The position numbers and the translations under genes were made by a program. Positions 1 to 64,000 of a stretch of DNA of 64,000 bases are shown piece after piece (within the stretch, counting starts at the first letter, position 1; each line of letters starts with the position of its first letter). The stretch comes from Hyunsoonleella aquatilis (GTDB lineage: Bacteria; Bacteroidota; Bacteroidia; Flavobacteriales; Flavobacteriaceae), in contig NZ_JACNMF010000002.1 of NCBI RefSeq assembly GCF_014270105.1, positions 620,001 through 684,000 on the forward strand, written 5' to 3'. The notes below the pieces were generated by a model. That model saw only the letters and a program-made list of their open reading frames with translations, made no database searches and had not been told where the DNA came from.

Positions 1-52
1 GATTCAACTAGAAGTCGAGAAAACTAAATCCACTATCAATTTTTCAGAATAA
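1..52 (+). CDS. C-terminal tail of a truncated gene (possible)
   Basis: Reading frame 2 is open from the window edge to a TAA at 50-52 and would give the C-terminal residues IQLEVEKTKSTINFSE. The other forward frame examined (frame 1) closes within 30 bases. This could be the end of a gene lying mostly left of the window. The stretch is too short to identify, and only its open frame and ordinary residue composition support it. Confidence 0.3.
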   Translation, partial: IQLEVEKTKSTINFSE

Positions 53-244
53 ATTAATACTTCAGGAGATTTCCGTAGGAATTGATTTATGAAACCCCCT
101 AAAACATTGGGGCTGACATCCCAAATAACACCTTTACATCCTTCCGTTTAACGTTTAATTTTGCTCTTTGCAGATAGACAAGTTAGTTCATCGTAAAATA
201 CCGTGCAATCGCCTAATATATTTAAGATTACATAGTACAAGCGA

Positions 245-252
245 TAAATTTG
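245..252 (+). promoter_or_regulatory. Bacteroidota-type -7 box before small exported protein
   Basis: TAAATTTG matches the TAnnTTTG -7 consensus of Bacteroidota housekeeping promoters and lies about 34 nt upstream of the ATG at 286. The -33 position only has a poor match (TTTAAG around 221), so this is a half-supported promoter. Confidence 0.4.
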
Positions 253-285
253 TACCTAAGTATTAATAATCTTAAAAACACCCCA

Positions 286-528
286 ATGATGAAAAAATTA
301 CAATTATTAGTCGTAGCGATGTTGCTTTTATTTTCAGTAGATATGAGAGCTGACGATGTTATCGTGAATTCAGATTTAAATCTTTACAACCCAGACGTAC
401 GCAAGTGTTTGCTAGAAGCTTCTAAAAAAGAAGGCTGGGAATTAAAGTCAGTTTACATGAATGCCAAAGACCAATTAGTAATGGTTTTTGATAAAGACAA
501 TAGTACTAAAGTTTACAAAACGAAATAA
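286..528 (+). CDS. small exported protein, unknown function
   Basis: This is an 80-residue protein starting with two Met codons followed by a clear signal peptide (MMKKLQLLVVAMLLLFSVDMRADD, quoted here in outline: Lys-Lys, hydrophobic core, then cleavage probably after MRA). The mature part is about 55 residues, acidic and Lys-rich, with one Cys. The frame can be extended upstream to a TTG at 250, but that start would fall inside the -7 box and precede the signal peptide, so the ATG at 286 (or 289) is preferred. A strong terminator follows 20 bases downstream, which makes this a single-gene transcript. The family is not recognised. It is probably periplasmic. Confidence 0.7.
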   Translation: MMKKLQLLVVAMLLLFSVDMRADDVIVNSDLNLYNPDVRKCLLEASKKEGWELKSVYMNAKDQLVMVFDKDNSTKVYKTK

Positions 529-547
529 GTATTATCAACAAATCTCA

Positions 548-586
548 AAAAGCCAACTAAGCACTGTGTTTAGTTGGTTTTTTTTT
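548..586 (+). terminator. Rho-independent terminator
   Basis: An 8-bp stem, CCAACTAA (553-560) with TTAGTTGG (570-577), is extended by A:T pairs and followed by a run of nine T (578-586). It lies directly after the small exported protein. Seen directly in the sequence. Confidence 0.85.
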
Positions 587-610
587 GCCAATTTTAATTT
601 AGAATTGGCA

Positions 611-1063
611 TTAAACTCCAAACTGAGTGAGGTGATGGTCCAAATGTTTATAAAACATATTGTTCCACTCCTTTTTGGTCAATTTCCCAAAGGAATGGGA
701 TTCCCGTCCATCAAAATGGTCTTCACCTAAACTTTGGGTTTTCTTCAAATAGTCTATTAATCGCTTTTTTTCAGCTTCAAAATTTCTGGCATCAACGATT
801 AAAAACTGAGGTGCGGTACGGCTATTTTTTTTGTACGGCTTCTCACCAACAACGGTGTTTTTCACGAACAATTTCAGCATAAACTTAGTAAAACCATTTG
901 GCTTTTTGTGTTTATCCTCATAAGCCATTTCGTAAGTAACATTAAGGTGTGCCAGCATTTGATCGGCACTCATTTTGCCCCATTCAGGGCGTGTGGTAGG
1001 TCCTAGTTTGTTGACACGATCTATAACCTCATTGGTGATCTCAGGCTTAAAAATGTTTTTCAT
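611..1063 (-). CDS. DUF1569 / DinB-superfamily protein
   Basis: A 150-residue protein resembling the DUF1569 branch of the DinB/YfiT four-helix-bundle superfamily, whose members often bind a metal through three His. Visible candidates are the His in the segment ADQMLAHLNVTYEMA (near residue 40) and the C-terminal YKHLDHHLTQFG with three His. Some relatives are thiol (bacillithiol or mycothiol) transferases, but no substrate can be assigned here. A second in-frame ATG lies 12 bases upstream (1075). The inner one is preferred because family members usually begin close to the MKNIF-like segment. The gene diverges from the HEAT-repeat gene with only about 70 bp between them. Confidence 0.75.
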   Translation of the reverse strand: MKNIFKPEITNEVIDRVNKLGPTTRPEWGKMSADQMLAHLNVTYEMAYEDKHKKPNGFTKFMLKLFVKNTVVGEKPYKKNSRTAPQFLIVDARNFEAEKKRLIDYLKKTQSLGEDHFDGRESHSFGKLTKKEWNNMFYKHLDHHLTQFGV

Positions 1064-1130
1064 GGGTTGATGCATTTCAAAAGTGCGTGCAATTTATTTA
1101 TTTTATCTTTATGATGAAAGCATTTTAAAA

Positions 1131-1892
1131 ATGGGTTTTTATGATTTATCAAAAGAAGAACGAGGCCAACTAGTTGAAAAAATTAACCGGAATATTCTGA
1201 ATGATTTAAGCTCTGGAACCACTGAAAGCATTCTCACCTACTTTTCAGATGAAGACACTTACATTCGTAAAAATGGGTATCTGGCTATCGGGAAACTCTT
1301 TTATGCAAAACCTGAACTACAAAACCAACTACTTTCGGCTTTAGAAAACTTGCTCTACCATGATAACGAAAAAGTGCGACAAACCGTTGTAAACGCTTTT
1401 GGGGAAATAGGGAAGTTCCATTTCGAAAAAGTCCAACATGTTTTTGATTCTGCTTTGTTTGATGAACACCACTCCGTTAGAAATGCAGTTATCGGTTCTG
1501 TCAAAAAAATGGGCGAGAAAAACCCAGCACCTGTTTTGGCCTGGGCAAAGACCTATTTAAAACACCCCAATAAAGAAATCCGCCGTGAAATTTGCCATGG
1601 TATTGAACTACGTGGGCGCACCCATCCGCAGGATATTTTACCGCTTCTAAAGGAACTAGAATTTGATGACACCCGAAGAGTTTTGGATACGCTTATCCAT
1701 GTTATTGGGCAAATCTCTTATAAGAACGGCTGTTTAAAAACCGTTATTGAACATCTCAATACATGGGAAAACAAAGCCCTCGTTCAAAAAGCTTTAGATG
1801 AAATCGTAGATGTACATGAGCGGTATAAAAAATTTGCGGTGCTAAGTCAGGAGAAGGCTATTGTTTTTATTGACGCGAATTACAAACCTTAA
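1131..1892 (+). CDS. HEAT-repeat protein
   Basis: A 253-residue all-helical protein made of repeated 30-40-residue helix pairs with the HEAT pattern. Examples are DEDTYIRKNGYLAIGKLF, DNEKVRQTVVNAFGEIGKF, EHHSVRNAVIGSVKKMGEK and NKEIRREICHGIELRGR. Such solenoids are protein-binding scaffolds. Some belong to the DNA-alkylation-repair (AlkD) fold, but no AlkD active-site motif is obvious. The frame runs back to a GTG at 1083. The ATG at 1131 (MGFYDLSKEERGQ) is a better start because the intervening residues are hydrophobic and unlike a HEAT protein. Exact role unknown. Confidence 0.75.
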   Translation: MGFYDLSKEERGQLVEKINRNILNDLSSGTTESILTYFSDEDTYIRKNGYLAIGKLFYAKPELQNQLLSALENLLYHDNEKVRQTVVNAFGEIGKFHFEKVQHVFDSALFDEHHSVRNAVIGSVKKMGEKNPAPVLAWAKTYLKHPNKEIRREICHGIELRGRTHPQDILPLLKELEFDDTRRVLDTLIHVIGQISYKNGCLKTVIEHLNTWENKALVQKALDEIVDVHERYKKFAVLSQEKAIVFIDANYKP

Positions 1893-1936
1893 ATCATACC
1901 GTCCTTCTTAGAGCGCGAAACAATCAAAAAAGGAGA

Positions 1937-3691
1937 TCAATTCAGTTTTTGTAACTGCCTTTTAAGTTCCTCGGGGGTTATCTCCTTAAAATTAAAATCT
2001 ATTATAGGATTTGCTTGGGTTGTGGTTTCAACAAAATCAAAGTATAATTTCCCTTTATCCTTTTTGATTGCTACGAGTACAACCTCCTCTCCTTCAGGAA
2101 CAGTTCTAAAATCATATTCATTGCCTCCTCGCCAACTAGGCATCACAGAATTTACAGTTTTAAAAACCATGCTTACAGTTGCGCCTTCAGATGCTTTAAT
2201 TTTGAGTTTATAGTTTATTCTATTTCGGTTGTACCTAAACCTATCACAATTAACCCATCCTAAGGTTGAACTCCGGAGTATATAATTACTAATTTCAGAA
2301 GTAGAAACTTTACCTTTTTTTGTTGCAATCTTTTGTTTGACATTTTCAACAATTACAGAGTCCGGTAATGGTGTTGTAACTCTAGAGTTTCTATTTGTGC
2401 CGATATTCGTTGTATTTGAACCCCTTTCAATTTGAAAAATTATAGGTAAAGAATAAGGTACTGTTACCGTTCTGCCCCTTTGCATACCGGGTTTCATCTT
2501 TGGTAACAGTCCAATGACTCTTTTAGCTTCTTCTTCAAGTAGGGGATGATTTGCTCTAGCACGTACATCAGTTATACCCCCTGTTTTGCCAATCTTAAAA
2601 ATAACATTGACGCGCTGGCGTCCTGATAGTCCAAGTTCCGATGCCAGTTCTGTATTAAATGTTCTACTTACAAAATCGGATATTTTTTTCGACATGCAGT
2701 TTTTCTTGTCATTTTTATTTCCATTTTCGCACCCTGGAAATACAGGAACCTTCTCAACTACTGCAAAAGGCACTTCAATGTCCTCCTCAACTTTTTCAAT
2801 TTCAATATCCTCGACTTCAGCTATGTTTTTCTTTTGAAGTTTCCAATTTATAATCCCATTGCTCCAAGCGCCTGCGAACAATTGCATTCCCTTTTTTCGG
2901 CTTTTCTCTGGAAAAAGTAGTGCTATACTGGCTCCTTCTTTTAACCTTAATACTTCCTTTCCTTTAGTAGCTTGAATATTTAGCATACCCCCGGTTTCTA
3001 ATTGTTTCCCATCGGATTGTGTGGATAAATTTGCCAATACCATATCTGAAAGCTTGTAGTATTCGGTCACTTCCAAATCTACTTCCCCTGAAACAGGACT
3101 GCCATTTTGCCCAACAAAAGAATTGGGTTCAATACGTATTTCAGTGCCTTCTTTACAAATTATTGTGGTATCCTTTTTTGTGTTTATAATGAACTTTTGA
3201 AACGGTTTTTCCGGAATCTTTATGGTTACTTTTTTGATTTCATTTTTAATAGTAGCTATGTTCTTTTTTTGTGGGATGACTTGAACTTTTAAAGTGTCTT
3301 TCAAAATTGCTTTCTGCTCTGAAACCACTTTTGAATTTATTTCTAAAACGGAATCTTTTTTTATTTCCGGTTTATCCAATTCATTGGACTTTGACTCATT
3401 AGTTTTAGTATTAAAAAGATTAATACTGAAAACCACCAAAACGATGATAAAACCGCTAAAACCAAAATAGCGCAACCATTTATTTCTTACATAGCTTTGC
3501 TTTACTGTTTTTATTTCGGCTTTTATGGCTTGCCGTTTTATACCTTCAAGAATAATGAGGTGTTCCTCGTATAAGACTCTAAACCCTTCGTCCGTTATTA
3601 ATCTATTTTCAAAATCCGTTCGGGCATTTCCCGTAAGTTCTTTGTTTAAATAGCTATTGATTAGCTCTATATTTTCTATTTGATTTTCCAT
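1937..3691 (-). CDS. membrane anti-sigma-like protein with TonB C-terminal domain
   Basis: A 584-residue protein encoded 11 bp downstream of an ECF sigma factor. Residues 1-70 form a short cytosolic helical region like Bacteroidota anti-sigma N-termini. Residues about 73-92 form a single transmembrane helix (FGFSGFIIVLVVFSINLF). The rest should be periplasmic. Residues about 160-290 form a beta-rich domain (EIRIEPNSFVGQNGSPVSGE...), and residues about 312-422 resemble a TonB C-terminal domain, including KVPVFPGCE and the PKMKPGMQRGRTVTVPYSLPI segment. A last unclassified domain follows. The layout suggests a trans-envelope signalling protein that holds the sigma factor and senses an outer-membrane partner. 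That role is inferred from gene order and topology. Confidence 0.75.
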   Translation of the reverse strand: MENQIENIELINSYLNKELTGNARTDFENRLITDEGFRVLYEEHLIILEGIKRQAIKAEIKTVKQSYVRNKWLRYFGFSGFIIVLVVFSINLFNTKTNESKSNELDKPEIKKDSVLEINSKVVSEQKAILKDTLKVQVIPQKKNIATIKNEIKKVTIKIPEKPFQKFIINTKKDTTIICKEGTEIRIEPNSFVGQNGSPVSGEVDLEVTEYYKLSDMVLANLSTQSDGKQLETGGMLNIQATKGKEVLRLKEGASIALLFPEKSRKKGMQLFAGAWSNGIINWKLQKKNIAEVEDIEIEKVEEDIEVPFAVVEKVPVFPGCENGNKNDKKNCMSKKISDFVSRTFNTELASELGLSGRQRVNVIFKIGKTGGITDVRARANHPLLEEEAKRVIGLLPKMKPGMQRGRTVTVPYSLPIIFQIERGSNTTNIGTNRNSRVTTPLPDSVIVENVKQKIATKKGKVSTSEISNYILRSSTLGWVNCDRFRYNRNRINYKLKIKASEGATVSMVFKTVNSVMPSWRGGNEYDFRTVPEGEEVVLVAIKKDKGKLYFDFVETTTQANPIIDFNFKEITPEELKRQLQKLN

Positions 3692-3702
3692 GATTTCCCG
3701 AA

Positions 3703-4242
3703 TTAAGATTGAACGGTTTGCTTAGTTTGATAGATGCCCTTTGCCTTTGTTAAGCACTTGTACTTTTGGTTTTTTGCAATTTTTTCAGATTTGAATTGCA
3801 TCTTAAGGGCTATCTCCTTAAAAGACATGGCCTTGAGATAAAACAGCTGTAAAAGTTGCTGGCATCGTTTCCCTAATTCGAGAAATGCATGTTCTGCTTG
3901 TTGGTACTTCTTTTCCTCTAAAACGCTGTGGAAGTGTTCAACTTCGGTATCGTTTAAATCATGTAGTTCTTGTTTTGAAAATTTCTTTTGGGTATCCTTC
4001 CAAATAAATCGGGATACGGAGTACAAATAGGTATAAAAAGAAGACGTGAGTTTAAAATCTGATTTTTCCAGATTTCGGTTCAGGATGATTAAAGCTTCCT
4101 GAAATACATCAGAAGCATCCTGTTTTTGGCCTCCTTTTGAAAGGATTAAAGCCTCAATTTTTGGATATAAACTATATAACCTACTAAAAGCTTTTTCGCG
4201 TTGACCTTCTTTAAAAAGTTCTAAGATTTTATTATCGTTCAT
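3703..4242 (-). CDS. ECF-type RNA polymerase sigma-70 factor
   Basis: A 179-residue protein with sigma region 2 at about residues 20-95 (DASDVFQEALIILNRNLEK and the aromatic-rich SSFYTYLYSVSRFIW) and region 4 at about 115-168 (CQQLLQLFYLKAMSFKEIALKMQFKSEKIAKNQKY, helix-turn-helix). Length and domain content fit an ECF sigma factor without region 1 or 3. The next gene on the same strand encodes its likely membrane anti-sigma partner. No target promoter motif could be identified. Confidence 0.88.
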   Translation of the reverse strand: MNDNKILELFKEGQREKAFSRLYSLYPKIEALILSKGGQKQDASDVFQEALIILNRNLEKSDFKLTSSFYTYLYSVSRFIWKDTQKKFSKQELHDLNDTEVEHFHSVLEEKKYQQAEHAFLELGKRCQQLLQLFYLKAMSFKEIALKMQFKSEKIAKNQKYKCLTKAKGIYQTKQTVQS

Positions 4243-4339
4243 AAAACTACTTTAATACTTAATGGTCAAATTGCGAAAAGGTCTCCTGTTTTTTTATTTT
4301 TTTTTACTTAAAGTATTTATTAATGTAGGTTCCTGCCTT

Positions 4340-4364
4340 CCCTTCGACTGCGCTCAGGGTGACA
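4340..4364. repeat. dispersed repeat, CTTCGACTGCGCTCAGGGTGAC family
   Basis: The sequence CCCTTCGACTGCGCTCAGGG followed by TGACA is one of five copies in this window. The others are near 27411 (inverted), 27682 (inverted, one substitution), 33837 and 52735 (inverted). It contains a short interrupted inverted repeat (CCCT...AGGG). All copies lie in spacers. It behaves like a REP-type intergenic repeat. Confidence 0.8.
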
Positions 4365-4383
4365 CACAAGAATGGTAAAAAGC

Positions 4384-5157
4384 CTAAAATCGCAACTCCT
4401 TCTGCAATTGCTCATAGGCTTCCTGTACTTGCCTAAACTTTTCTTCGGCTCCTGCCCGGTGTTCCTTTCCTAAATGAATCACACGATCGGGGTGGTATTT
4501 TTTAGCCATTTTTCGATAGGCCTTTTTTATTTCATCAACGGTGGCGTCTTTTTCAATTTCCAAAATTTTATAAGCGTTGTCTTTACTATTGTAAAACATG
4601 GCTTTGATACTCTCATAGTCCCTAGAGCTAATCCCCAAATAGCCCGCCATGGTATAGATTTGCCGTTCTTCGTCTTGAGTAACTGTCCCATCCGCTTTAG
4701 CGATACCAAATAAAAAATGAATTAATTGTAATCGAGAGGCATGGTCCATCATAGCCTTAATCTGAAGGCATACTGGCCGGACTGACACATTTTGCTTGCT
4801 GATCCTTTTAAACAATTTAAACGCATGGTTGGCGCGTTCCTTGCCGTACATATTGACGAACTGCTGGCGTACATAATCCAACTCGCTTTTATCCTGTTTT
4901 CCGTCTGCTTTGATGATTACCGAAGCTAAAATAAGCAGACTCACTTCGAAATCACCCGATTGAGTGTCAGGGCGCTGTCTCGGTTGCGTTCTATATGTGG
5001 GTCCTCTTCCTCGTCTAGTTTGCCTTTCGCCCAACAGCGGTTGACCATTATCGGTCATTGAATCGATAACGCTCCCAATAGCCAACCCAATTATAGCACC
5101 GATCGGCCCACCAAAAGACCATCCAATGGCACCCCCTATCCATTTTGAAAAACTCAT
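4384..5157 (-). CDS. DjlA-like membrane-associated J-domain co-chaperone (TerB + DnaJ domains)
   Basis: A 257-residue protein. The N-terminus holds a Gly-rich hydrophobic segment of the glycine-zipper kind ([20 protein letters not shown], residues about 8-27) that could insert in the inner membrane. Residues about 70-185 form a TerB-like helical domain ([20 protein letters not shown] and [15 protein letters not shown], two similar acidic motifs). Residues about 192-257 are a J domain with the HPD motif (KKYHPDR) that stimulates DnaK ATPase. This order matches DjlA. The open frame extends 61 codons upstream, but the extension lacks chaperone features, so the ATG at 5157 is chosen. No DnaK gene is nearby. 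Confidence 0.85.
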
Positions 5158-5321
5158 GTAAGAATAAATTTTGTTTATCGTCAAACCTACATATAAAAAC
5201 TTTCTTTTGAAAGAAGGAAATATGTTAAAGGTTCTCGCTGTCCGACTTAATAAAATGTTAACTTTCAGCGTAAATATAATATTTGTTAGTTGATTGATTC
5301 CCAATTTTGTTACACAATTGG

Positions 5322-5329
5322 TATCTTTG
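5322..5329 (+). promoter_or_regulatory. -7 box of the bacilliredoxin promoter
   Basis: TATCTTTG fits TAnnTTTG and lies 52 nt before the ATG at 5381. Transcription starting about 7 nt downstream would place the inverted repeat 5333-5350 at the very 5' end of the mRNA, where CCCGA/TCGGG can form a hairpin. A good -33 box at the right spacing is not seen. Confidence 0.45.
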
Positions 5330-5332
5330 CAT

Positions 5333-5350
5333 CCCGACAACTTTCGGGAC
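5333..5350. repeat. left copy of 18-bp inverted repeat flanking bacilliredoxin
   Basis: CCCGACAACTTTCGGGAC is the exact reverse complement of 5805-5822 on the other side of the gene. It also forms a small internal hairpin (CCCGA...TCGGG). It resembles the CCCGATAGCTATCGGG palindromes found elsewhere in this window. Confidence 0.85.
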
Positions 5351-5380
5351 GAAAAATGCTAATTATTAAAATTTAAAAAT

Positions 5381-5791
5381 ATGTATCCAGCAGAATTAGT
5401 AAAACCCATGCGAGAGGATTTGACCAATGTTGGTTTTGAAGAATTACAAACTGCAGAAGCTGTGGATGCGGCCTTGGCGAAAGAAGGTACTACTTTGGTA
5501 GTGGTAAACTCCGTTTGTGGCTGTGCAGCGGCCAACGCAAGACCTGGTGCCAGAATGAGTTTGCAAAATCAAAAACGCCCAGACCATATTGCTACCGTGT
5601 TTGCCGGTGTAGATAGAGAAGCCGTTGAAAAGGCAAGAGAATATATGATTCCGTTTCCTCCGAGCTCACCAAGTATGGCTTTATTTAAAGATGGCGAATT
5701 GGTACACATGTTGGAGCGTCACCATATTGAAGGTCGCCCAGCCGAATTGATTGCAGAAAACTTGATGGATGCTTATAATGAGCACTGTTAA
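5381..5791 (+). CDS. BrxA/BrxB-family bacilliredoxin
   Basis: A 136-residue protein of the YphP/YqiW (BrxA/B) family, thioredoxin-like, with the characteristic CGC motif in VVNSVCGCAAANARPGA (Cys near residues 46 and 48). In Bacillus these proteins remove bacillithiol from S-bacillithiolated proteins, with the first Cys as nucleophile. The length is the usual one for the family. Whether this organism makes bacillithiol cannot be seen in the window. The gene is alone between two exact inverted repeats and is followed by a strong terminator, so it is probably monocistronic. Confidence 0.9.
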   Translation: MYPAELVKPMREDLTNVGFEELQTAEAVDAALAKEGTTLVVVNSVCGCAAANARPGARMSLQNQKRPDHIATVFAGVDREAVEKAREYMIPFPPSSPSMALFKDGELVHMLERHHIEGRPAELIAENLMDAYNEHC

Positions 5792-5804
5792 TTGAGCTCT
5801 TCCC

Positions 5805-5822
5805 GTCCCGAAAGTTGTCGGG
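5805..5822. repeat. right copy of 18-bp inverted repeat flanking bacilliredoxin
   Basis: GTCCCGAAAGTTGTCGGG is the exact reverse complement of 5333-5350. It lies 13 bp after the bacilliredoxin stop codon and before the terminator. Confidence 0.85.
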
Positions 5823-5854
5823 AAAACGGGGGAACACTTAAACTCTCAAAATTT

Positions 5855-5879
5855 AAACCACGTTTGTCGTGGTTTTTTT
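5855..5879 (+). terminator. Rho-independent terminator of bacilliredoxin gene
   Basis: Stem AAACCACG (5855-5862), loop TTTGT, then CGTGGTTT (5868-5875) followed by T residues to 5879. Seen directly. Confidence 0.88.
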
Positions 5880-5933
5880 ATATCCAAACGCAACCCTTTT
5901 CAAATTTCGGCATCTAAATAGTAAATTGCAAAA

Positions 5934-6332
5934 ATGAAACCATCAATTTTTAGATATTTACTAGCGCCTCTTTGCCTTTTATTATTATCCACACAATGTG
6001 AAGATGATGTTACTCCGCTCACCCAAGAGGACGAAATACAGGAATTAGCTACCTTAAAAGCTGAAATTGAAGATTTGGCTGGTACTTCTGTTTGCGGAGA
6101 TACTTTTGAATGCAAGTTCATTGCCTTTGGTAGCAAACCCTGCGGAGGCCCATGGGAATATTTGGTGTATTCCACCTCAATTGATACTGAAAGGCTTGAA
6201 AATATGGTGGAAGACTACAATAGAAAAGAAGCCATTTATAACACCGATTGGGGTGTTGCCTCTGATTGTGCCGTAGCCAATCCGCCCACTAGCATAAACT
6301 GCGAAAATAACACATGTGTGCCTGTGTACTAA
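5934..6332 (+). CDS. small Cys-rich putative lipoprotein
   Basis: A 132-residue protein. The N-terminus is a hydrophobic export signal ending in LSTQC-EDD. Cys22 followed by acidic residues is typical of Bacteroidota lipoproteins, although the residues before it are a poor lipobox. The mature part has six Cys (in VCGD, ECKF, KPCGG, SDCA, NCEN and NTCV) that could form three disulfides. It also has a conserved-looking motif, CKFIAFGSKPCGGPWEYLVY, that I recall from other flavobacterial exported proteins without an assigned function. Located between bacilliredoxin and an acyltransferase, 25 bp before the latter. Confidence 0.75.
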   Translation: MKPSIFRYLLAPLCLLLLSTQCEDDVTPLTQEDEIQELATLKAEIEDLAGTSVCGDTFECKFIAFGSKPCGGPWEYLVYSTSIDTERLENMVEDYNRKEAIYNTDWGVASDCAVANPPTSINCENNTCVPVY

Positions 6333-6357
6333 CCCATAGTTTCTTTATTTTTGGGGC

Positions 6358-7095
6358 ATGGTAAAACTGTTGTCATACCCTATATCCTTAATATATTTTA
6401 TATGTTTTGGGCTTACTTTACTGGTGTTTCATCCCATTCAATGGATCTGTTTAAATGTATTTGGGTATCAGGCCCACAAGGTAAGCGTGGATGCTTTGCA
6501 GTTCTTCCTGATGCGCTGTGCCAATATTTTAGGTACTCGATTTTCGTTTTATAATGACTATCCAATTGAAAAAGGGCGTCCATTAATCATCATTACCAAC
6601 CATCAAAGTTTACACGATATTTATCCTTTGACCTGGTTTATGAGACGATACCACCCCAAATTCATCAGTAAAATTGAACTGGGTAAGGGCATCCCCAGCG
6701 TATCCTATAATTTGCGCCATGGAGGTGCAGCCCTAATTGATAGAAAAAATCCGAGACAATCCTTACCGGCACTCATGAAATTTGGTGAATACATCGAAAA
6801 CAATAAACGGGCAGCCGTCATTTTTCCCGAAGGCACCCGAAGCAAGGACGGCACCCCTAAACCGTTTCAAACTAGAGGTTTGGATATCCTTTTCAAAAAG
6901 ATTCCTTCCGCGATAATAGTTCCAGTCACAATAAATAATTCTTGGAAAATGTTGCGATATGGAAAATTCCCCATGGGATTGGGCAATCATTTAAAATTTA
7001 AGGTGCATAAACCCCTAGAATTGGCTAACTTTACGGATAAACAGGCTTTAATCGAAACCATAGAAAAGACCATTAAAGCGGATATTGAACATTAA
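6358..7095 (+). CDS. 1-acyl-sn-glycerol-3-phosphate acyltransferase family protein (PlsC-like)
   Basis: A 245-residue protein with an N-terminal membrane segment (SLIYFICFGLTLLVFHPIQWICL). The acyltransferase catalytic motif NHQSLHD (HX4D, around residue 80) and the substrate-binding motif FPEGTRSKDG (around residue 157) are both present. It should transfer an acyl chain to lysophosphatidic acid or a similar acceptor at the inner membrane. Its stop codon lies inside the possible upstream extension of the next gene (an acyl-ACP desaturase), and the two genes are 10 bp apart. This couples fatty-acid desaturation and phospholipid assembly in one transcript. Confidence 0.9.
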   Translation: MVKLLSYPISLIYFICFGLTLLVFHPIQWICLNVFGYQAHKVSVDALQFFLMRCANILGTRFSFYNDYPIEKGRPLIIITNHQSLHDIYPLTWFMRRYHPKFISKIELGKGIPSVSYNLRHGGAALIDRKNPRQSLPALMKFGEYIENNKRAAVIFPEGTRSKDGTPKPFQTRGLDILFKKIPSAIIVPVTINNSWKMLRYGKFPMGLGNHLKFKVHKPLELANFTDKQALIETIEKTIKADIEH

Positions 7096-7105
7096 AAAAG
7101 CAAAA

Positions 7106-8107
7106 ATGTCTTTAAAAAATAAGAGATTAGAAGTGATGCAGTTTTTGGAAAAAGACGTAGATGCATTGATGGAGAAATACTTAATCCCAATAGATAGTAT
7201 ATGGCAGCCCACTGATTTTTTGCCAAATTCTGAGGTTGAAGATGAGCATTTTTTCGAGGAAATAAAGGAAATACGCGAACTAGCCAAAGAGCTTCCGTAT
7301 GATTTTTGGGTGGTACTGGTAGGTGATATGATTACTGAAGAAGCGCTCCCCACCTATGAATCTTGGTTGATGGATGTTGAAGGCATTAATCAAGTAGATG
7401 AAGGGGGCAACTCTTGGTCTAAATGGGTAAAGCAATGGACCGCTGAAGAAAATCGCCATGGTGATGTATTGAACAAGTACCTTTATTTATCAGGTCGTGT
7501 AAACATGCGCGAAATTGAAAGAACCACCCAGCATCTGATTGCAGACGGTTTTGATATTGGTACGGACAGAGACCCTTATAAAAACTTTGTTTATACCAGT
7601 TTTCAAGAACTGGCCACTTATATTTCGCATAATCGGGTGGCAAGAATTGCTAAGAAAAGCGGGAATAAACGATTGGCAAAAATGTGCCAGATTATTTCCG
7701 GGGATGAAATGCGGCACCATCATGCCTATTCAGAGTTCGTGGAGCGTATTTTTAAGGTGGACCCCAGCCAAATGATGATGGCTTTTCATTATATGATGAA
7801 GCAAAAAATTACTATGCCAGCACATTTCCTAAGGGAATCGGGCGAAAAAGCAAGTACTGCTTTTGAGGAATTTTCGAATACAGCACAGCGCATTGGAGTA
7901 TATACCTCTGGGGACTACGTAGATATTCTGCAAAAGCTGATAGACCGCTGGGAAATTGACAAAATCACTAACCTTACGGATGAGGCCGAAAAAGCCCGGG
8001 ATTATTTGATGAAGCTACCCGCTAGAATGTACCGTTTGGCAGAACGGATGAAGATCCCTGAGAATTCGTATCAGTTTAAATGGGTTGAACCTGCGGTGGT
8101 CAAGTAA
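7106..8107 (+). CDS. acyl-ACP desaturase (fatty acid desaturase type 2)
   Basis: A 333-residue soluble ferritin-like diiron enzyme of the stearoyl-ACP desaturase family, which introduces a double bond into ACP-bound saturated chains. The two diiron ligand motifs are visible: EENRHGD (around residue 120) and DEMRHHH (around residue 206). Both contain the E-x-x-H signature. A TTG at 7085 would add seven residues and overlap plsC. The ATG at 7106 is preferred. It follows the PlsC-like gene closely and probably forms an operon with it, which fits control of membrane fluidity. Confidence 0.92.
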   Translation: MSLKNKRLEVMQFLEKDVDALMEKYLIPIDSIWQPTDFLPNSEVEDEHFFEEIKEIRELAKELPYDFWVVLVGDMITEEALPTYESWLMDVEGINQVDEGGNSWSKWVKQWTAEENRHGDVLNKYLYLSGRVNMREIERTTQHLIADGFDIGTDRDPYKNFVYTSFQELATYISHNRVARIAKKSGNKRLAKMCQIISGDEMRHHHAYSEFVERIFKVDPSQMMMAFHYMMKQKITMPAHFLRESGEKASTAFEEFSNTAQRIGVYTSGDYVDILQKLIDRWEIDKITNLTDEAEKARDYLMKLPARMYRLAERMKIPENSYQFKWVEPAVVK

Positions 8108-8115
8108 TATAATGG

Positions 8116-8373
8116 ATGAGGATACTGTTCGATATTATAGTACGTCAATTAATTACCATATTTATTGGCGGTTCAATATTGTATCTATTTTACAGGTTTA
8201 AAGGAAAAAAAATCACTTATTCGGAAATTCTAGATGATATTGACCCAAAAACAAATTTCAAAAAGCATACCTATTTAGCCTTTTATGTTGGGACGATATT
8301 TTTTATTCTTCTAGTAATTATTATATCTACCTTGGCAGGACGAAATCCTAAACTTGAAAACTTATTTCGATGA
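8116..8373 (+). CDS. small membrane protein with two transmembrane helices
   Basis: An 85-residue protein. Residues about 7-27 and 53-76 are hydrophobic helices separated by a charged loop (FKGKKITYSEILDDIDPKTNFKKH). It starts 8 bp after the desaturase stop and ends 9 bp before the HD hydrolase start, so it sits inside that operon. No family recognised. Confidence 0.65.
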   Translation: MRILFDIIVRQLITIFIGGSILYLFYRFKGKKITYSEILDDIDPKTNFKKHTYLAFYVGTIFFILLVIIISTLAGRNPKLENLFR

Positions 8374-8382
8374 TTTTTAATA

Positions 8383-9039
8383 ATGGATCCCAAAGAAATA
8401 ATCTCTAAAACCAAAATCTTCCTAAAACAAACCCTAATGGATGCCGAAGGCGGCCACGATTGGTTCCACACAGAACGGGTGTATAAAAACAGCTTACTTA
8501 TCGCCAAAAAAGAACCTGTAGATATATTTGTAGTGTCCTTAGGGGCCTTATTGCACGACATTGCGGATAGTAAATTCCACGGTGGGGATGAAACTGTAGG
8601 CCCAAAAATGGCTCGAGAATTTTTGTTCAAATTGAATGTGGACTCCAAAATTATTGAGCACGTGGTCAACATCATTGAAAACATTTCATTTAAATCGAGT
8701 CTTGAAGGTAGCAAAACATTCACTTCACCAGAATTAAAAGTAGTTCAAGATGCAGATCGATTGGATGCCATTGGTGCAATTGGGATTGCCCGGTGCTTCA
8801 ACTATGGTGGTTTTAAAAACAGAGCACTATACAACCCGGATATAAAACCCAAACTCCACATGACCAAAGAAGAGTATAAATCTTCTAACGCTCCTACCAT
8901 CAACCATTTTTACGAAAAGCTGTTTCTTCTAAAAGATAAAATGAATACCAAAACGGGTAAACAGCTCGCGGAAAAACGCCATCAATTTATGGAACTTTAC
9001 CTCAAACAATTTGATGACGAATGGAATGGCAACATCTAA
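8383..9039 (+). CDS. HD-domain phosphohydrolase (YpgQ/YedJ-type)
   Basis: A 218-residue protein of the HD superfamily. The metal-binding residues are visible: HDWFHTERVY (N-terminal His), LLHDIADSKFH (the HD doublet near residue 63) and QDADRLDAIGAIGIAR (the C-terminal Asp, near residue 125). The pattern is that of the YpgQ/YedJ family, which hydrolyses nucleoside triphosphates or related phosphoesters using divalent metal. The exact substrate is not assignable. It is the last gene of a closely spaced run starting at the PlsC-like gene. Confidence 0.85.
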   Translation: MDPKEIISKTKIFLKQTLMDAEGGHDWFHTERVYKNSLLIAKKEPVDIFVVSLGALLHDIADSKFHGGDETVGPKMAREFLFKLNVDSKIIEHVVNIIENISFKSSLEGSKTFTSPELKVVQDADRLDAIGAIGIARCFNYGGFKNRALYNPDIKPKLHMTKEEYKSSNAPTINHFYEKLFLLKDKMNTKTGKQLAEKRHQFMELYLKQFDDEWNGNI

Positions 9040-9177
9040 TATTATTCTAAATTACCTTGAAAAACCACTCAATTGATTCTCAGGGGTAATTTAACATACA
9101 AACCCATTAAAATAGTTGTTTTAAAGCTTTTAATTCAGCCGTATTTTTGAAATGTCTAACGTTTAAATCTTTTAGGC

Positions 9178-9315
9178 ATGAAAAAGACGGCAAAAAATTT
9201 GGCAAGTAGTGATAAGGAAATCAACATGGAATACCCTATTTTATATACCATAGCCTTATTTCTAGTTTTACCGGTAATAACTGCGTTGTTATTACTTTGG
9301 TTTAAAGTGATTTAG
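9178..9315 (+). CDS. 45-residue single-pass membrane protein
   Basis: An ORF of 45 codons: a short charged head (MKKTAKNLASSDKEINMEYP) followed by one hydrophobic helix (ILYTIALFLVLPVITALLLLWF) and a Lys-containing end. A second ATG lies at 9226, just before the helix. A perfect palindromic terminator begins 30 bases downstream, which supports an independently transcribed gene. Too short for most gene callers. Function unknown. Confidence 0.55.
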   Translation: MKKTAKNLASSDKEINMEYPILYTIALFLVLPVITALLLLWFKVI

Positions 9316-9344
9316 AAAATAATGTAAATTTTAAGTGTTAATGT

Positions 9345-9380
9345 AAACGGCCTCCATAATTAATTATGGAGGCCGTTTTT
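9345..9380 (+). terminator. terminator with perfect palindromic stem
   Basis: AAACGGCCTCCATAATT (9345-9361) pairs perfectly with AATTATGGAGGCCGTTT (9362-9378), with T residues after it. It ends the small membrane protein transcript. Because it is symmetrical it could also act from the opposite side. Confidence 0.85.
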
Positions 9381-9407
9381 ATTTACAATCCCCAAAATCT
9401 ATTTCAT

Positions 9408-9442
9408 AAAAAAACTGCTTCCTAAAATGAAGCAGTTTTTTT
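9408..9442 (-). terminator. terminator of the superoxide dismutase gene (bidirectional)
   Basis: AAACTGCTTC (9412-9421) and GAAGCAGTTT (9429-9438) form a stem with loop CTAAAAT, flanked by A and T runs on both sides. It lies 24 bp past the stop of the minus-strand sod gene. Confidence 0.85.
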
Positions 9443-9465
9443 CTCTTCTTTGGCAAACGCCCTAA

Positions 9466-10074
9466 TTATTTAGCGTCGGCATAACGTTTTTCAACCTCAT
9501 TCCAGTTGATGACGTTAAAAAAGGCCTTAATGTAATCTGGACGTCTGTTTTGGTAGTTTAAGTAATAAGCGTGCTCCCAAACATCCAATCCTAAAATTGG
9601 AGTACCACCGCAACCTACACCTGGCATTAAAGGGTTGTCTTGGTTTGGTGTTGAGCAAATTTCAATCTTTCCTCCTTTGTGAACACACAACCAAGCCCAA
9701 CCAGAACCGAATCTAGTTGCTGCAGCCTTAGAAAACGCCTCAATAAAACTGTCTTTTGATCCGAAGGTAGCCTCAATGGCATCCTTTAATTCGCCTGAAA
9801 GATAGCCTCTGTCTTCTGGATTCATTACTGTCCAAAATAAGGAGTGGTTGTAAAATCCACCGCCATTATTTCTAACGGCCCCATTGCTCATATCTAAATT
9901 TTCAAGAATATCCTCAATGGACTTTCCCTCCAAATCGGTTCCTGATATCGCGTTATTTAAATTATTGGTATATCCAGCATGATGCTTTGAATGGTGTATC
10001 TCCATCGTTCTTGCGTCCATATGTGGTTCTAAAGCATCATATGCATATCCTAATTTCGGTAATTCGAAAGCCAT
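9466..10074 (-). CDS. sodA: superoxide dismutase, Fe/Mn family (Mn-type residues)
   Basis: A 202-residue protein that converts superoxide to O2 and H2O2. Metal ligands are visible: His in the [12 protein letters not shown] segment, His in [13 protein letters not shown], and Asp and His in [11 protein letters not shown] Gly in the NNGGG segment and Gln in the TPNQDNPL segment are the pattern usual for Mn enzymes rather than Fe enzymes, but cambialistic use is possible. There is no signal peptide, so it is cytosolic. It is monocistronic, with its own terminator and a -7 box upstream. Confidence 0.95.
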
Positions 10075-10111
10075 AATTATTTTGATTTTTTTATTAGTAT
10101 TTATTTTCAGT

Positions 10112-10119
10112 CAAATTTA
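10112..10119 (-). promoter_or_regulatory. -7 box of the sod promoter
   Basis: Read on the minus strand, the bases are TAAATTTG, matching TAnnTTTG, 38 nt before the sod start codon. A second match, also TAAATTTG, lies farther upstream near 10187-10194. Neither has a clear -33 box. Confidence 0.4.
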
Positions 10120-10198
10120 CACATAATAGCAGTCAATAAAAAATAATTAATTGCTATCAGTCCATTGATAGTTTTTATCTTGTATCAAATTTAGTTGC

Positions 10199-13100
10199 AT
10201 GCCAAAAACCGCTCCGTTCACCATATATAATGCTTCAGCAGGAAGTGGCAAAACCTATACACTCGTTAAAGAATATCTTAAAGTCTTATTTGCGTCAGAT
10301 CAACCGCAACCGTACAGGCGCATTTTGGCCATCACCTTTACCAACAAGGCCGTTGCCGAAATGAAAGAACGTATCATCGAAATGCTTAAACAGTTTTCGG
10401 ATGAAAGCATTTTAAAAACTTCTAACAGCATGTTTGCCACCTTATGCGAGGAACTGCAAATACCAGGCGAAGTACTACACCAAAAATCAAAAACACTGCT
10501 TAATAGTATTTTGCATAATTATGCCGCATTTGATATTTCCACCATCGATGGCTTTACGCATAAATTGATCAGGACTTTTGCATTTGATTTGAAACTGCCC
10601 GTAAATTTTGAAGTGGAATTGGACCAGGAATCGCTACTAAATGAAGCCGTGGATAGCTTAATCTCACATGCGGGAACCGATGACGAACTGACCAAAGTAT
10701 TAGTAGATTTTTCCATTGAAAAGGCTGACGACGACAAAAGCTGGGACATTTCACATGACTTGAACAAGATAGCAAAATTACTCCTAAACGAAAATGACAA
10801 ATCTTTTATAGAAGCTCTGAAAGACAAAACCCTAGATGATTTTAAAGCCCTAAAAGCACAATTAAAAACCTCTATTTCGGCAATCGGAAAAACGATAACA
10901 GAAACAGCCCAAAAAACGCTTGCTTTAATTGATGAAGCGGGTCTGGAACACGGTGACTTTTCGGGAGCGTATTTGCCCAAACATTTCCAAAAATTATCCA
11001 AAGGTAATTTCGATGTTGGCTATGAATCCAAATGGCAAGAAGATTTAGCAAATAAAACCCTTTATCCTAAAAGGGTTTCACCTAATATTGCCTCAACAAT
11101 TGAACAGATTCAACCTGAAATTGCTTCCTTTTTCGAAACCACAAAGGAACATGTTTACCAACTGAAGTTTTTAAAGGCAGTTTATAAAAACATCACCCCA
11201 CTTTCTGTTTTAAATGCCATTAACAAAGAACTTTCGGGCATTAAAGAAGAACAGAATAAAATGCTGATTTCTGAATTTAATACCATCATCAGCAAAGAAA
11301 TAAAAGCACAGCCCACACCTTTTATTTATGAGCGTATCGGAGAAAAATTCAAACATTATTTTATTGACGAATTTCAGGATACTTCAGTGATGCAGTGGGA
11401 AAATTTAATCCCGCTTTTAGAGAATGCCCTTTCTGCAGAAGGCGGGAGCGCCCTATTGGTAGGCGACGCCAAGCAGGCCATTTATCGTTGGCGCGGCGGC
11501 AAGGCCGAACAGTTCATAGATTTATTTAATGCTGGCAACCCCTTTCAGGCGGAAAAACAGGTAGAAAACCTGCCATCCAATTATCGAAGCTATCGGGAGG
11601 TAGTCAATTTTAACAATGGCTTTTTTGAGTTTTTGGGGGCTCAAGTATTTCAGGATGAAAAATATGCGTCCCTTTATAAAACTGCGCCACAGGGCATCAC
11701 AAAGAACGGGCAAGGCTTTGTGAGTCTGGCTTTTTTAGATATTGAAAAAGAAGACGATAGGGATGAATTTTTTCCGGACCAAGTATTATGCACCATAAAC
11801 TCCTGTCTTGAAAATGGATTTAAGCTGAAGGATATTTGCGTGCTGACCCGAAAGAAAAAAGAGGGTGTAGCCGTGGCCAGTTATTTAAGCGGGCACCACA
11901 TCCCCGTTGTGTCCTCGGAAACTTTATTAATTGACAATTCCTCAGAAGTTAGATTTGTTAACGACGTTTTGACACTTTTGATGCAACCAAAAAATAACGA
12001 AGTCAAGGTTAATATGCTCAATTACCTGACCTTACTTTTTAATATTGAAGACAAACATGCGTTTTTCAAAACCCATATTGACCGGTCTTTGTCCGATTTG
12101 TTCAGAAAACTGGAAGCCTTCAACATTATTGTCAATCCAATTAAATTATTACAACTGCCTCTTTATGATTTGGCCGAAACCATCGTAAGAACGTTTAAAT
12201 TAGCTGAAACTTCAAACGCATATATTCAATTTTATTTGGATATAGTTTTGGAGTTTTCGCAGAAGAAGGGTGCAGATATTTCCTCATTTCTGGAGTATTT
12301 CAATCAGAAAAAAGAAAACCTTAGTATCATTGCGCCACAAGGGCAAAATGCGGTTCAGATAATGACTATCCATAAATCTAAGGGTCTAGAATTTCCTGTG
12401 GTGATATTCCCATATGCTGATTTGGATATTTACAGGGAAATTGAGCCAAAAGAGTGGATTGCCCTAGAAAAGGAGGAATATCAAGGTTTTTCGCATACAC
12501 TTTTGAACTATTCTAAGGCCTTTGAACATTTTGGAGAACAAGGCAAATCTATTTTCAAAAGACATCAATCGGAATTGGAACTGGACAACATCAATTTATT
12601 ATATGTGGCACTTACCCGTGCTGTGGGTCAATTGCATGTGATTTCTTCAAAAGACATTTCTTCAAAAGGAGAAGCAAATACCAGAAAATATTCTGGGTTG
12701 CTGATTTCATATTTACAACATTTGGGAATCTGGAACGATTCACAGTTAATTTACATCTTTGGAAACACCAATGAGGTAATTAGTAATGATGATGAAATTT
12801 CATCAGAAACCCAAATCCTTGAGGAATTTATCTCCACAGACAAGTCAATGCACAACATTAAAGTGGTCACCAAATCGGGCAATTTATGGGATACTCAACA
12901 GCAGGCCGCTATTGAACGTGGTAATCTTGTACACGATATTTTGGCGCAAATAAAGACCAAACTCGATATTGATTTCGTTATTACCGATTTTAAAAATTCG
13001 GCTACAATAACTGATGACCAAGCCAAGAGCCTAGTCACGATAATTACCCAAATTGTGGAACATCCGCTTCTTCAGTCATATTATCAGCATGATCTTACAA

Positions 13101-13333
13101 TATATAATGAACGTGACATTATTTCAAAAGAGGGCATCGTATTAAGGCCAGATAGGATTGTTATTAACGAAGATAACGAAGCCGTTATTATTGACTATAA
13201 AACTGGGGCTGAAAACAAACATCATAAACAACAATTACAACTTTATAAAGATGCACTTGAAGCCATGAGTTTTAAGGTTCATAAGTGTATTTTGGTATTC
13301 ATTAATGAAAATATTTCGGTCAAATCTTTCTAA
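10199..13333 (+). CDS. addA: AddA/RecB-like helicase-nuclease
   Basis: A 1044-residue UvrD/Rep-superfamily helicase with a C-terminal PD-(D/E)XK nuclease, the AddA type of subunit in recombinational repair of double-strand ends. Motif I is NASAGSGKTYTLV (residues about 11-23). Motif II is DEFQDTS (about 389-395). GDAKQAIYRWRGG is motif III. IMTIHKSKGLEFPVVIFP and LLYVALTRAVGQLHV are motifs V and VI. The nuclease core is LRPDRIV...AVIIDYKTG (about 982-1005). It starts at the ATG at 10199. Its presumed partner AddB lies 1.6 kb downstream on the same strand, with an OmpA gene between them. Confidence 0.88.
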   Translation: MPKTAPFTIYNASAGSGKTYTLVKEYLKVLFASDQPQPYRRILAITFTNKAVAEMKERIIEMLKQFSDESILKTSNSMFATLCEELQIPGEVLHQKSKTLLNSILHNYAAFDISTIDGFTHKLIRTFAFDLKLPVNFEVELDQESLLNEAVDSLISHAGTDDELTKVLVDFSIEKADDDKSWDISHDLNKIAKLLLNENDKSFIEALKDKTLDDFKALKAQLKTSISAIGKTITETAQKTLALIDEAGLEHGDFSGAYLPKHFQKLSKGNFDVGYESKWQEDLANKTLYPKRVSPNIASTIEQIQPEIASFFETTKEHVYQLKFLKAVYKNITPLSVLNAINKELSGIKEEQNKMLISEFNTIISKEIKAQPTPFIYERIGEKFKHYFIDEFQDTSVMQWENLIPLLENALSAEGGSALLVGDAKQAIYRWRGGKAEQFIDLFNAGNPFQAEKQVENLPSNYRSYREVVNFNNGFFEFLGAQVFQDEKYASLYKTAPQGITKNGQGFVSLAFLDIEKEDDRDEFFPDQVLCTINSCLENGFKLKDICVLTRKKKEGVAVASYLSGHHIPVVSSETLLIDNSSEVRFVNDVLTLLMQPKNNEVKVNMLNYLTLLFNIEDKHAFFKTHIDRSLSDLFRKLEAFNIIVNPIKLLQLPLYDLAETIVRTFKLAETSNAYIQFYLDIVLEFSQKKGADISSFLEYFNQKKENLSIIAPQGQNAVQIMTIHKSKGLEFPVVIFPYADLDIYREIEPKEWIALEKEEYQGFSHTLLNYSKAFEHFGEQGKSIFKRHQSELELDNINLLYVALTRAVGQLHVISSKDISSKGEANTRKYSGLLISYLQHLGIWNDSQLIYIFGNTNEVISNDDEISSETQILEEFISTDKSMHNIKVVTKSGNLWDTQQQAAIERGNLVHDILAQIKTKLDIDFVITDFKNSATITDDQAKSLVTIITQIVEHPLLQSYYQHDLTIYNERDIISKEGIVLRPDRIVINEDNEAVIIDYKTGAENKHHKQQLQLYKDALEAMSFKVHKCILVFINENISVKSF

Positions 13334-13441
13334 CGTTGCGCAGAGAAAACTCCCAATTCAATACTCAGAAGACATATTATCTAAAATCATTCTGAAATAC
13401 CCGGTAATAAAGGTAGTCTGCAATTTTTTTATATATTTGTC

Positions 13442-13472
13442 TTTGTTAATAAAATTTAACAACTTACTTTTG
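13442..13472 (+). promoter_or_regulatory. promoter of the OmpA-family gene
   Basis: TTTG at 13442-13445 and TACTTTTG at 13465-13472 match the -33 and -7 boxes of Bacteroidota promoters, with 19 bases between them. The predicted start site lies about 28 nt before the ATG at 13508. Another TAnnTTTG (TATATTTG, 13432-13439) lies just upstream without a -33 box. Confidence 0.6.
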
Positions 13473-13507
13473 TTCACAATTAACACTTAAAAATTAAACT
13501 TTTGAAT

Positions 13508-14908
13508 ATGAAAAATCTTAGCCGATTATTGTTCGCTATGTTGTTTGTACTTAGTTATAGCAACATAAATGCGCAAGACAAAAACAACCCATGGCAAATC
13601 TCTATCGGGGTAAATGCAGTTGATGCGTATCCATCTGGAGATGGCGTGGTAGGTCAATCTCAGTTTGGCGAAACCATCTTTGATGAATTCGTAAACGCTG
13701 AAGACCACTGGAATATTTTGCCTTCCCTATCTACTATTTCTGTTTCTAAGTATGTAGGAGATGGATTCTCTTTTGGAGTTACCGGATCTTTAAACAAAAT
13801 TGATAAGTGGGGTGACGTTCCTGGATCTAACCCTGAAGTAGCAAGAAGCGTAGACGACTTTGCATACTACGGTCTTGATGGTACTATTAAATATGGTATC
13901 GGAGAGGCTTTGGATTGGAATACTGTAGATCCTTTCGTAGGCGTTGGTGGTGGTTACACTTGGATAGATGATATTGGTGCCGGAACCTTGAATGGTACTT
14001 TAGGTGTGAACTTCTGGTTTAATGAAAATATTGGTTTAACCCTTCAAACGGCTTACAAGCATGCATTTGAAGATTATTTACAGACACACTTCCAGCACTC
14101 TGCTGGGCTTTCTATCAAATTCGGTGGAACTGACACTGACGGAGACGGTATTTATGACAAAGACGATGCTTGTCCAGATGTTGCTGGCTCGCCTGCTTTC
14201 AATGGCTGTCCTGATACTGATGGTGATGGTATTGAAGATAGCAAAGATGACTGTCCTAACGAGGCTGGTCCAGCAGAATTCAATGGTTGTCCTGATGGTG
14301 ACGGTGATGGTGTTGTTGACAAAGACGATAACTGTCCTACTGTAGCTGGTTTAAAAGCTTTAGCTGGATGTCCAGATGCTGACGGTGACGGTGTTACTGA
14401 TGCTGACGACAAGTGTCCTAACGAAGCTGGCCCTGCTGCAAACAAAGGATGCCCATGGCCAGATAAAGATGGTGACGGTGTTCTTGACAAAGATGACAAG
14501 TGTCCAGACGTTAAAGGTACTGTAGCTAACAACGGTTGTCCTGAAGTATCTGCCGAAGTTCAAAAAACCTTGAATGAGTATGCTAAAACTATCTTGTTCG
14601 ATACTGGTAGATCTACTATCAAATCTCAGTCAGAAGAAGTGTTAGGTGATATCATCGCTATCCTTAAGGAATACCCAACTGCCAAATTTACGGTTGAAGG
14701 TCATACTGATAGTGTAGGTAGCGAAAAGCTTAACCAAAGATTATCTGATTCTAGAGCTAATGCTGTTAAGGATTACCTAGTTAAGAAAGGTATCGATGCC
14801 TTTAGATTATCTGCTCTTGGTTATGGTGAATCTAAACCAATTGACTCTAACAAAACTAGAGCTGGTAGAGCTAACAACAGACGTGTAGAAATCAACTTAG
14901 CCAAGTAA
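13508..14908 (+). CDS. OmpA-family outer membrane protein with thrombospondin type-3 repeats
   Basis: A 466-residue protein. It has a signal peptide (residues 1-22, ending NINAQ), then a beta-barrel-like N-terminal domain of about 180 residues. This is followed by five TSP3-type calcium-binding repeats ([32 protein letters not shown] and so on, residues about 210-335, each with a Cys). The C-terminal OmpA domain ([52 protein letters not shown]) anchors to peptidoglycan. A TTG two codons upstream is not needed. The gene has its own promoter and terminator although it sits between addA and addB. Codon use favours GCT, GGT and AAC as in a highly expressed gene. Confidence 0.92.
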
Positions 14909-14937
14909 GCAAAGTCGATTTTAAAAATAATAAGTTT

Positions 14938-14971
14938 AAAAAACGCTTCGGTTATCCCGAAGCGTTTTTTA
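14938..14971 (+). terminator. terminator of the OmpA-family gene
   Basis: ACGCTTCGG (14943-14951), loop TTATC, then CCGAAGCGT (14957-14965), flanked by A residues before and T residues after. It ends 11 bp before the addB start. Confidence 0.9.
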
Positions 14972-14981
14972 TTTTTATGCT

Positions 14982-17735
14982 ATGGCTTCCTTTATCACCG
15001 ATGTTTTACTTGACCTAAAAAAATACAACACTTCGCTCTCAGCGCTCACCTTTATTCTACCCAGTAAACGCGCTGGTATTTTCTTAAAGCATCAAATCTC
15101 ATATATTGAAAATGAAACCATATTTGCACCAGAGATACTCAGTATTGAGGAGTTTGTCCAAGAATTGTCTCATCTTAAACTATTAACAAATGCCGAACTC
15201 CTATTTGAGTTTTACAATTCATATTTGGGCCTTACCAAAAAAGAGCATGCAGAGGATTTTCAATCCTTTTCAAAATGGGGACAAATCCTATTACAGGATT
15301 TTAATGAAATAGACCGGTATCTTATCCCTCAGGAGCACATTTTCAATTATTTAAGTGCTATTCAGGATTTAAAACATTGGTCATTAGAAGAACAGCAAAC
15401 CGAGTTCGTTAAAAATTATTTGGCATTTTGGAACAAGATTTTTGGCTATTACACGCACTTTACCGAAAACCTCATCCATAAAAAAGCTGGATATCAAGGC
15501 TTAATATACAGAGAAGCTGTTGATAATTTGGAAGTCTATATTGAAACCAACCCCAAAAAACAGCATGTGTTCTTGGGTTTTAATGCTCTTAACACTTCTG
15601 AAGAAACCATTATTCAAGAACTGCTTCAGAGTGATCTGGCAAAAATTTATTGGGATGTTGACGACGTATTTATGGCGCACGGGTTTCATGATGCTGGGCT
15701 ATTCATGCGCCAGCACAAAAGAAAATGGACTTATTTTAAACAAAACCCATTTAAATGGATTTCAGATAATTATTCCGAAGAAAAAACCATATCCATTTTC
15801 GGCATCCCAAAACACATTGGTCAAGCAAAATATATCGGTTCCATTTTAAAGGATTTGCAAAATAAAAACCACACTTTGGAAAGCACGGCGGTGGTGTTGG
15901 GAGATGAAAATCTATTAATTCCTGTTTTGAATTCCCTACCAACAACCGCTGGTGCCTTAAACATTACTATGGGTTTCCCACTAAAATCCATTCCTTTGGC
16001 TTCACTTTTTGAAGCACTTTTCAATTTACACAAAACAACATCAAAATCTTTTTACTTTAAAGATGTTATCAATATCATTTCACACCAATTCATAAGGCCG
16101 TTGTTGCATCACGAGAACACGGACTATGCCTCAAAGGGTATTGATACCATTAATAATAACAACATTATCCATTTGAATATTGAACGACTTAAGGCACTTT
16201 TCAAAGGAAGTGTCGAAGTTTTGGATTTACTATTTTCGGGTTGGTCAATTTCCGTAAATGCAGCTTTGAGAAAATGTACTAAACTTATTTTCGTCATAAA
16301 AGATCATCTGGATGAAGACAAAGCATCAAATCTTCTTGCTTTGGAATACCTTTTCCGCTTCAACAAGCTGTTTAACGAACTCATCAGGCTGAACCAAAGC
16401 CATGAACATATAAAAGATATTTCTACTTTGCACGACCTTTACAAGGAACTCCTCAACTCAGAGACTTTGGATTTTCAAGGCGAACCTCTTCAAGGCCTAC
16501 AGATTATGGGAATGTTGGAATCTCGTGTACTGGATTTTGAAACCGTTATAATTTCTTCGGTTAACGAGGGTATCCTGCCCGCAGGAAAAAGCCAAAATTC
16601 CTTCATTCCGTTTGATGTTAAATTAGAAAATAACTTGCCGACATATAAGGAAAAGGATGCGGTTTATACGTATCACTTTTACCACCTGATACAACGGGCA
16701 AAAAATGTTTTCATACTATACAACACCGAAGCGGATGTTTTAATCGGGGGTGAAAAAAGCCGTTTTATTACCCAGCTTGAGCTGGAAGGAATTCATAAAA
16801 TTAACCACCAAATTATTGTGCCCAAAGTACCTGTTGTCGAGAACTCGCCCATTATAGTTAAAAAAACAGACCGTTTGATGCAGGATGTTTTTGAGGTTGC
16901 CCAAAAAGGATTTTCTCCATCTTCTCTAACTAGTTACATCAGAAACCCTATTGATTTCTACTATCAAAAAATCTTGAAAATCCGCGAATATGATGACGTA
17001 GAAGAAACCGTAGCAGCCAATACTTTGGGAACCGTTGTACACAATACGCTCGAGGATTTGTACAACCCATATATTGACCAATTCCTAACGGAAGACAGCG
17101 TTAAAAATATGAAACCGAAAATAGAGGAACGGGTAACATTTCACTTTAAAAATGAATATAAGGAAGGGGATATTTCAAAAGGAAAAAACCTCATCGTATT
17201 TGAAATCGCCAAACGCTATGTGTTGAATTTTTTGAACAGCGAAATTGAGGATTTAAAGCAAGGAAATCGCATTAAAATTTTTGAAATTGAAGCTAACAAC
17301 GAGGTTTTTATTTCTATAGATGGCATCGCTTCGCCTGTAAAAATCAAGGGTAAAGTTGATAGGGTGGACGAATACAACGGCTCTATACGCATTATAGATT
17401 ACAAGACCGGAAATGTACAGCAAAACCAAGTAGAAGTTGTAAATTGGGACGAGATTACCACAGACTACAAAAAATACAGCAAGAGCTTTCAAGTACTTAC
17501 CTATGCCTATATGATGTACAAATCTAACGCCATTAACCTTCCAATTGAAGCTGGCATTATTTCATTTAAAAATCTAAATTCAGGATTTCTAAAGTTCGCC
17601 AAAAAGGAAAGTGCTAGAGGCAAAAAGGACCCATTAATAACTGAAGACACCATGAAGTCTTTTGAAATAGAACTGAAAGGACTTATTTCAGAAATTTGCA
17701 ATCCGCAGGTTGATTTTATCGAAAAAGAAGTTTAA
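14982..17735 (+). CDS. addB: AddB-like PD-(D/E)XK nuclease subunit
   Basis: A 917-residue protein with AddB character. The N-terminus (SALTFILPSKRAGIFLKHQI) resembles the inactivated helicase domain. A middle segment (QIMGMLESRVLDFETVIISSVNEGILP) matches helicase motif regions. The C-terminal nuclease core is IKGKVDRVDEYNGSIRIIDYKTGN (residues about 788-812). The Cys residues that build the Fe-S staple in Bacillus AddB are not in the expected place; the segment SLTSYIRNPIDFYYQKIL has no Cys. It should form a heterodimer with AddA for end resection. The stop is 2 bp before the following hydrolase start, which implies translational coupling. Confidence 0.85.
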   Translation: MASFITDVLLDLKKYNTSLSALTFILPSKRAGIFLKHQISYIENETIFAPEILSIEEFVQELSHLKLLTNAELLFEFYNSYLGLTKKEHAEDFQSFSKWGQILLQDFNEIDRYLIPQEHIFNYLSAIQDLKHWSLEEQQTEFVKNYLAFWNKIFGYYTHFTENLIHKKAGYQGLIYREAVDNLEVYIETNPKKQHVFLGFNALNTSEETIIQELLQSDLAKIYWDVDDVFMAHGFHDAGLFMRQHKRKWTYFKQNPFKWISDNYSEEKTISIFGIPKHIGQAKYIGSILKDLQNKNHTLESTAVVLGDENLLIPVLNSLPTTAGALNITMGFPLKSIPLASLFEALFNLHKTTSKSFYFKDVINIISHQFIRPLLHHENTDYASKGIDTINNNNIIHLNIERLKALFKGSVEVLDLLFSGWSISVNAALRKCTKLIFVIKDHLDEDKASNLLALEYLFRFNKLFNELIRLNQSHEHIKDISTLHDLYKELLNSETLDFQGEPLQGLQIMGMLESRVLDFETVIISSVNEGILPAGKSQNSFIPFDVKLENNLPTYKEKDAVYTYHFYHLIQRAKNVFILYNTEADVLIGGEKSRFITQLELEGIHKINHQIIVPKVPVVENSPIIVKKTDRLMQDVFEVAQKGFSPSSLTSYIRNPIDFYYQKILKIREYDDVEETVAANTLGTVVHNTLEDLYNPYIDQFLTEDSVKNMKPKIEERVTFHFKNEYKEGDISKGKNLIVFEIAKRYVLNFLNSEIEDLKQGNRIKIFEIEANNEVFISIDGIASPVKIKGKVDRVDEYNGSIRIIDYKTGNVQQNQVEVVNWDEITTDYKKYSKSFQVLTYAYMMYKSNAINLPIEAGIISFKNLNSGFLKFAKKESARGKKDPLITEDTMKSFEIELKGLISEICNPQVDFIEKEV

Positions 17736-17737
17736 TT

Positions 17738-18577
17738 ATGACCATCACAAAAAACATCAGTCTTAAAGGAAAGCACCAAAAGCGTATTTTAACCGATGTC
17801 TTTTTTAACGACAATCAAAAACCAAAACCAGTCCTCATTTTTTGTCATGGCTATAAAGGTTTTAAAGACTGGGGAGCTTGGGATTTGATGGCGAAAGCCT
17901 TTGCCCAATTGGGATTCTTCTTTGTTAAATTTAATTTTTCGCATAATGGTGGTACGTTGGAGCAACCCGTTGATTTCCCAGATTTGGAAGCATTTGGAAA
18001 CAACAATTACACAAAAGAATTGGACGATTTGACATCAGTGATCGATTGGATTTCTGAAAACAAGATATATTCCGAAGAAATTGACGGCAACAACATTAAT
18101 TTAATCGGCCATAGCAGGGGCGGTGGTATCGTTACTATTAAAGCCAAGGAAGATAACAGAATTTCCAAAGTAATCAGTTTGGCAGGAGTAAGTGATTACG
18201 GCAGTAGGTATCCGATGAATACGGATATTGCCCAATGGAAAAAGGATGGCGTAGTTTATGTGGTAAACGGGCGAACAAAGCAACAAATGCCACATTACTA
18301 TCAGTTCTATGAGGATTTTATTAATAATGAAGAACATTTAACAATTGAACGCGCCGTCTCCAATCTTAAAATCCCATATCTTATTATCCATGGGGATAAG
18401 GATACCAGTGTTTCAATAGATGAAGCCTATAATTTACGCAAATGGAACCCCAACAGTCAATTAGAGATCATAAAAGGTGCTGACCACGTTTTTAATACCA
18501 AACATCCATGGAAGCAGGGTAGCATTTCGGAAGAATTAGACAAGGTCGTTCATATAATCAAAGACTTTATCAGTTAA
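17738..18577 (+). CDS. alpha/beta-hydrolase (dienelactone-hydrolase-like)
   Basis: A 279-residue alpha/beta-hydrolase. The nucleophile elbow GHSRGGG carries the Ser (near residue 125). The acid is probably the Asp in IIHGDKDTSV (near 218), and the His lies in KGADHVFNTKHPW (near 250). The oxyanion region is FCHGYKGFKDWG. No signal peptide. The substrate is unknown. It begins 2 bp after addB, so it is co-transcribed with it, but a functional tie is not evident. Confidence 0.85.
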   Translation: MTITKNISLKGKHQKRILTDVFFNDNQKPKPVLIFCHGYKGFKDWGAWDLMAKAFAQLGFFFVKFNFSHNGGTLEQPVDFPDLEAFGNNNYTKELDDLTSVIDWISENKIYSEEIDGNNINLIGHSRGGGIVTIKAKEDNRISKVISLAGVSDYGSRYPMNTDIAQWKKDGVVYVVNGRTKQQMPHYYQFYEDFINNEEHLTIERAVSNLKIPYLIIHGDKDTSVSIDEAYNLRKWNPNSQLEIIKGADHVFNTKHPWKQGSISEELDKVVHIIKDFIS

Positions 18578-18590
18578 TACCATAAATATT

Positions 18591-20267
18591 TTGAAGGTTT
18601 CACATTTTTCTGTTCTAAATAGAGCCTCGCAGGTGCAGAAACTTGCTTCCGAGACTTTCGATTTGGCTATAATTGGGGGAGGTATTACCGGTGCAGGAAT
18701 CGCGTTGGATGCCACTGCTCGGGGACTTAAGGTATGTTTAATTGAGAAAAATGACTTCGCCTCTGGCACCAGCAATAAATCCACAAAACTCATTCACGGT
18801 GGCCTTCGCTATTTAAAAAACTTTGAGATTAGTTTAGTACGGGAGTCGGGCTCTGAGAGGGCCATTGTACACAGTTTGGCACCTCATTTGGTAACACCTC
18901 AAAAAATGCTTTTGCCATTGATTAAAGGTGGCACTTACGGCAAACTAATGACGGCTTTAGGATTGAAGGTTTATGACTTTTTAGCCGATGTAAAAGGCGA
19001 GGATCGGCGAAAAATGCTCGATAAACAAGAAACGTTGCAACAAGAACCTTTGCTTGACCCAAGTATTGTAATTGGCGGCGGGTTGTATGCCGAATATAGT
19101 ACTGATGATGCAAGATTGACCATTGAGATTTTAAAAAAAGCCAATGACCTAGGTGCAACAATCATCAATTATTGCGAAATGACGTCGTTCAATTATGACG
19201 GCAACTCAAAAATTAAGAGCATAAATTGTATAGATTGCAACACTTCTAGTTTATTTGAGATTAAGGCCAATACTTTCTTGTCCGCAACGGGCCCTTGGGC
19301 AGATACCGTCCAGCAAAAAGATTATCCAACTCATAAAAAAAAGCTTCACCTAACTAAAGGCGTACATCTTGTATTCCCATTTGAAAAATTACCCATACGG
19401 CAATCCATCTATTTTGATGTGCCTGATGGAAGAATGGTATTTGCAATCCCCAGAGGCAAAACCACCTATGTTGGCACCACCGACACTGACTACTCCGCAA
19501 ACCTGGATCGTGTTGTAGCTACAAAAGCTGACGCCCATTATTTTTTAAATGCCGTAAACAACACTTTCAAAACCATCCATCTGACCATTGCCGATATTGA
19601 ATCTTGCTGGGCAGGCTTAAGGCCATTGATTCGCGAAGAAGATAAAACTGCATCTGAACTATCAAGAAAGGACGAGATTTTTATTTCCGATAGCGGGCTT
19701 ATATCCATTGCTGGTGGCAAGCTAACAGGTTATAGAAAAATGGCGTTTCGGGCCTTAGAGGCCGTTTTGAAGGCCAACCCCAAGGCGGATGAATTGAATA
19801 TTAAAAAACCCCGTACAGACACCCTAACACTGGTTCATCCACATATTAGGACTACTGAGGACGCTCAAACCTATCAACTTGATATTGAAAAACAGTTGGC
19901 TGTTTTGGGCTTAACAAGCAATTATTACGCTTGGTATTTAACTTCATACTATGGAAAGCAGACGGATATAATCCTTAGCAAAGTTTCAGATTTTAAGTCT
20001 CGTGCCATACATGAAAAACTAATTCGAGCCGAGCTTTGGTTTGGTGTCCACTACGAAATGGTTAATAGTTTGAATGATTTTTTTATTAGACGAACTGGCC
20101 GTTTGTATTTCGATATAGAAAGTATTCACGAATACAAAAATGTCGTTTTAAAAGATATTTCAGGTTACCTGAATTGGGACGATGCCAGAGCCCAAAAAGA
20201 AATCGAAAAATTAAATATGGCCCTGAAAGACGCAACTACTTTTTATGATACCGACTCTATTGAGTAA
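18591..20267 (+). CDS. glpD: FAD-dependent glycerol-3-phosphate dehydrogenase/oxidase
   Basis: A 558-residue flavoprotein oxidising sn-glycerol-3-phosphate to dihydroxyacetone phosphate at the membrane. The FAD-binding N-terminus is LAIIGGGITGAGIALDATARG (residues about 26-46). Family motifs ASGTSNKSTKLIHGGLRYL and TYVGTTDTDY are clear, and a C-terminal helical domain is present. No suitable ATG exists before the FAD motif, so the TTG at 18591 (13 bp after the hydrolase stop) is taken as the start. It is convergent with the SusD gene. No glycerol kinase or facilitator is in the window. Confidence 0.92.
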   Translation: MKVSHFSVLNRASQVQKLASETFDLAIIGGGITGAGIALDATARGLKVCLIEKNDFASGTSNKSTKLIHGGLRYLKNFEISLVRESGSERAIVHSLAPHLVTPQKMLLPLIKGGTYGKLMTALGLKVYDFLADVKGEDRRKMLDKQETLQQEPLLDPSIVIGGGLYAEYSTDDARLTIEILKKANDLGATIINYCEMTSFNYDGNSKIKSINCIDCNTSSLFEIKANTFLSATGPWADTVQQKDYPTHKKKLHLTKGVHLVFPFEKLPIRQSIYFDVPDGRMVFAIPRGKTTYVGTTDTDYSANLDRVVATKADAHYFLNAVNNTFKTIHLTIADIESCWAGLRPLIREEDKTASELSRKDEIFISDSGLISIAGGKLTGYRKMAFRALEAVLKANPKADELNIKKPRTDTLTLVHPHIRTTEDAQTYQLDIEKQLAVLGLTSNYYAWYLTSYYGKQTDIILSKVSDFKSRAIHEKLIRAELWFGVHYEMVNSLNDFFIRRTGRLYFDIESIHEYKNVVLKDISGYLNWDDARAQKEIEKLNMALKDATTFYDTDSIE

Positions 20268-20327
20268 AAAAAATTTGCTAGCCATCTTTTAGCTCAAACA
20301 CAACTCCGTCTTAATTCAAAAAAAAAA

Positions 20328-22058
20328 TTAGTACCCAGGATTTTGCACCACTCCAGGGTTTAGGCTTATCTCGGATTGTGGAATTGGAAAGATATATTTA
20401 TGGGATTGATAGTTTTTAGTATTCTGAGGATTGTTTGTATTGAAATCCTCAATCACACTTTCTAATTTTTGTGTCCTTATTAAATCGTCCTTTCTATGGC
20501 CTTCATAGCAAAGTTCCAACCGCCTTTCCTCAAGTATAGCTTCCAAGAATTGTTGTTGATTCAACCCTAAAGGTAAGTCCTCATCTGAGTTGCCAAAAGC
20601 ACGCCCTCTAACTTGATTAATGGCACTGTAAGCCTTAGTTGTAGGTCCATTCAATGCGTTTTCAGCCTCTGCAATCATTAATAACACATCTGCATATCTT
20701 AAATACGGCAAATAAAATGATTCTCCATTTTGATAATTCTCGCTAAACTTATTCGGTCTCCAATCCGCACTATTTTGCGCATTATTAGATGTACCATTTT
20801 GAATGGTGAAAGATGCAATATTTTCAAAAAACCTAATATCGGAAGTGTTCAATGGAAAGGCTATTGGAATCATTACATCATCTGGATTTTCAAAGTAGCT
20901 TTTGACAAAATCATCCGTCAGAAAATAAAAATCCCTTTCGGTTGCACCCACAGGCCCCCAATGGAACCAGTCCCAAGCTTCCATATTCGGATCTTCCTGC
21001 AAAATAAAATCAATGGCAAAAATAATCTCATTATTCGAACCAAAGTTTTCGGCTAAAAAATTGTTTTTATACGCCGGCTCAAGTGCAAATAGACCATCGA
21101 GTTTTGCAAATTGCTCCAATGCCTTCGCATATTTATCGCTCTGCAACAGCGGAAATCCAGCCATTTGTAAATACACTTTGCCTAGCAAAGCATTAGCCGC
21201 TGATTTTGATGCTTTGGTTTTTGGGTTTGAATCATCTAGAGTATTTGCCACAAAAATTAAATCTTCTTCAATTTGCTCATACACTTTTAATGGGTCTTGG
21301 GTATGGTTCATTTCAGAAATATCTGTTGACGTAGCCAAAACTGGGTTTCCAAAAAGCTTTACTAAATTGAAATATGCAAGAGCCTTTACAAACTTAAAAT
21401 GTGCTTTGGCTATATTTTCATCCGTATTTAGTTGACTGGTAAATTCCGAATTTTCAATCGCTTCAATACCAATATTCGTGAGCCTTATCACTTTGTAGTG
21501 ATTCTCCCAAATATCATTTATCACAACATCTCCCGGGTTGAATTCGTATTTGTCTAAGTTGGTATTTCTGAAATTAAACTGTGGATTTGGTGTTAGAATA
21601 TCGGCTCCAATATCTCCCCATAAGGACGCATAACCGTTAGCGCTAAAAATATCATCGTAAACTAGACTTAAATAGACGACCTCTATCAACTTATCGATAT
21701 CCACGTCAATTGGAGTTACAACAGCGGGGCCTTCGTATAATATAGTTTCAGTAGTGGTTTGGCCTTGCTCAACAACTATGGTTTGTTTAATAAGAATTTG
21801 ACTAAACGGAAGCTTTATCGAAATTTCATAATCACCCACACCTATATTTTCAAAATAGGCAACACCCTCACTATTCGTAATTTCTTCCCTTGAAATTGAA
21901 TTTATCGATACAATTGCGTCAAAAATTGGGTCAAAATTCTCTTTAATAAGAACTGTTATTTGAACATTTCCTGTTTGGGCTTGAGGCGGTTCATTATCTT
22001 TTGAACATCCAAATAAAAATACGGCCAGTAAAAGAAATAAACAGGTTGTTAACTTCAT
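20328..22058 (-). CDS. SusD/RagB-family lipoprotein with an N-terminal regulatory-like beta domain
   Basis: A 576-residue lipoprotein. The signal ends in a good lipobox, FLFGC-SKDN (Cys18). Residues about 28-92 look like a carboxypeptidase-regulatory/CNA-B-like beta domain (VQITVLIKENFDPIFDAIVSI..., YFENIGVGDYEISIKLP). Residues about 105-576 are a SusD glycan- or nutrient-binding solenoid with typical elements (AKAHFKFVKALAYFNLVKLFG, LPYLRYADVLLMIAEAEN, ILEERRLELCYEGHRKDDLIR) and the classic C-terminus SLNPGVVQNPGY. The long ORF reaches back to 22175 through the tRNA, so the ATG at 22058 is the real start. No SusC receptor lies next to it, which is unusual. Confidence 0.9.
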   Translation of the reverse strand: MKLTTCLFLLLAVFLFGCSKDNEPPQAQTGNVQITVLIKENFDPIFDAIVSINSISREEITNSEGVAYFENIGVGDYEISIKLPFSQILIKQTIVVEQGQTTTETILYEGPAVVTPIDVDIDKLIEVVYLSLVYDDIFSANGYASLWGDIGADILTPNPQFNFRNTNLDKYEFNPGDVVINDIWENHYKVIRLTNIGIEAIENSEFTSQLNTDENIAKAHFKFVKALAYFNLVKLFGNPVLATSTDISEMNHTQDPLKVYEQIEEDLIFVANTLDDSNPKTKASKSAANALLGKVYLQMAGFPLLQSDKYAKALEQFAKLDGLFALEPAYKNNFLAENFGSNNEIIFAIDFILQEDPNMEAWDWFHWGPVGATERDFYFLTDDFVKSYFENPDDVMIPIAFPLNTSDIRFFENIASFTIQNGTSNNAQNSADWRPNKFSENYQNGESFYLPYLRYADVLLMIAEAENALNGPTTKAYSAINQVRGRAFGNSDEDLPLGLNQQQFLEAILEERRLELCYEGHRKDDLIRTQKLESVIEDFNTNNPQNTKNYQSHKYIFPIPQSEISLNPGVVQNPGY

Positions 22059-22091
22059 GGGAAAATGTCTTTCAATACTACAAATAAAGAA

Positions 22092-22124
22092 AAAATCTGA
22101 CAAACTAACTTTGTCAGATTTTAA
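22092..22124 (-). terminator. terminator after tRNA-Ala
   Basis: A 13-bp perfect stem, AAAATCTGACAAA (22092-22104) with TTTGTCAGATTTT (22110-22122), and loop CTAAC. On the minus strand it starts a few nucleotides after the tRNA 3' end and is followed by a T run. It also separates the tRNA transcript from the SusD gene. Confidence 0.85.
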
Positions 22125-22129
22125 AAAAG

Positions 22130-22203
22130 TGGAGAAGATCGGATTCGAACCGACGACCTCTTGACTGCCAGTCAAGCGCTCTAGCCAACTGAGCTACATC
22201 CCC
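22130..22203 (-). tRNA. tRNA-Ala(GGC)
   Basis: On the minus strand a 74-nt cloverleaf reads GGGGATG (acceptor), GCTC...GAGC (D arm), CTTGA-CTGGCAG-TCAAG (anticodon arm, anticodon GGC), and a T arm with TTCGAAT. The acceptor contains G3:U70, the alanine identity pair, and one T-T mismatch at 6:67. CCA is not encoded. A strong terminator follows. A decayed copy of the same tRNA lies 2.3 kb away at 24539-24612. Confidence 0.93.
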
Positions 22204-22911
22204 ATTGAATTTGTTTCTAGTATGCGGAGGTGTTTACAAACCTTTTGCAACAAATTAGGTTATGTTGCATTTACCTGCATATTGATGCAAATGTATGGAT
22301 TTAGGCGCAAAAACCCATCATCTTCTTAAGTTCAATCAATATAATTAAAGACTTACTTATCAACTTTGATGGGTTCAAATCTTTTATGAGTTTATCTGCT
22401 ATAAATAATACCCTAAAATAACCTCAATACATTTTTATCAAGCTATGGATAATTATTTTACCCTTTATGCCTTTATCTTTTTGCCAATATTAATAGTAAC
22501 ACCATTGAAAACTCCCTTTTCCTTCATATGAAATGTAATTTCTCCTAGGAAACTAATTGGGAAAAAAGATATTTCATATCCTGGTAGTAATTCAAAATTC
22601 TTCTTTCCCATACCATTACCAAAAAAACGCTTTCCTTCTCTCCTGAAAGAAAATACCAGATTGGATTTATCTTTTACTGCATAATTACCTGAAAAGCTTC
22701 CTCAAATTAGCACAAACAAAATACTTATAAAAATTTCGACATTAAATCCATTAGACATCTTACTTCAAAATATAAAAGATTATTTTAGAGCCAAACTTTT
22801 GCGACTCCAAAAATTCAATTTCATCATAAAAAGAGATTCAAAATTACAATTTCCAAAGATGAGAAGAAACCCTGCGGTAGTTATAGACAATAGAATACTA
22901 ATAAACGCTTG
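22204..22911. other. spacer between tRNA-Ala and the RetSat-like gene, with a broken small gene
   Basis: This 708-bp stretch has no intact gene. It is very AT-rich. It contains one recognisable coding remnant on the minus strand (22465-22758, listed separately). I see nothing else in 22204-22464 or in 22759-22911 beyond presumed promoter sequence for the gene starting at 22912. Confidence 0.5.
22465..22758 (-). pseudogene. small exported-protein gene broken by an in-frame stop
   Basis: The minus strand reads ATG at 22758, 18 codons (MSNGFNVEIFISILFVLI, signal-like), then TGA at 22702-22704. It continues in the same frame for 78 codons (GSFSGNYAVKDKSNLVFSF... ending NIGKKIKA) to TAA at 22465-22467. 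The whole is exactly 98 codons with a single stop. The TGA may have replaced a Cys codon (TGC/TGT), which would create a lipobox-like LIC-GS. The second part (GKRFFGNGMGKKNFELLPGY...FNGVTINIGKK) resembles the DUF3471-type domain at the C-terminus of some serine hydrolases. That resemblance is by eye. Confidence 0.6.
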
Positions 22912-24510
22912 ATGGTTAAAAAAAACTACGAACCATTTTCTGAAAATATTGATTTTTCCATTTATGATTATATTGTTATAGGTTCAGGTATTGGCGGATT
23001 AACAGCTGCCTCTTGGTTAGCTAAAGCTGGTAAAAAAGTTGCTGTATTGGAGCGCCATTATGTTCCAGGTGGCTTTACACATAGTTTTAAAAGAAAACAA
23101 GGTTTTCAGTGGGATGTTGGTGTTCATTATGTTGGAAATTTGGACAAAAGCGAGCCGTTACTTGGAATGTTTAATCTTATTACTGATGGAAAATTGGAGT
23201 GGGAGTATATAGGAGGGGTCTACGATGTAGTGTATATTGGAAATAAAAAATACGAATTTAGAGCTGGTAAAGAAAATTTTCTCAAACAACTTGTTGCCTA
23301 TTTTCCGGATGAAGAACAAGCAATTAAAAGTTATTTAAAGCTTATCACTAAAGCAAACAAACGTGGTGCATTATACTTTTTTGAAAAAGTGTTTGAACCA
23401 TGGCTAAGCAAATCTTTAGGTTGGATAATTAGAAAACGTTATGCAAAGTACTCACAAAAAACCACATGGGACGTTTTAAGTAAACTTACAGAAAACAAGC
23501 TACTAATTGCTGTACTATGTGGTCAATGTGGTAATTATGGACTTTCACCTAAGTACAGTAGTTTTGCAGCGCATGCCATGGTTATTTCTCATTTTATGGA
23601 AGGGGGATATTATCCAATAGGAGGAGCTGACCAAATTAGCAGTAAAATTATAGATGTTTTAACTAAATTAGGAAGTAAGGTTTTTATTAATGCAAATGTG
23701 CAAGAAGTTATAACAGAGCATAACAAAGTAACGGGGATTAAAGTTGATAATACTGTTATAGATTGTACCAATGTGATTAGTAATGTAGGGGTAAACAATA
23801 CATTTAATCACTTACTTTCTAAAAAGGCTAAACAATATTGTAAATTCAACATAAAAGATGTAAAACCTTCAACAGGACATATTTGTTTATACATTGGACT
23901 TGATAAATCTAGCGCTGAATTAAATTTACCAAAACATAATGTTTGGTATTATGCCCATGAAAACACAGATGAATTAATTGAAAAAACGACTCTTTCGGAT
24001 GCTCCGAATAATTTCGCATATATTTCATTTCCATCGGCTAAAGACCCAGAGTGGGATATTAAAAATGACCAAAAAGCAACGATTCAGGCCATATCCGTAG
24101 GTCATTATGATTGGTTTTCTAAATATGAAAACCAGCCTTGGATGAAACGTGAAGCGTCTTACAAAAAACTGAAAGCAGATTTTGAAACCACTATGCTTAA
24201 CAAACTTTATCATTTATTTCCACAACTTAAGGGCCATGTTATTGTAACCGAAGTTTCTACTCCACTCTCTACTAAGCATTTTTCAAACTATGAGCATGGC
24301 GAGATTTATGGCTTAGAACATACTCCTAACAGATTTAAGCTTCCTTTTTTAAGACCAAAAACACGCATAAAGGGATTGAGATTGGTTGGGCAAGATATTA
24401 CTTTAGTAGGTGTTTCTGGAGCGATGCTTTCGGGGATATTATGCGCCACAACCATATTGAAAATGAAATCTAGGCTTTTGTTCAAAGAAGCAAGCAACTT
24501 ACGGGATTAA
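22912..24510 (+). CDS. RetSat/CrtI-like FAD-dependent oxidoreductase
   Basis: A 532-residue flavoprotein of the phytoene desaturase / all-trans-retinol 13,14-reductase superfamily. The N-terminal dinucleotide-binding motif is IVIGSGIGGLTAASWLAKAG, followed by VAVLERHYVPGGFTHSF and the family-typical FQWDVGVHYVG. The C-terminal FAD segment is LRLVGQDITLVGVSGAMLSG. The substrate is probably a polyene or isoprenoid lipid, but it cannot be named. The ATG at 22912 is taken over a TTG one codon earlier. Codon use is more AT-rich and TTA/ATA/AAA-heavy than in the neighbours. The gene is the only intact one between tRNA-Ala and its decayed copy, which suggests acquisition. Confidence 0.85.
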   Translation: MVKKNYEPFSENIDFSIYDYIVIGSGIGGLTAASWLAKAGKKVAVLERHYVPGGFTHSFKRKQGFQWDVGVHYVGNLDKSEPLLGMFNLITDGKLEWEYIGGVYDVVYIGNKKYEFRAGKENFLKQLVAYFPDEEQAIKSYLKLITKANKRGALYFFEKVFEPWLSKSLGWIIRKRYAKYSQKTTWDVLSKLTENKLLIAVLCGQCGNYGLSPKYSSFAAHAMVISHFMEGGYYPIGGADQISSKIIDVLTKLGSKVFINANVQEVITEHNKVTGIKVDNTVIDCTNVISNVGVNNTFNHLLSKKAKQYCKFNIKDVKPSTGHICLYIGLDKSSAELNLPKHNVWYYAHENTDELIEKTTLSDAPNNFAYISFPSAKDPEWDIKNDQKATIQAISVGHYDWFSKYENQPWMKREASYKKLKADFETTMLNKLYHLFPQLKGHVIVTEVSTPLSTKHFSNYEHGEIYGLEHTPNRFKLPFLRPKTRIKGLRLVGQDITLVGVSGAMLSGILCATTILKMKSRLLFKEASNLRD

Positions 24511-24538
24511 TTGAATAAGGTTTTTATTCTTCTTATCG

Positions 24539-24612
24539 TGAAGGATATCAGATTCTAGCCGCCGCCCTCTTGACTGCCAGTCAAGCGCTCTAGCCAAATG
24601 AGCTACATCCCC
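24539..24612 (-). pseudogene. decayed copy of tRNA-Ala(GGC)
   Basis: It aligns without gaps over all 74 nt with the tRNA at 22130-22203. The acceptor 5' strand, D arm and complete anticodon arm (CTTGA-CTGGCAG-TCAAG) are kept, with one D-loop change. The T arm (CTAGAAT instead of TTCGAAT, broken stem) and the 3' acceptor strand (ATCCTTC) no longer pair. It has no terminator like the one after the intact copy. It should not make a working tRNA. It has the same orientation as the intact tRNA and marks the far end of a 2.3-kb insert. Confidence 0.8.
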
Positions 24613-24740
24613 GTCAGTTATGAATATGTAGTATTTTCAATGTACATACTAATAAATATTTACGCAGAAAAGTGTGCAACAAAAATATTCTTCATATCAA
24701 AAAATTTACAATAAATTTGGGGCAAAAGTAATACATTTTA

Positions 24741-25241
24741 ATGATTCGAATTGCAGTACAGCCCGACATTGATCACATTTTAGAGACGACCAAAGCATGC
24801 ACTGCACACTTGATTTCGCAGCACATTTTCCAGTGGAATGAAAGCTATCCAAACGGCAAAGCCTTTGAAAAAGACATCGAGCGCAACACCTGTTATGTTT
24901 TTGAGGTTGAAAAAAGAATCATTGGCTGTGTCACGATATCAACTTTTATGGATGAAGTCTATCTCCCTATAAAATGGCTCACTCCAAATCAAAACAATAT
25001 TTACATCCATCGCTTGGCGGTTCATCCCCAATTCCAAGGCAAAGGCTACGCCCAGCAATTGATGTATTTTGCAGAACAATTTGCCATAGACAATAGTTAT
25101 ACATCCATAAGATTAGATACATTTTCACAGAACAAAAGAAACCAAAAGTTTTACGAACTTCGTGGCTATAAAAAATTGGAGGATGTTTACTTTCCAAAAC
25201 AAAGCGAGCACCCCTTTTATTGTTACGAACTTGTCCTGTGA
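24741..25241 (+). CDS. GNAT-family N-acetyltransferase
   Basis: A 166-residue acetyltransferase. The acetyl-CoA binding motif A is IHRLAVHPQFQGKGYAQQLMYFAEQFA (residues about 96-122, with the Q-x-x-G-x-A/G pattern), followed by SIRLDTFSQNKRNQKFYELRGYKK (motif B). Substrate unknown. Its TGA stop overlaps the GTG start of the MATE transporter (GTGA), so the two are translationally coupled. Confidence 0.88.
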   Translation: MIRIAVQPDIDHILETTKACTAHLISQHIFQWNESYPNGKAFEKDIERNTCYVFEVEKRIIGCVTISTFMDEVYLPIKWLTPNQNNIYIHRLAVHPQFQGKGYAQQLMYFAEQFAIDNSYTSIRLDTFSQNKRNQKFYELRGYKKLEDVYFPKQSEHPFYCYELVL

Positions 25242-26572
25242 GCACTAGTATCACTCTAAAACAAATCAACAAACTCGCTATTCCAGCATTGATTTCAGGT
25301 ATATCGGAACCTATTTTGTCGATTACTGACACTGCCATTGTGGGCAACATTGAAACCAACGCAGTGGAATCTTTGGCAGCTGTTGGCATAGTTGGCACCT
25401 TTCTGTCCATGCTTATTTGGATATTGGGCCAAACCCGCAGTGCCATTTCAGCCATCGTTTCCCAGTACTTGGGTGCAGATAACTTAAATGCCGTTAAAAA
25501 CCTACCGGCGCAGGCTATTTTTATCATCACCTCGCTAAGCTTTATTATAATAGCTGTTACTTATCCATTCGCCTATCAAATTTTTAAGCTCTACAATGCC
25601 TCTGATCTCATACTGGACAACAGCGTTTTGTACTATAAGATTCGGGTATTTGGTTTTCCGTTCACCTTATTCACCATTGCCGTTTTCGGAACGTTTAGAG
25701 GGTTGCAAAACACCTATCACCCAATGATTATTGCCATTATTGGGGCGGTAACCAATATAATTTTGGACTTTGTTTTGGTTTACGGCATTAAAGGATTTAT
25801 TGAACCCATGAATATAGAGGGTGCCGCCTACGCAAGTGTTATTGCCCAAATCATTATGGCCGTGTGTTCCGCCTATTTCCTATTGAAAAAAACAAGTATT
25901 CCGCTTATACCAACCTTCCCGTTTAATAAGGAAATATGGCGCTTCATTATTATGATTGTGAATCTGTTTATCAGGACACTGGCCCTCAATATCACCCTAT
26001 ATTTTGCCACTAGCTTTGCCACTGGGTATGGCAAAAACTACATCGCCGCCTATACTATCGCCATCAATCTGTGGTTTTTGGGTGCATTTATTATCGATGG
26101 CTATTCCGGGGCAGGCAACATTATGTCCGGGAAACTGTTCGGTGCAAAAAATTACAGGGATTTAGTAAATCTCAACAAAAAGCTAATTAGGATAGGACTC
26201 ATGGTCGGCCTCGTTCTCACTTTGGTTGGCTTCATTACTTATAGGCCCATTGGTATCCTTTTCACCAAAGAACCTGAAGTTTTAGAACGCTTTTACAACG
26301 TATTTTGGATAGTGCTTATCATGCAACCCGTCTGCGCCATCGCCTTTATTTTTGATGGTGTTTTTAAAGGACTTGGTAAAATGGCAACCCTCCGAAATGT
26401 ACTATTGCTGTCCACGTTTTTAGTATTTATCCCCATACTTTACGGTTTGGATTATGCAGATTTAAAACTTGACGGCATCTTTATCGCACTCACATTTTGG
26501 ATGATAGCCCGTGCCTTCCCCTTGCTTATCATTTTCCGAAAACAGTTTAATCCACTCGCCAAAAACAATTAA
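25238..26572 (+). CDS. MATE-family multidrug/Na+ efflux transporter
   Basis: A 444-residue, 12-helix inner-membrane protein of the DinF-like MATE branch. Features are the N-terminal ITLKQINKLAIPALISGISEPILSITDTAIVG and the repeated second half starting near IRTLALNITLYFATSFATG. It exports organic cations or other small molecules using a Na+ or H+ gradient. The frame is open to a TTG at 25220, but the GTG at 25238 forms a typical GTGA overlap with the preceding gene and gives the expected N-terminus (MSTSITLKQI), so it is preferred. Confidence 0.88.
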   Translation: MSTSITLKQINKLAIPALISGISEPILSITDTAIVGNIETNAVESLAAVGIVGTFLSMLIWILGQTRSAISAIVSQYLGADNLNAVKNLPAQAIFIITSLSFIIIAVTYPFAYQIFKLYNASDLILDNSVLYYKIRVFGFPFTLFTIAVFGTFRGLQNTYHPMIIAIIGAVTNIILDFVLVYGIKGFIEPMNIEGAAYASVIAQIIMAVCSAYFLLKKTSIPLIPTFPFNKEIWRFIIMIVNLFIRTLALNITLYFATSFATGYGKNYIAAYTIAINLWFLGAFIIDGYSGAGNIMSGKLFGAKNYRDLVNLNKKLIRIGLMVGLVLTLVGFITYRPIGILFTKEPEVLERFYNVFWIVLIMQPVCAIAFIFDGVFKGLGKMATLRNVLLLSTFLVFIPILYGLDYADLKLDGIFIALTFWMIARAFPLLIIFRKQFNPLAKNN

Positions 26573-26581
26573 CTTTGCATC

Positions 26582-26746
26582 ATGATTTTTGGCCTACAAC
26601 AAATCCCCGACATTGAAGAAAAACTAAAAAACGCCCCCGACAGTGGTTACGAAATCGGGGTACTCATCGGTGCCATGTTGCCCGTGGCAGTCCTTATCGG
26701 CATCGCTTATTTAATTTATTATTATAACAAAAAACGCCAAGAATAA
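26582..26746 (+). CDS. 54-residue single-pass membrane protein
   Basis: ORF of 54 codons starting with ATG 9 bp after the MATE stop: MIFGLQQIPDIEEKLKNAPD, then a hydrophobic segment (GVLIGAMLPVAVLIGIAYLIYYY) and a basic end (NKKRQE). The topology would be N-out/C-in by the positive-inside rule. It is followed after 3 bp by another tiny membrane ORF. Function unknown. Support comes from tight spacing and clear topology. Confidence 0.55.
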   Translation: MIFGLQQIPDIEEKLKNAPDSGYEIGVLIGAMLPVAVLIGIAYLIYYYNKKRQE

Positions 26747-26749
26747 CCC

Positions 26750-26848
26750 ATGGATATTCTCAACTTTTTAGGAGGCAACGGCCTCTTTTTGCTCCTCGCC
26801 CTCGTATTAATCATCGTTTATATTGTCAATCGAAAACGCAGAAGATAG
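26750..26848 (+). CDS. 32-residue single-pass membrane protein
   Basis: ORF of 32 codons, MDILNFLGGNGLFLLLALVL then IIVYIVNRKRRR. This is one hydrophobic helix with a strongly basic C-terminus. It starts 3 bp after the previous small membrane ORF and stops 26 bp before queD, so the two form a compact run. Function unknown. Confidence 0.5.
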   Translation: MDILNFLGGNGLFLLLALVLIIVYIVNRKRRR

Positions 26849-26874
26849 TATCTTTGCCTATCAATATTTCGCAA

Positions 26875-27327
26875 ATGAGCAACATCCGCATCACCAAACA
26901 ATTTTCCTTTGAGACCGGCCACGCCCTTTGGGGCTATGACGGCAAGTGCAAAAACGTTCACGGCCACAGCTATCGCCTCGATGTTACGGTTATTGGCAAA
27001 CCCATCTCCGACACCAGCAACGTAAAATACGGGATGGTCATCGACTTTGGTGACCTGAAAAAAATCGTAAAAGAGGAAATCGTAAATGTGTTCGACCACG
27101 CTACGGTGTTCAACCAAAACACCCCGCATGTTGAACTGGCAAGAGAACTCGAATCCCGAGGACACAATATTTTACTGGTCGATTACCAGCCCACCAGCGA
27201 AATGATGGTCATCGATTTTGCCAAAAAAATTAAAGCGCGCCTCCCCGAAAATATCAAACTACACTCCCTAAAACTCCAGGAAACCGCCACCAGTTTTGCA
27301 GAGTGGTTTGCTTATGATCAAAATTAA
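26875..27327 (+). CDS. queD: 6-pyruvoyl-tetrahydropterin synthase / QueD family
   Basis: A 150-residue T-fold enzyme. The zinc ligands are His in FSFETGHALWG and the HGH pair in CKNVHGHSYRL. The Cys in GKCKNVHGH is the catalytic Cys. In most bacteria this family makes 6-carboxy-5,6,7,8-tetrahydropterin for queuosine synthesis (QueD). A 6-PTP synthase role cannot be excluded. The frame extends to a TTG at 26854, but the ATG at 26875 (MSNIRITKQFSFE) gives the usual N-terminus. No other queuosine gene is in the window. Confidence 0.88.
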   Translation: MSNIRITKQFSFETGHALWGYDGKCKNVHGHSYRLDVTVIGKPISDTSNVKYGMVIDFGDLKKIVKEEIVNVFDHATVFNQNTPHVELARELESRGHNILLVDYQPTSEMMVIDFAKKIKARLPENIKLHSLKLQETATSFAEWFAYDQN

Positions 27328-27370
27328 TGTTTTGGGCGCTACCCCAAGGGTCGGGCTTTCACTGCTCACT

Positions 27371-27394
27371 CTCTCCCGATAGCTATCGGGAGAG
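27371..27394. repeat. 24-bp perfect palindrome (CCCGATAGCTATCGGG family)
   Basis: CTCTCCCGATAG followed directly by its reverse complement CTATCGGGAGAG. The 16-bp core recurs at 27750-27765. Confidence 0.85.
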
Positions 27395-27410
27395 GAGCTC
27401 AAACATTCAG

Positions 27411-27434
27411 CCTGCGCTGAGCGCAGTCGAAGCG
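27411..27434. repeat. dispersed repeat, inverted CTTCGACTGCGCTCAG family
   Basis: Contains CTGAGCGCAGTCGAAG (27417-27432), the reverse complement of the core seen at 4342-4357. Confidence 0.75.
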
Positions 27435-27462
27435 TTCAATCCCTAGCGCAACCCACCCCTAG

Positions 27463-27478
27463 CCCCTCCAAGGAGGGG
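27463..27478. repeat. CCCCTCC-AA-GGAGGGG hairpin repeat
   Basis: A 7-bp perfect stem with an AA loop. A close relative, CCTCCCC-AAA-GGGGAGG, lies at 38420-38436. Similar C-rich/G-rich hairpins lie on both sides of the hemF-hemB spacer. Confidence 0.7.
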
Positions 27479-27681
27479 AACACCACTCTGTCCCAACAAA
27501 CACAGGCAAAAAAGAAACCAACGGAAAGTAAAGTCCTAAGTTCCGACATAGTCGGAATCATCAATCTGCAGAAATAATGAGTCATGGAATTGAGGTGCAA
27601 AACGAAGTTTCAGGCACGGAATTCCAAAAACGAATGGTGCCTTGGCAATTTCCCCAGATTGATATGATTTTGGCTTGGTTT

Positions 27682-27702
27682 ATCCTGAGCGTAGTCGAAG
27701 GG
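27682..27702. repeat. dispersed repeat, inverted CTTCGACT(A)CGCTCAG family
   Basis: ATCCTGAGCGTAGTCGAAGG followed by G. One substitution from the family consensus. Inverted relative to the copies at 4340 and 33837. Confidence 0.75.
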
Positions 27703-27748
27703 TTTTGCATCAAGGCAAAATGAACATATCAATGAAAATGAGATTCCT

Positions 27749-27766
27749 TCCCGATAGCTATCGGGA
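27749..27766. repeat. TCCCGATAGCTATCGGGA palindrome
   Basis: An 18-bp perfect palindrome sharing its core with 27371-27394. It lies just before the lpxH start region. Confidence 0.85.
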
Positions 27767-27792
27767 TTCGCAGGAATATGTATATTTACACC

Positions 27793-28554
27793 ATGCAAAT
27801 ACCCAAAGGCAAAAAGATATATTTCGCATCGGACAACCACTTGGGTGCCCCAACACGGGAGGCCTCTCTGCCCCGAGAAAAACAATTCGTGGCTTGGCTG
27901 GATGAGGTCAAAAAAGATGCTGCAGTAATTTTCCTTTTAGGCGATTTGTTCGACTTTTGGATGGAATACCGGAGAGTCGTACCAAAAGGCTTTACACGAA
28001 CTTTGGGCAAACTGGCCGAAATTTCAGATTCAGGCATCCCCATCCACTATTTTGTGGGCAATCACGATTTGTGGATGGACGGCTATTTTGAAGAAGAGCT
28101 CAACATTCCCGTGTACCACAAACCCAAGGAATTCACCTTTAACAACAAAACCTTTTTTATTGGCCACGGCGACGGGTTGGGCCCAGGCGACAAAGGCTAT
28201 AAGCGCATGAAAAAGGTATTTACAAACCCCCTTTGCAAATGGCTGTTTAAACGTTTGTTGCACCCAGATTTTGGTATGCGCCTAGGGCATTACATGTCCG
28301 TAAAAAACAAATTGATTTCTGGGGATGAGGATGCCAAATTCTTGGGCGAGGACAATGAATGGCTCGTACAATACTGCCTACGAAAACTGGAAGACAAGCA
28401 TCGTGACTACTTCATATTCGGCCACAGACACCTTCCCTTGGATATAGATTTAGGTCAGAATTCCAAATACATCAATCTCGGCGATTGGATCCACTATTTT
28501 ACCTATGGGGTTTTTGATGGTGAGACTTTGGAGTTGAGGGAGTATAAAATTTAG
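27793..28554 (+). CDS. lpxH: UDP-2,3-diacylglucosamine diphosphatase (LpxH-like)
   Basis: A 253-residue calcineurin-like metallophosphoesterase. The metal motifs appear in order: FASDNHLG, LLGDLFDFWMEYR, YFVGNHDLWM, FIGHGDG and FGHRHLPL. The DFW and the GDG-linked helix are typical of the LpxH branch, which cleaves UDP-2,3-diacyl-glucosamine to lipid X in lipid A synthesis at the inner membrane. The frame is open to an ATG at 27778 only 12 bp from a repeat. The ATG at 27793 (MQIPKGKKIYFASD) is a better start. Confidence 0.85.
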   Translation: MQIPKGKKIYFASDNHLGAPTREASLPREKQFVAWLDEVKKDAAVIFLLGDLFDFWMEYRRVVPKGFTRTLGKLAEISDSGIPIHYFVGNHDLWMDGYFEEELNIPVYHKPKEFTFNNKTFFIGHGDGLGPGDKGYKRMKKVFTNPLCKWLFKRLLHPDFGMRLGHYMSVKNKLISGDEDAKFLGEDNEWLVQYCLRKLEDKHRDYFIFGHRHLPLDIDLGQNSKYINLGDWIHYFTYGVFDGETLELREYKI

Positions 28555-28565
28555 ACAAGAAAATT

Positions 28566-28784
28566 GTGGACAAAGACAGCTATAGAGGGATTTTAAGATC
28601 TTTTTTAAATTTTGCTTTTGCTCTTGGAATCGTATGTTTTGGCTTTGGACTTTTAACTTTTGTTTTGTTCTTGCTGTTTGATTTTCAGAATCTCAAAGCT
28701 GAAAAAACAATAAATGTATTTATTTTTTTAAGTGTTATTCTAATCATTTCATTTTTAATGAAGTATCTAAGAAATAAAGTTTGA
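28566..28784 (+). CDS. small membrane protein with two helices
   Basis: A 72-residue protein with two hydrophobic helices (FLNFAFALGIVCFGFGLLTFVLFLLF and VFIFLSVILIISFLMKYL) and a basic C-terminus. The start is GTG, 11 bp after lpxH. Convergent with the MFS gene, whose stop is 3 bp away. No family recognised. Confidence 0.55.
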   Translation: MDKDSYRGILRSFLNFAFALGIVCFGFGLLTFVLFLLFDFQNLKAEKTINVFIFLSVILIISFLMKYLRNKV

Positions 28785-28787
28785 AAC

Positions 28788-30053
28788 TTACCCAACCTCA
28801 CTAGCCTCAATATCCTCTCTCAAATCCAACTCCCTTAACACTGGATTTTTAACCCCAATTACAAATACCGTCAACAAGGTCATTGAGCCTCCAAAAATCA
28901 CTGCCCCGACCGGCCCAATAAGTTTCGCCGCCAATCCGCTTTCAAAAGCACCCAATTCATTGGATGATCCCACAAACATGGAATTAACAGATGATACACG
29001 ACCACGCATATCATCGGGAGTTTTCAATTGTAAAATCGTTTGACGAATCACCATAGAAATACCATCGGCTGCACCACTGATAAACAGCATCAATACACTT
29101 ACCCAAAAGATATTGGACAGCCCAAAACCGATAATACTCAGTCCAAAAATAAATACGGCGATCAGCATTTTTTTTCCGGTATTTCTACTTATCGGAATGT
29201 ATGTTGTGGCAAACATCGTTAAAATACTTCCCATGGAAATTGATGCATTCATAATTCCGAAACCTTCACTGCCAACCTCTAAAACATCTTGGGCAAACAC
29301 CGACAAAATAGCAACCGTACCCCCAAACAGCACAGCAATCATATCCAAGGTCAAAGCACCCAAAATGGCCTTGTTTTGAAATACAAAGCGCACCCCAACC
29401 TTTAAGCTTTCTTTTACTGGCTCACCAATTTTCGTATTCAAAATAGGTTTCTTCTTGATAAAAAATACCAAACAAAAGGACACAACAACCAAAAAAAACA
29501 CAACGCACAACGTTGCAGCAACTCCAATCCAACTAATAGCAAACCCACCAAAAAGCGCTCCTAAAACGGCGGCGGTTTTCCAAGTACTAGTACTCCAAGT
29601 GGCGGCATTGGGATATATTTTCTTTGGGACAATTAGCGCTACCAATGAAAAGATAATTGGTCCAAAAAAGGATCGCAAAAACCCTCCAAAAAACACCAAT
29701 GCGTATATGCCGTACAAAATATTTCGGGTGGACCAGTCGCCTACAATTTTATCAGAAGTCAGTAAAAATAGGCCCAAGCTAATCAGAGAAAAGGCCGCAA
29801 TACAAATGGCGAACAAATTTCGTTTTTCTTTTTGGTCCACAATATGCCCAGCGAAGAGTGCCATCGTAAATGCCGGGATGATTTCCATCAAGCCAATAAT
29901 TCCAAGAGATAGCGGATCTTTTGTCAAGCTATACACCTGCCATTCAATCACAATAAATTGCATGGACCATCCAAATACCAAAAACAGACGCAACACTAAA
30001 AAAATGTTGAATTCCTTTATGCGAAGTGCGGCGTAAGGGTCAGTTTTTGGCAT
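28788..30053 (-). CDS. MFS transporter
   Basis: A 421-residue inner-membrane transporter with about 12 helices. It begins with IKEFNIFLVLRLFLVFGWSMQFIVIEWQVYSLT, and the loop-2/3 motif region is LFAGHIVDQKEKR. It resembles the enterobactin-exporter/MFS_3 type (LGIIGLMEIIPAFTMALFAGH, FLRSFFGPIIFSLVALIVP). The substrate is unknown. It lies 2 bp downstream of recJ on the same strand, so they are probably co-transcribed. Confidence 0.88.
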   Translation of the reverse strand: MPKTDPYAALRIKEFNIFLVLRLFLVFGWSMQFIVIEWQVYSLTKDPLSLGIIGLMEIIPAFTMALFAGHIVDQKEKRNLFAICIAAFSLISLGLFLLTSDKIVGDWSTRNILYGIYALVFFGGFLRSFFGPIIFSLVALIVPKKIYPNAATWSTSTWKTAAVLGALFGGFAISWIGVAATLCVVFFLVVVSFCLVFFIKKKPILNTKIGEPVKESLKVGVRFVFQNKAILGALTLDMIAVLFGGTVAILSVFAQDVLEVGSEGFGIMNASISMGSILTMFATTYIPISRNTGKKMLIAVFIFGLSIIGFGLSNIFWVSVLMLFISGAADGISMVIRQTILQLKTPDDMRGRVSSVNSMFVGSSNELGAFESGLAAKLIGPVGAVIFGGSMTLLTVFVIGVKNPVLRELDLREDIEASEVG

Positions 30054-30055
30054 GG

Positions 30056-31747
30056 CTAAGGTTTAATATCCCGAAGTTTCAATTGCAACGATACATTCCC
30101 TCTCCATTCATTTTCATCAATAGAATACACCGCCTTGAATGGTTTTTTATATGAAATCAAATCGAACTTGTCTCCCATTCCAAAACCGATACCCACAAAA
30201 CTGTCCGAATCTGGTTGTGATGCCGTAAATCTTAAATGCGTTTTATCTGCGCCAACACATTTGCCGTTGCCGGTATCCTTAAGGTTTTCAGTCATAAACA
30301 CAGGCGTCATATTACTCGGGCCATAGGGTGCAAACTGTTTAAGAATTCTGTAAAACTTGGGTGTAATATCTTTTAATTCAATTTGCTTATCAATTTTGAT
30401 TTCTGGGGTCAATAAATTCCTGTCAATTGTTTTGGACACCACATCCTCAAAGGCCTTTTTAAAAGCTTCGTAATTTTTTTCCTTAAGCGTTAAACCTGCT
30501 GCATATTTGTGTCCTCCGAACTGTTCAATATATTCACTACAGGCTTCCAAAGCATTGTACACGTCAAAATCCCTCACAGAGCGTGCCGACGCCGAAAGCT
30601 TCCCGCCACTTTTTGTAAACACCAAAGTGGGGCGATAGTAGGTTTCCGTCAAACGGGAAGCCACAATGCCTATGACCCCTTTGTGCCAATCTTCTCCGTA
30701 AACCACCGTAGTTATTCGGTCTTGCTCATTAAGTTCTACAATTTGCTGTAATGCTGCCTCTGTAATCTCTTTATCCGTAGCACGTCTTTCCAAATTGTAA
30801 GCATCGATGGCCACGGCGTGTTCCTTGGCTTCCTCGTATTCCTCATCCGCTAAAAGCGCCACGGCAAAATTTCCGTGCTCCATGCGACCTGCGGCATTGA
30901 TTCTTGGCGCAATGATAAAAACCACATCCGTTATGGTCAATTCCTGCTTTTCAACTTGGTCGATAATAGCCTTTATGCCCGGTCGTGGATTAGTATTGAT
31001 GACGTGCAGTCCGAAATAGGCCAACACCCTATTTTCCCCATCAATAGGTACGATATCCGCCCCAATGGCCGTGGCCACCAAATCCAGGTATTGAATTAAA
31101 TCCTCTGCAGTTTCCCCATCCTTTTGAGCTAACGCCTGGATTAATTTAAACCCAACACCACAACCGCATAATTCTTTATACGGATATTCGCAATCCTCGC
31201 GTTTTGGATCCAAAACCGCCTCTGCCTCCGGAATCTTTTCACCAGGTCTGTGATGGTCACAAATGATAAAATCGATGCCCAAGGATTTTGCATAGGCCAC
31301 TTTATCGATGGCTTTGATACCGCAATCCAAAGCAATAATCAAAGTAAAATCGTTTTCCAGCGCAAAATGGATGCCTTTTTTGGATACGCCGTAGCCCTCA
31401 TCATAGCGATTGGGAATATATGTGTAAACCAACTGATGTTTTGTTTTTAGGTAGGTGGACATCAAGGCAACTGCTGTAGTTCCATCCACGTCGTAGTCGC
31501 CATACACCAAAATATTTTCCTTGTTTGCAATTGCTTTTTCGATGCGTTCCACTGCCTTATCCATATCTTTCATCAGAAATGGGTCGTGCAAATGACTTAA
31601 GCTCGGTCGGAAAAATGCCTTAGCTTCATCGTAAGTTTCAATCCCACGTTGCACCAAAAGGTCTGCAATGGTTTCATCCACATGAAGTACTTCTTGCAGA
31701 TGTTTTACTTTGTTTTGGTCAGGTTTGGGTTTTAGCGTCCAGCGCAT
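30056..31747 (-). CDS. recJ: single-stranded-DNA-specific exonuclease RecJ
   Basis: A 563-residue protein with DHH-family motifs: ILVYGDYDVDGTTAVALM (motif I), IIALDCGIKA (motif II), FIICDHHRPGE (the DHH motif), followed by DHHA1 motif GGHKYAAGLTL and a C-terminal OB-like domain. It degrades single-stranded DNA 5' to 3' during recombination and mismatch repair. Length and start (MRWTLKPKPDQNKV) are as usual for the family. Confidence 0.95.
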   Translation of the reverse strand: MRWTLKPKPDQNKVKHLQEVLHVDETIADLLVQRGIETYDEAKAFFRPSLSHLHDPFLMKDMDKAVERIEKAIANKENILVYGDYDVDGTTAVALMSTYLKTKHQLVYTYIPNRYDEGYGVSKKGIHFALENDFTLIIALDCGIKAIDKVAYAKSLGIDFIICDHHRPGEKIPEAEAVLDPKREDCEYPYKELCGCGVGFKLIQALAQKDGETAEDLIQYLDLVATAIGADIVPIDGENRVLAYFGLHVINTNPRPGIKAIIDQVEKQELTITDVVFIIAPRINAAGRMEHGNFAVALLADEEYEEAKEHAVAIDAYNLERRATDKEITEAALQQIVELNEQDRITTVVYGEDWHKGVIGIVASRLTETYYRPTLVFTKSGGKLSASARSVRDFDVYNALEACSEYIEQFGGHKYAAGLTLKEKNYEAFKKAFEDVVSKTIDRNLLTPEIKIDKQIELKDITPKFYRILKQFAPYGPSNMTPVFMTENLKDTGNGKCVGADKTHLRFTASQPDSDSFVGIGFGMGDKFDLISYKKPFKAVYSIDENEWRGNVSLQLKLRDIKP

Positions 31748-31822
31748 CTAAAAAGTTTTGAGTTAAAAGTGCCTAAAGTGAAAAAATCAATCGAACTCTA
31801 AAGACTTGAGGCACTTGCAATT

Positions 31823-32251
31823 TTATGCACTTTGGTTATGAAAAAAGGTCTTAACATCAACCTCAGCAAACTGACGGAACATTTCCATGACACCACAATA
31901 TTTTTCAACTGACAGGTCCACAGCCCGCTGTAATTTCTTTTCGTGAAGATTGTTACCATAAAAGTGAAAATGCATGGCTACCCTATCGTAATATTTTGGA
32001 TGTTCGTCAGTTAAATTCGCATCAATTTCAATAGTGAAGTCGTCTACATCCAATTTCATTTTTTTGATCAAAGCCGCAACATCCAGCCCTGAACAACCTG
32101 CCAAGCCTGATAACATTAAAGCTTTAGGTCGATAGCCTTCGCCTTTACCGCCGTTATCTTCACCTGCATCAATAAACAAATTATGCCCTGATGGATTAGT
32201 ACTTTCAAACCGCATTTCGCCTAACCATTTAGTAGAAACTTTAACCCCCAT
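31823..32251 (-). CDS. OsmC-family protein
   Basis: A 142-residue protein of the OsmC/Ohr superfamily. The conserved segment is LMLSGLAGCSGLDVAALIKKM, with a Cys in the place of the peroxidatic Cys. The second Cys expected for Ohr-type peroxidase lies in VEKYCGVMEMF. It could reduce organic hydroperoxides, but many flavobacterial OsmC-like proteins are uncharacterised. A TTG at 32287 would extend it by 12 residues. The ATG at 32251 (MGVKVSTKWLGEMRFES) fits the family. It diverges from the CMD-family gene, which suggests shared control of two redox-related proteins. Confidence 0.85.
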   Translation of the reverse strand: MGVKVSTKWLGEMRFESTNPSGHNLFIDAGEDNGGKGEGYRPKALMLSGLAGCSGLDVAALIKKMKLDVDDFTIEIDANLTDEHPKYYDRVAMHFHFYGNNLHEKKLQRAVDLSVEKYCGVMEMFRQFAEVDVKTFFHNQSA

Positions 32252-32310
32252 TCTTCTAATAATTTTTTTGTTAATTGTAGTGTTCAAAAATACTATTTAA
32301 AAACCAAAAT

Positions 32311-32901
32311 ATGCCTTTAGTACCGCCATTATCTCCCGAGCACGACTTAGAAACCAAAGAACTTGCCGAATTCTTCAACGAAACCTTGGGATTTTGCCCA
32401 AATTCGGTGTTGACCATGCAACGCCGTCCAGCAATAAGCAAAGCTTTTATCAATTTGAACAAAGCGGTAATGGCCAATGAGGGACGCGTTACCTCAGCCC
32501 TAAAACGCATGATTGCATGGGTAAGTAGTAATGCCACAGGTTGTCGTTATTGCCAGGCGCATGCCATTCGAGCTGCAGAACGTTATGGGGCCGAACAAGA
32601 GCAACTGGACAATATTTGGGAATACAGAACCCATCCAGCATTCAGTGAGGCCGAACGCGCCGCTTTAGATTTTAGTTTGGCCGCTTCGCAAGTACCAAAT
32701 GCTGTTGATGAAAACATTAAAAATCGTTTATACGAACATTGGAATGAAGGTGAAATCGTAGAAATGCTCGGCGTGATTTCCTTATTTGGGTATCTAAACC
32801 GCTGGAACGATTCCATGGGCACTTCTATTGAAGATGGTGCTGTAGAAAGTGGGGAGCAGTATTTGGGGAAACATGGATGGGAAAAAGGAAAACACATTTA
32901 G
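32311..32901 (+). CDS. carboxymuconolactone decarboxylase / AhpD-like protein
   Basis: A 196-residue helical protein. The redox motif CRYCQAH (CxxC followed by His three residues later) in SSNATGCRYCQAHAIRAAERYG is the AhpD-type active site, and the N-terminal half is a typical CMD fold. It probably acts as a thiol-dependent peroxidase or reductant. The gene diverges from the OsmC gene with about 60 bp between the start codons. Confidence 0.85.
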   Translation: MPLVPPLSPEHDLETKELAEFFNETLGFCPNSVLTMQRRPAISKAFINLNKAVMANEGRVTSALKRMIAWVSSNATGCRYCQAHAIRAAERYGAEQEQLDNIWEYRTHPAFSEAERAALDFSLAASQVPNAVDENIKNRLYEHWNEGEIVEMLGVISLFGYLNRWNDSMGTSIEDGAVESGEQYLGKHGWEKGKHI

Positions 32902-32922
32902 ATTTACGAATTACGGTTTTCT

Positions 32923-32947
32923 GTCATTCCTGCGGAGGCAGGAATCT
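32923..32947. repeat. dispersed repeat, ATTCCTGC/GCAGGAAT family
   Basis: GTCATTCCTGCGGAGGCAGG followed by AATCT forms a hairpin with arms ATTCCTGC and GCAGGAAT. A copy with GAAG in the loop lies at 46263-46287, and an inverted relative lies inside the hemE coding region. Confidence 0.8.
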
Positions 32948-33123
32948 AGATTTTTGGAACGCTTCGCTAATAGATAAATTAGACTTCAACCTTCTCAGAA
33001 ATGGGGGTCTTTAATTGGATAAATAATTAAAACTCTCATTATCAATACTATAAGGTAAAAAATTTCATGTCTTAAACCGAACCACAATTCCAAGCTATAT
33101 TTCCATTTTTAAATCTTTCAAAT

Positions 33124-33240
33124 ATGAAAAAACTAAAATGGGAAGGTAGCCTTTTACAAAAGTTCTTTAAGAATATACTACCTATTATAAAAGGCTCTTT
33201 GGATGTGGCAAAAGTATTAAAAGACATATTCTGGACATAA
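33124..33240 (+). CDS. 38-residue basic peptide (possible gene)
   Basis: ATG, 38 codons, TAA. The peptide begins MKKLKWEGSLLQKFFKNILP and continues IIKGSLDVAKVLKDIFWT. It is basic, amphipathic and strongly helical in appearance, without a clear transmembrane span. It ends 1 bp before the converging uracil-DNA glycosylase gene. Only its clean frame and its isolation in an otherwise empty 340-bp stretch support it. Confidence 0.35.
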   Translation: MKKLKWEGSLLQKFFKNILPIIKGSLDVAKVLKDIFWT

Positions 33241-33241
33241 A

Positions 33242-33811
33242 CTAAAGTAGTTCTTTAACTTTCAGTCTCAACTCCGGCAACACCTCAACCTCAAACCAAG
33301 GGTTCTTACTCAACCAAAACCGATTTCGCGGTGATGGATGCGGTAAGGGCAAATATTCTGGCAAATACGCTTTATAGTTTCTTACGGTTTCCGTTAACGT
33401 CTTTTTCGCTTGCTTTCCTAAATAGTAGTTTTGGGCGTACATTCCAATTAAAAGCACTAACTCTACATTTTTAAAATTTTCAAATAATGGTTTGTGCCAC
33501 TGCGGAGCACATTCTGGCCTTGGCGGTAAATCACCGGATGTTCCTTTTCCCGGATAGCAAAACCCCATGGGAATTATAGCAAATTTCGTTTCATCATAAA
33601 AATCTTTATCAGACACATTTAACCACTTTCTCAATTGCTTCCCAGAGGCGTCGTCCCAAGGAATTCCCGAGGCATGTACTTTTGTGCCTGGGGCTTGACC
33701 TATAATGACGATTTTGGAATTGGGGTGCGCAGATACCACTGGACGTGGGCCTAAAGGCAAATGCTCTTGGCAAATGGTGCATTGTTGTATGTTTTGTAAA
33801 AGGTTTTTCAT
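33242..33811 (-). CDS. uracil-DNA glycosylase superfamily protein with Fe-S cysteine pattern
   Basis: A 189-residue UDG-superfamily protein. Motif 1 is IIGQAPGTKVHASGIPWDD, and motif 2 is probably LPHPSPRNRFWL. Four Cys (11, 14, 85, 101) show the spacing CxxC-(70)-C-(15)-C that carries the 4Fe-4S cluster in family-4/5 UDGs. It likely removes uracil or another damaged base from DNA, but the motif-1 Gln (GQAPG rather than GEAPG) leaves specificity open. It lies downstream of the RsmI gene on the same strand, separated from it by a dispersed repeat. Confidence 0.85.
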   Translation of the reverse strand: MKNLLQNIQQCTICQEHLPLGPRPVVSAHPNSKIVIIGQAPGTKVHASGIPWDDASGKQLRKWLNVSDKDFYDETKFAIIPMGFCYPGKGTSGDLPPRPECAPQWHKPLFENFKNVELVLLIGMYAQNYYLGKQAKKTLTETVRNYKAYLPEYLPLPHPSPRNRFWLSKNPWFEVEVLPELRLKVKELL

Positions 33812-33836
33812 TTAATGTGATGAGATTCGGAAACAA

Positions 33837-33865
33837 CCCCTTCGACTGCGCTCAGGGTGACATCC
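33837..33865. repeat. dispersed repeat, CTTCGACTGCGCTCAGGGTGAC family
   Basis: CCCCTTCGACTGCGCTCAGG followed by GTGACATCC. Same orientation as the copy at 4340. It lies in the short spacer between rsmI and the glycosylase gene. Confidence 0.8.
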
Positions 33866-33880
33866 TAAGGATGACACAAA

Positions 33881-34552
33881 CTATTTCTTTCCGCCAACCA
33901 CAATCACTATTTCCCCCTTGGGTGGCTTTTTTGAATAATATTCCAATACCTCCTTAGCAGAACCTCGAACGGTTTCCTCATATAGTTTAGTAAGTTCCCT
34001 TGAGACGGAAACGGGTCGGTCTTCCCCAAAATAGTCGCAAAAATGGCCCAAAGTCTTCACCAATTTATGCGGACTTTCATAAAAAATCATGGTTCGGGTT
34101 TCTTCGGATAGCAGATTCATCCGTGTTTGACGCCCTTTTTTTACCGGCAAAAAGCCTTCATATACAAACTTATCATTGGGCAAGCCCGAATTGATCAACG
34201 CCGGAACAAAGGCCGTCGCTCCAGGCAAACACTCCACTTTAATATCATTTTCGATACAGGCACGCGACAATAAAAACCCGGGGTCTGAAATGGCAGGCGT
34301 TCCAGCATCGCTAATTAAAGCTATTGAGGTACCAGCTTTTAATTTTTGCAAAATTCCCTCTACCGTTTTATGCTCGTTGTGCATATGGTGGGACTTCATG
34401 GGTGTGGTAATCTCAAAATGCTTTAGCAATTTCCCCGAAGTACGGGTATCTTCTGCTAGAATTAAATCTACTGTTTTTAAAACTTCAACCGCTCTAAACG
34501 TTATGTCTTTTAAATTCCCTATTGGTGTTGGTACTATAAAGAGTTTACTCAT
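33881..34552 (-). CDS. rsmI: 16S rRNA (cytidine-1402-2'-O)-methyltransferase
   Basis: A 223-residue tetrapyrrole-methylase-fold enzyme that methylates C1402 of 16S rRNA with SAM. Signature segments are LFIVPTPIGNLKDITFRAVE, LILAEDTRTSGKLLKH, IALISDAGTPAISDPGF and CLPGATAFVPALINSGLP. It is shorter than the E. coli enzyme (about 286 residues) and lacks the C-terminal extension, as is common in Bacteroidota. It starts 7 bp after the TetR-family gene ends on the same strand. Confidence 0.95.
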   Translation of the reverse strand: MSKLFIVPTPIGNLKDITFRAVEVLKTVDLILAEDTRTSGKLLKHFEITTPMKSHHMHNEHKTVEGILQKLKAGTSIALISDAGTPAISDPGFLLSRACIENDIKVECLPGATAFVPALINSGLPNDKFVYEGFLPVKKGRQTRMNLLSEETRTMIFYESPHKLVKTLGHFCDYFGEDRPVSVSRELTKLYEETVRGSAKEVLEYYSKKPPKGEIVIVVGGKK

Positions 34553-34559
34553 TGAAGTT

Positions 34560-35189
34560 TTAATCTAAATTAGGTAAAGATACAGACTTATAAAGTTCTT
34601 GCCCTTTTAAAGTTAAATAAGGGAATATGGATTGATTAATGGTTTCTGAATATTCATTAACAGATGCTTTTGTGACTTTTCCCTTTTCTACAACTACTGA
34701 AGACATCCAAAAATCACTTAAAATCTGAAAACGTTTAAAAAGATTATTGTATTCATCTGAAAATAAAGGCTTTCGGATAAGTCCCTTATCAATCAGTATT
34801 TCAATCATACCTAAAAATTCCGTTTCTCTTTGTTTGATCAACTTTTGATAATGGATTTTAATTTTTTTGTGCGCTCGCATAATCAAAACAAAATCCAATA
34901 AGAAAAAATGATATTTATAAAACGTAAGCATGATGCTTCGAGTAGTAAGAAAAACTCCCTCCAAAGGGTTGTTAGGTTTTATGCTATTTGCAATAGCCTC
35001 GTTGACACCTTCAACAATTTCAAAATACAGTGCTTCAACGATATCTTCACGCCTTTTAAAATGATAGTTTAAATTCCCTTGACTAATCCCAATTGTTTGT
35101 GCTATGGTTCTGAGAGTAACCTTTGCCATGCCCTGTGAATTAAATAAATCTAAAGCTGTTAATAGAATTTTATCCTTGGTTTTTCCCAT
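34560..35189 (-). CDS. TetR/AcrR-family transcriptional regulator
   Basis: A 209-residue protein. The N-terminal HTH is KILLTALDLFNSQGMAKVTLRTIAQTIGISQGNLNYHFKRREDIVEAL. The C-terminal helical ligand domain is of the type seen in flavobacterial TetR proteins. It is transcribed divergently from the DUF2867 gene, and a repeat-containing promoter region lies between them, so it probably controls that gene and itself. The ligand is unknown. Confidence 0.88.
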   Translation of the reverse strand: MGKTKDKILLTALDLFNSQGMAKVTLRTIAQTIGISQGNLNYHFKRREDIVEALYFEIVEGVNEAIANSIKPNNPLEGVFLTTRSIMLTFYKYHFFLLDFVLIMRAHKKIKIHYQKLIKQRETEFLGMIEILIDKGLIRKPLFSDEYNNLFKRFQILSDFWMSSVVVEKGKVTKASVNEYSETINQSIFPYLTLKGQELYKSVSLPNLD

Positions 35190-35216
35190 TTTTCAAATAT
35201 ATTGAATTTAGTAAAC

Positions 35217-35256
35217 TTGACCTAATTAATAAAAAATTAGTACATTTGACCTAATT
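35217..35256 (+). promoter_or_regulatory. promoter with operator-like repeats between TetR and DUF2867 genes
   Basis: TTG (35217-35219) and TACATTTG (35241-35248), 21 bases apart, match the -33 and -7 boxes for the DUF2867 gene. The 11-bp sequence TTGACCTAATT occurs twice (35217-35227 and 35246-35256), overlapping both boxes. CTAATT and AATTAG (35222-35227, 35235-35240) form an inverted repeat between them. This is what a TetR-type operator over a promoter would look like. Binding is inferred. Confidence 0.55.
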
Positions 35257-35277
35257 TTAAATTAAAAGAAAGTTTTG

Positions 35278-35763
35278 ATGGTAATAAAAACCGAACACTG
35301 CCCCGACACAGCCGGCATTAAACAATCGTTTTCGCAAATAGATTTTACAGATACATTTTCAACTACAAATCACACAGATTCCTTAGATACAATAGCGCAT
35401 CTAATTTTTGGAAGCATGCCCAAATGGGTTGAATTTTTAATGGGTTTGCGCAATGCGATAGTTAAAGTATTTGGATTAAAAACCGAAATGGATAAAAACT
35501 TTAGTCCAAATTTCAAACCTGGCGAAAAAATGGGATTCATTAAAATTATTAGTGTTGAAGACAATGAGATTATGCTTGGGGCCGATGACAAACATTTAGA
35601 CTTTAGAGTGAGTGTTTTCAATTCAGAAGAAAACCAAAATAACATTAAAGTAACCACTTTGGTTAAATACAATAATTTATTTGGAAAGATTTACATGGCT
35701 ATAATTAGACCGTTTCACGTAATTATTGTGAAACAAATGGTAAAGCGAGCCTATAAGCAATGA
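35278..35763 (+). CDS. DUF2867-family protein
   Basis: A 161-residue protein of the SRPBCC-like DUF2867 family (MPKWVEFLMGLRNAIVKVFGLK, GFIKIISVEDNEIMLGADDKHLDFRVSV, VTTLVKYNNLFGKIYMAIIRPFH). Members are thought to bind lipids or small hydrophobic ligands, but none is well characterised. The ATG at 35278 is preferred to the TTG one codon earlier. The divergent TetR regulator suggests ligand-induced expression. Confidence 0.82.
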   Translation: MVIKTEHCPDTAGIKQSFSQIDFTDTFSTTNHTDSLDTIAHLIFGSMPKWVEFLMGLRNAIVKVFGLKTEMDKNFSPNFKPGEKMGFIKIISVEDNEIMLGADDKHLDFRVSVFNSEENQNNIKVTTLVKYNNLFGKIYMAIIRPFHVIIVKQMVKRAYKQ

Positions 35764-35781
35764 ATGAAAAAAGTAACTTTT

Positions 35782-36543
35782 TTAACTAAACTTAGCTTCT
35801 ATAATTTGCATCAATCGCTCTTCCAACTCTTCTTTGCCCTCCCAATTGTTGTAGTCAGGCTTGACCATAGCTTCTAGAAATCTCGTAGCATCTTCAAAAG
35901 ATTGCGTCGTGTTCAATTGGGAAATCACGCGGTCGTAATCAGCACTGTTTCCATCAAAAAGGTGCTTGATAAAGGCTATCTTGTCATTCAGTCCAATGTT
36001 GAGCCCACCTCTTTTTATGCTGTCGTTTAGGGATTTTTTTTCTTGTCCTTTTTGCTGTTGTGTTTTTGAAACAGGCTCAAAAACCGGCATATCTTTAAAC
36101 CCTGAAGTCAACTCCTCCAAATCATTTTTATGGTACTTGTCCTTTGCGACGACAGATTCAATAATTTCGTCCACTTCTTCTTGAGATACTTGAGCTTCTT
36201 CGGCTTCGGGCATTAGCTCCACCATATCCCGAATCTTGTTCATCACGGGCTCGGAAATCTCGTCGTCCTCAACATCGTCCAGGTTGATGTAGATTTTATC
36301 TTCAACTTCAATATTGTCGCTTATCTTTTTATTGAAGGCCGAATCAATCATGCCATAAAATGAGGAATCTTCACTAATTACAGGTAGTTCATCATCAATA
36401 TTTTCATAGGCAAATTTTAATACCGATAGTTTTTCATAAAGCACACGGGTCTCATCGTGCAACCTGTTCACGTCCCCCCTTCCCTTCAATTTTAGAATTC
36501 TATGGGCAATGCTCATCAGCTCGGATTCCAACTTCTTCTTCAT
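35782..36543 (-). CDS. conserved flavobacterial protein of unknown function
   Basis: A 253-residue acidic, helical, non-membrane protein. The N-terminus (MKKKLESELMSIAHRILKLKGRGDVNRLHDETRVLYEKL, in outline) looks like a coiled coil. A very acidic middle (about residues 80-135) and a compact C-terminus (NDKIAFIKHLFDGNSADYDRVISQLN...EAMVKPDYNNW) follow. I recall similar proteins beside tdk or alr in flavobacteria, without a known role. The ATG at 36543 is used; a GTG one codon upstream is possible. It diverges from tdk. Confidence 0.75.
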   Translation of the reverse strand: MKKKLESELMSIAHRILKLKGRGDVNRLHDETRVLYEKLSVLKFAYENIDDELPVISEDSSFYGMIDSAFNKKISDNIEVEDKIYINLDDVEDDEISEPVMNKIRDMVELMPEAEEAQVSQEEVDEIIESVVAKDKYHKNDLEELTSGFKDMPVFEPVSKTQQQKGQEKKSLNDSIKRGGLNIGLNDKIAFIKHLFDGNSADYDRVISQLNTTQSFEDATRFLEAMVKPDYNNWEGKEELEERLMQIIEAKFS

Positions 36544-36652
36544 CACTTTATAATTTTGAAAATTAATGTGCTTTACACTTTTGATTTTAATAAATTTACG
36601 CCACCTTTATACAAAACGGGCGATGCCGTCGATTTAGTGTTAAAATTACAAA

Positions 36653-37300
36653 ATGTTTCTCGAAAATACTGTAAATCATAAAGAACAATTTGGATGGATT
36701 GAAGTCATCTGCGGTTCAATGTTTTCAGGAAAAACCGAGGAATTGATACGCCGTTTGAAACGCGCACAAATTGCAAGGCAAAAGGTAGAGATTTTTAAAC
36801 CAGCTATTGATGTGCGTTATGATGAGGACAAAGTGGTGTCCCATGACGCAAATGAAATTCGTTCCACACCAGTACCCGCCGCCGCAAATATTCCAATTCT
36901 TGCAGATGGATGTGACGTTGTAGGCATTGACGAAGCACAGTTTTTTGATGATGAAATCGTTCGGGTGTGCAACGATTTGGCCAATAAGGGCGTCCGCGTT
37001 ATTGTTGCCGGACTGGATATGGACTACAAGGGCAATCCATTTGGCCCCATGCCCAACCTAATGGCTACCGCTGAATACGTGACCAAAGTGCATGCGGTTT
37101 GCGTGAGAACAGGCAATTTGGCTCAATATAGTTACCGCAAAGCGAATAGCGACAATATTGTGCTTTTAGGCGAAGAGGAAGAGTACGAACCGTTGAGCAG
37201 GGCGGCCTATTATAAATCCATGATGCGCGATAAAATTAGACATATGAAGGTGAAAGATGCCGAAGAAGTGACTCCTAAACAAAAGAAATCCGATGCCTAA
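36653..37300 (+). CDS. tdk: thymidine kinase
   Basis: A 215-residue type II thymidine kinase that phosphorylates thymidine with ATP. The P-loop is [15 protein letters not shown] (about residues 23-37), the Walker B/catalytic acid region is [13 protein letters not shown], and [12 protein letters not shown] is the family motif. The four Cys that bind structural zinc in most homologues are not all there: only one Cys remains in [19 protein letters not shown]. It overlaps alr by 8 bp, so the two are translationally coupled. Confidence 0.95.
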
Positions 37301-38408
37301 AGCGCAAGAAACCGTTCTTGAAATTGACCTGAACGCCTTAAAACACAATTTTAAGTATTTAAAATCCAAACTTCAAAACGGCACTAAATTTTTAGCAGTG
37401 GTTAAGGCATTTGCCTATGGAAATGATGCCGAGGAAATTGCCAAATATCTTCAGGATTTGGAAGTAGATTATTTAGCTGTGGCCTATGCAAATGAGGGCG
37501 TGGCACTTCGAAAAGCGGGAATTACTACTCCGATTTTAGTACTGCACACCCTAGCTGTCAACTGCGATATCATTATTGAAAATTGTTTGGAACCCAATTT
37601 GTATAATGCCAAGATTTTAAATGAGTTTATCGCTGTTGCCACAGAAAAGCAACAAAAGGATTATCCCGTTCATATCAAATTTAATACTGGGTTGAACCGT
37701 TTGGGTTTTTGGGAGAATGATGTGGATTATGTGGTTGACAAATTAAAGGAAACATCTACCGTTAAAGTGAAATCCATTTTTTCCCATTTAGCCGCAAGTG
37801 AGGATTTGAATGAAAAAGCATTCACTTTGGGTCAGATTGAAAATTTTAAGGCAATTGCTGAAAATTTCTCCCAACAAATTGGGTACCAACCTTGGATGCA
37901 TACCTGCAATACTTCAGGGATTTTAAATTATCCAGAGGCGCACTTTGATATGGTGCGCTCGGGTATTGGACTTTACGGTTTTGGGAATTCTGAAAAGGAA
38001 AGTGCTCATTTAAAACCAATCGCGAGCTTGAAAACCGTGATTTCCCAGATTCACAACATTGAAAAAGGCGAATCGGTGGGCTACAACAGGGCTTTTAAAA
38101 GTGAAGCGCTATTTACGAAAACCGCTACTTTGCCGATTGGACATGCGGATGGCATCAGTAGGGTTTATGGAAACGGCAAGGGATTTGTGACTATTAAAGG
38201 CCAGAGAGCGCCCATTATCGGTAATACATGCATGGACATGATAATGGTCAATATCACGGATATAGATTGTAAGGAGGGAGATGAAGTTATCGTTTTTGAT
38301 GAGAAAACAACTTCGGCGGAAACCTTAGCTGAAAGTGCTGGCACTATCTCTTATGAATTGATTACTTCTATTTCGCAACGGGTGAAACGAATCATAAAGA
38401 GTCCCTAA
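37293..38408 (+). CDS. alr: alanine racemase
   Basis: A 371-residue PLP enzyme making D-alanine for peptidoglycan. The PLP Lys is K38 in [13 protein letters not shown]. The second catalytic Tyr lies in [23 protein letters not shown] is the conserved Cys/Met segment of the active site entry. The sequence is complete, with fold-type III barrel and C-terminal beta domain. The start overlaps the end of tdk. Confidence 0.95.
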
Positions 38409-38419
38409 GCCCCACCTAA

Positions 38420-38436
38420 CCTCCCCAAAGGGGAGG
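38420..38436. repeat. CCTCCCC-AAA-GGGGAGG hairpin repeat
   Basis: A 7-bp perfect stem with an AAA loop, 11 bp after the alr stop. Relative of the repeat at 27463. It might also act as a weak terminator, but no T run follows. Confidence 0.65.
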
Positions 38437-38486
38437 GACTGACAAACACGTAATATTCTTAAATACTCCTAGTAGTAAAATATGAA

Positions 38487-38669
38487 ATGAAAAACTTTAA
38501 GTATTGGAATAATTATCTGCTTATTGGGGTATTTGTTCTCTTTTTAAATAAGTTTATAGATGATTCATACGGGTTATTAAAATGGATTCTTCTATTTATT
38601 GGTTTGGGTTTATCCATATATGGATTAATTCTTTTCTTCAGAGAAAAGCGCAAAGATAAAATTGACTGA
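38487..38669 (+). CDS. small membrane protein with two helices
   Basis: A 60-residue protein with two hydrophobic helices (YLLIGVFVLFLNKFI and LLKWILLFIGLGLSIYGLILFF) and a charged C-terminus (REKRKDKID). A different-frame ATG lies 5 bp upstream. It stands alone after alr. Unknown function. Confidence 0.5.
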   Translation: MKNFKYWNNYLLIGVFVLFLNKFIDDSYGLLKWILLFIGLGLSIYGLILFFREKRKDKID

Positions 38670-38904
38670 TTCAAAAAACATCGACTTTGGCTGATAGGTG
38701 CGTAAGGGATTGAACGGCCTGTTTGAAATCCTTTTTTAAAGCAGTTATGGTTTAAGTCTGTGCAGAACATAAATTTTTGAGATTGCCACAGTCGTTCCTC
38801 CTTCGCAATGACGCTTTAAAAAAGATTGAGTAGTGAAAGCCCGACCCGAGGACGGTTGTTTCACAAAACGTTCTGAGGTGGCATCGAGGGTAACGCCCAA
38901 ATAA

Positions 38905-39453
38905 TTAGGCTTCAGGATTTTTGTCGCGAATACGTTTATAGATTTTATAGCCCAGCATAATTAATATGCCCAAAACCACCATGCCTATGAGGCCCCAAAC
39001 CCAGTTGATGGCACTTTTTAGAATGACCAAAAACACCACGGCGAAGAGGATAAACGTGGCGCCCTCGTTCCAAAGGCGCATAAAACTTGAGGTTTTCTTT
39101 ACCACATCGTTTTGCAATTGTTTGAAATACTGATGGGTTTTTAAGTGATAAATGAACAGTAAGAGCACAAAGGTTAATTTGACGTGCATCCAGGCTTGCT
39201 CCAACCAAAACGGCTGCAAAATGAGCAACCAAATGGCGAAAATGGTGGATAATATTGCCGAGGGCCAAGTGATGATATACCAGAGGCGTTTGGCCATAAG
39301 CTTCAATTGCTTGCCCAAAATTTCCTTTTCGGGCGAGGGTTTATGAAATGCCTCTATTTGATACACAAAAAGCCGTGGAATGTAGAACAGCCCCGCAAAC
39401 CAAGTGATCACAAAAATGAGGTGAAAGGCTTTGATGTAGTGGTAGTATTCCAT
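38905..39453 (-). CDS. hemJ: protoporphyrinogen IX oxidase, HemJ-type (CopD-like)
   Basis: A 182-residue membrane protein with four to five helices. The N-terminal MEYYHYIKAFHLIFVITWFAGLFYIPRLFVY holds the conserved His and Arg of the HemJ family (also annotated CopD). Later WMHVKLTFVLLLFIYH gives the second conserved His/Lys segment. HemJ oxidises protoporphyrinogen IX to protoporphyrin IX. The position beside hemH and the rest of the heme cluster, which contains no HemG or HemY, makes HemJ much more likely than a copper protein. Confidence 0.85.
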   Translation of the reverse strand: MEYYHYIKAFHLIFVITWFAGLFYIPRLFVYQIEAFHKPSPEKEILGKQLKLMAKRLWYIITWPSAILSTIFAIWLLILQPFWLEQAWMHVKLTFVLLLFIYHLKTHQYFKQLQNDVVKKTSSFMRLWNEGATFILFAVVFLVILKSAINWVWGLIGMVVLGILIMLGYKIYKRIRDKNPEA

Positions 39454-39457
39454 AAAA

Positions 39458-40825
39458 CTATGTGGTTTCCAGTGCTTCGGTTTCGGGTTTCAAGTTCTTA
39501 ATAATTTCTCTATTTAGAAAATATCCGGTAACGATTGTGGCCAAAATATCGGCAATGGGAAAGGCAACCCAAACGCCTAATTCGCCCATGAATTTTGGTA
39601 AAATCAAAATCAAAGGAATAAAGAAAAAACCTTGCCGTGTAAGGGTTAGCAGTAATGCTGGAATAGCTTTCCCTATGGCCTGAAAATAGGCGGCACCGAT
39701 TAACTGCAATGCAATAATTGGGGTGGCAGCGAATACCCAGCGCATGGCGGAGGGGGTTTCTTCAACCACTTGGGCATCCGTGGTAAACAGTTTTGTAATA
39801 GGTTCTGGGAAAATCATCAGTAGGACAAAAACCAAAGTTGCCAACCCGGCCGCATACTTGATGGCGGTATAGATGGACTGCTTTACCCGTTCCTTTTGAT
39901 TGGCGCCATAATTAAAGCCTGCTATAGGCAAAAATCCTTGGGTAATACCATACACAGGAAATAGGGCGAACATGAGCATTCTACCGACAATAGCGTAGGC
40001 GGTGACTGAGGTTTCACCACCCAAATCGAACAAAATATTATTCATAAACAGATAGGTGATACTCACTACGGCCTGTCTCGCCAGCGTTACAAAACCCAAT
40101 GCGCCAATTTCTGAAACTATCGGTTTATTTAAACCGAAGTGGCATTTGGCAATTTTTAATTCGGAATTTGGGGACATAAAAAACCACAGAATAAAAGCAA
40201 AGCACAGCAAATACGAACCCGTTGTGGCCCAAGCCGCACCGGTCATTCCCATATCCAATACGTTGATTAAGATATAATCCAACAACAAGTTGCTTACGGA
40301 TGGAATCATCATGGCGTACATAGCAAATTTTGGCTTGCCTTCTGCCCGAATCACCGTATTTCCCATCATGCAAAGCGCTAAAAAGGGTACGCCGTACAAT
40401 ACGATGGTATAGTAAATTTTGGCGGGTTCAAAAATGTTGCCTTTCCCCCCGAATGCAGGAATGATAGCGTCCACAAACCACAGTCCAACTGTGACCAAAG
40501 AGACAGTAAGCAATAGCGTTAAGGTAATTTGATTTCCGAAAGTTTTCAGTGCTTTTCTAGGATTTTCAGCTCCCAAAGCTCTCGAAATAATGGACGATCC
40601 GCCAATGCCAATCGCCATGCCCAAGGCCGCAATAAAAAATGAAACAGGCAATACTACATTAATAGCCGCAATAGCCGTAGCTCCAATCCAATTTCCCACA
40701 AAAATGGTGTCCACCAAAATATTGAGGGACATGACTAAAATACCGATGGACGCAGGCACAGCCTGTTTTATCAAAAGCTTGCCGATAGGCTGTGTCCCTA
40801 AATCTTGTGAGGAAATTTTAGCCAT
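39458..40825 (-). CDS. MATE-family transporter
   Basis: A 455-residue, 12-helix transporter (GKLLIKQAVPASIGILVMSLNILVDTIFVGNWIG, second half from GALGFVTLARQAVVSITYLFMNNILF). It is not closely similar to the MATE protein at 25238. Its ATG overlaps the TAA of hemH (TAATG), and hemJ begins 4 bp after its end, so it is translated within a hemH-MATE-hemJ operon. It might export porphyrins or drugs; that is a guess from position. Confidence 0.88.
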   Translation of the reverse strand: MAKISSQDLGTQPIGKLLIKQAVPASIGILVMSLNILVDTIFVGNWIGATAIAAINVVLPVSFFIAALGMAIGIGGSSIISRALGAENPRKALKTFGNQITLTLLLTVSLVTVGLWFVDAIIPAFGGKGNIFEPAKIYYTIVLYGVPFLALCMMGNTVIRAEGKPKFAMYAMMIPSVSNLLLDYILINVLDMGMTGAAWATTGSYLLCFAFILWFFMSPNSELKIAKCHFGLNKPIVSEIGALGFVTLARQAVVSITYLFMNNILFDLGGETSVTAYAIVGRMLMFALFPVYGITQGFLPIAGFNYGANQKERVKQSIYTAIKYAAGLATLVFVLLMIFPEPITKLFTTDAQVVEETPSAMRWVFAATPIIALQLIGAAYFQAIGKAIPALLLTLTRQGFFFIPLILILPKFMGELGVWVAFPIADILATIVTGYFLNREIIKNLKPETEALETT

Positions 40826-41865
40826 TAAACTGTTGCCGAGGTTTCAGCGGTTGCCCATTCGTTAGCCATATTTGCTATAACTTGTGCAAAATCATCGCGT
40901 TCGTTCAAACACGGGATAACGGTAAACTCCTTCCCACCAACTTCATGAAAAATCTCTTCGCCTTCCATGGCAATTTCTTCAAGTGTTTCTAAACAATCAC
41001 TAACGAATGCCGGTGTTACAATAGCCATTTTTTTAATACCTGCTTTACCCATGCGTTCAATGGTGCGGTCTGTATAGGGCTGCAACCATGGATCAAAACC
41101 CAACCTGGATTGAAACGTCGTAGAATATGTACCGTTTTTTAAACCTAACTTCTTCGCTACATTTACTGTCGTTATCTCACATTGATGACGGTAGCAAAAT
41201 TCGTGTTGTTTACTCCCTTTTTTGAAGCAACATTTGCCATCCATTTTGCAGTTGCCGTTGGTAATATCACTTTTGCGAATATGCCGTTCAGGAACCCCGT
41301 GGTAGCTAAATAGAATATGCTCATAATCTAGTCCATCCAGTGATTCTGCAATACTTTTTGAAAGCACATTGATATAATCCTGCCTGTGATAAAAGGCTGG
41401 CGTTCGGGTAATTTTTACCTGAGGAAAGTGCTCGGCAACCAATTCGTCCACTTTTACATCTATCGTTTCCGTAGTTGCCATAGCAAACTGCGGATACAGC
41501 GGTACCGTTTTTATTTCTGTGCACCCTTTATCCACCAATTCCTGGAGGCCTTTTTTAATGGTCATACTTCCGTATCGCATGGCCAGTGCCACAGGATAGT
41601 CCAGTTTTTCCTGCACTTTTTCCTGCAATCGTTCAGAAAGCACAATTAAAGGCGAACCTTCCTCCCACCAAATCTTTTGATAGGCTTTTGCAGATGCTTT
41701 AGGTCGCGTATTTAATATAATACCTTTAACTAGCAAGGTTCTTGCCCAAAGGGGCACATCGATAACCCGTTCATCCATTAAAAATTCGCCTAAATATTTT
41801 TTGACATCCTTGGGTTTCGGGCTGTCCGGTGAACCCAAATTAACTAGTAGAATTCCTTTTTGCAT
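40825..41865 (-). CDS. hemH: ferrochelatase
   Basis: A 346-residue enzyme inserting Fe2+ into protoporphyrin IX. The catalytic His is in ILFSYHGVPERHI (His189). N-terminal GILLVNLGSPDSP and C-terminal TPAFVSDCLETLEEI are standard. Five Cys cluster just after the active site (206, 212, 213, 224, 229, in the segment NCKMDGKCC...FCYRHQC), which could bind an internal 2Fe-2S cluster as in some bacterial ferrochelatases. The ATG at 41865 is preferred over a TTG at 41886. Confidence 0.95.
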   Translation of the reverse strand: MQKGILLVNLGSPDSPKPKDVKKYLGEFLMDERVIDVPLWARTLLVKGIILNTRPKASAKAYQKIWWEEGSPLIVLSERLQEKVQEKLDYPVALAMRYGSMTIKKGLQELVDKGCTEIKTVPLYPQFAMATTETIDVKVDELVAEHFPQVKITRTPAFYHRQDYINVLSKSIAESLDGLDYEHILFSYHGVPERHIRKSDITNGNCKMDGKCCFKKGSKQHEFCYRHQCEITTVNVAKKLGLKNGTYSTTFQSRLGFDPWLQPYTDRTIERMGKAGIKKMAIVTPAFVSDCLETLEEIAMEGEEIFHEVGGKEFTVIPCLNERDDFAQVIANMANEWATAETSATV

Positions 41866-42336
41866 AGTATACTTTTCGTTTTGCAAAAATACGATAGAAA
41901 TTTAAAATGGCTTCTTACTGGCCACAAAATACTACTGGAACATTAGGACTTCTATAGCGTTTAAGGGTATTACTCAAATTAAGGGCAAAATCATAATAAT
42001 GGCACAACCTGTAACATTTGCGCCATAAAGAACCATAGCACTTTTATGGTGAACGATTTTATTCCAAAATCAAGGAATACACCATAGATTTACCGACGCG
42101 TAAGCACAATGTGCAAAATTACCTCTAACAGATTTAGCTCTGTTTGTGGTACAAAACAGGACGGTTTCCAGACGGATTGCAATCCTGAAAAATACCGCAT
42201 GAGGTGTTTAATTTTGCTAAAGATTTAGTTTGTACGTGCTTGGATAAGGCTTCAATTTCCGGGGTTAGAAATTTCATGATTTCAACGTTTTGGGGTTAAA
42301 CATTTGTCTAATATAAACAAAAATGCTTACAAATCG
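41866..42336. other. spacer between hemH and the AraC-type regulator
   Basis: 471 bp without a clear large gene. The only candidate is a 47-codon minus-strand ORF at 42134-42277, listed separately. The remainder (41886-42130) shows no gene, strong hairpin or repeat that I can support. Confidence 0.5.
42134..42277 (-). CDS. 47-residue peptide (possible gene)
   Basis: ATG at 42277, 47 codons, TAA. The peptide begins MKFLTPEIEALSKHVQTKSL and continues AKLNTSCGIFQDCNPSGNRPVLYHKQS. It has a charged helical first half and a second half with two Cys, three Ser and Thr. It looks a little like a precursor peptide with leader and core, but no modifying enzyme is nearby. It could equally be a chance ORF. 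The gene lies between an AraC regulator and hemH on the same strand as both. Confidence 0.35.
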   Translation of the reverse strand: MKFLTPEIEALSKHVQTKSLAKLNTSCGIFQDCNPSGNRPVLYHKQS

Positions 42337-43233
42337 TTAAGCCATGGACATAATGTATTTTTTTGGCGTTGTACCGTATTTCTTTTTGAAAGCCGCGATA
42401 AAGTGACTGGAGGTACTGTATCCCACTTTATGCCCAACCTCATTAACATTGTGTTCACCTGACTCCAATAGCTTTCGAGCTACTTCCATTTTGTAATCAA
42501 ATAAAAAGCTGAATACCGAATCCCCATAAATTTGCTTAAACCCTTCTTTCAATTTTTTAATGTTCAATCCAATCTCGTCAGCTAGTTCCTGTAAACTTGG
42601 AGGTTCAGCCATTCGGGAGACCACAATATCCTTAGCTTTCCTGATTTTGATAACATTGGCCTCATCTACCAAAAACGGACATTGCTCAATATCGGCGTCT
42701 TCGCTTCGGTTAAAATACAAACTCAATAGTTCGTAGGCTTTTCCTTTGAAGTATAATTGCTTAATCGAAGTATTCAAATTAAAATTGATAAGCTGGTTCA
42801 AAACGATAGCCATCGATGGAGAAATAACACCATCTTTATAATACTTTTTATCCTTGTTTTCAGAATTTAAAAATGAAATATAATCGGCCTCTTGTGAAAA
42901 AAGGCTATGGAATTTCTTTATGGAAATCAAAATGGAAACAATCCAAGAATTTGGTTCTACTTGAAGGTCAATGGGTAGTTCTCGTTGCGGATTATAAAGC
43001 AACAACGAGTTTTCTTCGTGAATGTCCAATGCATAACGCCCTTGGTTGAACACAAACTTTGTCCCTCCCTTGATACAAAAGTGAAATTGGATAAAACTGC
43101 TATCTATTTCTTTTGCAACACTTTTAACGATACTTTCGTCATTTTTAAAAGTCAAAATCAAAAAGCCATCATCAACTTTCGTTTCCTCAAAAGTACTTCT
43201 AGCGATACTTTTTATTTTGTTTTTTCCGTCCAT
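42337..43233 (-). CDS. AraC-family transcriptional regulator
   Basis: A 298-residue protein. The C-terminal double HTH is PPSLQELADEIGLNIKKLKEGFKQIYGDSVFSFL plus VNEVGHKVGYSTSSHFIAAFKKKYGTTPKKY. The N-terminal half is a ligand or regulatory domain (QFHFCIKGGTKFVFNQGRYALDIHEENSLLLYNP, cupin-like). It diverges from hemA with a 190-bp control region between them, so it is a candidate regulator of heme synthesis. Confidence 0.88.
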   Translation of the reverse strand: MDGKNKIKSIARSTFEETKVDDGFLILTFKNDESIVKSVAKEIDSSFIQFHFCIKGGTKFVFNQGRYALDIHEENSLLLYNPQRELPIDLQVEPNSWIVSILISIKKFHSLFSQEADYISFLNSENKDKKYYKDGVISPSMAIVLNQLINFNLNTSIKQLYFKGKAYELLSLYFNRSEDADIEQCPFLVDEANVIKIRKAKDIVVSRMAEPPSLQELADEIGLNIKKLKEGFKQIYGDSVFSFLFDYKMEVARKLLESGEHNVNEVGHKVGYSTSSHFIAAFKKKYGTTPKKYIMSMA

Positions 43234-43294
43234 TTTTTAATTTTATTTAGAATAGTTCTAAATTAAAGGCTTCAAAACTGCCAAATACACTACA

Positions 43295-43318
43295 AAAATA
43301 TGACATTTATCATATTTT
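43295..43318. promoter_or_regulatory. operator-like palindrome between AraC regulator and hemA
   Basis: AAAATATGA (43295-43303) and TCATATTTT (43310-43318) are 9-bp perfect inverted arms with a 6-bp spacer. The left arm overlaps a minus-strand TATTTTTG (43293-43300) that could be the -7 box of the regulator gene, so binding here could give autoregulation. This is inferred from position only; the site is AT-rich and could be chance. Confidence 0.4.
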
Positions 43319-43394
43319 ATTTGCAAATCACTGTAAAAAACCACAAACGATATTAAAAGTTCTTTCAGCGTTATTTTTTTTTTATCATTCCAAT

Positions 43395-43402
43395 TACATT
43401 TG
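43395..43402 (+). promoter_or_regulatory. -7 box of the hemA operon promoter
   Basis: TACATTTG matches TAnnTTTG and lies 22 nt before the hemA start. The -33 region is a T-rich TTATTT without a perfect TTTG. Confidence 0.5.
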
Positions 43403-43424
43403 TTTCGCAATTTCAGGTAGAGTA

Positions 43425-44687
43425 ATGCACAAATACAATATTAGCAAGAGCAGTTCCTTTTACGCCATCGGTTTAAGTTACAAAAAAGCCGATGCCGATA
43501 TACGCGGTCGTTTTAGTTTGGACGATGAGTCTAAGCATACTTTATTGCAGGAAGCCAAGGACAACGGTATTGAAAGCTTGATTGTGACTTCCACTTGTAA
43601 CCGGACCGAAATTTATGGTTTTGCCCAACACCCTTTTCAATTGATAGAATTGCTTTGCGACAATACCAATGGCACTGTTGAGGAGTTTCGCGACGTGGCT
43701 TATGTTTACAAAAATAAGGAGGCCATTGCACACATGTTTCGGGTAGGCTCAGGTTTGGACAGTCAGATATTGGGCGATTTTGAAATTATCAGTCAGTTGA
43801 AAGGGAGCAGTAAGCTATCACGGAAGTATGGTTTACTGAATCATTTTTCCGAGCGTTTGGTGAATGCTGTGATTCAAGCAAGCAAACGTATCAAAACCGA
43901 AACCAATATTTCCTCAGGGGCCACATCGGTATCCTTTGCCTCTGTTCAGTATATTTTCAGAAATGTGGAGGACGTATCAAACAAGGATATTTTGTTGTTT
44001 GGTACGGGTAAAATTGGTAGAAATACCTGTGAAAACTTAGTAAAACATACCGAAAACGAACATATCACTCTAATAAACCGCACCAAGGATAAAGCGGAGC
44101 AAATCGCCGGAAAGTTCAATTTGGTGGTTAAGGATTATGCCAATTTACAGGAGGAAATCAGTACTTCCGATATTTTAATTGTGGCAACGGGGGCACATCG
44201 CCCAACGATAGACAAGCACATCATTCAAACGAAAAAACCACTTTTGATTTTGGACCTTTCCATTCCAAAGAACGTCAACGAAAATGTTCAGGAATTGGCA
44301 AATGTGTCTTTAGTGCATTTAGACCATTTATCCAAAATTACGGATGAAACTTTAGAAAACCGAAAGGCCGATATTCCGCTGGCCGAAGCCATTATTGAGG
44401 AGGTTAAAGCCGAGTTTAATAGCTGGTTGGAAACCCGAAAATTTGCACCCACCATCAAAGCCTTAAAGCATAAATTGACGGATTTTGCCACTGCGGAATT
44501 GGATACCCAACGTAAAAAAAATGCCAATTTCAACGAAGCCCAAGCTGAATTGATCAGCACCAAAATCATTCAAAAAATTACCAATCATTTTGCGCATCAT
44601 TTAAAGGATGATGATGTTTCTACAGATGATAGCCTGGAACTGATTAAAAAAGTGTTCCAGTTAGAACCTACCCCAAAAAATGTCTAA
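43425..44687 (+). CDS. hemA: glutamyl-tRNA reductase
   Basis: A 420-residue enzyme reducing glutamyl-tRNA-Glu to glutamate-1-semialdehyde with NADPH, the first step of C5 heme synthesis. The catalytic Cys lies in LIVTSTCNRTEIYG. The conserved IASFKRGKTETNIS-like segment appears as ASKRIKTETNISSGATSVSFA. The NADPH domain is ILLFGTGKIGRNTCENL. The last 8 bp overlap the hemC/D start. First gene of the main heme operon. Confidence 0.95.
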   Translation: MHKYNISKSSSFYAIGLSYKKADADIRGRFSLDDESKHTLLQEAKDNGIESLIVTSTCNRTEIYGFAQHPFQLIELLCDNTNGTVEEFRDVAYVYKNKEAIAHMFRVGSGLDSQILGDFEIISQLKGSSKLSRKYGLLNHFSERLVNAVIQASKRIKTETNISSGATSVSFASVQYIFRNVEDVSNKDILLFGTGKIGRNTCENLVKHTENEHITLINRTKDKAEQIAGKFNLVVKDYANLQEEISTSDILIVATGAHRPTIDKHIIQTKKPLLILDLSIPKNVNENVQELANVSLVHLDHLSKITDETLENRKADIPLAEAIIEEVKAEFNSWLETRKFAPTIKALKHKLTDFATAELDTQRKKNANFNEAQAELISTKIIQKITNHFAHHLKDDDVSTDDSLELIKKVFQLEPTPKNV

Positions 44688-46257
44688 AACCATCCGAATT
44701 GGTACACGCGATAGTGAATTGGCGTTGTGGCAGGCCAATATTGTTAAAACTCAGCTTGAAAATTTAGGCCATCAAACGGAACTCGTTCCCGTAAAATCCA
44801 CAGGCGATCTGGTTTTGGACAAACCACTTTATGAACTTGGTATCACAGGAATATTTACGCGCACTTTGGATATTGCGATGTTAAATCACGACATTGATAT
44901 TGCAGTACACTCACTGAAAGATGTGCCAACAATTTTGCCAAAAGGCATTGTACAGGCCGCGGTTTTGAAACGTGGCAATGTTAACGACACCCTTGTTTTT
45001 AAGAACAACGAAGAATTCCTTGGAGCCAAAGATGCGGTGATTGCCACTGGCAGTTTACGAAGAAAAGCCCAATGGCTGAACCGTTATCCTACGCATACCA
45101 TTGAGGATCTACGTGGTAATGTGAATTCGCGTTTGCAAAAACTTGCGGATAACGACCACTGGAACGGTGCCATTTTTGCCGCTGCAGGAATCGGCAGGAT
45201 TGGTATCCGTCCAGAGGAAGCTATAAATCTGGATTGGATGGTTCCCGCTCCGGCTCAAGGTGCTATTATGATTACTGCGCTTGCAGAGGACAACTTCGTT
45301 CTGGAAGCCTGCGCCGAACTCAATCACGAGGAAACTGAAATTTGTACCACCATCGAGCGTAAATTTTTAAATCGATTGGAGGGTGGTTGCACTGCCCCGA
45401 TTGGTGCTTTGGTACGAATAAAGGATGAAGAAGTTCTCTTTAAAGGTGTGCTATTAAGCAAGGATGGTTCAAAAAAAATACAGGTAGAGCGCACCGAAAA
45501 ATTAGGCAAACATGAAGACTTGGCTGTTTTCTGTGCCGACTATATTATTGAACGTGGCGGCAAGCGTTTAATGGATGAGATTAAGTTCACCAACAAGGCG
45601 ACCAATGTGGTTTCCACTAAAACCTTGAGCGAGGACCAATTAAAATTATTTCATGAAAAGGTGGTCGCCAAAAGTGATGATTTTATCAAAATAAGTTTGA
45701 ACCGAATCCGTCCACAAATTTTTAAATCTGAGATTGAAAACGTTATCATCACCAGTAAAAATGCAGTGGAAGCGTTGATTACAAACTATTCGGCAGTTGA
45801 GCTACAATTTAAAAACATATACTGTGTTGGCCGCAGAACTAAACGCCTTGTTGAGAATAAAATTGGCAAGGTGAAATATGCCGCTAAAAACGCAAAAGCA
45901 TTGGCCGAATATTTAGTGGAGTACATTGAAGGCACAGCGGTTACCTATTTTTGTAGCGATATCCGATTGGATGCATTGCCTACGATTTTAAGCGAAAACC
46001 ATATTACGGTAAACGAAGTGGAGGCCTACCAAACTAAATATGATGGTTTTGAAGTGGAAAGTTCAATTGAAGGGGTAATGTTTTACAGCCCTTCAACTGT
46101 AGAGAGTTTTACAAGAAAAAACAAAAACGAAGTAATCGCCTTTTGTATTGGGGAAACTACAGCAAAAGAGGCTCGACGCCATTTTAAAGATGTGAGAGTT
46201 GCTAAAGTTCCAACTGTGGAGAGCGTGATTGAGTTGGTGAATCAGCATTATATATAG
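44680..46257 (+). CDS. hemC: fused hydroxymethylbilane synthase and uroporphyrinogen-III synthase
   Basis: A 525-residue two-domain protein. Residues about 1-305 are HemC (IRIGTRDSELALWQANIVK, HSLKDVPT, GSLRRKAQW, and the dipyrromethane-cofactor Cys at residue 237 in LEGGCTAPIG). Residues about 330-525 look like HemD (VIITSKNAVEALI, YCVGRRTKRLVE, VEAYQTKYDGFE, VMFYSPSTVESF, FCIGETTAKEARR), a poorly conserved family. The fusion makes uroporphyrinogen III from porphobilinogen in one polypeptide. I found no separate hemD in the window. It overlaps hemA by 8 bp. Confidence 0.9.
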   Translation: MSKTIRIGTRDSELALWQANIVKTQLENLGHQTELVPVKSTGDLVLDKPLYELGITGIFTRTLDIAMLNHDIDIAVHSLKDVPTILPKGIVQAAVLKRGNVNDTLVFKNNEEFLGAKDAVIATGSLRRKAQWLNRYPTHTIEDLRGNVNSRLQKLADNDHWNGAIFAAAGIGRIGIRPEEAINLDWMVPAPAQGAIMITALAEDNFVLEACAELNHEETEICTTIERKFLNRLEGGCTAPIGALVRIKDEEVLFKGVLLSKDGSKKIQVERTEKLGKHEDLAVFCADYIIERGGKRLMDEIKFTNKATNVVSTKTLSEDQLKLFHEKVVAKSDDFIKISLNRIRPQIFKSEIENVIITSKNAVEALITNYSAVELQFKNIYCVGRRTKRLVENKIGKVKYAAKNAKALAEYLVEYIEGTAVTYFCSDIRLDALPTILSENHITVNEVEAYQTKYDGFEVESSIEGVMFYSPSTVESFTRKNKNEVIAFCIGETTAKEARRHFKDVRVAKVPTVESVIELVNQHYI

Positions 46258-46262
46258 TGCTT

Positions 46263-46375
46263 GTCATTCCTGCGAAGGCAGGAATCTTATGAATTGAAAT
46301 TCAAATTCGTTTTTAAAAAGAACATATTAGAATTATGAAGGATAAAAATATAGAGATACCTGCTTCCGCAGGTAT
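46263..46375. repeat. inverted pair of ATTCCTGC/GCAGGAAT-type repeats at the hemC-hemE junction
   Basis: The left copy, 46263-46287 (arms ATTCCTGC and GCAGGAAT, loop GAAG), is in the same family as 32923. The right copy, 46356-46375 (arms ATACCTGC and GCAGGTAT, loop TTCC), is the inverted relative with one compensated change in each arm. The right copy lies wholly within the hemE reading frame. Confidence 0.75.
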
Positions 46376-47396
46376 TCGCAACGATTTATTTTTAAGAGCA
46401 TTAAAAGGTGAAACCGTTGACCGTCCACCGGTGTGGATGATGCGTCAAGCGGGGCGTTACTTGCCAGAATTCATGGAAATCAAGGCAAAGTACGATTTCT
46501 TTACCCGTTGCCAAACTCCTGAATTGGCCAGTGAAATTACAGTACAACCTATTCGAAGGTATGGCATGGATGCCGCCATTTTGTTTAGTGACATTTTAGT
46601 GATTCCGCAGGCTATGAACATCGAAGTACAGATGAAACCGAATTTTGGGCCCTACCTGCCAAACCCTGTGCGTACCTCAAAAGATGTGAACAATGCCATA
46701 GTTCCGGATGTTAAGGAAGCTTTGGATTACGTTTATCAAGCCATAAAAGCAACAAAGGAAAAATTGAACGATGAAATTCCGTTGATTGGTTTTGCCGGCT
46801 CCCCATGGACGATTTTATGTTATTGTGTACAAGGCCAAGGCAGTAAAAACTTTGATAAGGCCAAGGCATTCTGCTTTACCAACCCAGTTGCTGCGCATCA
46901 AATGCTTCAAAAAATAACAGATACTACCATTGCCTATCTCAAGGAAAAGGTAAAAGCAGGTGTAAACGCCGTGCAGGTATTCGATTCCTGGGGAGGTATG
47001 CTATCCCCCACCGATTATCAGGAGTTTTCATGGCAGTATATCAACCAAATTATCGAGGCTCTAAAAGACGATGCGCCGGTAATTGCCTTCGGTAAAGGAT
47101 GCTGGTTCGCTCTTGGCGACATGGCCAAAAGTGGCGCCTCGGCATTGGGTGTAGACTGGACTTGCTCCCCAAAAAATGCCCGTTATCTTACTGGAGGCAA
47201 CATCACCCTACAGGGTAACTTTGACCCATCACGCTTATTGTCACCACCCGAAACCATCAAAAAAATGGTACACCAAATGATTGATGAATTCGGCAAGGAT
47301 AAATATATTGTGAATCTAGGCCATGGTATTTTACCAAACATTCCGTTGGAAAATGCTAAAGCTTTTATTGACGCGGTAAAGGAATATAATATGTAA
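46335..47396 (+). CDS. hemE: uroporphyrinogen decarboxylase with a repeat-encoded N-terminus
   Basis: A 353-residue enzyme converting uroporphyrinogen III to coproporphyrinogen III. Signatures are [64 protein letters not shown] and [20 protein letters not shown]. The N-terminus [15 protein letters not shown] is unusual: residues about 8-14 are translated from a palindromic repeat (46356-46375). The typical protein begins, as I recall, at about the [11 protein letters not shown] segment. No other start codon lies closer, so translation probably begins in or before the repeat. Confidence 0.95.
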
Positions 47397-47400
47397 CAAT

Positions 47401-48756
47401 ATGCCCAAACCATTTCAGCAATTAGCCAAAAAATATGTGCTTCTAAAAAAAGGATGGAGCCCACAACAAAACTTATTTTACGGGTTTTTTACATACATTA
47501 TTTTAGGTTTTATATTGCTGAGTTTACCATGGTTTCAAAAGGAGAGTGCCACATTATTGGATCATTTATTTATTGCTACTTCAGCAGTTTCTACTACAGG
47601 CTTGGTGACGGTTTCTATTTTTGATACCTACAACTTCTTTGGGCAATTCATCATTATGACGCTCATCCAGCTTGGCGGTATTGGTTATCTCACCTTTACA
47701 ACCTTCATGTTGCTGTCCACTACCCGAAGAATAACCTTATGGCATAAAAAAGTATTGTCCGCCGAGTTTACGCTCCCCAAAACCATAAGAATTAGGGATT
47801 TTATAAAATCGGTTATTCTTTTCACATTAATAATGGAATTCATTGGTGCCATACTATTCTTTATTGCCTTTAAAGGCAAAGGAATGCCTGTTTGGGATAC
47901 CATTTGGTCATCAATTTTTCATAGTGTGAGCACATTTTGCACTGCTGGTTTCAGCCTGTTTAACAATAGTTTTATAGACTATGCCGATGACCACTTTATC
48001 ACATTTATTATTTCGATGTTGGCCATCTGCGGGTCAATGGGGTTTATTGTTATAACCGATTTTGGACTTTGGGTAAAACAAAAATCGCATAGATTAAGTT
48101 TCACTACTAAAATCATACTTTGGGGCTTTCTAATTTTACTCACCTTTGGCACCATATTTTTCTATTTTTTTGAGCCAAGTATTGCTGCATTATCAGGTAG
48201 TTCGCGCTTTTTAGCTTCCTTCTTTCAAACTATGACCGCGATGACAACCGTTGGATTCAATACGGTTGATTTTGGACTATTCTCCCAAGCAATGATGTTG
48301 GTTTGTATCTTTTTGATGTACATTGGCGCTTCGCCCTCTGGTACGGCAGGAGGAATTAAAATTACCACATTAACAGCGGTTTTCGCGATTTTAAAAAGTC
48401 AATTAAAAGGGCGAAAAAACATTACGTTTTTAGGCAGGATTATCCCATATGAGCGACTATATGTAGCTACTTCAGCTTTTATTTTTTATACCATAATTAT
48501 TTTAATTGGCACATTTTTGATAACGATTACCAACGATTTTAAATTTGAAAATATTCTTTTTGAAGTCGCCTCGGCACTGGGGACGGTAGGCATAAGTACA
48601 GGAATAACCGGCGATATCAATGTATTTGGGAAACTTGTCATTATAATGCTAATGTTTATTGGACGTTTGGGGGTTCTAACTTTCGGATTGGCTATTTGGT
48701 CCAAAACGAATCAGGAAGAAAATCTGAATGTTTTAAAAGAAGATATTGCTGTTTAA
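47401..48756 (+). CDS. TrkH/KtrB-family potassium transporter subunit
   Basis: A 451-residue membrane protein. Four selectivity-filter loops are visible: SAVSTTGLVTV, STFCTAGFSLF, TAMTTVGFNTVDF and ALGTVGISTG. The membrane helices are of the 2TM-pore type in four repeats. The length is that of KtrB/TrkH-type K+ uptake subunits. It needs a regulatory RCK partner (KtrA/TrkA), and none is found in this window. It begins 4 bp after hemE and 3 bp before the next gene, so it is part of the heme operon transcript for no obvious reason. Confidence 0.88.
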   Translation: MPKPFQQLAKKYVLLKKGWSPQQNLFYGFFTYIILGFILLSLPWFQKESATLLDHLFIATSAVSTTGLVTVSIFDTYNFFGQFIIMTLIQLGGIGYLTFTTFMLLSTTRRITLWHKKVLSAEFTLPKTIRIRDFIKSVILFTLIMEFIGAILFFIAFKGKGMPVWDTIWSSIFHSVSTFCTAGFSLFNNSFIDYADDHFITFIISMLAICGSMGFIVITDFGLWVKQKSHRLSFTTKIILWGFLILLTFGTIFFYFFEPSIAALSGSSRFLASFFQTMTAMTTVGFNTVDFGLFSQAMMLVCIFLMYIGASPSGTAGGIKITTLTAVFAILKSQLKGRKNITFLGRIIPYERLYVATSAFIFYTIIILIGTFLITITNDFKFENILFEVASALGTVGISTGITGDINVFGKLVIIMLMFIGRLGVLTFGLAIWSKTNQEENLNVLKEDIAV

Positions 48757-48759
48757 ACT

Positions 48760-49506
48760 ATGATAAAAAATATCATTTCAGGAATAAAAGCTTACTTCGG
48801 CGCTTTCAGTTTGATTTCAAAACTGAAACTGTGGAAGTATTTTGCCATCCCCATGTTGATTAGTTTGGTGACCGCCATTGCCGTTTTCGGCTCGGCGTAC
48901 GGGTTTTCAGGATATATCAGCGATTGGCTTGCGAGTATTTTACCAAGTTGGGGTGGGGCCAATTGGTTGAAAGTAACTTACAGAATTATTTCAGGACTGG
49001 TCATCATTGTAGTTGGTCTCATTCTCTACAAGCACATTATTTTGGCCTTATCGGCACCCTTTATGAGTCCGGTTTCAGAAAAAATAGAAGCACATTTTAC
49101 TGGGCAACCCGCACATTCCCATAGGGATACAACGTTTACCCAACAGCTATGGCGTGGCATTCGAATCAATGGCAGAAACTTATTTATGGAATTATTGCTC
49201 ACCATTCCCATTTTGCTTTTAAAGTTGATTCCCTTGGTTAATATATTTTCAACAATCTTGTTGTTTATGGTGCAAGCCTATTATGCTGGTTTTGGTAATA
49301 TGGACTACACTTTGGAGCGTCATTTTCAATACAAAGAAAGCGTAAAGTTTGTTCGTAAAAATCGTGGATTGGCTATTGGCAATGGCATAGTATTCCTTCT
49401 CTGCCTCCTCGTGCCTATAGTTGGCGTCCTTTTAGTGTTGCCCCTTTCGGTTACGGCCGCATCAACTCGCACTGTGGAAGCTTTACAATCAAAACATGCA
49501 ACTTAA
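48760..49506 (+). CDS. EI24/CysZ-like membrane protein
   Basis: A 248-residue protein with about five helices. Family-like segments are GIKAYFGAFSLISKLKLWKYFAIPML, ALSAPFMSPVSEKIEAHFTG and FGNMDYTLERHFQYKESVKFVRKNRGLAIGNGIVFLLCLLVPIVG. It belongs to the EI24 superfamily, which includes the sulfate transporter CysZ. No sulfate genes are nearby, so the substrate is open. The last 11 bp overlap the following GNAT gene. Confidence 0.8.
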   Translation: MIKNIISGIKAYFGAFSLISKLKLWKYFAIPMLISLVTAIAVFGSAYGFSGYISDWLASILPSWGGANWLKVTYRIISGLVIIVVGLILYKHIILALSAPFMSPVSEKIEAHFTGQPAHSHRDTTFTQQLWRGIRINGRNLFMELLLTIPILLLKLIPLVNIFSTILLFMVQAYYAGFGNMDYTLERHFQYKESVKFVRKNRGLAIGNGIVFLLCLLVPIVGVLLVLPLSVTAASTRTVEALQSKHAT

Positions 49507-50038
49507 TTTAGGTTCCTGTTACATATCGCCCATTCAAACCAAAGATGCCTGGAGCATCTGTAATTTTGTTGTTGCCAATGAGGACCGATTAAAACGCTAT
49601 TTCCCAAAAACATTGGAGCAAAACTTAACACCAGATTTGTCCAATATCTTTGCAGAAAAAAAGGTAAAACAATTTGAAAATGATGAAGAATATGTGTTCA
49701 CCATTAAAAAAAATGAATCTCATAAGTTAGTTGGCTTGATTTTCCTCAAGGAAATCGATTGGACTAAAAAACAAGGAGAGTTCGCCTATTGTATTGATTA
49801 TAATATTGAAGGTCTCGGAATAATGACAACTGCTATTCAAGAATTATCGGATTACGCTTTTGACAACCTAGGTTTTGAAACGCTTCAGATTTTGGTGCAC
49901 CACAGTAATATGGGCAGTATAAAAGTCGCTGAAAACTGTAATTTTACGCATATCAAAACCTTGAAAAACAATTACACCCCTCCTAATGAAAACCCTTTGG
50001 ATATGGAATTGTATGAACTTTATAATGAGATGGAATAA
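49496..50038 (+). CDS. GNAT-family N-acetyltransferase (RimJ/RimL-like)
   Basis: A 180-residue acetyltransferase with the RimJ/RimL-type pattern: GLIFLKEIDWTKKQGEFAYCIDYNIEGLGIMTTAIQELSDYAFDNLGFETLQILVHHSNMGSIKVAENCNF. It could acetylate ribosomal-protein N-termini or other amines. It overlaps the EI24 gene and ends 3 bp before the first palindrome of the RAYT element. Confidence 0.85.
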   Translation: MQLNLGSCYISPIQTKDAWSICNFVVANEDRLKRYFPKTLEQNLTPDLSNIFAEKKVKQFENDEEYVFTIKKNESHKLVGLIFLKEIDWTKKQGEFAYCIDYNIEGLGIMTTAIQELSDYAFDNLGFETLQILVHHSNMGSIKVAENCNFTHIKTLKNNYTPPNENPLDMELYELYNEME

Positions 50039-50040
50039 TC

Positions 50041-50073
50041 AGACCTGACAGGTTTTCAAAACCTGTCAGGTCT
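50041..50073. repeat. upstream REP-type palindrome of the RAYT element
   Basis: A 33-bp perfect palindrome: arm AGACCTGACAGGTTTT, central C, then the exact reverse complement arm. It lies 15 bp before the RAYT start codon. Its reverse complement is identical to the repeat at 50613-50645. Confidence 0.92.
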
Positions 50074-50088
50074 TTGGAACAACAAAAC

Positions 50089-51582
50089 ATGGCATTAGAA
50101 ACATTAGAAAAAGACCATTATTATCATATCTTTAATCGAGGCATAAATAGTCAAACTATCTTTTTGACCGAGGATAACATGTCCTACTTTTTGAGATTAA
50201 TGGATAAACATCTGTCTCAAAAGGTAAAAGTGGTTGCTTACTGTTTAATGAACAATCATTTTCATTTAGTTGCAAAAATTGTTAGGAATGAAAGAGAAGT
50301 GACACAGGCCCTGTCCAATTTATTCAATGCCTATGCAAAAGCTTTTAACAAGCAACAAGGCAGAACAGGCGCACTTTTTGAGCGCCCATATAAAAGAATT
50401 AGAATTGATGACGAGGACTACCTGAAAAACCTCATTGTTTATATTCATAAAAATCCCGAAAACCATGGTATAGTTAAAAATTTTGAAAACTACAGATTTA
50501 CGTCTTTTCACGATTTCGCCAATCAAGGGTTTCCAGCATCTTCAGAACAAAATTATATTTTAGATTTGTTTGAAAATATCGAAAATTTCAAATTTGTGCA
50601 TAAAACTAACCCAGACCTGTCAGGTTTTGAAAACCTGACAGGTCTCAACAAGAACAAACCTAAGGTCTCATTAAAAGACAAATTCTACCAATACATACAA
50701 GATTTACAAGATAGTATCACCTCAAAGCTTGAAGAAATTGATAGCAAAGCGAAGTTCCAACAAGATATTTGGAAACGACCGGAAGGTGGAGGCGGTCGCA
50801 CTAGGGTAATTCAAAACGGTAATGTTTTTGAAAAGGGAGGCGTCAATATTTCAGGTGTTCATGGGAAATTACCAAAATCAATGCAAGCCTATTTTAAGGT
50901 AGGCGATGTGGACTTTTTTGCCTGTGGATTGAGTTTGGTGATTCACCCCAAAAGCCCAATGGTTCCAACGGTGCATGCCAATTGGCGCTATTTTGAAATG
51001 TATGATAAAGATGGGAACATTATTGATAGCTGGTTTGGTGGTGGACAGGATTTAACACCGTATTATCTGTTTGAAGAAGATGCGAAACACTTTCATCAAA
51101 CCTGCAAAACAGCTTGCGACAAGCATAACCCCGAGTTTTATTCCCAATATAAAAAACGTTGCGACGAGTACTTTTATAATACCCATAGAAATGAAGGCCG
51201 AGGAGTAGGCGGATTGTTCTTTGACTATTGCAAAGCCTCTGAGGATATCTCCATGGAAAATTGGTATAACTTTGTAACTGAAGTTGGTAATAGCTTTTTG
51301 GATGCATACATCCCTATTGTTGAAAAGCGCAAAGATTTACCATATAATGAATCCCAACGCAATTGGCAGGAAATTCGCCGTGGACGTTATGTGGAATTCA
51401 ATTTAGTACATGACAAAGGCACCCTTTTTGGACTAAAGACCAACGGTCGCATTGAAAGTATTTTAATGAGCTTACCACCACATGTACAATGGGTGTACGA
51501 CCATCATCCCGAGGCAGGAAGCGAAGAAGAAAAATTGATTAAAGTTTTAAGAAATCCGAAAGAGTGGGTAGAAGTCCCCTAA
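50089..51582 (+). CDS. hemF: RAYT transposase domain fused to oxygen-dependent coproporphyrinogen III oxidase
   Basis: One open frame of 497 codons. Residues 1 to about 172 are a REP-associated tyrosine transposase (Y1/IS200-like): the HUH-type motif NNHFHLV (His57, His59), helix FNAYAKAFNKQQGRTGALFERPYKR with the likely nucleophile Tyr82, and IVYIHKNPENHGIV. Residues about 175-186 (DLSGFENLTGL) are translated from the second palindrome. Residues about 195-497 are a complete HemF (KAKFQQDIWKRPEGGGGRTRV, HANWRYFE, FGGGQDLTPYY, RGVGGLFFDY, GRYVEFNLVHDKGT), converting coproporphyrinogen III to protoporphyrinogen IX. Where the usual HemF starts (from memory, MKDKF), this gene reads TTA-AAA-GAC-AAA-TTC (50671), so the normal ATG is gone. 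TTG 50566 or GTG 50596 could still serve as internal starts. Upstream in-frame TTG at 50074 is rejected in favour of ATG 50089. Confidence 0.9.
   Translation: MALETLEKDHYYHIFNRGINSQTIFLTEDNMSYFLRLMDKHLSQKVKVVAYCLMNNHFHLVAKIVRNEREVTQALSNLFNAYAKAFNKQQGRTGALFERPYKRIRIDDEDYLKNLIVYIHKNPENHGIVKNFENYRFTSFHDFANQGFPASSEQNYILDLFENIENFKFVHKTNPDLSGFENLTGLNKNKPKVSLKDKFYQYIQDLQDSITSKLEEIDSKAKFQQDIWKRPEGGGGRTRVIQNGNVFEKGGVNISGVHGKLPKSMQAYFKVGDVDFFACGLSLVIHPKSPMVPTVHANWRYFEMYDKDGNIIDSWFGGGQDLTPYYLFEEDAKHFHQTCKTACDKHNPEFYSQYKKRCDEYFYNTHRNEGRGVGGLFFDYCKASEDISMENWYNFVTEVGNSFLDAYIPIVEKRKDLPYNESQRNWQEIRRGRYVEFNLVHDKGTLFGLKTNGRIESILMSLPPHVQWVYDHHPEAGSEEEKLIKVLRNPKEWVEVP
50613..50645. repeat. downstream REP-type palindrome, translated as RAYT-HemF linker
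   Basis: Arm AGACCTGTCAGGTTTT, central G, then its exact reverse complement. The sequence as a whole is the exact inverse of 50041-50073, so the two form a REP/inverse-REP pair around the transposase domain. It lies inside the coding frame. Confidence 0.92.
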
Positions 51583-51727
51583 CCCCCAAAGGGTGAACTA
51601 TCACTGTTATGAGAAAAAGTATAGACGATAAAATAATAACTAGTTTCAATGCCTTAAACAAGGAAGTGAAACCCTCAAACCCTATTCACCCCTAATAGGC
51701 ATTCCCCCTTTGGGGGATAGGGGGCTT
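51575..51727. repeat. inverted C-rich/G-rich repeat pair between hemF and hemB
   Basis: CCCCTAACCCCCAAAGGG (51577-51594) and its near inverse CCCCCTTTGGGGGATAGGGG (51704-51723) face each other across about 110 bp. The left copy begins within the last codons of hemF (GTC-CCC-TAA), so the C-terminal VP residues and stop come from the repeat. The right copy ends 6 bp before the hemB ATG. A 28-codon ORF between them (51609-51695) is too short to support. Confidence 0.7.
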
Positions 51728-51729
51728 AT

Positions 51730-52719
51730 ATGTATCCATTACGTCGAAATAGAAGACTACGAATCAACGAAGCCATTCGCTCAATAGTTCGCGAAACCAT
51801 TATTACCCCTAACGATTTTTTAGTCCCACTGTTTGTAGTGGAAGGCAAAGGCATTAAAGATGAAATTCCATCGATGCCCAATTACTTCCGTTACAGTTTG
51901 GATTTATTAGAAAATGAAGTCAAAGAATTATGGACACTAGGTTTAAAGTCAGTATTGCTTTTTGTTAAAGTGCCCGATAACTTAAAAGACAATAAAGGTA
52001 CGGAGGCTTTAAATCCAAACGGATTGATGCAACGTGCTATTAAAACCGTTAAAAATGCGTGCCCAGACATGTTGGTGATGACCGATGTAGCTTTAGACCC
52101 ATACTCAGTTTATGGCCATGACGGCATTATTGAAAACGGACAAATCGTTAACGATAACACCGCCGAAGTATTGGGAGAAATGAGCCTTTCCCATGCCAAA
52201 GCTGGAGCTGATTTTGTCGCTCCAAGTGATATGATGGACGGCCGTATTTTGACCATTCGCGAAGCTTTGGAAGATGAGGGATACTTCAATACTGGGATAA
52301 TGAGTTATTCTGCCAAGTACGCCTCAGCATTTTACGGCCCATTTCGGGATGCTTTGGATTCTGCACCAGTAGATATTCAAGATATCCCAAAAGATAAAAA
52401 AACCTATCAAATGGATTTTGGCAACCGCTTTGAAGCCATTCGAGAAACTGAAATGGATATCGATGAAGGCGCGGATATCGTAATGGTAAAACCTGGGATT
52501 TCCTATTTGGATATTCTTCGGGATATCAAAAATGAGGTAGATGTTCCCGTGGCCGTTTATCAGGTGTCTGGCGAATACGCCATGATAAAAGCGGCCGCAG
52601 AAAAAGGCTGGCTGGACCACGACCAAATTATGTTGGAGACTACGACGGCTTTTAAGCGTGCTGGGGCGGATATCATAGCCTCTTACTTTGCTAAAGACAT
52701 CGTAAAATTAATTTATTAG
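51730..52719 (+). CDS. hemB: porphobilinogen synthase (delta-aminolevulinic acid dehydratase)
   Basis: A 329-residue enzyme condensing two 5-aminolevulinate molecules to porphobilinogen. The catalytic Lys residues lie in SYSAKYASAFYGPFRDA and MVKPGISYLDI. The metal-binding loop reads TDVALDPYSVYGHDGI, with Ala/Asp in place of the Cys triad, so this is the zinc-independent, Mg-type enzyme. Family motifs FVAPSDMMDGRI and VYQVSGEYAMIKAA are intact. It is last in the heme operon. Confidence 0.95.
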   Translation: MYPLRRNRRLRINEAIRSIVRETIITPNDFLVPLFVVEGKGIKDEIPSMPNYFRYSLDLLENEVKELWTLGLKSVLLFVKVPDNLKDNKGTEALNPNGLMQRAIKTVKNACPDMLVMTDVALDPYSVYGHDGIIENGQIVNDNTAEVLGEMSLSHAKAGADFVAPSDMMDGRILTIREALEDEGYFNTGIMSYSAKYASAFYGPFRDALDSAPVDIQDIPKDKKTYQMDFGNRFEAIRETEMDIDEGADIVMVKPGISYLDILRDIKNEVDVPVAVYQVSGEYAMIKAAAEKGWLDHDQIMLETTTAFKRAGADIIASYFAKDIVKLIY

Positions 52720-52734
52720 TTAAAAATATGATCT

Positions 52735-52758
52735 GTCACCCTGAGCGCAGTCGAAGGG
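52735..52758. repeat. dispersed repeat, inverted CTTCGACTGCGCTCAGGGTGAC family
   Basis: GTCACCCTGAGCGCAGTCGA followed by AGGG. Reverse complement of the 4340 and 33837 copies. It lies between hemB and the first tandem paralogue. Confidence 0.8.
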
Positions 52759-52786
52759 ATCCAAAGTATGTTGCAAAAGTGGTAGC

Positions 52787-55636
52787 TTAATTATTTTCGA
52801 GTCGCTTTTCCACAGTATAAGAGGTTTCAAAATAGCCAATTTTGCCATCAGGGGTAATGGCTTCAACTACAACTAGAATGTCGCCCGTGTTATCACCATT
52901 GTAAAACTCAACTTTTGCATTTCCATCTTCATCAGTTTCTGCCAAAGGTTTCCAATGGATAGCTGAACGCAAATCTGGAATGTCCCAATCCTCATCTTCT
53001 AATTTATCATATTTGGGGGCATAAAATTCACGTTTGGCTGAAAATCCAGAAACTTTTCCTTGAAAAATGCCTTTAGTAGATCCAATAGCCGCAATTCCAA
53101 TACTGCCATAGGTGTATATGCTTATAATACCAACAATAGGTGCCTCATTTCCAATCATAGCACTTATTCTTAGAACATCCATTCGCGGAAATACCTCTTG
53201 GTAATATCGTAAAATACTACCTTTAAGTCTTCTTAAAATCTCTACACTTTTTATGTTTTCAACGGTTAGAGCAGGCAAAAGGGGATAATCCCTACCTTCA
53301 ACTATTTCTCCATCAATAAATACAAAAGCATGATTTGTATTTGCAATTTTGGGAACAGCTATAGGCCTATATGGGGTATCCTTAAGGTCAGGACCAAGGT
53401 CAAAAGCCTGAACAGGTAAATATACATTCTGAAAATAAATATCGTCTGGAAACTTAGTTCTAAGAAGGTCGTATAACCCCGACATCCAGTCTTCTTCTTC
53501 CTTTACCAGTTCTTCATTTTCTATAACCGTATCAGGCGGACCGTGAAGCTTAAATATCTTCTCGCGCTCGGGTGTTATATTATAGCCTGTTAGTTCTACT
53601 GCATCTAATGCAACGGTTTCGGTTGTGGTTTTAAAATCGTTATTCGTATTGTACTGAACAATACTTTCTTCAATAAAAGTCTTATAAATTGTATCGGCTA
53701 GTGTAACGGTTTCTTCGGTTTTGTATTTCACTTTTGGTGGTGCTATTGCATCATCTAAGGTGATATTATAATCTTTTGGTGCGCCTTTTTTATTTGTAGA
53801 TTGAATTAGTATGGAATGCTCATCTGCAAAAAGATTATTTAAACTAAACGTAAATGCGCCTAAACTATCGGTTTCTTGGGTATGCACACTAAAAGAAGGC
53901 TTTGTAATCATAGTGAGGTTAATAGGTTTTTTCGGGGTTTTGTTTTTGTTAAAATTAGATCTTACTTTTCCAGATATAACTGCCTCTGTTTCGGGTTGAA
54001 ACTCAAAATTTGAGCCTGTATCCGTTTTATCATAAATATAATCTCGCCAACCTTGTGTTAGCATTAGCGCTTCTAAATCGCGTTTTCTAAGCTTATTATT
54101 ACTATCAAAATAATAGTTGGGATTTTCTATAAAACCCTTTAATTCTGAGTTTAATAAAAAATAGGACAACATATTGGGTTGTACCTTTTGTGTTGAACCT
54201 AATTTGTTTTTATCCATTACCAGTGCAGAGAAATTAACTTTAACAGGACTGTCATCAACATCAGAAACAGATACCTTAAGTGCTGTTTTTTGGCGTTTTC
54301 CATAAAACTCTTTGTCGGTATTTGCCGTTATATTTACTATTTTCTCTTCCTTGTAATTAAAAAACAAACGTTCGCAAACTGGCGCATCATAACTAGTAAA
54401 TAATGTGATGTATACTATACCATTGGGAAGCTCTGCTTTTTTAACGAAGGCTTCATGCATTCCATTTTCTAATGTAAAAGCATGCTTTCGTATCAAAACA
54501 CCACGACTTCTTACTTCAACATATAGGTTCTCTGTGTTTTGAATATTGCTTTTTACAGTTAAACTCATGTAGTCTCGAGTTTCTCCTGCGCTTATCAAGT
54601 AACCTGTTGACTTTACTTTTGGTAGTGGGTATTTATAAGCAACACCTTCTTTACTTATAATTTTTCCATAATACGATTTGCTTTTACTTGGCTTAAAATA
54701 GGTAAAACCCATCCCTAAGTCATTAGTGGTAAAAGGTCTAATTATACTGTCTGTTTCATCTACAATATGACCACTAACCACTGCTCCCAACCCTTTATAA
54801 TTAATAGCTTTATAGGCTACTTTATTCTCTAGACCATCAATCATTTTTCCGCCTTCCGGGAAAAACTGGAGATCTAAAACATCTTTGTTGAGGGCTATGA
54901 TTTTAGAGTATGTACCTTCAACCTTACGCTTGCGGTTTTTTAATTTGGTGTCTGCCAACTTTACCTTAATCTTTGCTGTAATCAGGTCTTTTGGCAAGGT
55001 GTAATCCATGATGTATTGCTTGTTTTTTGGCTTTACTTCTATGGAATCTAACAGACCTTCAGAATGGATGTAAACTTTTATATCTTTGTTATAATCATCT
55101 TTTATAATTTGTGGAAACAGGCTTGCGGATAGTTTAACTTGGTCTGTTCCTATTTCGGTGAGGGTAATATTGGTAATAATATCGCCTTTATTTATAGTAT
55201 CTAAAGCGAATACATCAATATAGGTTTTAAAAACAAATGCCTGCCCAAAATTTCTGTTCCATTGTGTGTAGGCTCTTATTAAATACCGTCCAGAAGGTAA
55301 AACATCACTTAAATCAAAAAAACCATCAGATAAACCGTTTTCCAATTTTAGCGTTTTTGTATCTATAATATTTTCATCAAAATCTATAATCTCAACATAT
55401 AAAACGCCACTTAGCCTTGTAGGTTGGTTTATGGTATTGGTTACAATGGCCTTGTACCAGATGGTTTCCCCGGTTGTAAAAACGGTATTGCTTAACTGAA
55501 GATATATTTTTTCGGCGAAAGCATTCCTGGTTGTTTTTTTGAGATTTAATGTGTCTTTCGTTTGCGAATGTACAGAAGCGAGGCAACAAAAAAAAAGCAA
55601 TATTGAAACAGATTTTCGTATCATAGTAACCCCCAT
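52787..55636 (-). CDS. tandem paralogue A: exported MG2-like and TonB-plug-like protein
   Basis: A 949-residue protein, last of three tandem paralogues in transcription order. The signal peptide is MIRKSVSILLFFCCLASVHSQ, preceded by an in-frame MGVT. Residues about 35-130 are an A2M MG2-like domain (IYLQLSNTVFTTGETIWYKAIV, PSGRYLIRAYTQWNRNFG). Residues about 515-600 form another beta domain (ALMLTQGWRDYIY, VISGKVRSNFNKNKTP). Residues about 680-850 resemble a TonB-receptor plug (VFIDGEIVEGRDYPLLPALTVENIKSVEIL, IVGIISIYTYGS), but no barrel follows. The C-terminal 90 residues are conserved in all three copies. Probably periplasmic or outer-membrane associated. Role unknown. Confidence 0.85.
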   Translation of the reverse strand: MGVTMIRKSVSILLFFCCLASVHSQTKDTLNLKKTTRNAFAEKIYLQLSNTVFTTGETIWYKAIVTNTINQPTRLSGVLYVEIIDFDENIIDTKTLKLENGLSDGFFDLSDVLPSGRYLIRAYTQWNRNFGQAFVFKTYIDVFALDTINKGDIITNITLTEIGTDQVKLSASLFPQIIKDDYNKDIKVYIHSEGLLDSIEVKPKNKQYIMDYTLPKDLITAKIKVKLADTKLKNRKRKVEGTYSKIIALNKDVLDLQFFPEGGKMIDGLENKVAYKAINYKGLGAVVSGHIVDETDSIIRPFTTNDLGMGFTYFKPSKSKSYYGKIISKEGVAYKYPLPKVKSTGYLISAGETRDYMSLTVKSNIQNTENLYVEVRSRGVLIRKHAFTLENGMHEAFVKKAELPNGIVYITLFTSYDAPVCERLFFNYKEEKIVNITANTDKEFYGKRQKTALKVSVSDVDDSPVKVNFSALVMDKNKLGSTQKVQPNMLSYFLLNSELKGFIENPNYYFDSNNKLRKRDLEALMLTQGWRDYIYDKTDTGSNFEFQPETEAVISGKVRSNFNKNKTPKKPINLTMITKPSFSVHTQETDSLGAFTFSLNNLFADEHSILIQSTNKKGAPKDYNITLDDAIAPPKVKYKTEETVTLADTIYKTFIEESIVQYNTNNDFKTTTETVALDAVELTGYNITPEREKIFKLHGPPDTVIENEELVKEEEDWMSGLYDLLRTKFPDDIYFQNVYLPVQAFDLGPDLKDTPYRPIAVPKIANTNHAFVFIDGEIVEGRDYPLLPALTVENIKSVEILRRLKGSILRYYQEVFPRMDVLRISAMIGNEAPIVGIISIYTYGSIGIAAIGSTKGIFQGKVSGFSAKREFYAPKYDKLEDEDWDIPDLRSAIHWKPLAETDEDGNAKVEFYNGDNTGDILVVVEAITPDGKIGYFETSYTVEKRLENN

Positions 55637-55700
55637 TAAGAGCTTTTATTCAAGATATAATTTGACCATAAGTTAAACCAAAGGCTTAAAACCTATTCTA

Positions 55701-58448
55701 TTAATTGTTTTCTGAATGTTTTTCCACAGTATAAGAGGTCTCAAAATATCCAATTTTTCCGTCTGGTGTAATAGCCTCTATGATGACGAGTTTGTCACCA
55801 ATGATGTCATCATTGTAAAATTCCAGTTCAATGTTTCCTTTCTTATCGGTGAACAAAGAAGGTTCCCAGTGTAATACTGGGCGTAAATCTGGTGTATCCC
55901 AATCTTCAGGTTTTAAGGTCTCGTATTTTGGTTGATAAAACTCGGGTGTAATAGAAAAACCGGAAACCTTTCCTCTAAAAATACCTTTTGCATATCCTAG
56001 AGCTGCCATTCCAATACTGCCATAGGTATATATGCTTATAATAGCGATGTGTTGATTACCAAGCACTCTTTTAGGCCTTTTTATAACTTCAACACTTTTT
56101 ATATTTTCGATGGTTAAATAGGGCAATAAATTATAAGATTCTTTACCAACCGGACTGCCATCAATATAATATATAGTCAAATCTGCACTAGCAATATGTG
56201 CTAGTAGAAAGCTTCCCCCATTTGGTATTTGCACTACTCTAAATATAATATCATCTGGGAACTTAGTGCTAAGAAGGTCGTATAATCCAGACATCCATTT
56301 TTCTTCTCTCTCTTTGAGTTGTTCATTCTCTATGACGATATCTGGAGGTCCGTGGAGTTTAAACATTCTTTCGCGTTCCGGTGTTACGTTGTAGCCCGTC
56401 AATTCTACAGCATCCAACGCTATGGTGCTGTCGTCCAAATCAAACCCCGATACGGCTTGTCTTTCTTGTTTTTTAATCTCTAAAAAGTCATTTATAACAC
56501 TATCCGGGAGCGCTATTACTTCTTCTTTCTCATAAGTGATTTTCGGTGGAGGTATCGGTGCGTCTATCATAATAGAATATTCTTTGGCTCGCCCTTTTTT
56601 GTTGGAAGATTGTATAATAACATCTAGCTTATCGCCATAAGGGTCAAATAAATCAAAAGCAAAAGTACCAGTACTGTCCACTTCATGAGTATAAACTCCA
56701 GGTGGTTTACCCGAGGTCATTAAGATTAAATTCACATCATTTTTAGGTACTTTGTTTTCATTCCAGATGGCACCCACCCTCCCAGAAACACGTAATGCGG
56801 TTTCAGGTTGTATCTCAAAAACATGCTTTGCATCATTAAAACTATACTTATAATTGCGCCAACCCTGTGTGAGCATTAGGGCTTCTAAATCTCGTTTTCT
56901 GAAAATATTATCATCATTAAAATAATGCGTAGGGTGCTCTATATGCCCTTTTAATTCTGAGTTTAATAAAAAATAAGATAGAATGTTCCCCTTAAATTGC
57001 TCGGTTTGTTCTATTTGATTTTTATCTACAACCAATACAGATAGATTTGCCTCAACTGGGCGTCCATTACTATTGGCGACTTTAAATTTAAGAGCCGTTT
57101 TATCTCTCTGGCTGTAATATTGCCCTTCGGTTTCTTTGGTAATATTTAAATTATCGGCTTCATTAAGATGAAAAAACAAACGCTCACTTAACGGTGTTTT
57201 ATGCTCACTTAGCAATGTAACATTAAGTATGCCCTGGGGTAATTTTTGTTTAGGTATCGAGGCATTATAAGGTGCATTAGATAATGTTACTGGAAATTCC
57301 TTTAATAGCACACCTTTGGATTTAAGTTGTATCCAATAATCACGGGTGGCTTTAACCTTGGAGGTCACATTTATGTTCATGTAGCTCGTCGTTTCCGTTA
57401 TGCCTAAAACATGGCCTTCGGCATATACCTTGGGGAGTTCAAACTTACGGGCAACATGGTGTTTGGAATTAATTTTACCATAATAGGCTTTGTGCAATTT
57501 TGGTGTAAAAAGTACATATCCCATGCCTAGGTTATTGGTTTTAATGGTAGCAACAACACTATCCTTTTCATCAACAATAACACCATTAATCTCTTTACCC
57601 AAGCCTTTGTAGTTTAGTGCTTTAAACGCGAGCTTACCGGTTAAGCCATCAATTAACTTCCCACTTTCTGGAAAAAACTGTAGGTCTATAAATGCTCTAT
57701 CTATAGCGATGGTTTTGTTGTATGTTTTCTCCACCCTTGTTTGAAAGTTTTTTAGCTTGGTGTCCTCTAGTTTCATTTTTAGGTTTACCGAAACCGCATC
57801 CTTAGGGAGTACATATTGCAACTTGTAAAACCCATTTTCTCTTTTAATTTCTATGGTGTCCAAAAACGTTTCGGTTTTAACGTAAACCGTCACGTCCTTT
57901 TTATAGTCGGGTTTTATAAGTTCTGGGAAAAGTTGGGCAAATACCTCGTGCTGGCCTTCCTCTACTTGATACAATGTTATGTTTTGTATGGGCGATGGCC
58001 GTTGGTTGCCATTGGCAGGAACTAGGTTAACGTATTGCTTGAACATAAAATCCTCGCCAAAGTTTTTATTCCACGCTGTATAGGCCCTTATTAAATAGCG
58101 TCCGGGGGTATAGGTTTGCTCCAATTGAAAACCGTTGTCGGCCATACCATTGACCAACCTTAACTTTTTTGTTGCCACAATGTCCTTATCAAAATCGATA
58201 AGTTCTACGTGCAAAATACCACTTAGCCTTGTAGGTGCATTTTTGGCATCTGTTACAATGGCCTTGTACCAGATGGTTTCCCCGGTTGTAAAAACGGTAT
58301 TGCTTAACTGAAGGTATATTTTTTCGGCGAAAGCATTCCTGGTTGTTTTTTTGAGATTTAATGTGTCTTTCGTTTGCGAATGTACAGAAGCGAGGCAACA
58401 AAAAAAGAGCAATATTGAAACAGATTTTCGTATCATAGTAACCCCCAT
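55701..58448 (-). CDS. tandem paralogue B: exported MG2-like and TonB-plug-like protein
   Basis: A 915-residue protein with the same domain order as its neighbours. Residues 1 to about 66 and the upstream spacer are almost identical in DNA to paralogue A. From about residue 67 (DAKNAPTRLSGILHVEL) to about 590 it is almost identical to paralogue C. The plug-like part (VVQIPNGGSFLLAHIASADLTIYYIDG...) differs from both and is about 34 residues shorter than in A. The mosaic points to recombination or gene conversion among the copies. Same strand as A and C, with 64-bp spacers. Confidence 0.85.
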   Translation of the reverse strand: MGVTMIRKSVSILLFFCCLASVHSQTKDTLNLKKTTRNAFAEKIYLQLSNTVFTTGETIWYKAIVTDAKNAPTRLSGILHVELIDFDKDIVATKKLRLVNGMADNGFQLEQTYTPGRYLIRAYTAWNKNFGEDFMFKQYVNLVPANGNQRPSPIQNITLYQVEEGQHEVFAQLFPELIKPDYKKDVTVYVKTETFLDTIEIKRENGFYKLQYVLPKDAVSVNLKMKLEDTKLKNFQTRVEKTYNKTIAIDRAFIDLQFFPESGKLIDGLTGKLAFKALNYKGLGKEINGVIVDEKDSVVATIKTNNLGMGYVLFTPKLHKAYYGKINSKHHVARKFELPKVYAEGHVLGITETTSYMNINVTSKVKATRDYWIQLKSKGVLLKEFPVTLSNAPYNASIPKQKLPQGILNVTLLSEHKTPLSERLFFHLNEADNLNITKETEGQYYSQRDKTALKFKVANSNGRPVEANLSVLVVDKNQIEQTEQFKGNILSYFLLNSELKGHIEHPTHYFNDDNIFRKRDLEALMLTQGWRNYKYSFNDAKHVFEIQPETALRVSGRVGAIWNENKVPKNDVNLILMTSGKPPGVYTHEVDSTGTFAFDLFDPYGDKLDVIIQSSNKKGRAKEYSIMIDAPIPPPKITYEKEEVIALPDSVINDFLEIKKQERQAVSGFDLDDSTIALDAVELTGYNVTPERERMFKLHGPPDIVIENEQLKEREEKWMSGLYDLLSTKFPDDIIFRVVQIPNGGSFLLAHIASADLTIYYIDGSPVGKESYNLLPYLTIENIKSVEVIKRPKRVLGNQHIAIISIYTYGSIGMAALGYAKGIFRGKVSGFSITPEFYQPKYETLKPEDWDTPDLRPVLHWEPSLFTDKKGNIELEFYNDDIIGDKLVIIEAITPDGKIGYFETSYTVEKHSENN

Positions 58449-58512
58449 TAAGAGCTTTTATTCAAGATATAATTTGACCATAAGTTAAACCAAGGACTTA
58501 AAACCTATTCTA

Positions 58513-61344
58513 TTAATTGTTTTCTTTGTGTTTTTCTACTGTGTAAGAGGTCTCAAAATAGCCAATTTTTCCATTTGGTGCAATAGCCTCTATGATGATG
58601 AGTTTGTCTCCAATGATATCATCATTGTAAAATTCCAGTTCAATGTTTCCTTTCTTATCGGTGAACAAAGAAGGTTCCCAATGTAATACTGGTCGTAAAT
58701 CTGGTGTATACCAATCTTCAGGTTTTAAGGTTTCGTATTTTGGTTGATAAAACTCGGGGGTAATAGAAAATCCTGCAATATGACCTTGGAATAATCCTTT
58801 TGAAACTTCAAGAGCTCTAAGACCAATACCTCCAAAGGTATATATACTAACTATACCAAAATTATATGTTCCTACCATTATACTTCTAGCCATAGGATCC
58901 ATCCGAGGAAATGCTTCCATAATATGGTTCATAAATGTGCCACTAGGCCGCTCTAATATTTCGACACTTTTAATATTTTCTATGGATAGATTAGGTAAGA
59001 ATAAATAGTCTCTGCCTAGAACAACTTCTCCATCAATAAAAACAAGCGTGTCGTCTGTTCCATAAACTTGCGCCTTATAAAAAAATCCTCCCCCACACAT
59101 TTTAACGGCTTTGATAAAAACATCATCTGGAAACTTAACTCTAAGAAGATCGTATAACCCAGACATCCATTTTTCTTCTCTCTCTTTGAGTTGTTCATTA
59201 TCTATGACAATATCTGGAGGTCCGTGGAGTTTAAATATTCTTTCACGTTCCGGTGTTACGTTGTAACCTGTAAGTTCCACGGCATCCAACGCTACGGTGC
59301 TGTCATCCAAATCGAATCCGGTTACGGCTTGTCTTTCTTGTTTTTTAATCTCTAAAAAGTCATTTATAACACTATCCGGGAGCGCTATTACTTCTTCTTT
59401 CTCATAGGTGATTTTAGGAGATGGTACAGGCTCATCAAGAATGATTTCATAAAATTTAGGTTTCCCTTTTTTGTTGGAAGATTGTATTTTAAGTTCTAGC
59501 TTATCCCCATAGGAGTGAATTAAATCAAAAGCAAAATTACCAATACTATCAGGCTTACAAGAGTAGAACCCCGGTGGCTTCCCTGAAGTGAGCACATTTA
59601 GATTAACCCTATTTTTAGGCGCTTTGTTTTCATTCCAGATGGAACGTACTTTTCCAGAAACACGTAAGGCGGTTTCAGGTTGTATATCAAAAACATGGTT
59701 TGCATCATTAAAACTATACTTATAATTGCGCCAACCCTGTGTAAGCATAAGGGCTTCTAAATCTCGTTTTCTGAAAATATTATCATCATCAAAGTAATGC
59801 GTAGGGTTCTCAATATGTCCTTTTAATTCTGAGTTTAATAAAAAATAAGATAGAATGTTCCCCTTAAATTGCTCGGTTTGTTCTATTTGATTTTTATCTA
59901 CAACCAATACAGATAGATTTGCCTCAACTGGGCGTCCATTACTATTGGCGACTTTAAATTTAAGAGCCGTTTTATCTCTCTGGCTGTAATATTGCCCTTC
60001 GGTTTCTTTGGTAATATTTAAATTATCGGCTTCATTAAGATGAAAAAACAAACGCTCACTTAACGGTGTTTTATGCTCACTTAGCAATGTAACATTAAGT
60101 ATGCCCTGGGGTAATTTTTGTTTAGGTATCGAGGCATTATAAGGTGCATTAGATAATGTTACTGGAAATTCCTTTAATAGCACACCTTTGGATTTAAGTT
60201 GTATCCAATAATCACGGGTGGCTTTAACCTTGGAGGTCACATTTATGTTCATGTAGCTCGTCGTTTCCGTTATGCCTAAAACATGGCCTTCGGCATATAC
60301 CTTGGGGAGTTCAAACTTACGGGCAACATGGTGTTTGGAATTAATTTTACCATAATAGGTTTTGTGCAATTTTGGTGTAAAAAACACATAGCCCATGCCT
60401 AGGTTATTGGTTTTAATCGGTACCACAATACTATCCTTTTCATCAACGATAACACCATTAATCTCTTTACCCAAGCCTTTGTAGTTTAGTGCTTTAAACG
60501 CCAGCTTACTGGTTAAGCCATTAATCAATTTTCCACTTTCTGGAAAAAACTGTAGGTCTATAAATTCTCTATCTATGGCGATGGTTTTGTTGTATGTTTT
60601 CTCCACCCTTGTTTGAAAGTTTTTTAGCTTGGTGTCCTCTAGTTTCATTTTTAGGTTTACCGAAACCGCATCCTTAGGGAGTACATACTGCAACTTGTAA
60701 AAACCATTTTCTCTTTTAATTTCTATGGTGTCCAGAAACGTTTCGGTTTTAATGTAAACCGTCACGTCCTTTTTATAGTCGGGTTTTATAAGCTCTGGGA
60801 AAAGTTGGGCAAATACCTCGTGCTGGTCTTCCTCTACTTGATACAATGTTATGTTTTGTATGGGCGATGGCCGTTGGTTGCCATTGGCAGGAACTAGGTT
60901 AACGTATTGCTTAAACATAAAATCCTCGCCGAAGTTTTTATTCCACGCCGTGTAGGCCCGTATTAAATAGCGCCCGGGAGTATAGGCCTGCTCCAATTTA
61001 AAACCATTGTCGGCCATACCATTTACCAACTTTAACTTTTTTGTTGCCACAATGTCCTTATCAAAATCGATAAGTTCTACATGCAAAATACCGCTTAGAT
61101 TTGTTGGTGCGTTTTTGGCGTCTGTTACTATCGCCTTAAACCAGATGGTTTCGTTGTTGGTAAATACAGAATTGTTGAGCTGTAGATATATTTTTTCGGC
61201 GAAGGTGTTTTTGGTAGTTTTTTTAAGGTGTAGGGGATTTTTGGTTTGAGAATAAATAGAACCCAAAAAACAAAAAATGAATATCAATAAGGCTAATTTT
61301 TTTACCAAAACAGATAGGGTTAGGATATTTCTTTCAATATACAA
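58513..61344 (-). CDS. tandem paralogue C: exported MG2-like and TonB-plug-like protein
   Basis: A 943-residue frame, first of the three in transcription order. The signal peptide is VKKLALLIFIFCFLGSIYSQ. No ATG is available: the frame begins with TTG at 61344, and a second TTG at 61308, directly before VKKLALL, is the better start. The middle of the protein is nearly identical to B. The plug-like part (KAVKMCGGGFFYKAQVYGTDDTLVFIDGEVVLGRDY...) is closer in layout to A, including a FPRMD segment. The weak start may mean low expression. Domains otherwise as in A. Confidence 0.85.
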   Translation of the reverse strand: MYIERNILTLSVLVKKLALLIFIFCFLGSIYSQTKNPLHLKKTTKNTFAEKIYLQLNNSVFTNNETIWFKAIVTDAKNAPTNLSGILHVELIDFDKDIVATKKLKLVNGMADNGFKLEQAYTPGRYLIRAYTAWNKNFGEDFMFKQYVNLVPANGNQRPSPIQNITLYQVEEDQHEVFAQLFPELIKPDYKKDVTVYIKTETFLDTIEIKRENGFYKLQYVLPKDAVSVNLKMKLEDTKLKNFQTRVEKTYNKTIAIDREFIDLQFFPESGKLINGLTSKLAFKALNYKGLGKEINGVIVDEKDSIVVPIKTNNLGMGYVFFTPKLHKTYYGKINSKHHVARKFELPKVYAEGHVLGITETTSYMNINVTSKVKATRDYWIQLKSKGVLLKEFPVTLSNAPYNASIPKQKLPQGILNVTLLSEHKTPLSERLFFHLNEADNLNITKETEGQYYSQRDKTALKFKVANSNGRPVEANLSVLVVDKNQIEQTEQFKGNILSYFLLNSELKGHIENPTHYFDDDNIFRKRDLEALMLTQGWRNYKYSFNDANHVFDIQPETALRVSGKVRSIWNENKAPKNRVNLNVLTSGKPPGFYSCKPDSIGNFAFDLIHSYGDKLELKIQSSNKKGKPKFYEIILDEPVPSPKITYEKEEVIALPDSVINDFLEIKKQERQAVTGFDLDDSTVALDAVELTGYNVTPERERIFKLHGPPDIVIDNEQLKEREEKWMSGLYDLLRVKFPDDVFIKAVKMCGGGFFYKAQVYGTDDTLVFIDGEVVLGRDYLFLPNLSIENIKSVEILERPSGTFMNHIMEAFPRMDPMARSIMVGTYNFGIVSIYTFGGIGLRALEVSKGLFQGHIAGFSITPEFYQPKYETLKPEDWYTPDLRPVLHWEPSLFTDKKGNIELEFYNDDIIGDKLIIIEAIAPNGKIGYFETSYTVEKHKENN

Positions 61345-61425
61345 CTTATTTATAAATCGAACAAAGCCACTATCGCGCTTAGTTAAATTGATTTCGTAAA
61401 TTAGCCATCAACTAAAAAATTCTGA

Positions 61426-62511
61426 ATGAGCGCACTAATCTTTTGGGCAACCATTTCCATTTTCTTTTCCTTTTTATGTTCTATTCTCGAAGCTGTTTTG
61501 CTCAGCGTTACCCCAACGTTTATTAATGTTAAAAAGCAGGAAGGGAAAGATTATGCGACTACTTTAGAGGAATTAAAAAAAGACGTCGATAAACCTTTAA
61601 TTGCCATACTTACACTAAACACTATTGCGCACACATTAGGTGCTATGATGGTAGGTATTGAAGCGGAGAATTTGGGCTATGATTGGAATGTTTTAGGTAT
61701 CAATACCGTAGGGATTATTTCGGCAATTATGACGTTTTTAATTTTGGTAGCTTCCGAAATTATCCCAAAAACCATAGGTGCCACCTATTGGAAAGGATTA
61801 GCCAATTTTGCTTCAAAAACCTTAACCATCTTAATTTTTCCTTTAAAGTGGACAGGCATCTTGTGGATGCTTCAATTAACTACAAAGTTAATTGGTGGCA
61901 AAGGGCACGGCAGTGTATTGAGTCGCGAAGGCTTTGTGGCGATGACCGAAATTGCCCATGAGGAAGGCGTCTTTCAGGAAAATGAAAGCACCATTATAAA
62001 AAATCTATTGAACTTCAAGCAGATTCTTGCCAAAGATGTGATGACACCTAGAACGGTGATGAAAACCGAGGATGAAACGACTACGGTTGAGGACTTCTTT
62101 AAGCGAAACCTTAACATTCGCTTTTCAAGAATTCCTGTTTATTCTGGCGATACAGATAACATCACAGGATTGGTTCTTAAAGATGAAATTTTTAAGGAAA
62201 TGGCTTTGGACAATAATTCTAAAAAACTGTCTGAATTAAAGCGAGATGTCATTGTAGTGAACCGAGGTCTTGCCATTCCTACCTTATTCGAAAAATTGGT
62301 AGAGAGTAGGAACCACATGGCACTGGTGGTGGACGAATACGGCTCGGTAAGTGGGCTAGTTACTATGGAGGATGTTATTGAAACTTTGCTCGGACTTGAA
62401 ATCATGGATGAGAGCGACAATGTTTCCGACCTACAGGTATTGGCCCGAAAAAGCTGGGAAGCCCGAGCAAAAAAATTGGGTATCATTTCTGAAGACAATC
62501 CTTCAGAATAG
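61426..62511 (+). CDS. CNNM/CBS-domain membrane protein (HlyC/CorC family)
   Basis: A 361-residue protein. The N-terminal DUF21/CNNM membrane domain (ALIFWATISIFFSFLCSILEAVLLSVTPTFI, NTIAHTLGAMMVG, ASEIIPKTIGATYWKGLA) is followed by EGVFQENESTIIKNLLNFKQILAKDVMTPRTVM and two CBS domains (SRIPVYSGDTDNITGLVLKDEIF and HMALVVDEYGSVSGLVTMEDVIETLLG). Such proteins move or sense Mg2+ or Co2+. The C-terminal CorC_HlyC domain seen in longer relatives is absent. Confidence 0.9.
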   Translation: MSALIFWATISIFFSFLCSILEAVLLSVTPTFINVKKQEGKDYATTLEELKKDVDKPLIAILTLNTIAHTLGAMMVGIEAENLGYDWNVLGINTVGIISAIMTFLILVASEIIPKTIGATYWKGLANFASKTLTILIFPLKWTGILWMLQLTTKLIGGKGHGSVLSREGFVAMTEIAHEEGVFQENESTIIKNLLNFKQILAKDVMTPRTVMKTEDETTTVEDFFKRNLNIRFSRIPVYSGDTDNITGLVLKDEIFKEMALDNNSKKLSELKRDVIVVNRGLAIPTLFEKLVESRNHMALVVDEYGSVSGLVTMEDVIETLLGLEIMDESDNVSDLQVLARKSWEARAKKLGIISEDNPSE

Positions 62512-62543
62512 CTAATAATCGATGTGAAAGCAGTTTCGACCTC

Positions 62544-63008
62544 ATGAAACAATTCATCAAAAATATATTGATTTTATTAAAATTATGGCCAAAACCGACA
62601 CCCGTAAAACGCCATGATCTACAAAAAATAAGCATTCAAAAAGATCTGTATCTTCAAGTTTATTGGAAAGTCTTAAAAATAGGCAAAGGGCCAGCCGTTA
62701 TTTTAAAATGGAAAACCATCGAGCTGATGAAATTTGACTGTTTCGGGCATAAGGATGGGCATTATCACATAGCTCCAAATTATGATTTTCGAATTTATTT
62801 TACGGAACAAACAGCTAAAGCACAAATCAAACGGACTTCTGAAGAGTTGCTGATTAATGCCCAACGATATTTAAAATTGCATCCAGCAACAGAAATAAAC
62901 AGAATTGAAATCGACCAAAATGCTCTAAAAGATGCGGTTAAAAAAGCAGAACAAAGCATGTTATACTATTTGGATAACATAAAGGAACTTCATAATAATC
63001 CTTCGTAA
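62544..63008 (+). CDS. protein of unknown function
   Basis: A 154-residue basic, soluble-looking protein. Visible features are a hydrophobic start (FIKNILILLKLW), a central segment KDLYLQVYWKVLKIGKGPAVILKWKTIELMKFDCFGHKDGHYHIAPN, and a helical C-terminus. The next gene (ogt) begins 4 bp after its stop, so the two are co-transcribed. No family recognised. Confidence 0.7.
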   Translation: MKQFIKNILILLKLWPKPTPVKRHDLQKISIQKDLYLQVYWKVLKIGKGPAVILKWKTIELMKFDCFGHKDGHYHIAPNYDFRIYFTEQTAKAQIKRTSEELLINAQRYLKLHPATEINRIEIDQNALKDAVKKAEQSMLYYLDNIKELHNNPS

Positions 63009-63012
63009 TAAA

Positions 63013-63486
63013 ATGGAAACCTGTATCATTACTTCACCTTTGGGTTTTACCAAAATTATTGGTGATTCCAATGGCATTGCATCCGTTACCGTTCTAAATT
63101 CCGAAGAAATCCCCACTGATATTATCCCCGAGATTCTTGAAGATTGTGTCATACAGCTCAACGAATATTTTGATGGCACCCGGAAACATTTCAACTTAAA
63201 ATTAAATCCGCAAGGCACTGATTTTCAAAAGGGCATTTGGAAACTTTTGGAAGCTATTCCATATGGAAAAACCACAACGTATTTGGAGCTTTCCAAAACA
63301 TATGGAGATGAAAAAGCCATTCGCGCAGTAGCCAATGCCAACGGCAAAAACCCACTTTGGATTATTGTACCCTGTCACCGCGTGATTGGAAGCGACGGCA
63401 GTTTAACAGGTTATGCGGGAGGGCTACGCCGAAAACAATGGTTATTGGAACATGAAAGTCCGTACAAACAACAATCTTTGTTCTAA
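63013..63486 (+). CDS. ogt: methylated-DNA-protein-cysteine methyltransferase
   Basis: A 157-residue DNA repair protein that takes the methyl group of O6-methylguanine onto its own Cys. The active-site motif is IIVPCHRVIGSDGSLTGYAGG, and the DNA-binding helix region is FQKGIWKLLEAIPYGKTTTYLELSKTYG. The length is typical of the short Ogt type. Preceded closely by the unknown gene. Confidence 0.94.
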   Translation: METCIITSPLGFTKIIGDSNGIASVTVLNSEEIPTDIIPEILEDCVIQLNEYFDGTRKHFNLKLNPQGTDFQKGIWKLLEAIPYGKTTTYLELSKTYGDEKAIRAVANANGKNPLWIIVPCHRVIGSDGSLTGYAGGLRRKQWLLEHESPYKQQSLF

Positions 63487-63528
63487 ACCAACATTAATCC
63501 CTATATTTATGTACATTTATTTGTACGC

Positions 63529-64000
63529 ATGAAATTTCTGAAAAAATTCCTTAAATGGGTTATAATTAGTGCTGGAAGTATCATTATCCTACTTTACATT
63601 TTTGGATACGGGTACGTTTTGAGAGGCATCAAAATTGTTTATTTCACAGGACATACAACGGCTTTTATTGACGACTACCCCTACTTTGAGAACGATACCA
63701 TCAAAAAAGGAAAACACGTTGATGCTTGGCCAAAACACAATGACTATAATTCTGTTTCAGAAACTGATAAACTGAATCAGACCCATTCGGAACTTGGAAC
63801 AATAGCATACCTTATCATCAAAAACGACAGTATTTGGTTTGAAAAATATTATGGTGGATTTGGCAAAAACTCCAAAACAAACTCGTTTTCAATTGCAAAA
63901 AGTATTACTTGCGCATTATTGGGAAAGGCAATTAAAGAAGGTTACATCCAAGGTTTGGACCAACCCTTAAGCGATTTCTACCCTCAATTTTCTTATGCCA
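63529..64000 (+). CDS. serine hydrolase (beta-lactamase class C-like), 5' part only
   Basis: The gene is cut by the window end; 157 codons are visible from ATG 63529. The N-terminus is an uncleaved signal or membrane anchor (WVIISAGSIIILLYIFGYGYVL). The catalytic S-x-x-K motif is SFSIAKSITCALLGKAI, followed by LDQPLSDFYPQF, typical of the penicillin-binding-protein-like serine hydrolase family. The substrate is unknown; such proteins are often esterases or peptidases. The stop and the second catalytic motif (YxN) lie beyond the window. Confidence 0.88.
   Translation, partial: MKFLKKFLKWVIISAGSIIILLYIFGYGYVLRGIKIVYFTGHTTAFIDDYPYFENDTIKKGKHVDAWPKHNDYNSVSETDKLNQTHSELGTIAYLIIKNDSIWFEKYYGGFGKNSKTNSFSIAKSITCALLGKAIKEGYIQGLDQPLSDFYPQFSYA

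Follow-up and report, generated by a model that had tools for sequence, protein, structure and literature searches.

In the window, a stretch of 64,000 nucleotides of the Hyunsoonleella aquatilis genome, one stop-free frame on the forward strand runs from an ATG at 50089 to a stop codon at 51582 and encodes, in 497 codons, a RAYT-like transposase domain followed by a complete HemF (oxygen-dependent coproporphyrinogen III oxidase), an arrangement described in an earlier note on this DNA and borne out here by the open frame and by Pfam. The features of the locus are the following.

49496..50038, + strand: upstream gene, which from sequence resemblance we take to be acetyltransferase-like
50041..50073, no strand: left perfect palindrome, 15 nt 5' of the RAYT ATG
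50089..50610, + strand: RAYT-like Y1 transposase domain, residues 1-174 (Pfam, NCBIfam, catalytic motif, fold match)
50613..50645, no strand: right perfect palindrome, read in frame as DLSGFENLTGL within the low-confidence linker
50671..50673, + strand: TTA at the position of the start ATG of unfused hemF genes (alignment)
50671..51582, + strand: HemF domain and stop codon (Pfam, NCBIfam, structure matches)
51730..52719, + strand: gene 3' of hemF, presumably hemB-like from sequence resemblance

The 497-residue product has a calculated mass of 58.3 kDa, of which the HemF part, counted from the lost start, makes up 35.4 kDa; a TTG at 50074 is an alternative start that would give 502 residues. 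Pfam places Y1_Tnp on residues 9-122 with 23.4 bits (cut-off 23) and Coprogen_oxidas (PF01218) on residues 199-493 with 452 bits (cut-off 31.8). The HemF part also reaches the NCBIfam HemF equivalog NF003727 (423 bits against a cut-off of 297) and has sequence matches to 8t7w and 1tkl. The transposase part misses the equivalog cut-off of NF047646 (REP_Tyr_transpos) with 55.5 of 80 bits, although at E<=0.001 all 47 fusions of our structure alignment (A1, comprising 47 of the 51 fusions introduced below and omitting L028, L083, L091 and L093) match this family, and 30 of them, but not the other 17, match PF01797 (Y1_Tnp). An AlphaFold2 model computed from these 47 sequences (mean pLDDT 72.5, pTM 0.51) is most confident for the RAYT part, with block means of 87-95 over residues 11-140, falls below 50 in the linker at residues 176-192, and is weaker for HemF, where several stretches lie under 50, probably because the alignment is shallow. 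Searched with Foldseek, the model returns HemF structures first, then 4er8 (TMt 0.68), which is TnpA_REP bound to a REP hairpin, and then IS608 and ISDra2. By predicted fold, motif and flanking palindromes, the RAYT label fits.

The HxH motif is formed by His57 and His59 (codons 50257 and 50263; NHFH), and Tyr118 (codon 50440) lies in YIHKNP. Among the 51 fusions His57 is conserved in 50, and His59, Tyr82 and Tyr118 in all 51. The catalytic Tyr motif of the family is given as Y-x-x-x-N-P in PMC6006769, and since YIHKNP fits this pattern, the catalytic residue is most likely Tyr118 and not, as the earlier note had supposed, the equally conserved Tyr82. The transposase thus defined looks intact. 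In the 59 of 1275 pairs with a RAYT dS below 1.2, which overlap one another and many of which have dS near 1, dN/dS is 0.08-0.38 for RAYT and about 0.01-0.08 for HemF; the constraint on RAYT that these values suggest need not date from after the fusion.

Both palindromes of the window are perfect and 33 bp long, with 16-nt arms and a 1-nt centre. Their positions before the transposase and inside the frame are as first reported, but the second is not the exact inverse of the first: each is self-complementary except at its centre, and bases are swapped between the two at two symmetric positions and also at the centre. In 100 shuffles of the window the palindrome patterns were not matched once. 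The GT[AG]G foot was found neither in nor within 8 nt of the window's two palindromes; in the fusions it is present, on one or both strands, at 18 of 41 left and 21 of 41 right palindromes, 41 of the 51 loci passing the palindrome score limit on each side (10 fall below it on the left and 10 on the right). A palindrome lies 12-45 nt 5' of the RAYT start in 39 of the 51 loci. Of the 36 loci typed on both sides, 35 have left and right palindromes of the same type, where shuffling gives a mean of 17; the types vary between loci. The remaining 15 of the 51 loci have no type for at least one palindrome, and the palindromes had already been viewed when the type patterns were drawn up. No common flanking tetranucleotide was seen beside the palindromes of the fusions.

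Other repeats adjoin genes in and around this locus. At 46335-46400 of the window, a gene which we take to be hemE-like opens with an in-frame palindrome, GATACCTGCTTCCGCAGGTATTC (IPASAGI), just 5' of its usual start, and a similar palindrome precedes this one by about 90 nt; here too the N-terminus of a heme gene takes in a repeat. C-rich repeats at 51572-51724 form the end of the HemF frame and the spacer up to the hemB-like gene, and similar repeats follow hemF in L003. In L094 and L085 the frame of the upstream gene also enters the left palindrome (ELYRPSRF), so that the unit there may extend one protein at its C-terminus and the next at its N-terminus.

An assembly join between the two domains, a hazard to which the earlier note had pointed, is excluded because the contig that contains the locus is 790 kb long and other assemblies show the same arrangement. 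With 51 distinct loci of this kind, including five in single-contig genomes (G136, G167, G178, G258 and G355), it is vanishingly improbable that the arrangement is an artefact of sequencing or assembly or that the frame is open by chance.

Distribution in the Flavobacteriaceae

A search for the same two-domain arrangement, as the earlier note had proposed, returned 78 fused loci that reduce to 52 cores and, after removal of duplicates, to 51 distinct RAYT-HemF fusions, all in Flavobacteriaceae. This number is what the searches returned, one of which kept the best 80 matches to the fusion and so favoured fusions; an evenly drawn sample of 397 family genomes provides a fairer count. In that sample 343 genomes match the fusion query and 16 match its full length, while a RAYT match at E<=1e-12 occurs in 61 genomes and includes one more fusion (G144). 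RAYTs of the clade found at hemF (hem clade) occur in 26 of the 397 genomes: 17 are fused, five are separate and lie just before hemF (G148, G172, G216, G222 and G337; spacing -4 to 216 nt), and four lie farther away in a heme locus, either before a presumably hemE-like gene (G018 and G402) or about 1 kb (G327) and 2.7 kb (G138) before hemF. The majority of the hemF-bearing genomes in the sample are without the unit. Within the genus the arrangement is found in 4 of 12 genomes (in G007 the internal stop that was counted is the terminal stop).

Named records with fusions come from, among others, Winogradskyella, Algibacter, Flavivirga, Hanstruepera, Lacinutrix, Arcticiflavibacter and Gelidibacter, and include the type strains Winogradskyella thalassocola DSM 15363 and Hyunsoonleella jejuensis DSM 21035; the separate form is found in Arenibacter and two Flavobacterium species. 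A RAYT query of 395 class genomes at E<=1e-20 gave no frame longer than 265 aa among the matches listed outside the family. We found no report of a RAYT-HemF fusion among the open-access papers listed by our searches.

In the RAYT tree, 63 RAYTs, in heme loci as far as seen, are divided from 7 others by a starred branch. This description covers the 63 tree rows, the RAYT matches having been fetched for 30 loci at most, and it includes L152 and L155, in which the stretch examined holds no hemF (in L152 hemF is 2.7 kb away, and L155 lies before a hemE-like gene). All RAYTs of the hem clade that were placed are in heme loci. The window's own genome has one RAYT match at E<=1e-10, and a second, distant RAYT occurs in G047 and G217. 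In three genomes (L157, L159 and L160) a different RAYT clade adjoins a gene that we take to be hypE-like; RAYT lineages may therefore keep fixed gene neighbours.

Start codons and translation of hemF

The TTA at 50671-50673 leaves hemF in the window without an ATG of its own where HemF normally begins, as had been noted, and many other fusions share this condition. Of the 51 fusions, 20 have ATG as hemF codon 1, among them that of Hyunsoonleella jejuensis DSM 21035, 2 have GTG and 29 have no start codon there, whereas among 55 other loci, 45 unfused and 10 separate, the codon is ATG in 53, TTG in one (L139) and GTC in one (L138, where an ATG lies a few codons earlier). Fisher's test for start loss in 29 of 51 against 1 of 55 gives 5e-11, a value that is indicative only, as the rows are related. 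Among the 51 fusions the start state changes at least 12 times on the RAYT tree and at least 15 times on the HemF tree, which implies that hemF start codons were lost, or regained, repeatedly. In the 29 start-less fusions the nearest in-frame ATG lies at least 20 codons upstream, and at least 100 codons upstream in 18 of them.

Based on this difference in start codons, the RAYT-HemF fusion is very probably the translated form. The alternative, a transcriptional but not a protein fusion, would have HemF start in the linker or the RAYT C-terminus, and the TTG at 50566 and GTG at 50596, to which the earlier note had drawn attention, do exist in frame; in the 22 of 51 fusions with an ATG or GTG kept at hemF codon 1, a separate HemF would be possible. 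However, in 26 of the 29 start-less fusions the nearest in-frame ATG, GTG or TTG is at least 20 codons upstream (67 in L075, from Hanstruepera flava NBU2984, and 94 in L022), so that products from these starts would still bear the palindrome peptide or more, and in none of the 51 loci does the linker, 48-198 nt long, interrupt the frame. We consider such a purely transcriptional arrangement, which might also use a non-standard codon, distinctly unlikely. Two loci have unusual linkers, L020 and L028 carrying runs of nine or more asparagines between RAYT and HemF. In L004, L029, L027 and L149, differing and partly repeat-like in-frame insertions occupy one HemF loop after YFEMY/YFEIY, a second spot in hemF entered by short sequences.

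The spacing to neighbouring genes differs between the forms. Unfused hemF starts -11 to +6 nt from the stop of the upstream gene in 31 of 43 loci (those of the 45 unfused loci with a same-strand upstream gene), which suggests that it is translationally coupled to that gene. In the 50 of 51 fused units that were measured, the median distance from the upstream stop to the start of the unit is 66 nt. Among 12 loci with separate units, two of which repeat others, hemF codon 1 is ATG throughout; the units of L134 and L148 overlap hemF by 4 nt, that of L147 lies 5 nt from it, and all other non-overlapping separate units are at least 155 nt away, five of them 155 to 216 nt 5' of unfused hemF (L102/L150 counted once).

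Exchange of the unit between species

We compared eight pairs of loci picked from the trees, two filled/empty, two sharing the unit, and four in which the unit differs (L094/L085, L080/L098, L089/L104 and L082/L104). L072 (Algibacter) and L103 (Hyunsoonleella jejuensis) are identical at 496 of 513 nt in RAYT and 96 of 102 nt in the linker, as against 460 of 590 upstream and 632 of 756 in the rest of hemF, and RAYT dS is 0.08 compared with 1.38 for HemF. Likewise, L092 and L093, from two Winogradskyella species, share 500 of 507 nt in RAYT, 439 of 483 upstream and 678 of 777 in the rest of hemF, with a RAYT dS of 0.03 and a HemF dS of 1.00. In both pairs the unit is thus near-identical between flanks that differ by 9-22%. 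The reverse is seen in L094/L085 (RAYT 353 of 518, upstream 505 of 561, rest of hemF 747 of 777) and L089/L104 (RAYT 316 of 503, upstream 513 of 562, rest of hemF 717 of 777), where flanks 90-96% identical enclose very different units. The switch in identity falls, on the right, at hemF codon 1 or no more than a few codons from it and, on the left, close to a palindrome or to the last codons of the upstream gene. In L080/L098, with hemF 96% and RAYT 59% identical, the exchange was wider than the unit, since the upstream flank is also unlike.

Related genomes with hemF and no RAYT, which the earlier note had suggested seeking, are common, and in the filled/empty pair L071/L040 the filled locus has a clean insert that separates the upstream TAG from the hemF ATG, with no target duplication seen. 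L139/L076 is a second empty/filled pair, although a deletion derivative is also possible for the empty site of L139. Inheritance of one ancestral fusion along with HemF is not supported, as the pairwise identities of RAYT and HemF correlate at 0.48 and single pairs disagree strongly. The fused label changes 6 times on the RAYT tree and 25 times on the HemF tree, starred branches forcing 1 and 6 changes, respectively; these counts are not like for like because unfused loci without RAYT are in the HemF tree only, and both trees are quick ones with many unresolved forks. Judged from these comparisons, the palindrome-RAYT-palindrome unit behaves like a module that is swapped between species at a single site.

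Inspection by eye found a short RAYT N-terminal remnant and a palindrome remnant before an unfused hemF with an ATG in L010, indicating that units also decay, and a palindrome remnant alone upstream of hemF in L119 and L120. These remnants are possible scars of lost units. A narrow motif scan for scars in the upstream regions of unfused hemF was positive in 2 of 45 (L119 and L135) and missed the palindrome adjoining hemF in L119.

Proposed mechanism and related systems

Taking together what can be read from the sequences, namely the open frame and its recurrence, the start loss, a RAYT dN/dS below 1, the intact motif, and the exchange and presence or absence of the unit, we consider it likely that a REPtron-like unit took over the start of hemF, that its frame runs on into HemF and that it spreads as a module. 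The earlier proposal that a REP-RAYT unit at the hemF start captured its translation gains support from the 51 fusions, the 29 lost starts, the L071/L040 pair and the exchange. In the proposed course of events, the unit would fill the junction where the upstream gene ends and hemF codon 1 follows, and, with no stop in its frame, ribosomes starting on RAYT would pass through the palindrome linker into HemF, yielding a 58-kDa RAYT-HemF protein. Insertion would break the coupling of hemF to the upstream gene, and fusion or a stop/start overlap would restore it. An in-frame fusion would be favoured because translation of hemF would normally be tightly coupled to that of the upstream gene; separate units that stand farther off mean that restoring coupling in these ways is not obligatory. 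Once the hemF start is lost, decay of the unit would cost the cell HemF, and the unit would be protected. The unit could move between species through RAYT-catalysed single-strand insertion or through recombination across the hem locus.

How strong such protection would be depends on other enzymes of the step. That HemF is the only coproporphyrinogen oxidase and its loss lethal is not supported, since the genome carries genes that we take to be HemN-like (L162) and HemW-like (L161) from PF06969 matches and sequence features. With these genes present, loss of HemF need not be lethal, and any protection of the unit is probably conditional on oxygen.

As to how the unit moves, we tentatively advance, as rather less than an even prospect, that it is a homing element: the Y1 unit would use its own activity to re-insert at the 5' end of hemF, bring the start with it and, through its hold on HemF translation, resist loss (start-codon capture), a newcomer replacing the resident between palindrome and codon 1. 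Passive movement, in which DNA uptake and homologous recombination swap the module and RAYT activity plays no part, is a serious contender that we rate only somewhat below even. A clade found only in heme loci has related flanks for recombination, the identical tract of L072/L103 takes in about 8 of the last codons of the upstream gene, and in L080/L098 the upstream flank differs along with the unit. Yet recombination tracts would be expected to enter hemF in some cases, whereas identity switches at or near hemF codon 1 in L072/L103, L092/L093, L094/L085 and L089/L104, and the catalytic residues are kept in 50-51 of 51 fusions.

The unit might instead encode a domesticated two-domain protein useful to the host, whose RAYT part binds its own palindromes as DNA or RNA and tunes hemF or places HemF. 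A RAYT dN/dS below 1, the regular placement of a palindrome shortly before the RAYT start and retention in many species are in line with this, but sister loci are without the unit, and RAYTs differing at 33-41% of nucleotides have been swapped while HemF stayed nearly the same, which argues against a specific, co-adapted host function and makes this explanation unlikely. Domestication in the sense of strict inheritance, implied by the earlier note, is also a poor fit with exchange between species.

The closest known system is TnpA_REP, or the REPtron (4er8), with which the unit shares the Y1 HUH fold, the HxH and Tyr motifs, one copy in the window's genome and palindromes on both sides. It differs in that the hem-clade RAYT is read in frame into a metabolic enzyme and exchanged between species at one gene, in missing the NCBIfam equivalog cut-off, and in that the window's palindromes are without the GTAG/GTGG foot of canonical REPs. 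REPs have many genomic copies, whereas the genome-wide palindrome count that the earlier note had called for gives 5 places within 3 mismatches. The IS200/IS605 elements IS608 and ISDra2 resemble the unit in their Y1 fold, end hairpins and insertion without target duplication, which is general for that family; they are typically multi-copy, unlike the one copy beside one gene here, and the fold here is closer to TnpA_REP. Inteins and group I introns are homing elements that, like the hem unit, settle at a single site of a conserved gene, do not destroy that gene and pass from species to species. In the hem unit, however, there is no splicing, the host protein would be a fusion, and the nuclease is of the Y1 single-strand type. 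Compared with ordinary HemF, the domain is complete, with a transposase added at its N-terminus and, in 29 of the 51 fusions, no start codon of its own.

In PMC6006769, TnpA_Y1 subclass 2.4, abundant in Bacteroidetes, is described as carrying REPs inside the transposase gene with the frame unbroken. REP-type palindromes within a coding sequence that keeps its frame are found here too; those of subclass 2.4 generally lie between HuH and Tyr, and here the palindrome follows the transposase core as the HemF linker. The HuH-Tyr spacing of 61 residues fits neither subclass 2.4 (median 88) nor 2.6 (82) as reported there. The same text states that unexpectedly long proteins were discarded as 'gene fusions or annotation errors', a step that may have hidden RAYT fusions.

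Two papers disagree on the inheritance of RAYTs: PMC8049555 regards RAYTs as single-copy, vertically inherited and domesticated, and PMC6006769 reports a patchy occurrence that would fit horizontal transfer and loss, the view with which the exchange described here agrees. In the Flavobacteriaceae, a RAYT clade appears to be bound to one host gene by translation and yet exchanged between species at that gene, which opens the maintenance, mobility and function of a RAYT to direct tests in type strains that are in culture. If confirmed, this would show one way for a mobile unit to protect itself, in that it provides the start codon from which a metabolic enzyme is translated.
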